Shown: positions 1 through 39,900 of the stretch, piece after piece
How positions within the stretch are numbered: the first letter of the stretch is position 1
How the letters are laid out: each line of letters starts with the position of its first letter
NCBI RefSeq assembly: GCF_945881795.1
Contig: NZ_CAMCVG010000012.1
Location: forward strand, 1 to 39,900
DNA length: 39,900 bases
DNA from: Rhodoferax sp. OV413
Lineage (GTDB): Bacteria; Pseudomonadota; Gammaproteobacteria; Burkholderiales; Burkholderiaceae_C
Reading direction: 5' to 3'
Notes under the pieces: model-generated
What the model was told of the DNA's origin: nothing
What the model saw: the letters and a program-made list of their open reading frames with translations, nothing else
Databases searched by the model: none
Made by a program: the position numbers and the translations under genes

Positions 1-1
1 C

Positions 2-1126
2 GGCACGGAGGAGCGCCGCGCCAGCCATATCTTGATCACCGCACCCAAAGACACCCCTGCAGCAGACCGTGCGAAGGCCCGTGAAAAAGCGCAGGCATTG
101 CTGGCGCAGGCACGCAAGGCCCCCGAATCTTTTGCTGACCTTGCAAAGAAGAATTCACAAGATGAAGGCTCCGCACCGCGGGGTGGCGATCTGGAGTTCT
201 TTGGACGGGGTGCCATGGTCAAGCCCTTTGAAGACTCGGCATTTGCCTTGAAGAAAGGCGAGATAAGCGATTTGGTTGAGTCCGACTTTGGATTCCACAT
301 CATCAAGCTCACTGACATCAAAGGCGCCAAACAGCCGTCGTTCGAAGAAGCCCGCGCGACCCTGGAGCCCGAAGTCCGCACCCAGCTTGCGCAGCGCAAG
401 TTCGCAGAAGTTGCGGAGTCCTTTACCAACGGCGTGTACGAGGAGTCCGACAGCCTGAAGCCCGTGGCAGAGCGCTTGAAGCTTGAGATCAAGACGGGCT
501 CCAAGGTGCAGCGCCAGCCCGCCCTTGGAGTCCGGGGCCCGTTGGCCAACCCTAAGCTGCTGGAGGCCCTGTTTAACCCCGACACATTGGAGAAAAAGCG
601 CAACACCGAAGCCCTGGAATTGGGCCCCAACCAGCTAGTGTCTGCGCGTGTGGTGGCCCACAGTCCTGCCCGGGCCCTGGAGTTGGGCGAAGTGAAAGCC
701 CAAGTGCGTGATCGCTTGGTGGTCAGTCGCGCACTGGAGCAGGCCAAGAATGAGGGCGTCGGAAAACTGGCCGCCTTGCAGGCAAATCCCGCCGCCACCG
801 CAATGCCGCCCGCAGTCATCATCTCGCGCGATGCGGCTCAGGGCCTGCCCGGTGCTGCGGTGGACGCCGCATTGCGTCTGAGTGCCGGCGCATTGCCTGC
901 GTTTGCAGGAGTCGATATCGGCGGCCAAGGCTATGTCGTGGTGCGGGTCAACAAAGTCTTGCCGCGCAATGCCGTGGATCAGGGGAAATCCCAGCAAGAG
1001 CAGTCCCAATACGCCCAATGGGTCGCCGCAGCAGAGAACGCGGCCTACTACGACAACCTCAAGCAACGCTTCAAGGCGCAGATCAAAGTGCCTACTCCAA
1101 GCGCCGACAAGGCCGGCGGCAACTAA
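2..1126 (+). CDS. ppiD: PpiD/SurA-like periplasmic peptidyl-prolyl isomerase, 3' part
   Basis: The frame is open from the left edge, so the 5' end of the gene lies outside the window and 374 C-terminal residues are visible. The visible part begins with a parvulin (PpiC-type) rotamase domain: ASHILI at the start, then GGDLEFF, MVKPFEDSAF and the closing GFHIIKLTDI. This is followed by a long helical C-terminal region, as in PpiD, a membrane-anchored foldase that assists outer-membrane and periplasmic proteins at the Sec exit. The N-terminal anchor that would separate PpiD from SurA is not visible, so the symbol is inferred from the long C-terminal extension after a single visible parvulin domain. 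It ends 38 bp before the tRNA-His gene. Confidence 0.75.
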   Translation, partial: GTEERRASHILITAPKDTPAADRAKAREKAQALLAQARKAPESFADLAKKNSQDEGSAPRGGDLEFFGRGAMVKPFEDSAFALKKGEISDLVESDFGFHIIKLTDIKGAKQPSFEEARATLEPEVRTQLAQRKFAEVAESFTNGVYEESDSLKPVAERLKLEIKTGSKVQRQPALGVRGPLANPKLLEALFNPDTLEKKRNTEALELGPNQLVSARVVAHSPARALELGEVKAQVRDRLVVSRALEQAKNEGVGKLAALQANPAATAMPPAVIISRDAAQGLPGAAVDAALRLSAGALPAFAGVDIGGQGYVVVRVNKVLPRNAVDQGKSQQEQSQYAQWVAAAENAAYYDNLKQRFKAQIKVPTPSADKAGGN

Positions 1127-1148
1127 GGGTTTACCGAGGTTTTGAGGC

Positions 1149-1154
1149 TATAAT
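1149..1154 (+). promoter_or_regulatory. -10 hexamer of the tRNA-His promoter
   Basis: A perfect TATAAT lies 10 bp before the first base of tRNA-His, the spacing expected for a sigma-70 promoter with a very short leader. I find no convincing -35 at the usual distance, so only the -10 is called. The same GGCTATAAT string occurs before rpsF. Confidence 0.6.
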
Positions 1155-1164
1155 TTCCGCCTAC

Positions 1165-1241
1165 GGTGGCTGTAGCTCAGTTGGTAGAGTCCAGGATTGT
1201 GATTCCTGTTGTCGTGGGTTCGAGCCCCATCAGCCACCCCA
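1165..1241 (+). tRNA. tRNA-His (anticodon GTG)
   Basis: A full cloverleaf can be folded. The acceptor stem pairs 1166-1172 with 1231-1237, and the extra 5' G at 1165 typical of tRNA-His faces C73 at 1238. The D-arm is GCTC/GAGT, the anticodon loop TTGTGAT (1197-1203) has anticodon GTG at 1199-1201, and the T-arm GTGGG-TTCGAGC-CCCAT spans 1214-1230. The 3' CCA is encoded at 1239-1241. The sequence is close to E. coli tRNA-His. Confidence 0.97.
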
Positions 1242-1263
1242 CATAAAGCCCTTTGGCACAAGG

Positions 1264-1296
1264 AAAGCCCGCTACGTAAACGATAGCGGGCTTTTT
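1264..1296 (+). terminator. Rho-independent terminator after tRNA-His
   Basis: Perfect 11-bp inverted repeat AAAGCCCGCTA / TAGCGGGCTTT with a 9-nt loop, followed by further T residues. It lies 22 bp after the tRNA and before surE. Confidence 0.85.
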
Positions 1297-1401
1297 GCTT
1301 AATCGCCTCGGTTAGCTCTCAGTCGCAACCCAAGGCTTCATTTCCGTCCCTCGCTGTTCGCCACACGCCCCACCTACAATCAGGCAACACTCTTCGCTGC
1401 C

Positions 1402-2169
1402 ATGAAAATCCTAATATCCAACGACGACGGTTACCAGGCGCCGGGCATTGTTGCTCTGTACGACGCGCTCAAAGACATTGCGGAAGTTGAAGTCATTGCG
1501 CCCGAGCAAAACAACAGCGCGAAGTCCAACGCACTAACCCTGCACTCGCCCTTATACGTGCACCGCGCGGCAAACGGTTTTCGTTATGTCAACGGCACGC
1601 CGGCAGACTGCGTACACATCGCGCTTACGGGCCTGCTGGACTACCGGCCCGACCTCGTGGTTTCCGGCATCAACAACGGGGCCAACATGGGGGATGACAC
1701 GATTTATTCGGGCACTGTGGGCGCGGCTATGGAGGGGTTTTTGTTCGGCATTCCGGCAATTGCGTTTTCGCAGGTGGAACGCGATTGGGTGCATTTGCAG
1801 TCCGCCGGGCGCAAGGCGCGCGAAATGGTGCTGGCCATGCAACACCACCAGATGATCACTCCGACCCCCTGGTTGCTAAATGTGAACATTCCCAACCTGC
1901 CTTTTGAGCAGATCGGATCCAGCCGCCTGTGCCGATTGGGTAAGCGTCATGCTGCGGAAAAGGTGATCAAGCAGCAGAGCCCGCGCGGAGAGACGATGTA
2001 TTGGATTGGCGCCGCCGGCCCCGTCATGGATGACGCTGAGGGCACTGACTTTCACGCCACTGCGCAGGGGCATGTGTCCATCACCCCGCTGAAGGTGGAC
2101 CTGACCGACCACGCCAACCTCGGCTACTGGGGGCAGACCGTTAGCCGCATGTCCACTGCGGCGGTATGA
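1402..2169 (+). CDS. surE: 5'/3'-nucleotidase SurE
   Basis: The 255-residue product is a cytoplasmic metal-dependent phosphatase that removes phosphate from nucleoside monophosphates and is linked to stationary-phase survival. It starts [16 protein letters not shown], with the metal-binding Asp pair at residues 8-9, and has the conserved [22 protein letters not shown] segment of the active site. Length matches the family (about 250). The start codon is preceded by CTACAAT (1374-1380), a plausible -10, giving a very short leader without a clear Shine-Dalgarno. The stop overlaps the start of pcm as ATGA, so the two genes are translationally coupled. Confidence 0.96.
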
Positions 2170-2915
2170 GAGAGCGGCCCTCTTTCCCGGCCCGTCTCGA
2201 TACAGCGCCGGACGCTCAACCCCGTTTCAAATCGCAGCCCGCTGCAGCGCTGATGCCTGTGCCGCAGGGCGTGGGAATGGATTCGATGGCGGTGCGACAG
2301 CGTATGGTGCAAAAGCTGGCCGGGCAGGGAGTGAGCGACCCGCTGGTGTTATCGGCCATGGGCACGGTAGAGCGGCACCGCTTTGTGGACAGTGCCTTGG
2401 TGAATCAGGCTTACGAAGACACCAGCCTTCCCATTGGTCTGGGTCAGACGATTTCCAAGCCGGGCGTGGTGTCCCGCATGATTGAGCTGCTGCGCAATGG
2501 CGCGCAGGGCCGGATGGGCAGGGTGCTGGAAATCGGCACCGGCTGTGGTTACCAGGCAGCGGTGTTGAGCTGCGTTGCCAACGAGGTGTACAGCATTGAG
2601 CGACTCAAGGGCCTGCACGACAAGGCGCGCGACAACCTGCGCCCCTTGCGTTTGCCGAATTTGCATTTGCTTTTTGGGGACGGCATGATCGGCTACGCCC
2701 AAGGCGCGCCCTACGCGGGCATCATTTCTGCGGCGGGCGGCGAGTCACTTCCCCAGGCCTGGGTGGACCAGTTGGCGTTGGGCGGACGGCTGGTTGCCCC
2801 TGTCGTGCATGCAGGCGGCCAAGCCTTGCTGGTCGTGGACAAAACGGCAACGGGCGTACAGCAAAGCATTCTGGAGCAGGTGAACTTTGTACCCCTAAAA
2901 TCAGGCGTTGCCTAA
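2166..2915 (+). CDS. pcm: Protein-L-isoaspartate O-methyltransferase
   Basis: The 249-residue cytoplasmic enzyme methylates isoaspartyl residues in damaged proteins with S-adenosylmethionine so that they can revert to aspartate. The SAM-binding motif [16 protein letters not shown] lies near residue 120, and the family segment [15 protein letters not shown] precedes it. The first 35 or so residues are an extension relative to E. coli Pcm (208 aa); an internal ATG at 2253 or 2277 could also serve, but the ATGA overlap with surE favours the annotated start. surE-pcm-nlpD is a widely conserved order in proteobacteria. Confidence 0.95.
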
Positions 2916-2929
2916 AGGGAAGAAGCACT

Positions 2930-3784
2930 ATGGTCGGTATGCGCGTGTCGGTTTGGGGTGTCGTTGGCTTGGTGTGTGCTCTGATGAGCGCCTGCAGTTC
3001 CACGTCACTGAGCCGCGCCCCGGTCGAAGACCGGCAACAGCAATCTTCCGCGTCACCGGCAAGCGCCGATGCCCGCGCGCAAGCCGTGAAGTCGCCGCCG
3101 GGTTTTGATAACGCGGGCAAGCCCGGCTACTACACGGTCAAGCCCGGCGACACCATGATCCGCATCGGTCTGGAGAGTGGCCAGAGTCCCAAGGACATTG
3201 CGAGCTGGAGCGGGGTGGAAAACCCCAACAAGATTGAGATTGGGCAGGTGCTGCGTGTGGCGCCTCCCGCTAAAGCTGAAACGGCGAGCGTGAAGCCAGT
3301 GACATCCAGCAGCAGCACGACCACGGCTTTGCCACCTGCCTCGCCCGCTGCTGCCCAGTCCAAGGCCGCACCCGCACCTGCTGCCGCCGCGGCTACTTCT
3401 GCTGTGGGCGACGAGGCAGTGGCGTGGATGTGGCCCAGCAATGGCTCGGTGCTGGCAGGATTCGATGAGTCAAAAAATAACAAGGGTCTTGATATCGGGG
3501 GCAACGCCGGTGACGCGGTGTTGGCGGCTGCGGAGGGCAAGGTGGTGTATGCCGGATCCGGGCTTCGGGGGTACGGCAACCTTGTCATCCTCAAACACAA
3601 CAACACCTACCTGACGGCTTACGCGCACAACCAGACGCTGCTGGTCAAAGAAGATCAGACCGTCAAGAGAGGTCAAAAGATTGCGGAAATGGGTAGCAGC
3701 GACGCGGACCGCGTCAAGCTTCACTTTGAAGTGCGCAAGCAGGGTAAGCCGGTCGATCCATCTAAATACCTGCCCGTGCGCTAA
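2930..3784 (+). CDS. nlpD: NlpD-like murein hydrolase activator, lipoprotein
   Basis: The 284-residue outer-membrane lipoprotein should activate a cell-division amidase (AmiC type). A signal peptide ends in a lipobox-like LMSACSS, acylated Cys near residue 22. A LysM domain follows (YYTVKPGDTMIRIG ... IGQVLRV, about residues 65-110), then an Ala/Pro/Ser-rich linker and a C-terminal LytM/M23 domain from about residue 165. The metal ligands are degenerate: the usual HxGxDI reads NKGLDI and the last HxH reads KLHFE, so it is expected to be a non-catalytic activator. The Shine-Dalgarno AGGGAAG lies just before the start. rpoS does not follow. Confidence 0.93.
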   Translation: MVGMRVSVWGVVGLVCALMSACSSTSLSRAPVEDRQQQSSASPASADARAQAVKSPPGFDNAGKPGYYTVKPGDTMIRIGLESGQSPKDIASWSGVENPNKIEIGQVLRVAPPAKAETASVKPVTSSSSTTTALPPASPAAAQSKAAPAPAAAAATSAVGDEAVAWMWPSNGSVLAGFDESKNNKGLDIGGNAGDAVLAAAEGKVVYAGSGLRGYGNLVILKHNNTYLTAYAHNQTLLVKEDQTVKRGQKIAEMGSSDADRVKLHFEVRKQGKPVDPSKYLPVR

Positions 3785-3857
3785 CCCGCCGCTTGGCGCC
3801 CCTGCAAGCGCCATCGCAGTGCGGCGGTAGTCGGTTCTGACCTGAGACAATTCAGGC

Positions 3858-5327
3858 ATGACAGACGAACAAAAAAACGAAATTCTCCCCCCTCAGCGCT
3901 GGCCTGAGGGCTGGCTGGCAGTGAAGTCGCTCGATCTGGAGGCGCAGGGAGTCGCCCACCGGGCGGACGGTAAGGTGGTTTTCATTGACGGTGCTCTTCC
4001 CTTTGAGGTGGTGAGTGCGCAGATCCACCGTAGCAAGACCAGTTTTGAGAAGGGCACGCTGACCGACATTCACGTGGAGTCGTCCCAGCGGGTGCAGCCC
4101 GAGTGCCCGCATTTCGGTTTGCACGAAGGTGCCTGCGGCGGTTGCAAGATGCAGCACCTGCATGTGGGCGCGCAGGTCGCGGTCAAACAGCGGGTGTTGG
4201 AAGACAACCTCTGGCACATCGGCAAACTCAAGCCCGACAACGTGATCCGCCCCATTGAGGGCCCTGCATGGGGCTACCGCTATCGGGCGCGCCTTTCGGT
4301 GCGCTTTGTGCGGAAAAAGGGCACAGTGCTAATCGGGTTTCACGAGCGCAAGAGCCGCTATGTGGCAGATATGAAGGTCTGCCCGGTGCTCGCGCCGCGG
4401 GTCAGCGACATGCTGGTGCCTTTGCGGCAGCTGATCGAGTCGATGGACGCGGTGGAGACCCTGCCCCAGCTGGAGCTGGCCATGGGCGATGTGGGCAGCG
4501 GTCAAGCTGGCGATTCAGGCGTGATCGCACTGGTGTTGCGTCACATGGAGCCTCTCTCCGAGGCTGACCTGGGCCGCCTGCGAGCCTTTGCGGCGTCAAA
4601 CGCTGGTTTGCAGTGGTGGCTGCAACCCAAAGGGCCCGAGACGGTTCACCGGCTTGACGAGTTGCCCGGTTTTGAAACCGGCCAGCTGTCGTATGCGTTG
4701 CCGGATTTCGGTATTTCCATGGCCTTTCGCCCGACCGACTTTACCCAGGTTAATCCGCATATCAACCGCGTGTTGGTGTCCCGCGCTCTGGGGCTTTTGC
4801 AAGTGCAGAAGACGGAGCGGGTGATTGACTGGTTTTGTGGCCTTGGCAACTTCACCTTGCCGCTGGCTACGCAGGCGCGCGAGGTGCTGGGTGTCGAAGG
4901 TTCTGAGGCGCTGGTCGTCCGTTCGCGTGAGAACTTAGCGTTCAATTTGAGGCAAAAAAGGGCTTTAGATCAGGCGGATATTGCGCTAGCAGCTACAAAA
5001 TTCGTAGCGAGAAACCTGTTTGAGATGACACCCGAAATCCTGATGGGCGATGGCGTAGCAGACAAATGGCTGGTCGATCCGCCCCGCGAGGGAGCCTATT
5101 CCCTTGTGCAAGCGTTAGCGGCTTTACACCAGTCACCAGATCTGCGGCAGGGCTGGACGCCCCCCAAGCGCATTGTGTATGTCAGCTGTAACCCCGCTAC
5201 ACTGGCGCGCGACGCGGGTGTGCTGGTGTATGCAGCGGGTTATGTGTGCGCCAAGGCGGGGGTGGTGAATATGTTTCCCCACACTGCGCATGTGGAAAGC
5301 ATCGCAGTGTTCGAGTTGCAAGCTTGA
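3858..5327 (+). CDS. rlmD: 23S rRNA (uracil-1939-C5)-methyltransferase RlmD (RumA)
   Basis: The 489-residue enzyme methylates U1939 of 23S rRNA. A TRAM-like N-terminal domain is followed by four cysteines for a [4Fe-4S] cluster (C83, C93, C96, C175; the CGGCKMQH motif is clear). The SAM motif [14 protein letters not shown] is at 324-337, DPPREGAY at 407-414, and the catalytic Cys is C444 in [11 protein letters not shown]. The protein is longer than E. coli RumA (433 aa). Residues about 365-384 are encoded by a copy of the dispersed repeat described separately (4954-5008), and the frame stays open. In other betaproteobacteria rpoS usually separates nlpD from this gene; here only 73 bp lie between them. 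Confidence 0.95.
4954..5008 (+). repeat. Dispersed repeat copy inside the rlmD reading frame
   Basis: This 55-bp segment aligns without gaps to the intergenic copies at 31206-31260 (37 of 55 identical by hand) and 18011-18065 (34 of 55). Against the latter, the last 27 bases match at 23 positions and include the shared run AGCAGCTACAAAAT. The common landmarks are TTTAG, then 12 bases, then TTGCGC, and TAGC at the end. It is read in frame as roughly residues 366-384 of RlmD, just after the SAM motif region. Confidence 0.7.
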
Positions 5328-5342
5328 AGCCGGCTGGTCTGT

Positions 5343-5723
5343 TTAACCGGCTCTCGGTTTGGACTTGCTTTTAGGCTTGGGCTCGTCCTCTTCCTCGGTG
5401 ATGACCGGGGGGGGCGCTGGCGGAGGCGGAGGGGGCGGGGGCGGGGGTTTCAGGCCCTGGGGCTCGATTCCATCGATTTTGTTTTCCCGCATATAGAGGT
5501 CCATCTCTCTCCAGCCTGTGTAAATGGCGGATTTGGACGCTTTTTCATTGAGCGAGTAACAGTCTTCCAGGCTGCGAAGGCCGTGGCGGCAGGCACTTCC
5601 GATGGCCTTGGCCTCTGCCTCGCGCTGGGCAATCTTGGGGTCAGCCATGGCCGCCTGAATCGATTGCAGGTCGCATCCGGCGAGCAGCAAAGCTCCGAGC
5701 AAGAGGAGAGGGCGTAGATTCAT
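5343..5723 (-). CDS. Small proline-rich lipoprotein of unknown function
   Basis: The 126-residue product begins with a signal peptide and lipobox LLAGC (MNLRPLLLLGALLLAGCDL), so it should be a lipid-anchored periplasmic protein. A helical middle part holds two cysteines (SACRHGLRSLEDCYSL), which could form a disulfide. The C-terminus contains an uninterrupted run of ten prolines followed by PAPPP, then an acidic EEEDE patch and a Lys/Ser/Pro tail. I do not recognise the family. It converges with rlmD, with only 15 bp between the two stop codons. The proline run makes the DNA plus strand very G-rich (5407-5447). Confidence 0.7.
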   Translation of the reverse strand: MNLRPLLLLGALLLAGCDLQSIQAAMADPKIAQREAEAKAIGSACRHGLRSLEDCYSLNEKASKSAIYTGWREMDLYMRENKIDGIEPQGLKPPPPPPPPPPAPPPVITEEEDEPKPKSKSKPRAG

Positions 5724-5780
5724 AGGGCGATGGGCATCCTACAGTCTATATCGGCACTTTATGCCAAGTATTGACAACAA

Positions 5781-5803
5781 AAAAGGCCCGCAGGGGGCCT
5801 TTT
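5781..5803 (-). terminator. Rho-independent terminator after the Bax-inhibitor gene
   Basis: Inverted repeat AAAAGGCCC / GGGCCTTTT with a 5-nt loop. On the minus strand it lies 20 bp after the stop codon at 5824 and is followed by a T-rich stretch, as expected for a terminator of the gene at 5824-6519. Confidence 0.8.
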
Positions 5804-5823
5804 CTGAGAGGGGCGCCGGAGCG

Positions 5824-6519
5824 TCAGTCGCGCTCGCCGCCAAAGATGCCCAGCAGGGCCAGCAGATTCTGGAATACGCTGACGATGCTGAGGTACAGGG
5901 ACAGGGTGGCGGAGATGTAATTGGTCTCGCCGCCGTCAATGATGCGCTTGATATCGAACAGCATCCAGAAGCTGAAAATCGCGATGGCCGCCATGGACAA
6001 AGCCATCATGCCTGCGGTGGAGCCCACAAATGCATTGATAACGCCGCCCACCAGCAACACGATGGTGCCGACAAACAGCCATTTGCCCATACCGCTGAGG
6101 TCTTTCTTGATGACGGTAGCCAGGCTCGCCATGGCGAAGAACACGCCTGCGGTGCCGCCGAAAGCGGTCATGATTAGCTGCGCGCCGTTGCTGTAGCCCA
6201 AGGTGTGCTGGATCAGGGGAGACATCATCAGCCCCATGACGAAGGTGAAACCCAACAGAATCGGCACGCCGGCTGCGGAGTTTTTGGTCTTTTCGATGGC
6301 GAAAATAAAGCCGAAGGCCACAGCCAGGAACAACACAAAGCCCAGAATTCCGCTGAACAGCGGCGCCACGTTCAGCTCCACGCCCGCCCATGCGCCCAGC
6401 ACGGTGGGAATCAGGCTGAGGCAAAGCAGCCAGTACGTGTTGCGCAGCACTTTGTTGCGCTGCGCGGCCGTGCCGGGGAACCCCAGACTCTGGCCGAAAG
6501 TGGTGGTGCGTTCTGTCAT
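5824..6519 (-). CDS. Bax inhibitor-1/YccA family inner-membrane protein
   Basis: The 231-residue protein has about seven hydrophobic helices and the layout of the BI-1/YccA family: a short N-terminus (MTERTTTFGQSLG), an arginine-rich first loop, and the family segment with ILLGFTFVMGLMMSPLI. E. coli YccA of this family interacts with the FtsH protease; that role is not shown here. The start at 6519 is chosen because GGAG stands 8 bases before it. An in-frame extension to 6600 has no ribosome binding site and an unrelated Cys/Phe-rich sequence. The C-terminus ends GIFGGERD. Confidence 0.92.
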   Translation of the reverse strand: MTERTTTFGQSLGFPGTAAQRNKVLRNTYWLLCLSLIPTVLGAWAGVELNVAPLFSGILGFVLFLAVAFGFIFAIEKTKNSAAGVPILLGFTFVMGLMMSPLIQHTLGYSNGAQLIMTAFGGTAGVFFAMASLATVIKKDLSGMGKWLFVGTIVLLVGGVINAFVGSTAGMMALSMAAIAIFSFWMLFDIKRIIDGGETNYISATLSLYLSIVSVFQNLLALLGIFGGERD

Positions 6520-6743
6520 GGTGGTACTCCAATAAAACTGCAGTGGAAGAACAACAAAGGTCCCGCATCGAGCAGGTGAAGTCATTTTAGGGTTTAACAA
6601 GGCCGCCCCCGCAATCTGTGAGCTTATTCATGTGGTTTTGGGTGGAGCTCCCCTGCGCAATCAAGGATCGAAGTGTGCCCGGCGCTTGGTTATGCTCGGG
6701 GTTGTTTTTGTTGTATCAACCCAATCACCTATCTATTCACGCC

Positions 6744-7151
6744 ATGAACACCAAAGCCGTACTCGAATTCGCTGACGTCGCCGCTATTGCCGCCGCTGCC
6801 CAAGCAGAAGCCATCAAAAACAACTGGGCGGTGAGCATTGCTATCGTCGACGATGGCGGTCACTTGTTGTCCTTCCAGCGTCTGGACGGCGCCGCCCCCG
6901 TTTCTGCCCACATCGCCCCCGGCAAGGCGCGCACTGCAGCCCTGGGCCGCCGGGAAAGCAAGATTTACGAAGACGTGATCAACGGCGGCCGCGCGTCCTT
7001 CTTGAGCGCGCCCACGCTCGAGGCCATGCTCGAAGGCGGCGTGCCCATCATGAAAGACGGTCAGTGCCTGGGCGCTGTGGGCGTGAGCGGCGTCAAGTCG
7101 ACCGAAGACGCCCAGGTAGCCAAGGCGGGCATCGCTGCCATCGGCCTGTAA
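6744..7151 (+). CDS. GlcG/HbpS family heme-binding-like protein (DUF336)
   Basis: The 135-residue product has the compact GlcG/HbpS fold signature: AIAAAAQAEAIKNNWAVSIAIVDDGGHLLSFQRLDGA, then SAHIAPGKARTAA, a central GGVPI and the closing GAVGVSG. Members bind heme or occur next to glycolate or cobalamin-related genes; the partner cannot be told here because the neighbours are unrelated. The start at 6744 is chosen because the family begins just there; an upstream in-frame start at 6618 would add 42 atypical residues. The gene converges with exbD, with only 11 bp between the stops, and no terminator is visible. Confidence 0.88.
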   Translation: MNTKAVLEFADVAAIAAAAQAEAIKNNWAVSIAIVDDGGHLLSFQRLDGAAPVSAHIAPGKARTAALGRRESKIYEDVINGGRASFLSAPTLEAMLEGGVPIMKDGQCLGAVGVSGVKSTEDAQVAKAGIAAIGL

Positions 7152-7162
7152 TTAGCCGCGGG

Positions 7163-7585
7163 TCAGGACTTGGGTTCGGTCACGAACCCGATTTTCCGCA
7201 GTCCCGCGCGCTGGGCTACGGCCATGGCCTGGGCCACAAACTCGTAGCGAGCAGCCTTATCGCCGCCGATATGTAGCTCGGGTTGTGGGACCTTGGCGGC
7301 TTCGTTCCGGAGCCGATTCTCCAGCGCGTCGGCCGTAACAGGCGCTTGATTCAGAAAGTAAGCGCCCTGCGCATCGACGGTGAGTCGAAGTGTCTCCGGC
7401 TTGCTTTGCTGCGGCTGGCTGGAGGCGGTGGGCAGCTCGATGTTCACCGCGTGTTTCATAACCGGCACGGTGATGATGAAGATGATCAGCAGCACCAACA
7501 TCACGTCGACCAGCGGCGTCATGTTGATTTCGTTCATGACTTCGCTGTCGCCGTCTGCATCGCCGCTCTGTGTTCCGAATGCCAT
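7163..7585 (-). CDS. exbD: Biopolymer transporter ExbD
   Basis: The 140-residue inner-membrane protein is part of the ExbB-ExbD motor that uses the proton gradient to energise TonB. A short cytoplasmic N-terminus (MNEINMTPLVDVMLVLLIIF) leads into the single membrane helix, with the proton-coupling Asp at D27. The periplasmic domain follows and ends GLRKIGFVTEPKS. Length and motif order match ExbD. It is last in the series ppsR-tonB-exbB-exbD, 18 bp after exbB. TolR is the alternative, but the adjacent TonB gene decides for ExbD. Confidence 0.93.
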   Translation of the reverse strand: MAFGTQSGDADGDSEVMNEINMTPLVDVMLVLLIIFIITVPVMKHAVNIELPTASSQPQQSKPETLRLTVDAQGAYFLNQAPVTADALENRLRNEAAKVPQPELHIGGDKAARYEFVAQAMAVAQRAGLRKIGFVTEPKS

Positions 7586-7603
7586 GGCTTGGACTCCGGT
7601 GGT

Positions 7604-8287
7604 TCAGCGCGACGGACCCACGCGTGCGCCGGTCAGGAAGTAGGCGTGCAGGTCGTGTGCAAAGCGATTGAGCTTGGTAATGACCGATTTGTTCCCACGC
7701 ACCAGTGCGTTGTAGCCCAGCACCGCCGGTATGGCCACCGCCAGACCCAGCGCGGTCATGATGAGCGCTTCGCCAATGGGGCCGGCTACCCGGTCGATGG
7801 TGGCCTGGCCCGAGGCGCCGATGCCCAGCAGGGCGTGGTAGATGCCCCAAACGGTGCCAAACAAGCCTACAAACGGCGCTGTCGAACCCACCGAGGCCAG
7901 CACTGCCATCCCGCCCTGCAGTTTTGCGGTGCTGTCATCGATGCTGTTGCGCAGGGCGCGGCTGATCCAGTCGCTCACGTCGAGTGCGTCCTGCAGTTGG
8001 GGCCGTGCGTCGCGATGGTGCGAGGCGGCCTGTTGCCCGGCGCGCGCCAATTCGATAAAAAAGTTGCCATCCGGCGCACCCAGACTGCGGATGCCGCTCT
8101 CAAAATCAGAGCATTGCCAGAATTTTTCAGTCTGCCCGGCGAGAGACTTGAGCTTAAAAACGTCCAGCGCCTTGATGAGTATGACCATCCACGACGCCAG
8201 CGACATTGCCAGCAACATGAGCGCGACCGATTTGGTCACCCAGTCGCCTTCGGTCCAAAGAGTGACGAGTCCAAGTTGGGATTCCAT
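7604..8287 (-). CDS. exbB: TonB-system motor protein ExbB
   Basis: The 227-residue protein has three membrane helices: one near residues 14-35 and two in the C-terminal half, in the conserved MotA/TolQ/ExbB stretch around ASVGSTAPFVGLFGTVWGIY and ITALGLAVAIPAVLGYN-like sequence. It forms the pentameric proton channel around ExbD. The start at 8287 has GGAG 8 bases upstream; an extension to 8416 would add arginine-rich, unconserved sequence overlapping tonB. It is separated from tonB by 52 bp. Confidence 0.93.
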   Translation of the reverse strand: MESQLGLVTLWTEGDWVTKSVALMLLAMSLASWMVILIKALDVFKLKSLAGQTEKFWQCSDFESGIRSLGAPDGNFFIELARAGQQAASHHRDARPQLQDALDVSDWISRALRNSIDDSTAKLQGGMAVLASVGSTAPFVGLFGTVWGIYHALLGIGASGQATIDRVAGPIGEALIMTALGLAVAIPAVLGYNALVRGNKSVITKLNRFAHDLHAYFLTGARVGPSR

Positions 8288-8339
8288 GAAAAAAACTCCG
8301 GTGAACGATGGGTGAGAAAGAGGGGCCCGCAGCCTCGCG

Positions 8340-9062
8340 CTAGCGGGTGAGCTGCCAGTTAAACGGGACGTCAAACCACATACCCTGCGCAACGCCATCG
8401 CGTTTGCCGGGCACATAGCGCCATTTCAGGGCATTTTCCACCGAGGCCTGGTCCAGGCGATCAAATCCGCTGCTTTGCTTGACGCTGGCCTGGCTGGCCT
8501 GCCCGTCGGCGGCAATGAACACCCGCACCACGACCCGACCGGTCTCCATCAAGCGCCTGCTCTGAGCGGGGTAGGCGGGCTTCGGGTTGTTCAGGTAGTC
8601 AGCGTCGCTGGACGGCAGCTCCACTTTGGGTGCCGGTGGCGAAGCGGCTGCCGCAGCGCTGCCAGCCGGTCCGTCGCTGTTGGCAGAGGACGCTGCGGCT
8701 GGGCCGGAGGGTACGGAATTGGATGCTGCATTGGTGACGGCCGCGGAATCTGCCGTTGCTGCCAGGGCAAGGGGTGCAGGCTGCGGTGCGACCGCTGCCG
8801 TTGCGACCGGCGAGGGGGCGGAAAGTGCAGGGGGGGTCGGTGGCGGACTCTGGGTTTTGACCGGCACCGGATTGTTCGGTTCCCGTGGCAAGGGGGGAGC
8901 GGGAGGCGGAGGTGGTGGCACGGCGGGGGCCATGATTTCGACCAACACCACTTCCGGTAACAGCGCCTGAGCGGCACGGCGCAGCAATCCCGTCTGCAGG
9001 GCCCATAAGAGGACCAGGTGCAGAGCGAGCACGCTGATAACGATGACTGCGTTGCGGCGCAT
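8340..9062 (-). CDS. tonB: Energy transducer TonB
   Basis: The 240-residue protein couples the ExbBD motor to outer-membrane receptors for iron complexes, vitamin B12 and similar ligands. An N-terminal anchor (AVIVISVLALHLVLLWAL) is followed by a proline-rich spacer (VPPPPPPAPPLP, residues about 50-90), a long Ala/Pro/Ser linker and the C-terminal TonB domain from about residue 155 (NPKPAYPAQSRRLMETGRV, then the ALKWRYVPGK segment). It starts 11 bp after the ppsR stop and has no Shine-Dalgarno of its own that I can see, so translation may depend on ribosomes finishing ppsR. Confidence 0.94.
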   Translation of the reverse strand: MRRNAVIVISVLALHLVLLWALQTGLLRRAAQALLPEVVLVEIMAPAVPPPPPPAPPLPREPNNPVPVKTQSPPPTPPALSAPSPVATAAVAPQPAPLALAATADSAAVTNAASNSVPSGPAAASSANSDGPAGSAAAAASPPAPKVELPSSDADYLNNPKPAYPAQSRRLMETGRVVVRVFIAADGQASQASVKQSSGFDRLDQASVENALKWRYVPGKRDGVAQGMWFDVPFNWQLTR

Positions 9063-9073
9063 AAGGAGAGCGG

Positions 9074-9895
9074 TCAGTACACCAGTCTCTCGGGGCGGAT
9101 TTCTTGCAGGATGGTGGTGGCAATCTCTTCAATCGACTTGGTCGTGGTCGAGAGCCAGCGTATGCCGGTGCGGCGCATCATCGCCTCCGCTTCGCTCACT
9201 TCCATCCGGCAGTTTTCCAGTGAGGCGTATAGGGAGTGCGGCCGGCGCTCGTTGCGGATTTCGCTCAGGCGCTCGGGCTGAATCGACAGGCCAAAAATCT
9301 TGTCTTTGTGCGGTACCAAGGCGGGGGGCAGCTGCCGGCGTTCGAAGTCTTCAGGAATCAGGGGGTAGTTGGAGGCCTTCAGCCCGTATTGCATGGCCAG
9401 GTAGAGCGAAGTGGGCGTCTTGCCGCTGCGGCTCACGCCCACCAGAATGACGTCGCTCAGCTCCAGGTCGCGGTTGCTCTGGCCGTCGTCATGTGCAAGA
9501 GAGAAGTTGATCGCCTCGATGCGGTCATGGTATTCCTTGCTCTTGCTGGCGTCGCTGAAGCGGCCGATGCGGTGGTTGGATTTGAGGCCTAGCTCCTGCT
9601 CGAGCGGATGCACAAACATGCCAAACATATCGAGCAGCATGCCCTGGCAACCGTCGTGTATGACCTTGAGCACCTCCATATTCACCAGGGTTGTGAACAC
9701 GATGGGCTTGTTGCCATCGACTACGCCGGTGTGATTGATCTGACGCACGGCCTGGTGCGCCTTGTCCACCGTGTCTACAAAGGGCAGGCGCACATGGCGC
9801 GTCTTGGTTTCAAACTGGGCCAGGATGGCATTGCCAAAGGTTTCCGCGGTAATGCCGGTGCCATCAGAAATAAAAAAAACAGTGCGTTGGGGCAT
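9074..9895 (-). CDS. ppsR: PEP synthase regulatory protein PpsR (kinase/pyrophosphorylase)
   Basis: The 273-residue bifunctional enzyme (DUF299 family) inactivates PEP synthase by ADP-dependent phosphorylation of a threonine and reactivates it by phosphate-dependent removal. It starts with the family hallmark FFISDGTGITAETFG and has the P-loop GVSRSGKTPTSLYLA near residue 155, followed by NYPLIPEDFE. The start at 9895 matches the family N-terminus; a GTG at 9949 would add 18 unconserved residues. No clear Shine-Dalgarno is seen. It diverges from its expected target ppsA across about 195 bp and is followed tightly by tonB. Confidence 0.94.
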   Translation of the reverse strand: MPQRTVFFISDGTGITAETFGNAILAQFETKTRHVRLPFVDTVDKAHQAVRQINHTGVVDGNKPIVFTTLVNMEVLKVIHDGCQGMLLDMFGMFVHPLEQELGLKSNHRIGRFSDASKSKEYHDRIEAINFSLAHDDGQSNRDLELSDVILVGVSRSGKTPTSLYLAMQYGLKASNYPLIPEDFERRQLPPALVPHKDKIFGLSIQPERLSEIRNERRPHSLYASLENCRMEVSEAEAMMRRTGIRWLSTTTKSIEEIATTILQEIRPERLVY

Positions 9896-10030
9896 GAAGG
9901 AACTGGAGGGCTGGGTGATCTGGCGTGGAGGCGGGAGAGCAGGGCGCACCTACAATCGTGACAATTTAGCGTATTTTCGGACGCCTTTCGTTTCCCACAA
10001 CACCAACAACAGGAAACGCGTCCGGCACGC

Positions 10031-10059
10031 GACCCGTGAGCGGCTGATTCACGCGGGTC
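10031..10059 (+). repeat. Hairpin in the ppsA leader
   Basis: GACCCGTGA at 10031-10039 pairs with TCACGCGGGTC at 10049-10059 apart from a 2-nt bulge. A second imperfect inverted repeat (GGACGC ... GTTTCC against GGAAACGCGTCC) spans about 9979-10023. Both lie between the ppsR/ppsA divergent start region and the ppsA ribosome binding site. A regulatory role is inference. Confidence 0.35.
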
Positions 10060-10089
10060 ATGCACAGTTTTTAACTTCTGGAGCATCCT

Positions 10090-12480
10090 ATGTCTGAACT
10101 TTTCAATGCGACCGATCTGGTTGTCCCCTTCGAGCGCTTGCGCATGACGGACGTCGAGTCCGTCGGCGGCAAAAACGCGAGCTTGGGAGAGATGATTTCC
10201 CAGCTGCCGCAGGGCGTGCGGGTCCCCACGGGCTTTGCCACCACGGCGCATGCCTTCCGCCAGTTTCTGGCGCACGACGGGTTAGCCGACAGAATCAGCG
10301 CCACGCTCAAAGCGCTGGATACTGAAGACGTTCGCGCGCTGGCTGCGGTGGGTGCCGAGATTCGCGCCATGGTGGAGGCGCAGCCCTTTCCCGCCGATCT
10401 GGAGCAGGCCATACGCGAAGCCTTTGCCACCTTGGCAGCCGGTAACGGCGAAGCCAGTTTTGCGGTGCGCTCGTCGGCCACTGCAGAGGACTTGCCCGAC
10501 GCCTCCTTTGCCGGCCAGCAGGAAACTTTCCTGAATGTGGTGGGTGTTGAGGATGTGCTGCACAAGATGAAGGAGGTTTTCGCATCGCTCTACAACGACC
10601 GCGCTATCAGTTACCGCGTGCACAAGGGCTTTGCCCATGATGGCGTGGCGCTGAGCGCAGGCGTGCAGCGCATGGTGCGCTCCGACCTAGGCGCTGCCGG
10701 TGTGATGTTCACCATCGATACCGAGTCGGGATTCGACCAGGTGGTGTTTATCACCTCAAGCTACGGTTTGGGCGAGACAGTGGTGCAGGGCGCGGTGAAT
10801 CCCGACGAGTTCTATGTGCACAAGCCCATGCTCCGGGCTGGAAAACGCGCTGTGATCCGCCGTAACCTCGGCTCCAAGCTGCTGCAGATGGTGTTTACCA
10901 GCGCTGAAGAAAAGGCCGCCAGCGGCAAGCTGGTCAAAACCGTGGATGTGCCGCCTGCGCAGCGCAACCGCTACTCGCTGACCGATGCCGACGTAGAGCA
11001 ACTCGCGCACTACGCGCTGGTGATTGAGGCCCACTACGGCCGCCCGATGGATATTGAGTGGGGCAAAGACGGCATCGACGGCCAGCTCTACATCCTGCAA
11101 GCGCGCCCCGAAACCGTGAAAAGCCAGGCCGGCGCAACCGCCGAGTACCGCTACAAGCTCAAGGGACGCGGCACAGTGGTGGCCGAGGGCCGCGCTATCG
11201 GACAAAAAATCGGCACCGGCCCGGTGCGCATCGTGCACAACATCAGCGAAATGGACAAAGTGCAGGCGGGCGACGTGCTGGTCACCGACATGACCGACCC
11301 CAACTGGGAGCCCGTGATGAAGCGGGCGAGCGCGATTGTGACCAACCGCGGCGGCCGCACCTGCCACGCCGCCATCATTGCCCGTGAATTGGGCATTCCC
11401 GCGGTCGTGGGTTGCGGCAACGCCACCGACCTGCTCAAAGAGGGCATGTTGGTCACGGTGAGCTGCGCCGAAGGTGACACCGGCTTTATCTATGACGGAT
11501 TGCTGGAAACCGAGGTATCCGAAGTGCAGCGCGGCGTGATGCCGGAGATTGCGGTCAAGATCATGATGAACGTGGGTAACCCGCAACTGGCCTTTGACTT
11601 CTGCCAGTTGCCCAATGAGGGCGTGGGCCTGGCCCGCCTGGAATTCATCATCAATAACAACATCGGCGTGCATCCGAAAGCCATTCTGGACTACCCGAAC
11701 GTGGACGCCGACCTCAAAAAGGCGGTTGAATCGGTTGCCCGCGGCCATGCCTCGCCCCGCGCGTTTTATGTGGACCGGGTGGCAGAAGGTGTTGCCACGA
11801 TTGCAGCCGCTTTCTGGCCCAAGCCCGTTATCGTGCGCCTGAGCGACTTCAAGAGCAACGAGTACCGCAAGCTCATCGGCGGCAGCCGTTATGAGCCGGA
11901 AGAAGAAAACCCTATGCTGGGTTTCCGGGGTGCGGCGCGTTACATCAGCGCCGAGTTCGGCGAAGCCTTTGCGATGGAGTGCGAGGCGCTTAAACGGGTT
12001 CGCAACGAAATGGGGCTGACCAATGTGCAAGTCATGGTGCCCTTTGTGCGAACTCTGGGCCAGGCCAAGCGCGTGACCGAATTGCTGGCCCACCACGGGC
12101 TGCGCCGGGGCGAGGCCGACCTGCGGCTGATCATGATGTGTGAGATTCCAAGCAACGCGATCCTGGCTGATCAGTTCCTCGAATACTTCGATGGATTCTC
12201 GATTGGCTCCAACGACCTCACCCAGCTGTCGCTGGGCCTGGACCGCGATTCCGGTCTGGAGCTTCTGGCGGCTGACTTTGACGAGCGGGATCCCGCCGTC
12301 AAGGCCTTGATCACCATGGCCATTGATGCCTGCAAGCGCCAGGGTAAATACGTGGGTATCTGCGGCCAGGGGCCGAGCGACCACCCCGATTTCGCCAAGT
12401 GGCTGGAGGAAAAAGGCATTTCCTCTATCTCGCTCAATCCTGACTCGGTCATCGCGACCTGGCAACAACTAGCGGTCTGA
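10090..12480 (+). CDS. ppsA: Phosphoenolpyruvate synthase
   Basis: The 796-residue enzyme converts pyruvate and ATP to phosphoenolpyruvate, AMP and phosphate for gluconeogenesis. The N-terminal ATP-grasp domain starts [11 protein letters not shown], the swivelling phosphohistidine domain has [17 protein letters not shown] with catalytic H426, and the C-terminal PEP/pyruvate barrel has [24 protein letters not shown] and [12 protein letters not shown]424, two residues before the catalytic His, is in the position known to be phosphorylated by PpsR in E. coli. GGAG lies 6 bp before the start. The stop overlaps the next start (TGATG), so the symporter is coupled to it. Confidence 0.97.
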
Positions 12481-14786
12481 TGCAGGAGACGACAGCCCGG
12501 CGCAACTGGCGCATGCATGCGGTTTTGCTTGCGCTGTGGTTTGTCTTCTCTTTTGGTGTGGCATTTTTTGCCCGCGACTTGTCGGGCATTTTTCCGTCAT
12601 GGCCGCTGGCCTATTGGCTGGCGGCGCAAGGCTCGCTACTCGTATTTATCGGCATCGTTGTTGTGTTTGCGGTGCTGGCGAATCGCCGCGAACTGCCCCG
12701 TTCGGCCGCGCAGCCCGAGGAATTTTTACTCTACAACCGGCTGATACATCGACGTTTTTTGACATTCGTCATCGGGCTGCTCTTGTTCCTGCTGGTCTTG
12801 GGGCTGGCGGAGCAATGGGGCCTGCCAAAGGCCTGGGTGGCGGGCATCTTCCTGTTGGTAACCCTTGCCTTGTACGCGGTGATTGGCGTGTTCGCCCGCA
12901 CCTCGGACGCGGCGGAGTACTACGTGGCGGGTCGTCGTATTCCGGCGATGTACAACGGCATGGCGACTGCCGCGGACTGGATGAGCGCTGCCTCCTTCAT
13001 CAGCTTGGCCGGTGGCTTGTACTTGCAGGGATTCTCAGGCTCCGGCGCGCAGCCAGGCGGCCTGGCCTATGTGCTGGGTTGGACGGGCGGGTTTTGTCTG
13101 GTCGCGCTCCTGGTAGCGCCGTATTTGCGCAGCATGAACCTCTACACTGTGCCCGACTTTTTTGTGGCGCGCTTCGGTGGGCATTGGCCGCGGCGCATTG
13201 CGGCCTGGTCTGCGGTGTTGTGCTCGTTTACCTATGTGGTGGCGCAACTTTATGGTGTGGGGCTGATTACCTCGCGCCTGACCGGGGTGCATTTTGAAAT
13301 TGGTATTTTGCTGGCTCTCGGGGGCGTGCTGGTGTGCTCTTTCCTGGGCGGCATGCGGGCAGTGACCTGGACGCAGGTGACCCAGTATGTGGTCATCATT
13401 CTGGCCTTCCTGATCCCGGTGTCGTGGCTCTCGTACCAACAGACGGGCAATCCCTTGGCCCCCTTGGCCTATGCCCAGCAGCTGGTCAAGATCGGCGAGC
13501 TGGAGAAGGCGGTCTCTGAGCGCGACAGCGAGAAGGAAGTCATCGCCATCTACGCTCGCCGGGCTGCGGAGTACGAGCGCAAGCTCCAGAATGTGGAGGC
13601 AGCACTTGCCGAACAGCGCGAGACCCTGCGCAAGGAATTGCGCTTTTTGAACGACAGCAAGGCGCCGGATGAAAAGATACAGGCCGTTCGCAGGGCGCTG
13701 GCTGCTTTGCCCAAAGATGCAAACGCTGCGCGCGAGGTCTGGAGCCGTGCCATGCAAGACAACGCGGAGCGCGCCCAGGCCTTGGGTGGTTTGGCTCCGC
13801 ATAGCCGCGCATTTGCCGGTGATCCCCGAGGCTCGCCGGCGGAGCAGGGCGAGTTCGAGGCGTCGCGGGCCAACTTTCTGGCCCTGATGTTTTGCCTGAT
13901 GGTGGGCACCGTGGGGTTGCCGCATTTGCTCACCCGGTTTTATACCGCCCCCAGCGTAGCGCAGGCACGCAGCTCGGTGGCCTGGTCGCTGGTGTTCATA
14001 GGGCTTTTGTATTTGTCGGCGCCTGCCTTGGCAGTGTTGGTGAAATTTGAGGTGCTGTCGCATCTTGTGGGGCAGCCTATTGCGGACCTGCCGGCGTGGA
14101 TGTTGCAGTGGTCGCGTGATCCGAATTTGCTGGCCTTCAGTGACGTAAACCTCGACGGACTTTTGCAATTTTCCGAGTTGCGTGTGGGGGCTGATCTGTT
14201 GATGCTGGCCTCGCCAGACATTGGCGGTCTGCCTTATGTGGTTTCGGTGCTGGTGGCCGCAGGCGGTCTGGCGGCCGCCTTGTCCACGGCTGATGGGCTG
14301 CTCCTCACCATCGGTAACGCCTTGGCGCACGATATGTATTTCGAAGGCAATGGCAACAAGGCGGAGTCCATGCGGCGGGTCATGCTCTCCAAATTTGCGC
14401 TGCTGGTGGTGGCCCTGGTGGCGGCCTACGTGGCGGCGCAACGCCCGGCCGGCATTTTGTATCTGGTGTCCGCTTCATTTTCGCTGGCCGGTGCCGCGTT
14501 TGTGCCGGCCATGGTGCTGGGTATTTTCTGGAAACGCATGACCCGGGCGGGTGCCGTGGGGGGCATGTTGGCTGGCCTTGGGACCACGGTGGCTTACATG
14601 GTCTTGAACTTCCCGGCCTCGGCCCAGTGGTTAGGCCTTACGCAGGACTACCTGTGGTTCGGTATCCAGCCTGTGTCTGCCGCCGTGTTCGGCGTGCCTG
14701 CCGGGTTTATTGTCGCGGTTGTGTTGAGTTTGCTGAGCGGCCGGCAGACTTCGCCGAACCAGGATGCGGCTCCGTTTAGCCGCTAG
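12480..14786 (+). CDS. Sodium/solute symporter, fused small (DUF4212) and large (VC_2705-type) subunits
   Basis: The 768-residue membrane protein starts with about 80 residues resembling the DUF4212 symporter small subunit ([19 protein letters not shown] ... [15 protein letters not shown]), normally a separate gene. The rest is an SSS-family symporter of the VC_2705/acetate-permease type: [32 protein letters not shown], and near the end [24 protein letters not shown]. Residues about 335-460 form a hydrophilic, Glu/Arg/Ala-rich probable coiled coil that separates membrane helices. Residues 555-566 ([12 protein letters not shown]) fit an EF-hand loop. The substrate is likely a short carboxylate such as acetate or pyruvate, which fits coupling to ppsA, but this is inference. 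Confidence 0.88.
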
Positions 14787-14788
14787 GC

Positions 14789-14794
14789 TATAAT
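14789..14794 (+). promoter_or_regulatory. -10 hexamer for the rpsF operon
   Basis: Perfect TATAAT just after the symporter stop, giving a leader of about 100 nt before rpsF. No good -35 is visible. The leader contains a small hairpin CCCAG-TTG-CTGGG at 14868-14880 shortly before the ribosome binding site; S6/S18 leaders in other bacteria can be autoregulated, but I cannot show the known motif here. Confidence 0.5.
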
Positions 14795-14899
14795 CGAGGG
14801 CTTCGCCTTGCTGCACCCTGCCTAGACGCCAGGGGCAGCTTTCATTATCCGGCGCGCAAGTGTCGGGCCCAGTTGCTGGGAAATCCTCAAGGAGTGTCA

Positions 14900-15265
14900 A
14901 TGCGTCATTACGAAATCATCCTCATGATTCATCCGGATCAGAGCGAGCAAGTTCCTGCCATGCTGGAACGTTACAAGGGCATGATCACCGCTGGCGGTGG
15001 CAAAGTGCACCGTGTTGAAGATTGGGGCCGTCGCCAGATGGTGTACCTGATCAACAAGCTGGCCAAGGCCCACTACCTGTGCGTGAACATTGAAGCCGAT
15101 CAGGCTGTGATGGCCGAACTGGAACACGCCTTTAAGTTCAATGACGCCGTGTTGCGTCACCTGACTGTTTCCAAGAAGAAGGCCGAAACCGGTCCGTCTT
15201 CCATGATGAAGACCGTCGAACGCGAAGACGCACGCAAGGCCCAACAGGCCGAATACCAAGCCTGA
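14900..15265 (+). CDS. rpsF: 30S ribosomal protein S6
   Basis: The 121-residue protein binds S18 and the central domain of 16S rRNA. It begins [25 protein letters not shown] and has the conserved [19 protein letters not shown] and [11 protein letters not shown] segments, with a charged C-terminal tail as in betaproteobacteria. AAGGAG at 14889-14894 fixes the start at 14900; the frame is open a little further upstream but without family sequence. First gene of rpsF-priB-rpsR-rplI. Confidence 0.97.
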
Positions 15266-15298
15266 TTGAGCAGGTCAGCGGACCTTTCCCCTTAAGGA

Positions 15299-15592
15299 GT
15301 GCAAACTAATTCACTGGTTTTAGGTGCATGTATCGCAGAAGTGGAAACCATGCGCTACACGCCGGCTGGCCTGCCGGCCCTGAACATGCGGCTCGAACAT
15401 GAGTCTTCGGTTCAGGAAGCAGGCGGCAGCAGAACCGTGAAGGTGGTGGTCAAGGCGGTGGCCTTTGGAACACTGGCAGAAAGGCTTGCAAAGCAAGCCA
15501 TTGGCAGTGTCTGGCAATTCACCGGTTTCTTGGCCCAGGCGCGACAGGGAAAATCAGTCGTTTTCCATATTCAAGAATTTTTGCCCCTTTAA
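15299..15592 (+). CDS. priB: Primosomal replication protein N (PriB)
   Basis: The 97-residue single-stranded-DNA-binding OB-fold protein helps PriA restart stalled replication forks. The core MRYTPAGLPALNMRLEHES and the C-terminal WQFTGFLAQARQGKSVVFHIQEF fit the PriB family, and the position between rpsF and rpsR is diagnostic. The start is odd. Alignment with Neisseria PriB from memory favours the GTG at 15299, but the only Shine-Dalgarno (AAGGAG, 15294-15299) overlaps that codon. The frame has an in-frame TAA just upstream (15293) and no ATG until 15349, which would delete the first strand. Confidence 0.9.
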   Translation: MQTNSLVLGACIAEVETMRYTPAGLPALNMRLEHESSVQEAGGSRTVKVVVKAVAFGTLAERLAKQAIGSVWQFTGFLAQARQGKSVVFHIQEFLPL

Positions 15593-15609
15593 ATTATTAG
15601 GAGTCCATC

Positions 15610-15891
15610 ATGCCCGGACCAAAACGTTTCAACAAAGACAAGCGCCCCAAGCGCAACACCCAATCGCTGCTCTTCAAGCGCAAGCGTTTCTGCCGCTTCA
15701 CCGTGACCGGTGTGGAAGAAATCGACTACAAAGACATCGACACACTGCGTGATTTCATTGCAGAAAACGGCAAGATTATTCCCGCCCGCCTAACCGGCAC
15801 CCGCGCGATTTTCCAGCGCCAATTGAATACCGCTATCAAGCGCGCTCGCTTCCTGGCGATGCTGCCTTACAGCGACCAGCACAAGATCTAA
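15610..15891 (+). CDS. rpsR: 30S ribosomal protein S18
   Basis: The 93-residue protein partners S6 in the 30S platform. It has the conserved stretch [20 protein letters not shown], then [19 protein letters not shown] and the final [28 protein letters not shown] ribosome binding site lies 6 bp before the ATG. It is 17 bp after priB and 12 bp before rplI. Confidence 0.97.
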
Positions 15892-15903
15892 GGAGATACG
15901 ACC

Positions 15904-16356
15904 ATGCAAATCATTCTGCTCGACAAGGTCGTGAACCTCGGCAACCTCGGCGAAATCGTCAAGGTCAAAGACGGCTATGCACGTAACTTTCTGATCCCCT
16001 CCGGCCGCGCACGTCGCGCCACCGAAGCGGCAAAGGCCGAGTTCGAAGCCAAGCGCGCCGAACTGGAAAAGCTCGCCGCCGCCAAACTGGCTGAATGCCA
16101 GGCTTTGGGCGAAAAGCTGGGTGGTACGACCATCAAGCTGACCCAAAAGGCAGGTGTGGACGGGCGCTTGTTCGGATCCGTCACCAACTACGACATTGCT
16201 GAAGAACTGGGCAAGAACGGCTACAAAGTGGCCAAGTCCCAGATCCGTATGCCCAACGGCCCCATCAAGGTCGTGAGCGACAGCACCGTGAGCGTGGCAC
16301 TGCACACTGACGTGGTGGTGGACATCACCGTGTCGGTGTACGGCGAAACTGCGTAA
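15904..16356 (+). CDS. rplI: 50S ribosomal protein L9
   Basis: The 150-residue 50S protein has the L9 N-terminal signature [27 protein letters not shown] (split over residues 10-37), the long connecting helix (residues about 40-75, [19 protein letters not shown]) and the C-terminal RNA-binding lobe with [17 protein letters not shown] precedes the start. It is the last gene before a pair of hairpins and dnaB. Confidence 0.97.
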
Positions 16357-16383
16357 GCATCCTTGCCCTTGGGCAGCCGCCTC

Positions 16384-16403
16384 GCAGTCTGACGCCAGAC
16401 TGC
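16384..16403 (+). repeat. Short perfect inverted repeat after rplI
   Basis: GCAGTCTG and CAGACTGC flank a 4-nt loop (ACGC). It stands 8 bp ahead of the terminator at 16411-16450 and may help RNA 3'-end formation or stability. No T-run follows it. Confidence 0.5.
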
Positions 16404-16410
16404 ATTGAAT

Positions 16411-16450
16411 CAAAAGCCGCCGGGGCCAGCCCCTCGCGGCTTTTGGTTTT
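16411..16450 (+). terminator. Rho-independent terminator of the rpsF-rplI operon
   Basis: Perfect 10-bp arms CAAAAGCCGC / GCGGCTTTTG with a GC-rich 15-nt loop that can itself pair, followed by GTTTTGG. It separates the ribosomal operon from dnaB. Confidence 0.75.
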
Positions 16451-16558
16451 GGGGGCGGCTTTTCCTGTAGTTTGCACAGTTTTCCCACAGCTTGCCCCCA
16501 GCCTTTCACTCGACGCGCCTTGCGTCGCGGTTTAGGATGGAAGCCCCCAAGGAGCCCC

Positions 16559-17962
16559 ATGTCTGCCGTGCCTTTTTCGCCTGATAGCCTCGATTCCGAT
16601 CGCCAAATTGCCCAGCTCCGGGTGCCACCGCATTCCATTGAAGGCGAGTCCAGCGTTATTGGCGGCTTGTTGCTGGACAATGAGGCATGGGACCGTCTCA
16701 GCGACATCCTGATGGATGCGGACTTTTACCGTTATGAGCACCGGCTGATCTATGCCGCAATCGGCAAGCTGATCAACGACAACAAGCCCGCCGACGTGAT
16801 CACCGTATTCGAGCACCTGCAGAGCCTTGGCAAGGCTGATGAGGTGGGCGGGTTGTCTTATTTGAACTCACTGGCCCAGTACGTTCCCAGCGCGAGCAAC
16901 ATCCGGCGGTATGCCGAAATCGTGCGGGACCGGGCCATTCTGCGCAGGCTGGTCAGCGCCAGCGATGAGATTGCGACCAATGCCTTTAACCCCAAAGGGC
17001 GGGCGGTTTCGGAGATTCTCGACGAGTCCGAGCAGAAGATTTTCAATATCGGTGAGGCCGGCAAACGCAACCAGCAGGGTTTTCAGTCCATGGACACCTT
17101 GGTTGTCAAGCTGCTCGACCGCGTGCAGGAGATGGCCGACAACCCCAACGATGTGACGGGGGTGCCAACCGGCTTTATTGACTTCGACCGCTTGACCGCG
17201 GGCCTGCAAGCGGGCGATCTGATCGTGTTGGCCGCACGCCCGTCCATGGGCAAGACCGCGCTGGCCATCAATATTGCGGAGCATGTGGCCTTGCATGAGC
17301 AATTGCCTGTCGCGATTTTCTCCATGGAAATGGGCGCAGCCCAGCTGGCTGTGCGTATCGTCGGCTCTATTGGCCGGGTGGACCAAAGCCACTTGCGCAC
17401 CGGCAAGCTCACAGACGACGAGTGGCCCCGCCTCTCAGAGGCGATTGAGAAACTGCGCACGATCTCCCTGCATATCGACGAAAGCGCCGGCTTGACTTCG
17501 AGTGAACTGCGAGCCAACGCGCGCCGTTTGGCCCGCAACTGCGGGCAGCTGGGTCTGATTGTGGTGGATTACCTTCAGCTCATGAGCGGAAGCAGCAACG
17601 ACGGCGAAAACCGTGCTACCGAACTCGGCGAGATTTCGCGGGGACTCAAGCAGCTTGCGCGCGAGCTGAAGTGCCCGGTGATTGCGCTGTCGCAGCTCAA
17701 CCGGTCGGTGGAGCAGCGCCCGGATAAGCGGCCAATGATGAGCGACTTGCGCGAATCCGGGGCTATCGAGCAGGACGCGGACATCATCATGTTCATCTAC
17801 CGCGACGAGTACTACACCAAAGACCAGTGCAAGGAGCCCGGGGTGGCTGAGGTGATCATCGCCAAGCAGCGTAACGGCCCGACGGGCACGGTCAAGCTCG
17901 CCTTCATGAACCGCTTCACCAAGTTCGAAAACCTGGCGCATGGCGGCAGCGGCGACTATTAG
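16559..17962 (+). CDS. dnaB: Replicative DNA helicase DnaB
   Basis: The 467-residue hexameric helicase unwinds DNA at the replication fork. The N-terminal collar domain opens with VPPHSIEGESSVIGGLLLDNEAWDR-like sequence. The RecA-like domain has Walker A ARPSMGKTALA near residue 225, FSMEMGAAQLAVR, Walker B LIVVDYLQLM and the C-terminal SDLRESGAIEQDADIIMFIYRDE. The start at 16559 has AAGGAG 4 bp upstream; the frame is open back to 16472, but that part is arginine-rich and not conserved. Confidence 0.97.
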   Translation: MSAVPFSPDSLDSDRQIAQLRVPPHSIEGESSVIGGLLLDNEAWDRLSDILMDADFYRYEHRLIYAAIGKLINDNKPADVITVFEHLQSLGKADEVGGLSYLNSLAQYVPSASNIRRYAEIVRDRAILRRLVSASDEIATNAFNPKGRAVSEILDESEQKIFNIGEAGKRNQQGFQSMDTLVVKLLDRVQEMADNPNDVTGVPTGFIDFDRLTAGLQAGDLIVLAARPSMGKTALAINIAEHVALHEQLPVAIFSMEMGAAQLAVRIVGSIGRVDQSHLRTGKLTDDEWPRLSEAIEKLRTISLHIDESAGLTSSELRANARRLARNCGQLGLIVVDYLQLMSGSSNDGENRATELGEISRGLKQLARELKCPVIALSQLNRSVEQRPDKRPMMSDLRESGAIEQDADIIMFIYRDEYYTKDQCKEPGVAEVIIAKQRNGPTGTVKLAFMNRFTKFENLAHGGSGDY

Positions 17963-17997
17963 CCTTTTCCGACAGCCGATCTAAACGTCCAAAAGAA

Positions 17998-18065
17998 AAG
18001 CGCTGGATGCCAAATCGGCCTCCAGCGCTTATAGGGTATGCGCAAGCAGCTACAAAATCTATAGC
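17998..18065 (+). repeat. Dispersed repeat between dnaB and phoH, with hairpin
   Basis: The right part (18011-18065) aligns without gaps to copies at 31206-31260, 4954-5008 and, in reverse, 22331-22385. The left part forms a perfect hairpin AAGCGCTGGA (17998-18007) / TCCAGCGCTT (18021-18030), with GCC/GGC pairing inside. The right end has GCTA ... TAGC (18049-18065). It overlaps the last two codons and the stop codon of phoH and lies in a convergent region, so it may also act as a transcription end. Confidence 0.75.
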
Positions 18066-19768
18066 ACTTCGCTGGCAAAGTCTGCTAGGCGGGAGCGCTC
18101 ACCGCGGGCCAGGGTGATGTGCCCGCCGTGCGGCCATCCCTTGAACTTGTCCACCGCAAAGGTCAGACCCGATGAGCCCTCGGTGAGGTACGGCGTATCG
18201 ATCTGGGCCAGGTTGCCCATGCAAATGATCTTCGTGCCGGGGCCGGCGCGGGTAATGAGCGTCTTCATCTGCTTGGGCGTCAGATTTTGCGCCTCGTCGA
18301 TGATCACGTACTTGTTCAAAAACGTGCGGCCGCGCATGAAGTTCATGCTCTTGATTTTGACCCGGCTGCGGATGAGCTCATTGGTGGCAGCGCGGCCCCA
18401 CTCGCCGGAGGCGTTGTCTGTCTTGCCCAGAACCTCCAGGTTGTCGTCCAGCGCGCCCATCCAGGGGCCCATCTTCTCTTCTTCGGTGCCAGGCAGGAAT
18501 CCGATGTCCTCGCCCACGCTGACGGTGGCGCGGGTGACGATGATTTCGGTGTAGCGCCTGTCATCGAGCACCTGCGTCAAGCCGGCGGCAAGCGCCATCA
18601 GCGTCTTGCCGGTACCGGCTGTACCCGTCAGGGTGACGAAGTCGACCTCGGGGTCGGTCAGCAGGTTCATGGCGAAGTTTTGTTCTCGGTTGCGGGTGGT
18701 TACGCCCCAGACGGAGTTCTTCAGGTGGTTGAAGTCCTTGAGGGTTTTGAGCACCGCAGTGGTGCCGCGGATTTCGGTCACGCGGGCATAAAGGCTCGGC
18801 TCGCCGGGCGACTCGAAATACACAAACTGATTGATCAGCATCTGCGGAACCACCGGTCCATCCACCTTGTAGAAGGTGTGCGGGCCTTGCTGCCAGCTCT
18901 CCACCGCCTGGCCGTGCGTCGCCCAGAAGTCGGTGGGTAGCGCCAGCGAGCCGGAGTAGAGCAGGTCGCCGTCTTCCAGCGTTTTGTCGTTCTGGTAGTC
19001 GTCGGTGGCAAGCCCCAGGGCGCGGGCCTTGACCCGCATATTGATGTCCTTGGACACCAGCACGACTTCGCGCGGGGCAAAGTGCTGACGCAGGGCCTCC
19101 ACCACTCCCAGAATCTGGTTGTCCGCCTTGCCCTGTGGCAGGCTGGTGGGCAGCGTGTAGTTCAGCGGCTGCGTCTGGAACATCAGCTTGCCGCGGGCAT
19201 CTTTGTGGCCGGTGCTATCCAGAGAAAGTCCAGCGGTAATGTCGGCATCGGGCGCGCCGGCGAGTGAATCCAGCGTGCGGCTGGTCTGGCGGGCATTGCG
19301 GGCGACTTCGGTCATGCCCTTCTTGTGGCCGTCGAGCTCCTCGAGCACGATCATGGGCAGATAGATGTCGTGTTCCTCAAAGCGGAACAGGCACATCGGG
19401 TCATGCAACAAGACATTGGTGTCTAGCACAAACAGCTTCTTGGGGCCGTTGGGCTTGGACTTCTTGCTGCGCTTGGCCTGCGCGCCCGGCGCCGCAAGGC
19501 TGGCAACGGTGCGTCCGATGGCGGGGTCTGCTGCCGAAACGGGCACCGGCGCAGTGGCAGGGAATGGTGCGCGGGTCAAAGCAGGGGATTGCGTTGACTT
19601 CTTGGACGAGCGGGCGCTGGACCGCTCGGTAGGCGGCTCTGCATATTCTGTGATCGGAGCTTCTTGTGCGGTCTTGCGGGCCGTGCGGGAGGCAACTCGC
19701 GCTGGCGTTTCAAAGTCCTTGGCGCTCAATCGGTCGGCACGCTTGGACGGGGCAGGTGGCAGTGGCAT
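18059..19768 (-). CDS. PIN domain-PhoH ATPase protein (PhoH2 type)
   Basis: The 569-residue protein has a basic, Ser/Pro-rich N-terminal region of about 105 residues, a PIN ribonuclease domain (KLFVLDTNVLLHDPMCLFRF from about residue 108, then VLEELDGHKKG) and a PhoH ATPase domain with Walker A TGTAGTGKT near residues 382-390 and VIIDEAQNLTPKQMKTLITRAG. PIN-PhoH proteins are thought to be RNA helicase/ribonucleases. The last codons (GTG CTA TAG) lie in the dispersed repeat. The Shine-Dalgarno is weak at the chosen ATG. The N-terminal region is low complexity, so the true start could be further downstream. Confidence 0.93.
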   Translation of the reverse strand: MPLPPAPSKRADRLSAKDFETPARVASRTARKTAQEAPITEYAEPPTERSSARSSKKSTQSPALTRAPFPATAPVPVSAADPAIGRTVASLAAPGAQAKRSKKSKPNGPKKLFVLDTNVLLHDPMCLFRFEEHDIYLPMIVLEELDGHKKGMTEVARNARQTSRTLDSLAGAPDADITAGLSLDSTGHKDARGKLMFQTQPLNYTLPTSLPQGKADNQILGVVEALRQHFAPREVVLVSKDINMRVKARALGLATDDYQNDKTLEDGDLLYSGSLALPTDFWATHGQAVESWQQGPHTFYKVDGPVVPQMLINQFVYFESPGEPSLYARVTEIRGTTAVLKTLKDFNHLKNSVWGVTTRNREQNFAMNLLTDPEVDFVTLTGTAGTGKTLMALAAGLTQVLDDRRYTEIIVTRATVSVGEDIGFLPGTEEEKMGPWMGALDDNLEVLGKTDNASGEWGRAATNELIRSRVKIKSMNFMRGRTFLNKYVIIDEAQNLTPKQMKTLITRAGPGTKIICMGNLAQIDTPYLTEGSSGLTFAVDKFKGWPHGGHITLARGERSRLADFASEVL

Positions 19769-19817
19769 GTAGTGGGCTCACAGAAGGTGGAGAAATGGAA
19801 ACCATGCCGGAAAAGCG

Positions 19818-19848
19818 AAAAAGCCGCCTTGAGCCAAGGCGGCTTTTT
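19818..19848 (-). terminator. Terminator after the Bcp-type peroxiredoxin gene
   Basis: Perfect 13-bp arms AAAAAGCCGCCTT / AAGGCGGCTTTTT with a 5-nt loop. A and T runs at both ends make it potentially bidirectional, but the only gene running into it is the peroxiredoxin gene on the minus strand, whose stop lies about 100 bp away. It also insulates phoH. Confidence 0.8.
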
Positions 19849-19945
19849 GAGTCAACGCGGTTGCGGGCTTCAACGGCATGCGAGTCATTATGCATGAGCC
19901 GGGTGACGCACAGCGTCCGCCGGATGCATCAAACCGACATGCGCT

Positions 19946-20446
19946 TTATGCGGTGGCGGCAGCGGCAGCCGCGGCTGCCTTTTTGAGTGCTTTGACGGCT
20001 TTGAGCACATCGTCTACATGGCCGGGGACCTTAAGGCCGCGCCATTCTTCCTTCACCAAGCCGTCCGCGCCGACAAGGAAGGTGCTGCGCTCAATGCCCT
20101 TCACCTTTTTGCCGTACATGATCTTGTTCTTGACCACGCCGAACATGTGGCACATCTTTTCTTCGGTGTCGGCGATCAGCTCGAAGGGTAATTCCAGCTT
20201 GGTCTTGAAGTCGTCATGCGACTTCATGTTGTCACGGGAGACGCCGAACACCTCGGCGCCGGCTTTCACAAAGTCTTTGTATTTGTCCCTGAACTGCATG
20301 GCTTCAGTGGTGCAGCCAGGGGTGTTGTCCTTGGGGTAAAAGTAGAGCACCATGGTCCTGCCCACATGGCTGGTGTTGGTCACCTTGATGCCGCCGGTGG
20401 CATTGGCCTCGAATTCGGGGAGGGGTTTGTTGACAACAATCGCCAT
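19946..20446 (-). CDS. bcp: Bcp/PrxQ-type thiol peroxidase
   Basis: The 166-residue cytoplasmic peroxiredoxin reduces hydrogen and organic peroxides with thioredoxin. The active-site segment is FYPKDNTPGCTTEAMQFRD with peroxidatic C45. The Cys found five residues later in E. coli Bcp (C50) is Met here, while C99 (EKMCHMFGV) is kept. The end is lysine plus a run of eight alanines (KKAAAAAAAATA), an extension beyond the usual 155 or so residues. The ATG at 20446 is preferred over a TTG at 20458 because the family begins there; no strong ribosome binding site is seen. Confidence 0.93.
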   Translation of the reverse strand: MAIVVNKPLPEFEANATGGIKVTNTSHVGRTMVLYFYPKDNTPGCTTEAMQFRDKYKDFVKAGAEVFGVSRDNMKSHDDFKTKLELPFELIADTEEKMCHMFGVVKNKIMYGKKVKGIERSTFLVGADGLVKEEWRGLKVPGHVDDVLKAVKALKKAAAAAAAATA

Positions 20447-20612
20447 AAGGAATCTCAATCTCGGTGTTTCAGCTCGGCATGCCGGGCGTTTCAGTCCTGG
20501 GAGGCAGCGTCGAAAGTGACAGCATTTCTTCGCTCTGGACCGCAGCCGGTGATTTTACTCTGAAAACATCGCGCAAGCGATCCCGCTCCGGGTGCCTTTT
20601 GCTGGTTGCCTT

Positions 20613-20978
20613 CTAGACGATGAGTGCCGCCACAACCCTGCGGCCTTCGCCTGACAAAAAGTTATAGGTGCGGCAGGCAGCCTGGGTGTCCATGGTTTCC
20701 AGGCCGATTCGGCGGGTGTAAAGCGGGGTGAGCCATTGGGGGTGCGGAAACCGGATGCTTGAGCCGCTGCCAAACAAAACCAGCTCAGATTCAAATGCGG
20801 CCAATGCTTCAAAGTGACTTTCTGCAAGCTCCTCAAACCCTGCGCAATCCCATGGCTGGCAGATGCCTTGGCTGCTCAGGACGATGCTGGATTGGTATTT
20901 TTCGCCATTCACCTTAATCCAGCCCGGCCCGTAACCGGTGATGGTCGGGCCCTGAATGGCATCGGGAATGAATTTCAT
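20613..20978 (-). CDS. Mth938-like (DUF498/NDUFAF3-related) protein
   Basis: The 121-residue protein has the compact Mth938 domain: ITGYGPGWIKVNGEKYQSSIVL, then ELVLFGSGSSIRFPHP, RRIGLETMDTQAACRTYNFL and the final GRRVVAALIV. The mitochondrial homologue NDUFAF3 is a complex I assembly factor; the bacterial role is not established. The start at 20978 matches the family N-terminus (MKFIPDAIQG); the frame remains open to 21059, but the added sequence is basic and unconserved. It diverges from alaA. TATAAT on the minus strand at 21060-21065 is a possible -10. Confidence 0.85.
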   Translation of the reverse strand: MKFIPDAIQGPTITGYGPGWIKVNGEKYQSSIVLSSQGICQPWDCAGFEELAESHFEALAAFESELVLFGSGSSIRFPHPQWLTPLYTRRIGLETMDTQAACRTYNFLSGEGRRVVAALIV

Positions 20979-21100
20979 GGCGGCTCGGTGAGGTTGGGGC
21001 AAACGGCGGGTTGTGCAGCGCACGGCGGGAGGGCGGCTGCGGGGCCGAACTGTGGTCAAATTATAGGTTTCGCCCCGCGCTGACTCCTTCCGGAGGGACT

Positions 21101-22327
21101 TTGAAAACCATACAGAAATCTGCCAAGCTGGCCAATGTGCTTTACGACATCCGCGGGCCCATCATGGACGCCGCGCGCCAGATGGAAGACGAGGGCCAGA
21201 AGATCATCAAGCTCAATCTGGGCAACCTGGCACCGTTTGGTTTTGATGCGCCCGAGGAAATCCAGCAGGACATGATCCGCAACCTGCCCAACTCGGCCGG
21301 TTACTCTGACAGCAAAGGCATTTTTGCGGCCCGCAAGGCGGTCATGCACGAGACCCAAAAGCAGGGCATTGCCGGTGTGACCCTGGATGACATCTATCTG
21401 GGCAATGGCGCCAGCGAGTTGATCACCATGGCGACCAACGCGCTGCTGGATAACGGCGACGAGCTCCTGCTCCCCATGCCCGACTACCCCCTCTGGACGG
21501 CGGCGGCCAGCCTCTCAGGCGGCACGCCGGTGCACTACCTGTGCGACGAAGCCGGGGGCTGGATGCCCGATCTGGACGACATCCGCGCCAAGATCACCCC
21601 GCGTACCAAGGGCATCGTGGTCATCAACCCTAACAACCCGACCGGTGTTTTGTATTCCACCGAGCTGCTGCAAGGCATCGTGCACATTGCCCGCGAGCAC
21701 GGGCTGGTCATCCTGGCTGATGAGGTCTACGACAAGGTGTTGTACGACGGAGTGAAGCATGTGGCGCTGGCTGCGCTGTCCACCGATGTACTCACGCTCA
21801 CCTTCAACTCCTTGTCCAAGAGCTACCGCTCCTGCGGCTACCGCGCCGGCTGGATGGTGGTGTCGGGTAATAAAAAGGCAGCAGCAGACTACATCGAGGG
21901 GCTCAACATGCTGTCGAACATGAAGCTGTGCTCCAACGTGCCCGGGCAGTGGGCCATTCAGACCGCGTTGGGCGGCTACCAGAGCATCAACGATCTGGTG
22001 TGTGAGGGCGGGCGTCTACGCCGCCAGCGCGACCTGGCTTATGCGCTGATTACTGCGATTCCTGGTGTGAGCTGCGTGAAGCCGCAGGCGGCGCTGTATA
22101 TGTTCCCCCGGCTCGATCCCACGGTGTACCCCATCGCTGACGACCGGCAGTTCTTTCTGGAGCTCCTGCGCGAAACCCGCGTGATGCTGGTGCAAGGCAC
22201 CGGCTTTAACTGGCACGCGTCGGACCACTTCCGCATCGTTTTTCTGCCGCACGAGGACGATTTGCGCGAGGCCATTGGCCGGATTGCCAGGTTTCTGGAA
22301 CACTACCGCAAACGCTTCGGCACCTGA
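21101..22327 (+). CDS. alaA: Alanine aminotransferase AlaA (PLP-dependent, class I)
   Basis: The 408-residue enzyme should transfer the amino group from glutamate to pyruvate. It follows E. coli AlaA almost throughout: KLANVLYDIRGPIMDAAR, LNLGNLAPFGFDAPEEI, PLWTAAASLSGG, DLDDIRAKITPRTKGIV, NPNNPTG, PLP lysine K240 in NSLSKSYR, and ALGGYQSIND. The start is a TTG at 21101, which gives MKTIQKSAKL, matching the N-terminus of E. coli AlaA, with GGAGGG 3 bp upstream. The open frame to 21011 is not family sequence. It begins the alaA-hom-thrC-moe/moa block. Confidence 0.95.
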   Translation: MKTIQKSAKLANVLYDIRGPIMDAARQMEDEGQKIIKLNLGNLAPFGFDAPEEIQQDMIRNLPNSAGYSDSKGIFAARKAVMHETQKQGIAGVTLDDIYLGNGASELITMATNALLDNGDELLLPMPDYPLWTAAASLSGGTPVHYLCDEAGGWMPDLDDIRAKITPRTKGIVVINPNNPTGVLYSTELLQGIVHIAREHGLVILADEVYDKVLYDGVKHVALAALSTDVLTLTFNSLSKSYRSCGYRAGWMVVSGNKKAAADYIEGLNMLSNMKLCSNVPGQWAIQTALGGYQSINDLVCEGGRLRRQRDLAYALITAIPGVSCVKPQAALYMFPRLDPTVYPIADDRQFFLELLRETRVMLVQGTGFNWHASDHFRIVFLPHEDDLREAIGRIARFLEHYRKRFGT

Positions 22328-22330
22328 AGC

Positions 22331-22385
22331 ACTCTGAAATTGATAGCTGCCCACGCATACCCGGCAACGGCCCGAAGCACTTTTT
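22331..22385 (-). repeat. Dispersed repeat between alaA and hom, reverse orientation
   Basis: Aligned without gaps to the reverse complement of 18011-18065, 33 of 55 positions agree, including TAGCTGC and CGCATACCC. It fills most of the 72-bp gap between alaA and hom. Confidence 0.6.
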
Positions 22386-22399
22386 AACCTGAAGACGAT

Positions 22400-23743
22400 A
22401 TGAAACCGATACAAGTAGGCCTGCTCGGCATTGGCACCGTAGGAAGCGGCACCTTCCATGTGCTCCAGCGCAACCAACAAGAAATTCAGGGCCGCGCCGG
22501 TCGCGGCATCGAGATCACCATGGTGGCTGACCTGGACGTTGAGCGCGCAATGAGAATCGTCGGGCCCGACGTACAAGTGGTCAATGACGCGCGGGCGGTG
22601 ATTGCCAACCCCGAGATCGACATCGTCGTCGAGCTGATCGGCGGCTACGGCATTGCCAAGGCGCTGGTGCTTGAGGCCATTGCGGCGGGCAAACACGTGG
22701 TCACCGCCAACAAGGCACTGCTGGCAGTGCATGGCACCGAAATTTTTGCGGCCGCCTCTGCCAAAGGCGTCATGGTGGCGTTTGAAGCGGCGGTGGCCGG
22801 CGGCATTCCCATCATCAAGGCGCTGCGCGAGGGGCTGACCGCCAACCGCATCCAGTGGATCGCCGGCATCATCAACGGCACGACTAATTTCATCCTCTCG
22901 GAAATGCGCGACAAGGGGCTGGACTTTGACGTCGCGCTCAAAGAAGCGCAAGCCCTGGGTTATGCCGAAGCCGACCCGACCTTTGACATCGAAGGCGTGG
23001 ACGCCGCCCACAAGATCACCCTGATGAGCGCCATTGCGTTCGGCATCCCGGTGCAGTTTGACAAGGCCTATGTGGAAGGCATCACCAAGCTGGGAGCCGC
23101 AGACATCAAATACGCCGAGCAGCTGGGCTACCGCATCAAGCTGCTGGGAATTGCCAAGCGCCGGCTTCCTGACGCGACCCATCGCGCGGATGGCATCGAG
23201 CTGCGCGTGCACCCCACCCTGGTCCCGGCCAAGCGCCTGATTGCCAATGTGGAGGGCGCAATGAACGCGGTGATGGCCCATGGCGATGCGGTAGGCACCA
23301 CGCTTTACTACGGCAAGGGCGCGGGCTCCGAGCCCACCGCCAGCGCGGTGATTGCCGACCTGGTCGACATCACGCGCCTGCACACCGCAGACGCGGCCCA
23401 ACGCGTGCCGCCCCTGGCCTTTCAGCCCGGCGCGATGCGCAACACCCCGGTGCTGCCGATGGGCGAGGTGTTTACCAGTTACTACCTGCGCCTGCGCGTA
23501 GCAGACGAAGCCGGCGTGCTCGCCCGGGTCACCGGCCTGCTGGCCGAGGCCGGCATCAATATCGACGCGGTGCTCCAGCGCGAGGCCGATGAGGTGAGCG
23601 GCGAGGCGGCCACGCAGACCGACGTCATCATCCTGACCCACGACTGCATGGAAGCCAAGATGGACGAGGCACTCGCCCGCATGCAGGCGCTGCCCACCGT
23701 GCTGCAACCCATTACCCGCATCCGCAAGGAAGAGCTGGCCTGA
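22400..23743 (+). CDS. hom: Homoserine dehydrogenase
   Basis: The 447-residue enzyme reduces aspartate semialdehyde to homoserine, the branch point to threonine and methionine. The Rossmann motif GLLGIGTVGSGT is at the N-terminus. The catalytic domain has VTANKALLAVHG, GGIPIIKALREGL, GIINGTTNFILSEM and EADPTFDIEGVDAAHKITLM. A C-terminal ACT domain (LRLRVADEAGVLARVTGLL, about residues 360-435) suggests allosteric control by threonine. thrC follows after 25 bp. Confidence 0.97.
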   Translation: MKPIQVGLLGIGTVGSGTFHVLQRNQQEIQGRAGRGIEITMVADLDVERAMRIVGPDVQVVNDARAVIANPEIDIVVELIGGYGIAKALVLEAIAAGKHVVTANKALLAVHGTEIFAAASAKGVMVAFEAAVAGGIPIIKALREGLTANRIQWIAGIINGTTNFILSEMRDKGLDFDVALKEAQALGYAEADPTFDIEGVDAAHKITLMSAIAFGIPVQFDKAYVEGITKLGAADIKYAEQLGYRIKLLGIAKRRLPDATHRADGIELRVHPTLVPAKRLIANVEGAMNAVMAHGDAVGTTLYYGKGAGSEPTASAVIADLVDITRLHTADAAQRVPPLAFQPGAMRNTPVLPMGEVFTSYYLRLRVADEAGVLARVTGLLAEAGINIDAVLQREADEVSGEAATQTDVIILTHDCMEAKMDEALARMQALPTVLQPITRIRKEELA

Positions 23744-23768
23744 GCGCGACGAACCACGACACCCCCGA

Positions 23769-25196
23769 ATGCAATACATCTCTACCCGCGGCAACCCCGA
23801 CCGCAAGCGTTTTTGTGAAATCCTGCTCGAAGGACTGGCGCCCGACGGCGGGCTCTATCTCCCGGTGGCCTACCCGCAGGTGGATGCCGCCCTGTTGGCT
23901 GCCCTACGACGTGTGTACCACGAGCAGGGCTATGCCGCGCTGGCGTTTGAAATCCTCTCGCTCTACATCGACGACATTCCGGCTGAGGACCTGCGGGCCC
24001 TGTGCGCCAAGACCTACACCGCTGAGGTTTTTGGCACCGGCGAAATCGTGCCGCTGCGCCATTTGCAAGAAGGTGTCTGGATCGAGGCCCTGTCCAATGG
24101 CCCCACGCTGGCCTTTAAAGACATGGCGATGCAGCTGCTGGGCAATCTGTTCGAGTACGAACTGGCCCGCCGCGGCGAAGAAATCAACATTCTGGGCGCC
24201 ACCAGTGGCGACACCGGCAGCGCGGCCGAACACGCTATGCGCGGCAAAAAGGGCGTGCGCGTCTTCATGACCAGCCCGTTCGGCCGCATGAGCCCTTTCC
24301 AGCAGGCGCAAATGTTCAGCCTGCAGGACGCCAACATCTACAACATCGCCATCAGGGGCGTGTTCGACGACTGCCAGGACATCGTGAAGGCCGTCTCCAA
24401 CGACCTCGAGTTCAAGCGCAAATACAAGATCGGCACCGTCAACTCCATCAACTGGGCGCGCTTACTGGCGCAGGTGGTCTACTACTTCGCCGGCTACATC
24501 CAGGCCACTGACAACGACCAGCAAAAGGTCAGCTTCGCGGTGCCCAGCGGCAACTTCGGCAATGTCTGCGCCGGCCATGTGGCGCGCCAGATGGGCCTGC
24601 CGATCGACAAGCTGGTGGTCGCCACCAACGAGAACGACGTGCTCGATGAGTTTTTCCGTACCGGCGTGTACCGCGTTCGCGGCACGGCCGACACGCACGA
24701 GACTTCCAGCCCGTCGATGGACATCTCCAAGGCCAGCAACTTCGAGCGCTTTGTGTTCGACCTGCTGGGCCGAGACGGCGCGCGTACCAAGGCCCTGTTT
24801 GGCGAAGGCCTGTCCCAAACCGGCCGGTTCGACCTCAGCGCCGATCCCGCCTTTAGCCAGGCCGCAAGCCGCTATGGTTTTGTGAGCGGCCGGAGCACGC
24901 ATGCCAACCGTCTTGACACTATTCGCAGAACATTTGATCAACACGGCATGGTGATTGATACCCACACCGCTGACGGCTTGAAGGTCGCGCTCGAGCACCT
25001 CAGCCCCGGCGTGCCGATGGTGGTGCTCGAGACGGCGCTGCCCATCAAATTTGCCGCCACAGTGGTGGAGGCCCTTGGCCGCGAGCCTGACCGGCCGCCG
25101 CAGTTTGAGGGCATCGAGGCCCTGCCTAAGCGCGTGCTGGTGATGGACGCCGATGTGGCCGGCGTGAAGGCGATCATCGAGCGCGAGTGCGCCTGA
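23769..25196 (+). CDS. thrC: Threonine synthase
   Basis: The 475-residue PLP enzyme converts O-phosphohomoserine to threonine. It begins MQYISTRGNPDRKRFCEILLEG-like and has the PLP lysine K117 in GPTLAFKDMAMQLLG, then GATSGDTGSAAEHAM and FAVPSGNFGNVCAGHVA. Length matches the longer, E. coli/yeast-like class of threonine synthases. The gene sits 25 bp after hom, and moeA follows after 11 bp, so the threonine and molybdopterin genes may share a transcript. Confidence 0.97.
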   Translation: MQYISTRGNPDRKRFCEILLEGLAPDGGLYLPVAYPQVDAALLAALRRVYHEQGYAALAFEILSLYIDDIPAEDLRALCAKTYTAEVFGTGEIVPLRHLQEGVWIEALSNGPTLAFKDMAMQLLGNLFEYELARRGEEINILGATSGDTGSAAEHAMRGKKGVRVFMTSPFGRMSPFQQAQMFSLQDANIYNIAIRGVFDDCQDIVKAVSNDLEFKRKYKIGTVNSINWARLLAQVVYYFAGYIQATDNDQQKVSFAVPSGNFGNVCAGHVARQMGLPIDKLVVATNENDVLDEFFRTGVYRVRGTADTHETSSPSMDISKASNFERFVFDLLGRDGARTKALFGEGLSQTGRFDLSADPAFSQAASRYGFVSGRSTHANRLDTIRRTFDQHGMVIDTHTADGLKVALEHLSPGVPMVVLETALPIKFAATVVEALGREPDRPPQFEGIEALPKRVLVMDADVAGVKAIIERECA

Positions 25197-25207
25197 GGGT
25201 TCAGCAG

Positions 25208-26485
25208 ATGAACGCCCCCGCCGCCCCGCCCCTGAAGCCCTTTCGGCCATTCAAGCCCCTGCTGCCGCTGGACGACGCGCTCGCGCAGCTGCTGGCTGCT
25301 GCCGAGCCGCTGGCAGGTTGCGACTGGGTGTCCACCTTCGAGGCCGATGGCCGCGTGCTGGCGCAGGACGTGGTCTCCGCCCTGCAGGTACCGGCTTTTG
25401 ATAACAGCTCCATGGACGGCTACGCCCTGCGCGCGCAAGACCTGCAGTCCGGTGGCGCCACCCTGCGTGTCGCCCAGCGCATTGCCGCCGGCTCGGTCGG
25501 TCAGCGTCTGGAGCCCGGCACCACCGCCCGCATCTTCACCGGCGCACCCGTCCCGCCCGGCGCGGACGCTGTGGTTATGCAGGAAGACTGCACCATCATC
25601 CATGGCGGCGCCGACGGCCAGCTCGCTGAAGTCCAAGTCAACGGCATACCTGCGCCAGGTCAATTTATCCGCCGCGCGGGTGAAGACGTGCAGCGCGGCC
25701 AGTGCGTGTTGTCTGCCGGCACCCGCCTGGGGCCTGCTGCATTGGGCCTGGCCGCCAGCGTTGGCATGGCCCGGCTGCCGGTCGCCCGCCAACCCCGGGT
25801 CGCCCTGTTCTCGACCGGCGATGAGCTGGTGATGCCCGGCGCGGTGGAGCCGCAGGACATGCCGCCGGGCTCGATTTACAACTCCAACCGCTTCTTCTTG
25901 CGCGCTCTCTTGCGCCGCATGGGCTGCGAGGTCAGCGACCTGGGCATCGTCCCCGATGACCGCGCCTCCACCATCGCAGCGCTACAGGCCGCTGCGGCCG
26001 ATAACGATCTGATTCTCACCAGCGGCGGCGTTTCGGTGGGCGAGGAAGACCACATCAAGCCTGCGGTGCAAAGCCTGGGTTCGCTCGATTTGTGGCAAAT
26101 CGCCATCAAGCCTGGCAAGCCGTTTGCGCACGGTCGTATCGGCCAGGCACACTTCATAGGCCTGCCGGGCAACCCGGTATCGAGCTTTGTGACTTTCTTG
26201 CTGCTGGTGCGGCCCTTTGTGCTCCGGCTGCAGGGCGTGCAGCAGCTTGCTATTCAATCGATAGCAGCCCGCGCCGATTTTGATTGGGCCAAACCCGATA
26301 AACGCCGCGAATTCCTGCGGGTTCGTCGTAACGCCAACGGCGGCTTGGATTTGTTTGGTAACCAGAGCTCCGGTGTGCTCACATCGGCAGTCTGGGGGGA
26401 CGGCGTGGTCGACGTGCCGCCCGGCCAGCCGATTGCGCCGGGGCAGATGGTGCGCTACATCCCATTCGGGGAGCTACTGCTATGA
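25208..26485 (+). CDS. moeA: Molybdopterin molybdenumtransferase MoeA
   Basis: The 425-residue enzyme inserts molybdate into adenylylated molybdopterin. Visible motifs are FDNSSMDGYALRA, GAPVPPGADAVVMQED, the FSTGDELV loop, GSIYNSNRF, LILTSGGVSVGEEDH, and IKPGKPFAHGRIG followed by GLPGNPVSSFV. GAGGG lies 8 bp before the ATG at 25208; an upstream GTG at 25187 would overlap thrC. A stretch near residues 348-356 (LAIQSIAAR) is encoded by DNA resembling one end of the dispersed repeat, without clear net length gain compared with E. coli MoeA. Confidence 0.96.
   Translation: MNAPAAPPLKPFRPFKPLLPLDDALAQLLAAAEPLAGCDWVSTFEADGRVLAQDVVSALQVPAFDNSSMDGYALRAQDLQSGGATLRVAQRIAAGSVGQRLEPGTTARIFTGAPVPPGADAVVMQEDCTIIHGGADGQLAEVQVNGIPAPGQFIRRAGEDVQRGQCVLSAGTRLGPAALGLAASVGMARLPVARQPRVALFSTGDELVMPGAVEPQDMPPGSIYNSNRFFLRALLRRMGCEVSDLGIVPDDRASTIAALQAAAADNDLILTSGGVSVGEEDHIKPAVQSLGSLDLWQIAIKPGKPFAHGRIGQAHFIGLPGNPVSSFVTFLLLVRPFVLRLQGVQQLAIQSIAARADFDWAKPDKRREFLRVRRNANGGLDLFGNQSSGVLTSAVWGDGVVDVPPGQPIAPGQMVRYIPFGELLL
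26249..26275 (-). repeat. Possible partial copy of the dispersed repeat in moeA
   Basis: The segment starts GCTATTCAATCGATAGC, with 5-bp arms GCTAT/ATAGC, and continues GCAGCCCGCGC-like, resembling the terminal half of the repeat in reverse (about 17 of 26 identical to the 18065 end). The other half is not recognisable, so this may be chance. Confidence 0.35.
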
Positions 26486-26733
26486 AAGTCACGGTTCGCT
26501 ATTTCGCCGCCATGCGTGAGGCCATGGGCACCCAGGTAGAGGTGCTGGACACGCCCGCTGCCACGCTGGCTGAGCTGCGCAGCGCGCTTATAGCCCGCGG
26601 GGGGGCCGGTGCCGAGGCGCTGGGCGGCAACCGCGCGGTGCGCATGGCGCTCAACCAGGTCATGAGCGCGCCCGATGCGGCCCTGTCCGAGGGCTGCGAG
26701 GTCGCATTCTTTCCACCCGTTACCGGCGGCTGA
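26482..26733 (+). CDS. moaD: Molybdopterin synthase sulfur-carrier subunit MoaD
   Basis: The 83-residue ubiquitin-like protein carries the thiocarboxylate sulfur used to make molybdopterin. It starts MKVTVRYFAAMREAMG and ends in the required Gly-Gly (FFPPVTGG). It overlaps moeA by 4 bp (ATGA) and precedes moaE by 14 bp. Confidence 0.96.
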   Translation: MKVTVRYFAAMREAMGTQVEVLDTPAATLAELRSALIARGGAGAEALGGNRAVRMALNQVMSAPDAALSEGCEVAFFPPVTGG

Positions 26734-26747
26734 GCCCGCCCAGCGCC

Positions 26748-27248
26748 ATGAATGAGTCCAACCACCAAGCCCGTGTCCGCATCCAAACCGCAGCGTTTGA
26801 CATAGCCGTCGAATTAGCGGCCCTGCAAAACGGCAACCCCCGCGTGGGCGCGGTGTGCAGCTTTGTGGGCACGGTGCGCGACCGCAACGCGCCCGGCGCG
26901 GCCGGCTCGGTGCAGACCCTGGAGCTGGAGCACTACGCCGGAATGACCGAAAAATCCATCGAAGCCATGGTGGACGAGGCCTTTGCCCGCTTTGACATTC
27001 TGGGCGCACGGGTGGTGCACCGGGTGGGGGTGTTGATGCCGACCGAGGGCGTGGTGCTGGTGGCGGTGAGTTCGGCGCACCGCGGGCAGAGTTTTCAGGC
27101 CTGCGAGTTCATCATGGACTACCTCAAGACGCAGGCGCCTTTCTGGAAGAAGGAAGCCACGCCCGAGGGCGCCGCCTGGGTCGATGCCAGGGTGAGTGAT
27201 GATCAGGCCTTGGCGCGGTGGGGTATTCAGGCTTCTAACGCAGCCTAG
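26748..27248 (+). CDS. moaE: Molybdopterin synthase catalytic subunit MoaE
   Basis: The 166-residue subunit converts cyclic pyranopterin monophosphate to molybdopterin using MoaD thiocarboxylates. It has GAVCSFVGTVRDRN, LELEHYAGMTEKSI, the RVGVLMPTEGVVLVAVSSAHR core, and the lysine-rich active-site end YLKTQAPFWKKE. Last gene of the moeA-moaD-moaE set; a large inverted repeat follows before clpB. Confidence 0.96.
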   Translation: MNESNHQARVRIQTAAFDIAVELAALQNGNPRVGAVCSFVGTVRDRNAPGAAGSVQTLELEHYAGMTEKSIEAMVDEAFARFDILGARVVHRVGVLMPTEGVVLVAVSSAHRGQSFQACEFIMDYLKTQAPFWKKEATPEGAAWVDARVSDDQALARWGIQASNAA

Positions 27249-27285
27249 TCGTAAACCAGTCCTTCCTTTGGACTTTTGTGCCTGC

Positions 27286-27358
27286 CGCCTGAGCCCACGG
27301 CCGGGGGCCTCATGCTGCCGAGTGCGCAGAAATCGGCCCCCGGCCTTGGGCTCAGGCG
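27286..27358 (+). repeat. Large inverted repeat between moaE and clpB
   Basis: Arms of 24 bp (27286-27309 and 27335-27358) are complementary at 23 positions, the one mismatch being C opposite T at 27298/27346. The loop is 25 nt. The arms begin CGCCTGAGCCCA and are very GC-rich. No T-run follows on either strand, so a classical terminator is unlikely although the hairpin would be extremely stable. It lies 38 bp after moaE and 100 bp before the clpB promoter. Confidence 0.8.
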
Positions 27359-27457
27359 ACGAGTTTGGCGCGTAGGGGCGGGTGTTTTTGACTTTCCTTC
27401 ACTCTTTGATGCCGGTCAACTGTCGGCGTTCTGTCGCTTCTTGTGTTCGCTGTAGCA

Positions 27458-27486
27458 CTTGAAATGTTTTGCGGTTCGCCCAAGAT
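27458..27486 (+). promoter_or_regulatory. Probable sigma-32 (RpoH) heat-shock promoter of clpB
   Basis: CTTGAAA at 27458-27464, a 14-bp spacer and CCCAAGAT at 27479-27486 match the RpoH pattern (CTTGAAA, then CCCATnT). It ends 34 bp before the clpB start. ClpB is a standard RpoH target in proteobacteria. Confidence 0.7.
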
Positions 27487-27520
27487 GATGAGCACGTAAA
27501 ACCAGCCCCTGAGGATCACG

Positions 27521-30112
27521 ATGCGAATCGACAAGTTCACCACCAAGTTTCAGGAAGCCTTGGCCGAGGCCCAAACGCTTGCGCTCACCCACGACAACGC
27601 CTACATCGAGCCGGCGCACGTGGTGGCCGCCATGATTCGCACCGACGACGCGCCCAAGGCCCTGATGAACCGGGCAGGGGCCAATGTGGCGGGGCTGCTG
27701 GCATCTGCTGAGGCCGCCATCAAGCGGCTGCCGCAGGTGCAGGGCCATGAGCAGGTGACGGTAGGGCGCGACATGGTCTCGCTCCTGCAGGCGGCAGAAA
27801 AAGAAGCCATCAAGCGGGGCGACCAGTTCATCGCCGGTGAGCTTTTTTTGCTGGCCCTGGCCGACCACAAGGGCGACGCCGGCCAGATGGCCCGCACCAA
27901 TGGCCTCACCCGCAAGAGCCTGGAAGCCGCGATTGACGCTGTGCGTGGCGGCCAGAAGGTGGACAGCTCGGACGCCGAGGAGCAGCGCGAGTCGCTCAAG
28001 AAATACTGTATCGACCTCACCGAGCGCGCCCGTATGGGCAAGCTCGACCCGGTGATCGGCCGGGACGACGAAATCCGCCGCGCCATTCAGGTGCTGCAGC
28101 GCCGCACCAAGAACAACCCCGTGCTCATCGGCGAGCCCGGTGTGGGCAAGACCGCCATCGTCGAAGGGCTGGCCCAGCGCATCGTGGAGGGTGAGGTGCC
28201 CGACAGCCTCAAGGGCAAGCGCGTGCTCTCGCTCGACATGGCGGCGCTCCTGGCAGGCGCCAAGTTCCGCGGCGAGTTTGAGGAGCGCCTCAAGAACGTG
28301 CTTAAAGACCTCGCCAAAGACGAGGGCCAGACCATCGTTTTCATTGACGAGCTGCACACCATGGTGGGCGCCGGCAAGGGCGAGGGCGCGATGGACGCCG
28401 GCAACATGCTCAAGCCCGCGCTTGCGCGCGGTGAGCTGCACTGTGTGGGCGCCACCACGCTTGATGAATACCGCAAATACATCGAAAAAGACGCGGCACT
28501 CGAGCGCCGTTTTCAGAAGATTCTGGTCGGCGAGCCCACCGTGGAGGCCACCATCGCCATCCTGCGCGGGCTCAAAGAGCGCTACGAGGTGCACCACGGC
28601 GTGGACATCACCGACCCCGCCATCGTGGCTGCCGCCGAACTGAGCCACCGCTATATCACCGACCGGTTTTTGCCCGACAAGGCCATCGACCTGATTGATG
28701 AGGCGGCCTCCAAAATCAAGATCGAGCTGGACTCCAAGCCAGAGGTCATGGACAAGCTCGACCGCCGATTGATCCAGTTGCAGATCGAGCGCGAGGCCGT
28801 CAAGAAAGAGAAGGACGAAGCCTCGCTCAAGCGCTTTGAGCTCATCAACGAAGAGATCAACAGCCTGCAAAAAGAGATTGCCGATCTGGACGAAATCTGG
28901 AAGGCCGAAAAAGCCACCGCCCAGGGCAGCGCCCAGGTGCGCGAAGAAATCGACAAGCTGCGCACCCAGATTGAGAGCCTGACCCGCAAGGGCGATCTGG
29001 CCAAGGTGGCCGAGCTGCAATACGGCAAGTTGCCTGAGCTGGAAAAGCGCCTCAAGACCGCCCAGGACCAGGAAGCCGGCAAGGCTGCCGCCGGCGGCGC
29101 CAACAGGTTGCTGCGCACCCAGGTGGGCGCCGAAGAGATTGCCGAGGTAGTGAGCCGTGCCACCGGTATTCCTGTGTCCAAGATGCTGCAGGGCGAGCGC
29201 GACAAGCTGCTGCAAATGGAAGCCAAGCTGCACGACCGCGTGGTGGGGCAGGACGAAGCGATTGGCGCGGTGGCTAATGCCATCCGCCGCTCGCGCTCAG
29301 GCCTCTCCGACCCGAACCGCCCTACCGGTTCCTTCCTGTTCCTCGGGCCCACAGGTGTGGGCAAGACCGAGCTGTGCAAGGCGCTGGCGGGTTTCTTGTT
29401 TGACAGCGAAGACCACCTCGTCCGCATCGACATGAGCGAGTTCATGGAGAAGCATTCGGTGGCCCGCCTGATTGGGGCGCCCCCCGGCTATGTGGGTTAC
29501 GAGGAGGGTGGCTACCTGACCGAAGCCGTGCGCCGCAAGCCCTATGCGGTGCTGCTGCTCGACGAGGTGGAGAAGGCCCACCCCGATGTATTCAATGTGC
29601 TGCTGCAGGTGCTCGACGACGGCCGCCTCACCGATGGCCAGGGTCGCACCGTGGACTTCAAGAACACCGTCATCGTGATGACCAGCAACATCGGCAGCCA
29701 GCTCATCCAGAGCATGGTCGGGCGGGACTATGAGGACGTGAAAGACGCCGTCACCGGCGAGCTGAAGAACCACTTCCGCCCCGAGTTTTTGAACCGGATT
29801 GACGAGACGGTGGTCTTCCACTCGCTAGACGCCGCCAACATCGCCTCCATTGCCAAAATCCAGCTCGCCACACTCATGGCGCGCCTGGCCAAGATGGATC
29901 TGACGCTCGCAGTGAGCGAAGCCGCGGTGGCTGAACTTGCCAAGGTGGGCTTCGACCCGGTGTTTGGTGCGCGCCCCTTGAAGCGCGCGATCCAGCAGCG
30001 TATCGAGAACCCGCTCTCCAAGCTGCTGCTGGAAGGCAGGTTCCTGCCCAAGTCGACGATTCAGGTGGGTGTCGACCCCATCTTGGCGCCGGGGCTGTTC
30101 AGCTTCAGCTAG
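27521..30112 (+). CDS. clpB: ATP-dependent disaggregase ClpB
   Basis: The 863-residue Hsp100 chaperone forms hexamers that thread aggregated proteins together with DnaK. The Clp N-domain comes first ([17 protein letters not shown]). Nucleotide domain 1 has Walker [14 protein letters not shown] near residue 204, the coiled-coil M-domain spans about 410-530, and nucleotide domain 2 has Walker [15 protein letters not shown] near residue 609 and [13 protein letters not shown]. Length matches the family. TGAGGAT gives a ribosome binding site before the ATG. Expression from the sigma-32-like promoter above is expected. Confidence 0.97.
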
Positions 30113-30154
30113 GGGGTTCTCGAGGGGCGGGCCTGCCGTGGGCCCTGTCCCGGA

Positions 30155-30820
30155 TTACTTGCCGGGTGCTGCGGTCTTTTTCAGTTCTTCCAAGACCAGC
30201 GCTTCGAGCTGCTCCGGCCCGAAGCTGGGCAGGCTCCGCCCGTTGACAAAAAAGGTCGGGGTTCTGGTGACTCTAAGCGCGGTCAGGTCCTCCACATCCT
30301 GCAGAAGCAAGCCTTCAATCGCGGGCGACTTCATGGCCTCAAAAGCCTTTTGCAGGTCCAAGCCCGCTTCGCCGGCTGCTTGAAAAGCGCGCTCCACGTT
30401 GGGGCGGCTGTGGTCGGCCCACAGGGGTTGGGCTGCCAGCACCATTTCCAGCACGGGAAGGTAGATGCCCTGCAACCGTGCAGCCTCAAGCAGCTTGATC
30501 ACCTGGTCGGAGCCCTGGTGAAACGGGGCATAGCGCAGCACCAGGCGGATGTCCTGGGGATGTTGGCGCATCAGATCTTTGACGAAAGGGTAAAAGACGC
30601 GGCAGGTTTCACAGGCAGGGTCAAAAAATTCCACTATCGTCACCCTCGCGTCCGCCGGTCCCATGACAGGGGATACTGGCCTTACCAGCCGGTCCCCGGC
30701 CTGCTTGACTTTCTCCATCTGTGAGTTTTGTACCTGCTGCTGGTAGAAATACACACCGAGCGCGAAAACAGCGATAACCAGGGCCAGCAGGCCTAGAACG
30801 GTCGATTTCCTAGATGTCAT
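30155..30820 (-). CDS. DsbA-family thioredoxin-like protein, membrane-anchored
   Basis: The 221-residue protein has an N-terminal hydrophobic anchor (LGLLALVIAVFALGVYFY) and a periplasmic DsbA-type thioredoxin domain. The active site is C70-E-T-C73 in FFDPACETCRVFYP, and the cis-proline loop is TRTPTFFVNG. CETC is unlike the CPHC of classical DsbA and resembles membrane-anchored DsbA/DsbG-like or BdbD proteins. The start at 30820 matches the anchor; the frame stays open to 30952 without family sequence. It overlaps the start-proximal DsbB-like gene by 4 bp, so the two form an operon. Confidence 0.88.
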   Translation of the reverse strand: MTSRKSTVLGLLALVIAVFALGVYFYQQQVQNSQMEKVKQAGDRLVRPVSPVMGPADARVTIVEFFDPACETCRVFYPFVKDLMRQHPQDIRLVLRYAPFHQGSDQVIKLLEAARLQGIYLPVLEMVLAAQPLWADHSRPNVERAFQAAGEAGLDLQKAFEAMKSPAIEGLLLQDVEDLTALRVTRTPTFFVNGRSLPSFGPEQLEALVLEELKKTAAPGK

Positions 30821-31164
30821 GGTGAAGTCTTCTTGAGATAAACGAGCAGCAATGCGGCAATGAGTCCAAACGCCGCGAGGGAAAGCCAGGGGATCTGGAT
30901 CCCGTAAAAAATCTCCAGCGCCTGGTTGGCACACGAGGCGCCGGTTCCGCACGGCACCCAGGCCCGGGGCACCCAGCCCGCAATCAGCAGGGTGTGGTAA
31001 GCGGCCATCGCCGCGCCCAGCGCCGCGAGCGGCAGGGCATAGAGCGCGCCTTCACGGTGGTTGCGGTAAGCCGCCATCCCCAGGATCAACACCAGCGTAG
31101 ACACCAAATTAAAGGCCGCCACCGCCACGATTTGACCCCTTGGCGTGCGGGGCCCCAGTTCCAA
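30817..31164 (-). pseudogene. DsbB/BdbC-like quinone oxidoreductase, 5'-truncated
   Basis: The open frame of 115 codons starts at a TTG and aligns with the C-terminal two thirds of DsbB/BdbC: LVLILGMAAYRNHREGALYALPLAALGA, the second cysteine pair in VPCGTGASC (C72, C78) and EIFYGIQIPWLSLAAFGLI. The first helix and the redox pair PCxLC that would pass electrons to quinone are missing, and no other frame in the remaining 97 bp up to the next gene encodes them. The 5' break lies beside a dispersed repeat (31203-31260). It is either a remnant or a shortened partner of the DsbA-like protein; the lost Cys pair argues for loss of function. Confidence 0.6.
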
Positions 31165-31202
31165 GCGGGGCGAAAGCTTTGGTTGGCGAGTGTGATTTTT
31201 GA

Positions 31203-31260
31203 GATCAAATCAGCCTTTAGCGCCCGTGTTTATTGCGCAAGTAGCTATGAATTTAGTAGC
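31203..31260 (+). repeat. Dispersed repeat at the 5' end of the truncated dsbB-like gene
   Basis: The 55 bp 31206-31260 align without gaps to 18011-18065 (36 of 55) and to 4954-5008 (37 of 55). The strongest shared strings are CAAATC, TGCGCAAG-AGCTA and the terminal TAGC. It lies between the YehW-like permease stop and the dsbB-like frame. Confidence 0.7.
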
Positions 31261-31261
31261 G

Positions 31262-32026
31262 TCAAGGTGCGGGCTGCCCTGCCCAGTGCACCCGCCGGGC
31301 CAGCCGCTCAAACCCCATGTCGGCGGCAATCGCCAGCAGCCCCACAAGCACGGCGCCTTGCAGCACATAGGCGGTGTTAAAGCCGGAGAGCCCGACGATG
31401 ATGGGCGAGCCCAGGGTTTTGGCGCCCACGGTGGACGCGATCGCCGCGGTGCCGATGTTGATGATGACCGAGGTGCGTATCCCCGCCAGCCACAGCGGCA
31501 TGGCCAGCGGTATTTGCACCTGCGTGAGAATCTGCCGCGGTCCGAGGCCCATGGCGGTTGCCGACTCCAGCACCGGGCGTGGCACCGATTCCATGCCCGC
31601 CATCGTGGCCTGCAGCACCGGCAAAAGCCCGAAGAGCGTCAGTGCAATCAAGGCGGGAAACTCCCCGAAGCCCACCGCTGGCACTGCGACTGCCAAGACG
31701 GCCACCGGCGGAAAGGTTTGCCCCATCGCAGCCACCGCCTCCAGCAATGGCCGGAAGGCGCGTCCGGCAGGCCGCGTGGCGGCCACGCCCGCTGCCGTTC
31801 CCAGCATGATGGCCATGGCGCTGGACAGCAGCACCAGGCCAAGGTGTTGCCACAGCAAATCAGCCAGAGGATCCTGCAGATACACCGGGCGGGGCAGCGC
31901 CGGGAAAAGCGTGGTGAACAAAGGCATGCTGTGCGGCAGGCCGTAGGCCAGCGCCAGCAGCAGTGCCAGCGTCCATAACAGCCGGTCGCCCCACCAGCGG
32001 GCCGGGCGTCCCGGCGGTTCAGCCAT
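31262..32026 (-). CDS. yehW: Osmoprotectant ABC importer permease, YehW type
   Basis: The 254-residue integral membrane protein has an LL-rich first helix ([15 protein letters not shown]) and the BPD-type permease core with [34 protein letters not shown] and [18 protein letters not shown]. It is the fourth gene of a minus-strand SBP-permease-ATPase-permease set, the order of E. coli yehZYXW. The start at 32026 overlaps the end of the ATPase gene by 8 bp; an alternative ATG lies at 32035. Confidence 0.88.
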
Positions 32027-32957
32027 GCCGGGCATCCAACAAATCCGCAGCCTGCACCTGACCGACCAGCGTGCCAGTGGCATCGACCACGCCGAGGGTC
32101 GACACCCCCATTGCCGCCATCTGCGAAATAGCCTCCCGCACGGTGGCGGTCCCCGCAATCCGATGGGCAGGCCCGGCACCCTGAATCGCTCGCACCAGCG
32201 CCGCAATCGTGCGTAGAGAAAGTTGTCTCAGCCCGAGATCCGCGCGACCCATAAAGTCGGCCACAAAGTCGCTGGCGGGTTGCTGCAGCAGTTCCAGCGG
32301 CGTGCCAACTTGTGCGATCCTGCCGTGGTTCAACAGCACGATGCGGGTGGCAAGAAGCAGGGCTTCGTCGATGTCGTGGGTGACCAACACAATGGTTTTT
32401 CCGGTGGCGCGGTGAATGCGTTGGAGCTCCAGTTGCAAGCTTGCCCGGGTCACCGGATCCAGCGCGCCGAAGGGTTCATCCATCAGCAGCACATCGGGGT
32501 CTGCGGCCAGCGCCCGCGCTACGCCCACCCGCTGCTGTTGCCCGCCGGAGAGCTGGTGCGGGTAGCGGCTCGCGTACTGGGCAGGCGCCATGTCCAGCAG
32601 TTGCAAAAGCTCGGTGACACGGGCCTGAATGCGCTCGGGCTCCCAGCCCAACAGCGTGGGCACCGTGGCAATGTTGCGCGCCACCGTCCAGTGCGGGAAC
32701 AGGCCGACCGACTGGATGGCGTAGCCCATGCGGCGGCGCAGGTCCTGCACATTGAAGCTGTAGATTTCTTTCCCGTTCAGCAGGATGCGGCCGCCATCGT
32801 GGTCGACCATGCGGTTGATCATCTTCAGCGCGGTGGACTTGCCCGAACCCGATGGGCCGAGCAGCACCAGCAGCTCGCCTTGTGCGATGTGCAGGTTCAA
32901 GTCCTTGATGGCGGGTGTGCCGTCGTAGGACTTGCAGGTGTGGTCAAAAGTGATCAT
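32019..32957 (-). CDS. yehX: Osmoprotectant ABC importer ATPase, YehX type
   Basis: The 312-residue ATPase has Walker [15 protein letters not shown] near residue 35, the Q-loop [13 protein letters not shown], the signature [15 protein letters not shown], Walker [14 protein letters not shown] and the switch His in [14 protein letters not shown]. The last 60 residues form a single CBS-like unit ([21 protein letters not shown]), which in OpuA/OpuC-type ATPases senses ionic strength. The start overlaps the preceding permease stop by 4 bp. Confidence 0.92.
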
Positions 32958-34138
32958 GCGGCGCGCCTCTCCAGCAAACTGCCAAGCGCCTTGAAAAAAT
33001 GATCCGCCAGCAAGGCCAGCAGCACGATTGGGATCACGCCCAGCATGACCAGCTCATTGGCTGCGCTGAACAAGCCGTCAAACATGATGCTGCCCAAACC
33101 ACCCGCCCCCACCAGCGCGGTCACCGCCGCCAGCCCAGTGGTTTGCACGACCGCCGTGCGCAGCCCGATCAGCAGTGCCGGTAGGGCCAGCGGTAACTCA
33201 ACCTGCCACAGCACCTGCCGGGGCGTCATGCCCATGGCGCGCGCGGCAGTGACCGTGGCATCGGGCACCTGCTCCAGCCCGGCCAAGGTAGAGCGCACGA
33301 CAGGCAGTAGCGCATACAGCATCAGCGCCAGCACGGCCGGCGCCAGGCCGATGCCGCTGAAGCCAAGTCGCCCCAGCGCGGGCGCCTGGGCGGCCAGCCA
33401 TGCCAGTGGCGCCATCAGCAGACCGAATAGGGCGATGGAGGGAATGGTTTGAATCACATTGAGCACGGGAAACACGTTCGCGCGCAGGCGCGGCGCGCGG
33501 GTCATGCGCCAGGCCAGCGGTACCCCGACGGCCACGGCCGGCGCCACCGCAAGCAGCACGATCTGCAGATGGCGCAGTGTGGCGGGCCCGAGGACATCGC
33601 TGTGGTTGGCGTATTCCCGGGCGATTGACAAGTCATGGCCCGCGCCCAGGGAAAACAACAAAGGAAGGAAGAGGGCTCCTTGCAGCAGCAAGCGGGGCAG
33701 GGTGGCCAGTTGCAGGCGGGCTACCGCGTCCAGCCCAGCCATCCAGCCCAATGCCGCCAGCGCCCAGAACCCAGCGCCCAGGGTCGTGCGTGTGAGTGGG
33801 CCCTCTGACTGGCTGGCAAGGCTTGCGTGGTGGCCGGCCAACAACCACAGGCCGGCAATCCCTGTAGCCATAGCCCAGGCGACGGTGACCTGCATGGCAC
33901 GCCGGCGGGGCTGCGCGATGGCAAGGCCCAACACCACGATCAACAACACCGGAGGCCACAGCTCCGCGGAAAGCCCGCTTCCCAGGGCCTGAATGACGTC
34001 CCCTAAAAAAACCGGCTCGCCAGACAGTAGCCGGTTGGGTGCGACCCGCACAAAGGGCAGGCCCCAGGCAGCCCCCAGTCCGAGCGACACACACACTGCC
34101 AGCACCGGGTTCCAGCGGTGGCTAAGCACGGGTGCCAC
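32954..34138 (-). CDS. yehY: Osmoprotectant ABC importer permease, YehY type
   Basis: The 394-residue permease is long because several extra N-terminal helices precede the transport core, as in E. coli YehY (385 aa). The core begins near residue 190 and has NVIQTIPSIALFGLLM, TVTAARAMGMTPRQVLWQVELPLALPALLIG and GAGGLGSIMFDGLF. It is separated from the binding-protein gene by 8 bp and overlaps the ATPase gene. Confidence 0.9.
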   Translation of the reverse strand: MAPVLSHRWNPVLAVCVSLGLGAAWGLPFVRVAPNRLLSGEPVFLGDVIQALGSGLSAELWPPVLLIVVLGLAIAQPRRRAMQVTVAWAMATGIAGLWLLAGHHASLASQSEGPLTRTTLGAGFWALAALGWMAGLDAVARLQLATLPRLLLQGALFLPLLFSLGAGHDLSIAREYANHSDVLGPATLRHLQIVLLAVAPAVAVGVPLAWRMTRAPRLRANVFPVLNVIQTIPSIALFGLLMAPLAWLAAQAPALGRLGFSGIGLAPAVLALMLYALLPVVRSTLAGLEQVPDATVTAARAMGMTPRQVLWQVELPLALPALLIGLRTAVVQTTGLAAVTALVGAGGLGSIMFDGLFSAANELVMLGVIPIVLLALLADHFFKALGSLLERRAA

Positions 34139-34146
34139 CGCAGTGC

Positions 34147-35076
34147 TTATTTAAGGAAGCCCTTGCTTTGCAGATAGGCCGTGGCAACCTTGCGGGGGTC
34201 CTGGCCTTCGAGTTGAATGCGGGCATTCAGCGTTTGCAGTGTGGGGCCGTCCAGCGATTTGAAGATGGGCGCCAGTACGGTCGCGATGGCGGGGTGGCGC
34301 TTGAGCACGTCCTCCCGCACCAGCGGGGCGGGGGCGTAGACCGGTTGCACGCCCTTGGGGTCTTCCATGACCACAAGTCCCAGCGCTGCCAGCGGGCCGT
34401 CAGTTCCGTAGGCCATGGCGGCGTTCACTCCCGATGTTTTTTCCGCAGCCGCCTTGATGGTGGCGGCGGTGTCTCCACCAGCCAGCACCAGCGCCTGATC
34501 CGCCCGCAGCTTGAAGCCGTATGCGCTCTGGAAGGCGGGCATGGCGTCTGCTCGCTCCATAAACTCGGCCGACGCAGCCAACTTGAAGGCGCCGCCCTTG
34601 GCGATGTAGCGTCCCATGTCATCCAGGGTGCGCAGCTGGTTGGCGGTAGCTACGTCTTTGCGCACGGCAATCGCCCAGGTGTTGTTGGCGTTGGCGGGCT
34701 CCAGCCAGACGATTTTGTTCTTCTCAAAATCCATTTTCTTGGCAAGTTCAAAACCTGCGCGCAGGTCTTTCCAGGCTTTGCTACTCTCATCGCCCAGCAT
34801 GAAGGCACCGTTGCCGGTGTATTCGGGGTAGATATCAATTTCGCCCGCCACCAGGGCGGCGCGTACGACCTTGGTGTTGCCCAGCGAGACCTTGTTTTCG
34901 GTCTTGATGCCATTGGCTTCCAGTGCCAGCACCACCATGTTGCCCAGCAACTTGCCCTCGGTGTCGATCTTGGAGCCTACGCGCACGGGGCTCTGGGCAT
35001 GGGCGGCCCAGCTTGCCAATAAGCCGGTTGCCAGCACCAGCAAAGTACGGCGGAAAAGGGGATGGGACAAATGCAT
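34147..35076 (-). CDS. yehZ: Osmoprotectant ABC importer substrate-binding protein, YehZ/OsmF type
   Basis: The 309-residue periplasmic protein should bind glycine betaine or related quaternary amines. A signal peptide (TLLVLATGLLASWAAHA, cleavage after AHA) is followed by the OpuAC-type domain: VRVGSKIDTEGKLLGNMVVLALEANGI, AGEIDIYPEYTGNGAFM and the final DPRKVATAYLQSKGFL. AAAGG lies 9 bp before the ATG at 35076. It is the first gene of the four-gene importer. Confidence 0.92.
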   Translation of the reverse strand: MHLSHPLFRRTLLVLATGLLASWAAHAQSPVRVGSKIDTEGKLLGNMVVLALEANGIKTENKVSLGNTKVVRAALVAGEIDIYPEYTGNGAFMLGDESSKAWKDLRAGFELAKKMDFEKNKIVWLEPANANNTWAIAVRKDVATANQLRTLDDMGRYIAKGGAFKLAASAEFMERADAMPAFQSAYGFKLRADQALVLAGGDTAATIKAAAEKTSGVNAAMAYGTDGPLAALGLVVMEDPKGVQPVYAPAPLVREDVLKRHPAIATVLAPIFKSLDGPTLQTLNARIQLEGQDPRKVATAYLQSKGFLK

Positions 35077-35191
35077 GGGGTGGCCTTTCAAGTGGTTCCA
35101 GAGAATAAGCGAAACCGATTGCCCCCGTGTGTGCCGCCTTGTAGGTTGCTGTGTTGCAATAAAGGCCTGTAACATCTCACCGGAGACCGCC

Positions 35192-35476
35192 ATGAAAGCC
35201 ATTTGGAACAACACCGTCATCGCCGAGAGCGAGGACACCGTGCTAGTTGAAGGGAATCACTACTTTCCCGCCAGCAGCCTCAACCGGGACTATGTGCAGT
35301 TCAGCAATCAGAAGACGAGCTGCGCCTGGAAAGGCCAGGCCAGCTATTACTCTCTGATGGTCGGTGGTGAGATGAACATTGACGCCGTCTGGTACTACGC
35401 AGACCCCAAGCCAGAAGCCGCCATGGTGCGCGACCGCGTGGCGTTCTGGAAGGGTGTTCAGGTGACCGGCGCTTAG
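35192..35476 (+). CDS. DUF427 domain protein
   Basis: The 94-residue protein consists of a single DUF427 domain: MKAIWNNTVIAESEDTVLVEGNHYFP, CAWKGQASYYSLMV and the DAVWYYADPKPEA region. The function of the family is unknown. The ATG at 35192 has CGGAG 7 bp upstream. It is divergent from yehZ; promoters in the 115-bp gap cannot be assigned with confidence. Confidence 0.88.
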   Translation: MKAIWNNTVIAESEDTVLVEGNHYFPASSLNRDYVQFSNQKTSCAWKGQASYYSLMVGGEMNIDAVWYYADPKPEAAMVRDRVAFWKGVQVTGA

Positions 35477-35487
35477 CTGCCGGACGC

Positions 35488-35628
35488 TCAGTAGGGCGTG
35501 GTGCCGTAGTAGGCATGGACGTCTTTGGCCCAGGTCTGGTCGGACATGTTGGGCCAGTTGTCCTTGTCAAAGCCGGGGGGACGTCGGGGTTTCGGGGCGT
35601 AAATGCGACCTGAGGTGGACAGTGTTCG
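35488..35628 (-). pseudogene. Possible C-terminal gene remnant
   Basis: A 46-codon minus-strand frame between two stops (TGA at 35629-35631 and the stop at 35488-35490) reads protein-like: GRIYAPKPRRPPGF, DKDNWPNMSDQTWAKDV and HAYYGTTPY at the end. The composition, rich in Trp, Tyr and Asn, is unlike random high-GC antisense translation. There is no start codon except ATG at codon 28. I do not recognise the family. It may be the tail of a lost gene. Confidence 0.3.
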
Positions 35629-35717
35629 TCACTCGCCCTGCGGAGTGTTGCGCCCTGTTACCCGACTCGCCTGTGACCTTTCGAACAGAGCACATCCGAC
35701 GCTATTACGATAGCCCC

Positions 35718-36140
35718 ATGGAGCCCCTACAACGCCGCATTCTTCAAGCCTGTTTGTACGAGGGCATTGCCATTGCCGTGGTGACGCCAACGCTCTCTAT
35801 TGCTTTTGCGCACCCGCCCGGCTCTGCGTTGGTGCTTTCTGCGGTGATGTCGGGTATTGCGCTGGCGTGGAACTATGTGTTTAACACTCTGTTCGAGCGC
35901 TGGGAGTCCCGGCAAACTGTCAAGGGGCGTTCGGCCCGGCGCAGGTTGGCACACGGGCTGGGGTTTGAAGGCGGTCTGGCGCTTATCTTGATGCCGGTGA
36001 TGGCCTACTGGCTGGAAATTTCTCTGTGGGCCGCTTTTGTTGCTGATCTGGGCCTGCTGGCGTTTTTCTTCTTTTACACGGTGGGTTTTACCTGGGTATT
36101 CGACCGTATTTTTGGCTTGCCGCGTTCTGCGCGCCAATGA
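35718..36140 (+). CDS. PACE-family multidrug efflux protein (AceI-like)
   Basis: The 140-residue protein has four membrane helices arranged as two bacterial transmembrane pair units. The conserved glutamate E15 (QACLYEGIAIAVV) is at the same position as the essential E15 of AceI, and the second unit carries LAHGLGFEGGLALILMPVMAY and the final FTWVFDRIFG. PACE pumps export compounds such as chlorhexidine or short diamines; the substrate here is unknown. The start at 35718 matches the family, and the upstream open frame to 35622 does not. An MFS gene follows after 33 bp. Confidence 0.9.
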   Translation: MEPLQRRILQACLYEGIAIAVVTPTLSIAFAHPPGSALVLSAVMSGIALAWNYVFNTLFERWESRQTVKGRSARRRLAHGLGFEGGLALILMPVMAYWLEISLWAAFVADLGLLAFFFFYTVGFTWVFDRIFGLPRSARQ

Positions 36141-36173
36141 CATAGCCCGGCTTATCCGCCGTAAGATGTTCGG

Positions 36174-37442
36174 ATGAACACAGCCACCATCTCTGCGACC
36201 GCTTCTGCGACCGCTCCTGACCCGTCCCCTTTAGCGCCCCTCAGGCAGGATGCCACCGTGATCGGTCTAGTTGGGTTGGCCCATGCCAGTTCGCATTTCG
36301 GGCACCTGTTGCTGCCGCTGCTGTTCCCGGTGTTTATGCAGGAGTTCGGCTTAAGCTACTCCCAGCTGGGTTTGCTGATGACCGTGTTTTTTGTGGTGTC
36401 GGGCGTGGGGCAGGCCTGTGCCGGTTTTGTCGTAGACCGGATGGGTGCGCGGCCCTTGTTGTTCGTCGCCATGGGCTTGTTTGCGGCAGCGTGTGTGGCC
36501 GCTTCGCTGGTGACCGGCTACCTCGGGCTTGTGGTTGTGGCGGCGCTCGCAGGTCTGGGCAATGCGACCTTCCATCCGGTGGATTTCACCATCCTCAATC
36601 AGCGGGTCTCGGCCCCGCGCTTGGGTTATGCCTTCAGCGCGCACGGCCTCACCGGCAACCTCGGATGGGCAGTGGCGCCGGTGTTTTTTGCCGGATTTGG
36701 TGTGCTGCTGGGCTGGCGCCAGGCCTATCTGGCCGCTGCGGTGTTGTATCTGGGCGTGTTGGTGCTCCTGTTTTTGCAGCGCGAGCATTTGCACACTTCC
36801 GTCGTCCCCAAACCGGTCTCCGCCCTGGCAGCGGGGCAGTCCGGTACCGTCCGGGCGGAGCACGACATGGCCTTCATGAGGCTGCCGGTGGTGTGGTGGT
36901 GCTTTGGCTTCTTCCTGCTCTCGACGATGACACTGGCCGTGGTGCAAAGTTATGCGGTCTCCATCCTCAAGGCCATGCACGGCGTGAGTTTCGAGGCGGC
37001 AACGCTCACGATTTCGTCCTACATGTTGTGCGGCGCTGTAGGCATGTTCATCGGCGGCTTTGTGGCCGCCAAGTCGCAGCACTCCGACCGTGTAGTGGCG
37101 CTTTCCATGTCGGTAGGCGCCTTGCTGCTCGCGCTGTGCGGTACCGGCTGGCTGGGTGCCACCGGCACCATGGCGGTGCTGGCAATTACCGGCTTTGCGG
37201 TGGGCATTGGCGGCCCCTCGCGCGACATGATGATTAAGAAAGCGACACCCAAGGGTGCGACCGGCCGCGTCTATGGCCTGGTGTATTCGGGGCTGGATAC
37301 GGGCTTCGCAATCTCGCCGCTGGTCTTCGGTGTGTTCATGGACCGGGGCTGGTATGGCGCCACTTTGCTGGGGGCTGCGGTGGTGCTGCTCCTGAGTGTG
37401 GGTGTGGCGCTGGGCGTGGGCAAACGCAGCTCCGTGCCATAA
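36174..37442 (+). CDS. MFS transporter, Fsr (fosmidomycin resistance)-like
   Basis: The 422-residue protein has 12 predicted membrane helices. The N-terminal half shows HLLLPLLFPVFMQEFGLSYSQLGLL, FVVDRMGARPLLF, GLGNATFHPVDFTIL and SAHGLTGNLGWAVAP, a pattern like Fsr-type transporters. The C-terminal half has MMIKKATPKGATGRVYGLVYSGLDTG. The substrate cannot be told. The first 20 residues are Ala/Thr/Ser/Pro-rich and disordered. Confidence 0.88.
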   Translation: MNTATISATASATAPDPSPLAPLRQDATVIGLVGLAHASSHFGHLLLPLLFPVFMQEFGLSYSQLGLLMTVFFVVSGVGQACAGFVVDRMGARPLLFVAMGLFAAACVAASLVTGYLGLVVVAALAGLGNATFHPVDFTILNQRVSAPRLGYAFSAHGLTGNLGWAVAPVFFAGFGVLLGWRQAYLAAAVLYLGVLVLLFLQREHLHTSVVPKPVSALAAGQSGTVRAEHDMAFMRLPVVWWCFGFFLLSTMTLAVVQSYAVSILKAMHGVSFEAATLTISSYMLCGAVGMFIGGFVAAKSQHSDRVVALSMSVGALLLALCGTGWLGATGTMAVLAITGFAVGIGGPSRDMMIKKATPKGATGRVYGLVYSGLDTGFAISPLVFGVFMDRGWYGATLLGAAVVLLLSVGVALGVGKRSSVP

Positions 37443-37483
37443 CAGACAGACGGCCCCTTCGGGCCTGCGTAGGCTGCAAGCAT

Positions 37484-37522
37484 CTGATCCGTTCGTTCTG
37501 CAAGGCGCAGCGAGCGGATCAG
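37484..37522 (+). repeat. Strong hairpin between the MFS gene and the small lipoprotein gene
   Basis: Arms CTGATCCGTTCG (37484-37495) and CGAGCGGATCAG (37511-37522) pair fully with one G-U wobble. Inside, CTGC/GCAG extends the stem, leaving a 5-nt loop. An A-run, not a T-run, follows. A second small hairpin GGCCC-CTTC-GGGCC lies at 37452-37465. They may end the MFS transcript or act in the leader of the next gene. Confidence 0.55.
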
Positions 37523-37587
37523 AAAACGTGACGCAGCGCAATCTTCTTGCTTGGCGTCATGTCCCTGTTCCATCACGAGGGCGCACT

Positions 37588-37803
37588 ATGCACAATCTTC
37601 CTTCCACGGCCTATACGGCCATTTATGCCGTCACCCTGGCCAGCCTCAGCGCTTGTGCCGGCATGACGTCCCAAGAAAAAGGCACCGCCATCGGGGCGGG
37701 CGTCGGCGCGGTCGGCGGCGCCGTGCTGGGGGGCGGCACCCTGGGCACCTTAGGCGGCGCTGCAGTTGGCGGCGTGATTGGCCATGAGGTGAGCAAGCCA
37801 TGA
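37588..37803 (+). CDS. Small glycine-zipper lipoprotein (OsmB-like)
   Basis: The 71-residue product has a signal sequence with lipobox LSACAG, followed by a Gly/Ala-rich glycine-zipper segment (GTAIGAGVGAVGGAVLGG, then GAAVGGVIGHE). E. coli OsmB-like lipoproteins have this layout and respond to osmotic or envelope stress; the role here is inference. GAGGG precedes the ATG at 37588. The stop overlaps the next start by 4 bp (ATGA). Confidence 0.85.
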   Translation: MHNLPSTAYTAIYAVTLASLSACAGMTSQEKGTAIGAGVGAVGGAVLGGGTLGTLGGAAVGGVIGHEVSKP

Positions 37804-38099
37804 ACTTCACCCAAGCCACCAACACACTTCTGGGCGCCAACGGCCCCCTGGAAACTGACGTCAAGCCCCTGCTGAACCATGCCGCCCAGCAGGCGGATGA
37901 TCTTCTGCAAAGCACTGCCGAAGCCCTGCACCAGCAGCGTGAACGCCTGCAGGAGCGGGCCGAGCACACCCGTGAGCAGGTGAGCACCTATGTGCGCGAA
38001 GAGCCGGTGAAATCTCTGCTGATGGCGGCGGCGGCGGGCGCAGTGTTGATGGGCGTAACCGCGCTGCTGATGCGCGGCCGCTCGCACCGCGACCACTGA
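37800..38099 (+). CDS. DUF883 (ElaB/YqjD-like) membrane-anchored protein
   Basis: The 99-residue protein has an amphipathic, helical N-terminal two thirds (ALHQQRERLQERAEHTREQVSTYV) and one C-terminal membrane helix preceded by VREEPVKSLLMAAAAGAVLMG, the hallmark of YqjD/ElaB proteins. E. coli YqjD binds ribosomes and anchors them to the inner membrane in stationary phase. It is coupled to the lipoprotein gene and sits 3 bp before the YqjE-like gene, like yqjD-yqjE in E. coli. Confidence 0.9.
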   Translation: MNFTQATNTLLGANGPLETDVKPLLNHAAQQADDLLQSTAEALHQQRERLQERAEHTREQVSTYVREEPVKSLLMAAAAGAVLMGVTALLMRGRSHRDH

Positions 38100-38102
38100 G
38101 CG

Positions 38103-38492
38103 ATGGGCTTCTCGCCCTCCAGTGCGCCGGCAGCCATTTGGGCTCTGTGGAGGCGCAGGCCCGACTTGCTGCTGGCGCATGTTCACGCCTACGTCGATTT
38201 GGCCCGCGAGGAAAGCGGCGCATGGGCGGCCTTCTGGTTGTGCCGTCTGATGTGGCTGGCGGGGGCGGTCCTGTTGGGAGCGGTGGGCCTGACTCTGGCC
38301 GGTGTGGCCATCATGCTTGCGGGCTCCGGCTCTCAAAGCAACATGGCTTTGGTCGCAGTGCCGGCGTTCATGCTGGCAGCAGCAGCGGTGTGCGCCTGGC
38401 TGGGCAGCCGCGGCCCCACACCGCCCGCCCTGGAGGCGCTGCGCGCCCAGTGGGAAGAAGATTGCCGCATGCTTGTGCCGGAGGAGTCGTGA
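38103..38492 (+). CDS. Phage-holin-family protein (YqjE-like)
   Basis: The 129-residue protein has a helical N-terminus (LAHVHAYVDLAREESGAW) and two adjacent membrane helices (LMWLAGAVLLGAVGLTLAGVAI and MALVAVPAFMLAAAAVCAWLG), the layout of the YqjE/DUF1469 family. Despite the family name there is no phage context here. Its stop overlaps the next start (GTGA). Confidence 0.88.
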   Translation: MGFSPSSAPAAIWALWRRRPDLLLAHVHAYVDLAREESGAWAAFWLCRLMWLAGAVLLGAVGLTLAGVAIMLAGSGSQSNMALVAVPAFMLAAAAVCAWLGSRGPTPPALEALRAQWEEDCRMLVPEES

Positions 38493-38866
38493 ACGAAACA
38501 CCCGCCCAGCGCTTAAAGGAAAGCCGCCAACGCATTCAGCATGAACTGGCCCGCGGGTCTTTTGCCGATGCCCAACTGGCCGGCGCACTGCTGTTGCAGG
38601 TGGCAGGGCGGTTCCCCGTCACCAGCCTGGTGCTGGTGCTGGGCGCTGTGGCCTTGGTGGTGCGGGCGCTGCCCAGGCGCCCGGCCCGTTCTGTCGCCCC
38701 GCGGCAGAGGGGTTGGAAGGCAGTTCTGCGCAATGTGGCCTGGCACTTGGCAGAGGGCGCCTTGTTAGCTGCGTTGCAGCCACGCACATCCCAAAATCCC
38801 GGCCGGCCACAGCCTCAGACTCCGCCTCAGCTCAAGCCAGAGGCTACGGCTTCAAAAAAGGCGTAG
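38489..38866 (+). CDS. Small membrane protein, third gene of a yqjDE-like set
   Basis: The 125-residue product starts at a GTG overlapping the previous stop, with GGAGG 4 bp upstream. It has a charged helical N-terminus (AQRLKESRQRIQHELARG), one hydrophobic segment (SLVLVLGAVALVVRAL) and a basic Pro/Gln-rich tail. E. coli has the small gene yqjK in this position; similarity is by position and general character only. Its last 40 bp overlap the 3' end of the convergent diguanylate cyclase gene. Confidence 0.75.
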   Translation: MNETPAQRLKESRQRIQHELARGSFADAQLAGALLLQVAGRFPVTSLVLVLGAVALVVRALPRRPARSVAPRQRGWKAVLRNVAWHLAEGALLAALQPRTSQNPGRPQPQTPPQLKPEATASKKA

Positions 38867-39543
38867 CCGGTTTGCTGGCGCTTGGCTCGGTACATGGCCG
38901 CGTCTGCATGGGCTAACAACTCCAGGACGGTGGCGCCATGGTCGGGGCAAATAGCGATGCCGATGCTGGGGCGTACCGTCAGTTGCCCTGTCTCAATGCG
39001 GCAGGGCGCGGCCACCGTTTCCACCAGTTTTTCTGCAATCTGCATCAGCTGCTCGGGTTGCCCCAGCCCGCGCAGGAGCCCGGCAAATTCATCACCACCC
39101 AGGCGGCACACCACATCGTTTTTTCGCACCGCGCGGCTCAGGCGCGCGGCGATGACTTTGAGCACCGTGTCGCCCGCAGCGTGGCCGTGGGTATCGTTGA
39201 CCTTCTTGAAGTCATCGAGGTCCATAAAGAAAAGCGCCAGCGCCTTTCCGCTGCTGCGGCGCTCGGCGATGGCTTCCTTCAGGCAGCTCTCGAAGTAGCT
39301 GCGGTTGGGTAGGCGCGTGAGGCTGTCATGTTCGGCGCAGTGGCGGGCGCGGCGTTCTCCGGCGCGGGTTCCCTGCAGTTCGCTGCGGGCCTTGTCCAGG
39401 GCGCTGCGAAGCTGGGCGGCCTCATCCTCCAGACGTTGGTTTTGCTCCAGCACATCGTCGAGCTCGGCATACAAGCCGCAGGCTCTGCCGGTGCACAGGA
39501 GTGTTGAAGCATTGGGTAGAGAGGTTTTCGGGCATATGTTCAT
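38827..39543 (-). CDS. Diguanylate cyclase (GGDEF domain)
   Basis: The 238-residue protein should make cyclic di-GMP from two GTP. The active-site motif GGDEF is at 149-153, preceded by the inhibitory I-site RKND at 140-143, so feedback inhibition is likely. The nucleotide-binding FFMDLDDFKKVNDTHGH is intact. The N-terminus has no membrane helix or PAS domain, only a coiled coil of about residues 28-65 (LEQNQRLEDEAAQLRSALDKA) likely to drive dimerisation, and four cysteines in the first 70 residues. AAGGAGA lies 8 bp before the ATG at 39543; an extension to 39615 is less likely. Confidence 0.93.
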   Translation of the reverse strand: MNICPKTSLPNASTLLCTGRACGLYAELDDVLEQNQRLEDEAAQLRSALDKARSELQGTRAGERRARHCAEHDSLTRLPNRSYFESCLKEAIAERRSSGKALALFFMDLDDFKKVNDTHGHAAGDTVLKVIAARLSRAVRKNDVVCRLGGDEFAGLLRGLGQPEQLMQIAEKLVETVAAPCRIETGQLTVRPSIGIAICPDHGATVLELLAHADAAMYRAKRQQTGYAFFEAVASGLS

Positions 39544-39605
39544 GAACAGATCTCCTTTGGTTCCTGCGGATGCCGTGTTTGTATTTCGCGCGTCCATGTA
39601 TGGTC

Positions 39606-39621
39606 TGTTCGGCACCGAACA
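39606..39621. promoter_or_regulatory. Palindrome between the diguanylate cyclase and Crp/Fnr genes
   Basis: TGTTCGG-CA-CCGAACA is an inverted repeat with 7-bp arms. It lies 62 bp from the diguanylate cyclase start and 75 bp from the Crp/Fnr-type gene start, in their shared promoter region. It fits an operator for a dimeric regulator. It does not match the FNR (TTGAT-N4-ATCAA) or CRP consensus. Confidence 0.45.
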
Positions 39622-39696
39622 TGCCTGCCCTTACCGCACAGACGGCTGTGGCGTGGAGCGCACATGCTGGCGTCTTTCGACCACAAGGAAATCACC

Positions 39697-39900
39697 ATGC
39701 ACCGCAATCGCTTACTCGCCGGTCTTCCGCGCGCCGATGCCCGACTGATGCGGGCCGCCGGGCGCTGTGTTCCGCTGCAGATGAATCAGGACCTGGGCAA
39801 GCCCGGGCAGCGGCAGAGCTATGTGCTGTTTCCCTTGCAGGGTTATGTGTCGCTGCTGGCCGATGCGGGCGACGGCCACGCCATGGAGGTGGGCTTGGTC
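39697..39900 (+). CDS. Crp/Fnr-family transcriptional regulator, 5' part
   Basis: Only the first 68 codons are in the window. The product starts MHRNRLLAGLPRADARLM and has the beginning of a cyclic-nucleotide-binding (cNMP) domain: QRQSYVLFPLQGYVSLLADAGDG, then AMEVGLV, as in Crp/Fnr-like regulators that start LFPxxGxVSL. The DNA-binding domain would lie beyond the edge. AAGGAA 7 bp upstream supports the ATG at 39697. It is divergent from the diguanylate cyclase gene. Confidence 0.85.
   Translation, partial: MHRNRLLAGLPRADARLMRAAGRCVPLQMNQDLGKPGQRQSYVLFPLQGYVSLLADAGDGHAMEVGLV

Follow-up and report, generated by a model that had tools for sequence, protein, structure and literature searches.

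The window, that is the whole 39,900-nucleotide stretch of DNA analysed, carries the methyltransferase gene rlmD and, inside its coding sequence, one of four copies of a motif of about 65 bp that were found in the window at E < 1e-6 with the R1 model (Table 1). R1 is a model of sequence alone, trained on 17 other copies from the same genome (alignment A1), and the rlmD copy was excluded from its training. The rlmD match spans positions 4945–5010, is gapless over model positions 3–68 of 69 and ranked 45th out of 150 scored matches. Three of the four window copies lie on the forward strand, while the fourth, on the reverse strand, was absent from the earlier note on this DNA. A matrix trained solely on 26 intergenic copies of the genome gave five window positions above 0 (73.7, 59.6 at rlmD, 58.6, 29.0 and 22.8), the next one scoring -2.0.

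Table 1. The rlmD gene and the motif copies in the window.
Feature	Position	Strand	Evidence
rlmD, 23S rRNA (uracil-1939-C5)-methyltransferase, host of a copy	3858..5327	+	NCBIfam NF009639, E 1.1e-179, above cut-off
Motif copy in rlmD, encoding residues ~363-385	about 4944..5010	+	R1 44.0 bits, genome-wide E 4e-11; matrix score 59.6
Motif copy at convergent 3' ends of dnaB and phoH-like gene	18006..18067	+	50.1 bits; R1 training copy
Weaker motif copy between ORFs 21011-22327 and 22400-23743	22330..22390	-	25.7 bits, window E 3.4e-7
Motif copy, intergenic	31196..31261	+	60.3 bits; among R1 training copies

The earlier note had described 55 bases of rlmD (4954–5008) as a dispersed repeat inserted in frame in a surface loop. 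The identities it gave are exact (37/55 with 31206–31260 and 34/55 with 18011–18065), its figure of 23/27 for the final 27 bases applies to the copy at 18039 (21/27 against the copy at 31234), and the reading frame is open across the stretch as it said. The resemblance over those 55 bases is real but the true match is longer. In an AlphaFold model of RlmD (35-row alignment, mean pLDDT 88.5) residues 371–378 are predicted as coil, in line with a loop, but residues 363–370 form the end of a helix and residues 379–384 a strand, so the motif would cover more than the loop. In the window rlmD lies directly after nlpD (3784–3858, 73 nt). Three relatives (L284, L290 and L296) have an extra gene between the two, which we take to be rpoS, and this gene has a motif copy of its own near the N-terminus (NRPLAPVDIAQVAPDFIAD). 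RlmD has a second variable site near query residue 425–432, where the match is split by an extra stretch in G078, G102, G121, G132, G135, G137, G164 and G175.

The R1 model was also run against the whole genome, where at least 150 matches were found. This number is a lower bound since all 150 scored candidates, out of 1649 from the first look, passed, the worst of them at E 4e-6. At E 0.01 or better, 72 matches were observed in 430,775 bases of stretches taken from the same genome, which extrapolates to roughly 390 for this genome, an estimate that is too high if anything because the stretches were chosen for carrying copies. With the matrix, 80 places in the same bases scored 0 or higher (26 of these being the training copies), compared to one place in the reversed control and one in the Markov-3 control, and no place reached this score in 112,447 bases from three motif-poor genomes. 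The complete genome G007 also had at least 150 matches. A dispersed high-copy family, as the earlier note had supposed, is thus present, and the genome search that it had proposed, in which a lack of copies beyond chance would have spoken against its reading, returned these copies. The resemblance of rlmD to the repeat is not due to chance.

The consensus of 159 copies (TTTAGAGTCAAATAGGCCTCTAGCGCCCGTGGAATATGCGCAAGCAGCTATTAAATTAATAGCAA) holds about 61 bits over 65 columns, a value that is inflated on account of the copies having been selected by score. Conservation is spread over all of the roughly 65 columns with the best run being TGCGC-n2-GCAGCTA followed by TAGC. No base-pair covariation was detected among column pairs of the 159 distinct copies. 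Dependence between columns was seen almost solely between neighbours, mostly within A/T runs in which AAA and TTT are exchanged, and the A/T tracts are placed about 10 and 21–23 columns apart. Neighbour dependence together with A/T switching suits a double-stranded site that is read partly by shape. A hairpin or RNA element was rejected in view of the missing covariation and of single-strand DNA folding, in which the consensus did no better than its shuffles (z +0.66, with 149 out of 200 shuffles folding as well). The 69 copies compared within the genome had a mean identity of 57% and none exceeded 83%, meaning that no recent copying is seen. One near-identical pair of copies, L002 and L003, also has similar flanks and appears duplicated or assembled twice, given the shared flanks and the position of L003 at a contig end. 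In G007 the 150 best copies were split 76/74 between the strands and randomly spaced, and the best-arc difference in a replichore test was matched by 57 of 200 permutations. A replication-linked strand signal of the KOPS or Chi kind was accordingly rejected, as G007 has no strand bias. A blastn search of plasmids with one copy gave no match at E 0.01, which says little for a motif as degenerate as this one. Intermediate scores were few, with 8 of the 80 places falling between 0 and 20.

The position of the copies relative to genes was evaluated for 53 copies of at least 30 bits in the window and 20 further stretches of the same genome (431 kb in total). In line with the earlier note, which suggested counting copies in other coding sequences, 21 lie inside predicted genes; an equal number are intergenic, four are within a gene but less than 30 nt from its end, and seven partly overlap a gene. 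As predicted coding sequence makes up 93% of the examined bases, copies inside genes are under-represented yet common. The in-gene class was assigned by a simple codon-model gene finder and is supported by Pfam for 27 proteins; in fact, all 27 motif-bearing proteins that were scanned matched a Pfam family with E ≤ 1e-3. Many of the genes are housekeeping genes, and 13 copies fall within a single Pfam match, the proteins concerned being alanine racemase (Alr), dihydropteroate synthase (FolP), TrpF, GlmU, HemD, glycerophosphodiesterase, YhhN, FtsJ methylase, the Cca head domain, MIP channel, HI0933-like, the class-II tRNA synthetase core and RlmD. In-gene copies occupy several reading frames and run in both directions relative to the gene (22 opposite, 16 same). 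Intergenic copies lie a median of 4 nt from gene 3' ends, and gaps between convergent genes are enriched in copies (9 of 31 copies compared to 25 of 197 gaps).

Out of 37 genomes of the genus, 16 had from 112 matches up to the counting limit of 137, one had 13, four had a single match and 16 had none, meaning that motif status is nearly all-or-none among genomes of one genus. How far coding copies fit the motif over and above the demands of the protein was evaluated with synonymous shuffles, in which codons were redrawn from the usage of the gene itself at a fixed protein sequence and scored with the matrix from the 26 intergenic copies. The rlmD copy of the window lies at z 6.2 over its shuffles, with none of 300 reaching its score. 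For RlmD, all 15 motif-rich genomes gave z 3.1–7.2 while 18 motif-poor genomes gave z -2.2 to 2.0, none at z 3 or higher; the real score was reached by none of 300 shuffles in 14 of the motif-rich genomes and by one of 300 in G012. This comparison omits G002 (two fragments) as well as G009 and G011 (no match). For Alr, 12 of 13 motif-rich genomes gave z 4.3–7.4, the miss being G009 at 0.5, against none of 16 motif-poor genomes; fragments in G012, G025 and G029 were omitted, and G023 was placed in neither group for RlmD and Alr. Mann-Whitney p values for the RlmD and Alr comparison were about 1e-6 and 1e-5, with phylogeny ignored. In GlmU, z was 3 or higher in 13 of 15 motif-rich genomes (G009 at 0.5 and G013 at a rounded 3.0 fell short) against none of 14 motif-poor rows, which include G023 with its 13 copies and omit the partial L389. 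In FolP the same threshold was reached in 15 of 16 motif-rich genomes, the miss being G022 at 2.1, against none of 11 motif-poor genomes; L410, L411 and L415 were omitted for internal stops, and L397 and L404 were kept despite one stop each. The motif-rich G009 is without the motif at both Alr (L246) and GlmU (L365) and has it at FolP (z 3.3). The fit to the motif exceeds coding need and is realised by substitution in existing codons, tolerated amino-acid changes included.

Length comparisons of the host proteins bear on how the coding copies arose. The motif region of Alr is gapless across 30 genomes of the genus, whether the DNA is motif-like or not, and that of FolP is gapless across 27 genomes regardless of motif status. 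When Alr, FolP and TrpF were compared to solved homologues no gap was found at the motif, and conserved residues of Alr and FolP persist within it. GlmU has about 7 residues more than its solved homologue at the motif and is longer in motif-rich genomes, and Cca has 6 residues more than a distant homologue. The RlmD loop N363–F382 is 14 or 18 residues long in all 33 motif-rich genomes. Among the 48 genomes with two copies or fewer it has 12–18 residues in 36 and 6–7 in the other 12, the short form belonging to more distant genera of the family on one side of the tree. Beyond the family, 15 of 16 cases have 5–7 residues, and E. coli RumA is without about 12 of the loop residues. The 18-residue form occurs in 10 motif-rich genomes and in one zero-copy genome, L044. 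The net gain in RlmD is 7 or 11 codons, against the approximately 22 expected from a 66-base insertion. The earlier note had likened the rlmD copy to Rickettsia palindromic elements and had asked whether the loop is restricted to a lineage, taking the same segment in genomes lacking the repeat as evidence to the contrary. In fact 24 of 36 zero-copy genomes have a loop of 12–18 residues, and this together with the gapless Alr, FolP and TrpF and the small gain in RlmD leaves the insertion reading unsupported as it was stated. For RlmD alone, a partial insertion that took place long ago, when the group originated, is possible. Spacers were also inspected. The one between pcm and nlpD is short in most loci, the motif copy that was followed sitting elsewhere, and the one between dnaB and phoH varies in length in motif-poor genomes too, the gene ends there being extrapolated.

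The distribution of the motif was followed further across the family, where 48 of 120 genomes gave matches at E ≤ 1e-3 and 29 of those had at least 25 under stricter filters and a counting limit of 42. The family alignment covered 49 of 118 matched genomes (the 29 best apart from the window, plus 20 from further down the list) in addition to 34 of the genus. RlmD-motif bearers include Acidovorax radicis, A. benzenivorans, A. soli, Curvibacter delicatus, Simplicispira metamorpha, S. psychrophila and Rhodoferax MAGs. A match inside rlmD was found in 26 of 80 loci; five weak match rows, including L282 and L302 in rlmD, were left out of the later locus set. In 77 of 81 rows the presence or absence of the motif at RlmD matches the status of the genome, 32 having both and 45 neither. 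Three have the RlmD motif with only 2 copies found in the genome (L104, L116 and L126) and one is motif-rich without it (L128). On an RlmD tree built without the loop columns genome status requires 10 changes, 5 of which are forced by supported branches; L043 (13 copies) and L113 (16) are omitted from this comparison. Supported branches hold five independent pairs, of which 4.3 go the same way and none the opposite way (median p 0.125), and a p value of 0.05 is out of reach with only five pairs. L131 (G063) and L133 (G076) are supported sisters, one being motif-rich with a motif-like RlmD while no copy was found in the other. Across genera, motif-rich genomes retain the motif at the same places in the genes, and genomes that lack the motif do not have it there.

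In IMG/VR viral contigs (L420–L448) the strict core pattern was found in 29 stretches and 26 of these had a full-length match. Some of the viral copies lie inside phage genes, such as those for repressor-like proteins, the small subunit of terminase and primase. In several cases a repressor-like phage protein contains the motif in frame close to its C-terminus (KYWPELAQAPANTAQAATETVA).

Two competence genes were considered as the partner of the motif and showed no association with it: ComEC was found in 12 of 16 motif-rich and 18 of 20 motif-poor genomes, and DprA in 15 of 16 and 19 of 20, respectively. No ComEC match was obtained in G026, a motif-rich genome with a completeness rating of 99%.

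That a recognition motif is evolving in place is highly probable. The best explanation, to which we give an even chance, is a degenerate directional motif of about 65 bp that is read by a machinery recognising double-stranded DNA in many Comamonadaceae and is subject to an uptake-like drive. An uptake-type drive is proposed on the basis of traits the motif has in common with uptake signal sequences (USS), namely abundance, presence on both strands and in genes as well as gaps, origin by substitution, conserved places and loss; as the actual cause, an uptake-type signal is given slightly less than an even chance. The force would be molecular drive or selection, as for USS. DNA with better sites would be preferentially taken up and recombined into the chromosome, stretches that are already site-like would be pulled toward the motif, and sites would erode once the system is lost. 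Counting against it are a length several times that of the 9–12-bp cores of known uptake signals, ComEC and DprA that do not track motif status, the exceptions G009, L128, L104, L116 and L126, and the small number of independent pairs. The few intermediate scores also count against a gradual drive, as gradual accumulation might leave more of them. These same few intermediate scores, combined with gapless replacement, are what would be expected if pieces of the repeat had overwritten partly similar DNA in one step at unchanged length, through ectopic conversion or single-strand annealing. We consider such overwriting very improbable, as no near-identical copies were found among those compared, L002/L003 aside, and the surviving conserved residues of Alr and FolP and the several frames and both directions of the copies fit piecemeal substitution better.

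Uptake would play no part if the motif were bound by a chromosomal protein with a role in nucleoid structure, segregation, repair or self-recognition, being directly selected and lost together with that protein. We regard this main rival as unlikely, yet it agrees with a double-strand motif of great length in which only neighbouring columns depend on each other and A/T tracts are spaced, with a near all-or-none presence within the genus that competence genes do not track, and with the full-length motif in 26 of the 29 viral-contig stretches picked by the core. It is at odds with the random spacing and absent replication strand bias of the 150 best copies in G007 and with the strong adherence to consensus, which PMC1626085 describes as unusual for protein-binding sites; no candidate protein was found. 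The viral copies bear on both the uptake and the chromosomal-protein reading. Insertion of a mobile palindromic repeat, of the Rickettsia or REP-like kind and occasionally in frame, is improbable. Dispersal in at least 150 copies, in-frame positions in many proteins, the extra GlmU residues in motif-rich genomes, an RlmD loop exceeding that of more distant genera by 7 or 11 residues and the near-identical L002/L003 pair with its flanks all speak for it. They are opposed by the gapless Alr, FolP and TrpF and the RlmD loop of zero-copy genomes, and also by the low identity between copies, the missing covariation and a fold no better than shuffles. Chance, or protein-level conservation with codons that are merely repeat-like, draws on a shuffle expectation that is raised when a genome is motif-rich (the null mean for the RlmD of the window is 6.1, compared to about -3 to -44 in motif-poor genomes). 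It is refuted by z values of 3–7, which nearly every motif-rich genome and no motif-poor one shows, and by the E value of 4e-11 from an independent model. Returning to the recognition motif, we tentatively suggest a reading that we hold to be less than evenly probable: an undescribed Comamonadaceae recognition system whose family-wide mark of 'self' of about 65 bp, an uptake signal or a protective tag, would have altered codons and in places the amino acids of core enzymes such as RlmD, Alr, FolP and GlmU, would have been lost repeatedly with erosion of its sites, and would be carried in genes of host phages.

If true, this would constitute a third uptake-signal family with a far longer, shape-like motif and many natural losses among close relatives, and the losses would make both receptor and function testable through genes that track the motif. 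Such tests are practical as cultured bearers exist (Acidovorax radicis, Curvibacter delicatus and Simplicispira). The motif also shows that the codons used by core enzymes, and some of their residues, can be set by a DNA signal rather than by the protein, with consequences for how conservation, selection tests and recombination are interpreted in these freshwater and soil bacteria.

Rickettsia palindromic elements are insertions with palindromic structure, dispersed and found in frame in unrelated proteins. The present motif is likewise dispersed and in frame in unrelated proteins (27 scanned here), but unlike those elements it leaves no gap at Alr and FolP and displays no covariation. REP/REPIN elements (GTAG- and CGTC-tagged; PMC3733652) are similarly short, of high copy number and often near gene ends; they differ from the present motif, in which there is no covariation or conserved hairpin and 21 of 53 strong copies lie in predicted genes. 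A term search of the main text of PMC3733652 for six genus or order names of the motif-bearing group found none of them.

Uptake signals with a genome-wide drive are described from two families, Pasteurellaceae and Neisseriaceae, in PMC1939737 and PMC7811141. In the literature an uptake-biased drive is argued to underlie signal accumulation (PMC1939737), USS in coding genes are attributed to substitution instead of insertion by the same gap argument (PMC1626085), and a gene-end bias is reported for Pasteurellaceae signals (PMC2346458). The motif resembles USS and the DUS of Neisseriaceae in its hundreds of copies, its occurrence in genes and gaps and on both strands, and its strong over-representation. 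Like USS, its coding copies in Alr and FolP arose gaplessly by substitution, the picture being mixed elsewhere since GlmU and RlmD differ in length. It is unlike both in measuring about 65 bp in place of a short, near-invariant core of 9–12 bp, in belonging to another bacterial family and in not being tracked by the presence of ComEC or DprA, an uptake role being inferred here.

Fragments of the core were already listed in 2017 as potential novel motifs (PMC5217627, Table 7). In that paper GCTTAT(N)5AAGCG of Acidovorax ebreus has 114 copies, 5 of them in genes (94% intergenic), and ATAGCT(N)22CAAAAG of Polaromonas naphthalenivorans has 125 copies, 18 of them in genes (81% intergenic). Both word pairs are placed near gene ends, often between convergent genes, and their role is given there as unknown. 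In our data (named loci, 1.39 Mb) all seven occurrences of GCTTAT(N)5AAGCG lie in four Acidovorax loci, mid-motif when judged by eye, while the link to ATAGCT(N)22CAAAAG rests on one copy, its single occurrence in the stretches of the studied genome being inside a called copy. A literature search, made mostly without subscription journals, found no paper that joins both 2017 motifs or gives the full motif or its coding imprint, and none was found for six literal core sequences. What is provisionally new is therefore the full length, the gain and loss across the family and the imprint on proteins. Compared to the two unconnected word pairs of PMC5217627, a single cross-genus motif of about 65 bp is described here, with a large coding share, an origin in place and many losses.
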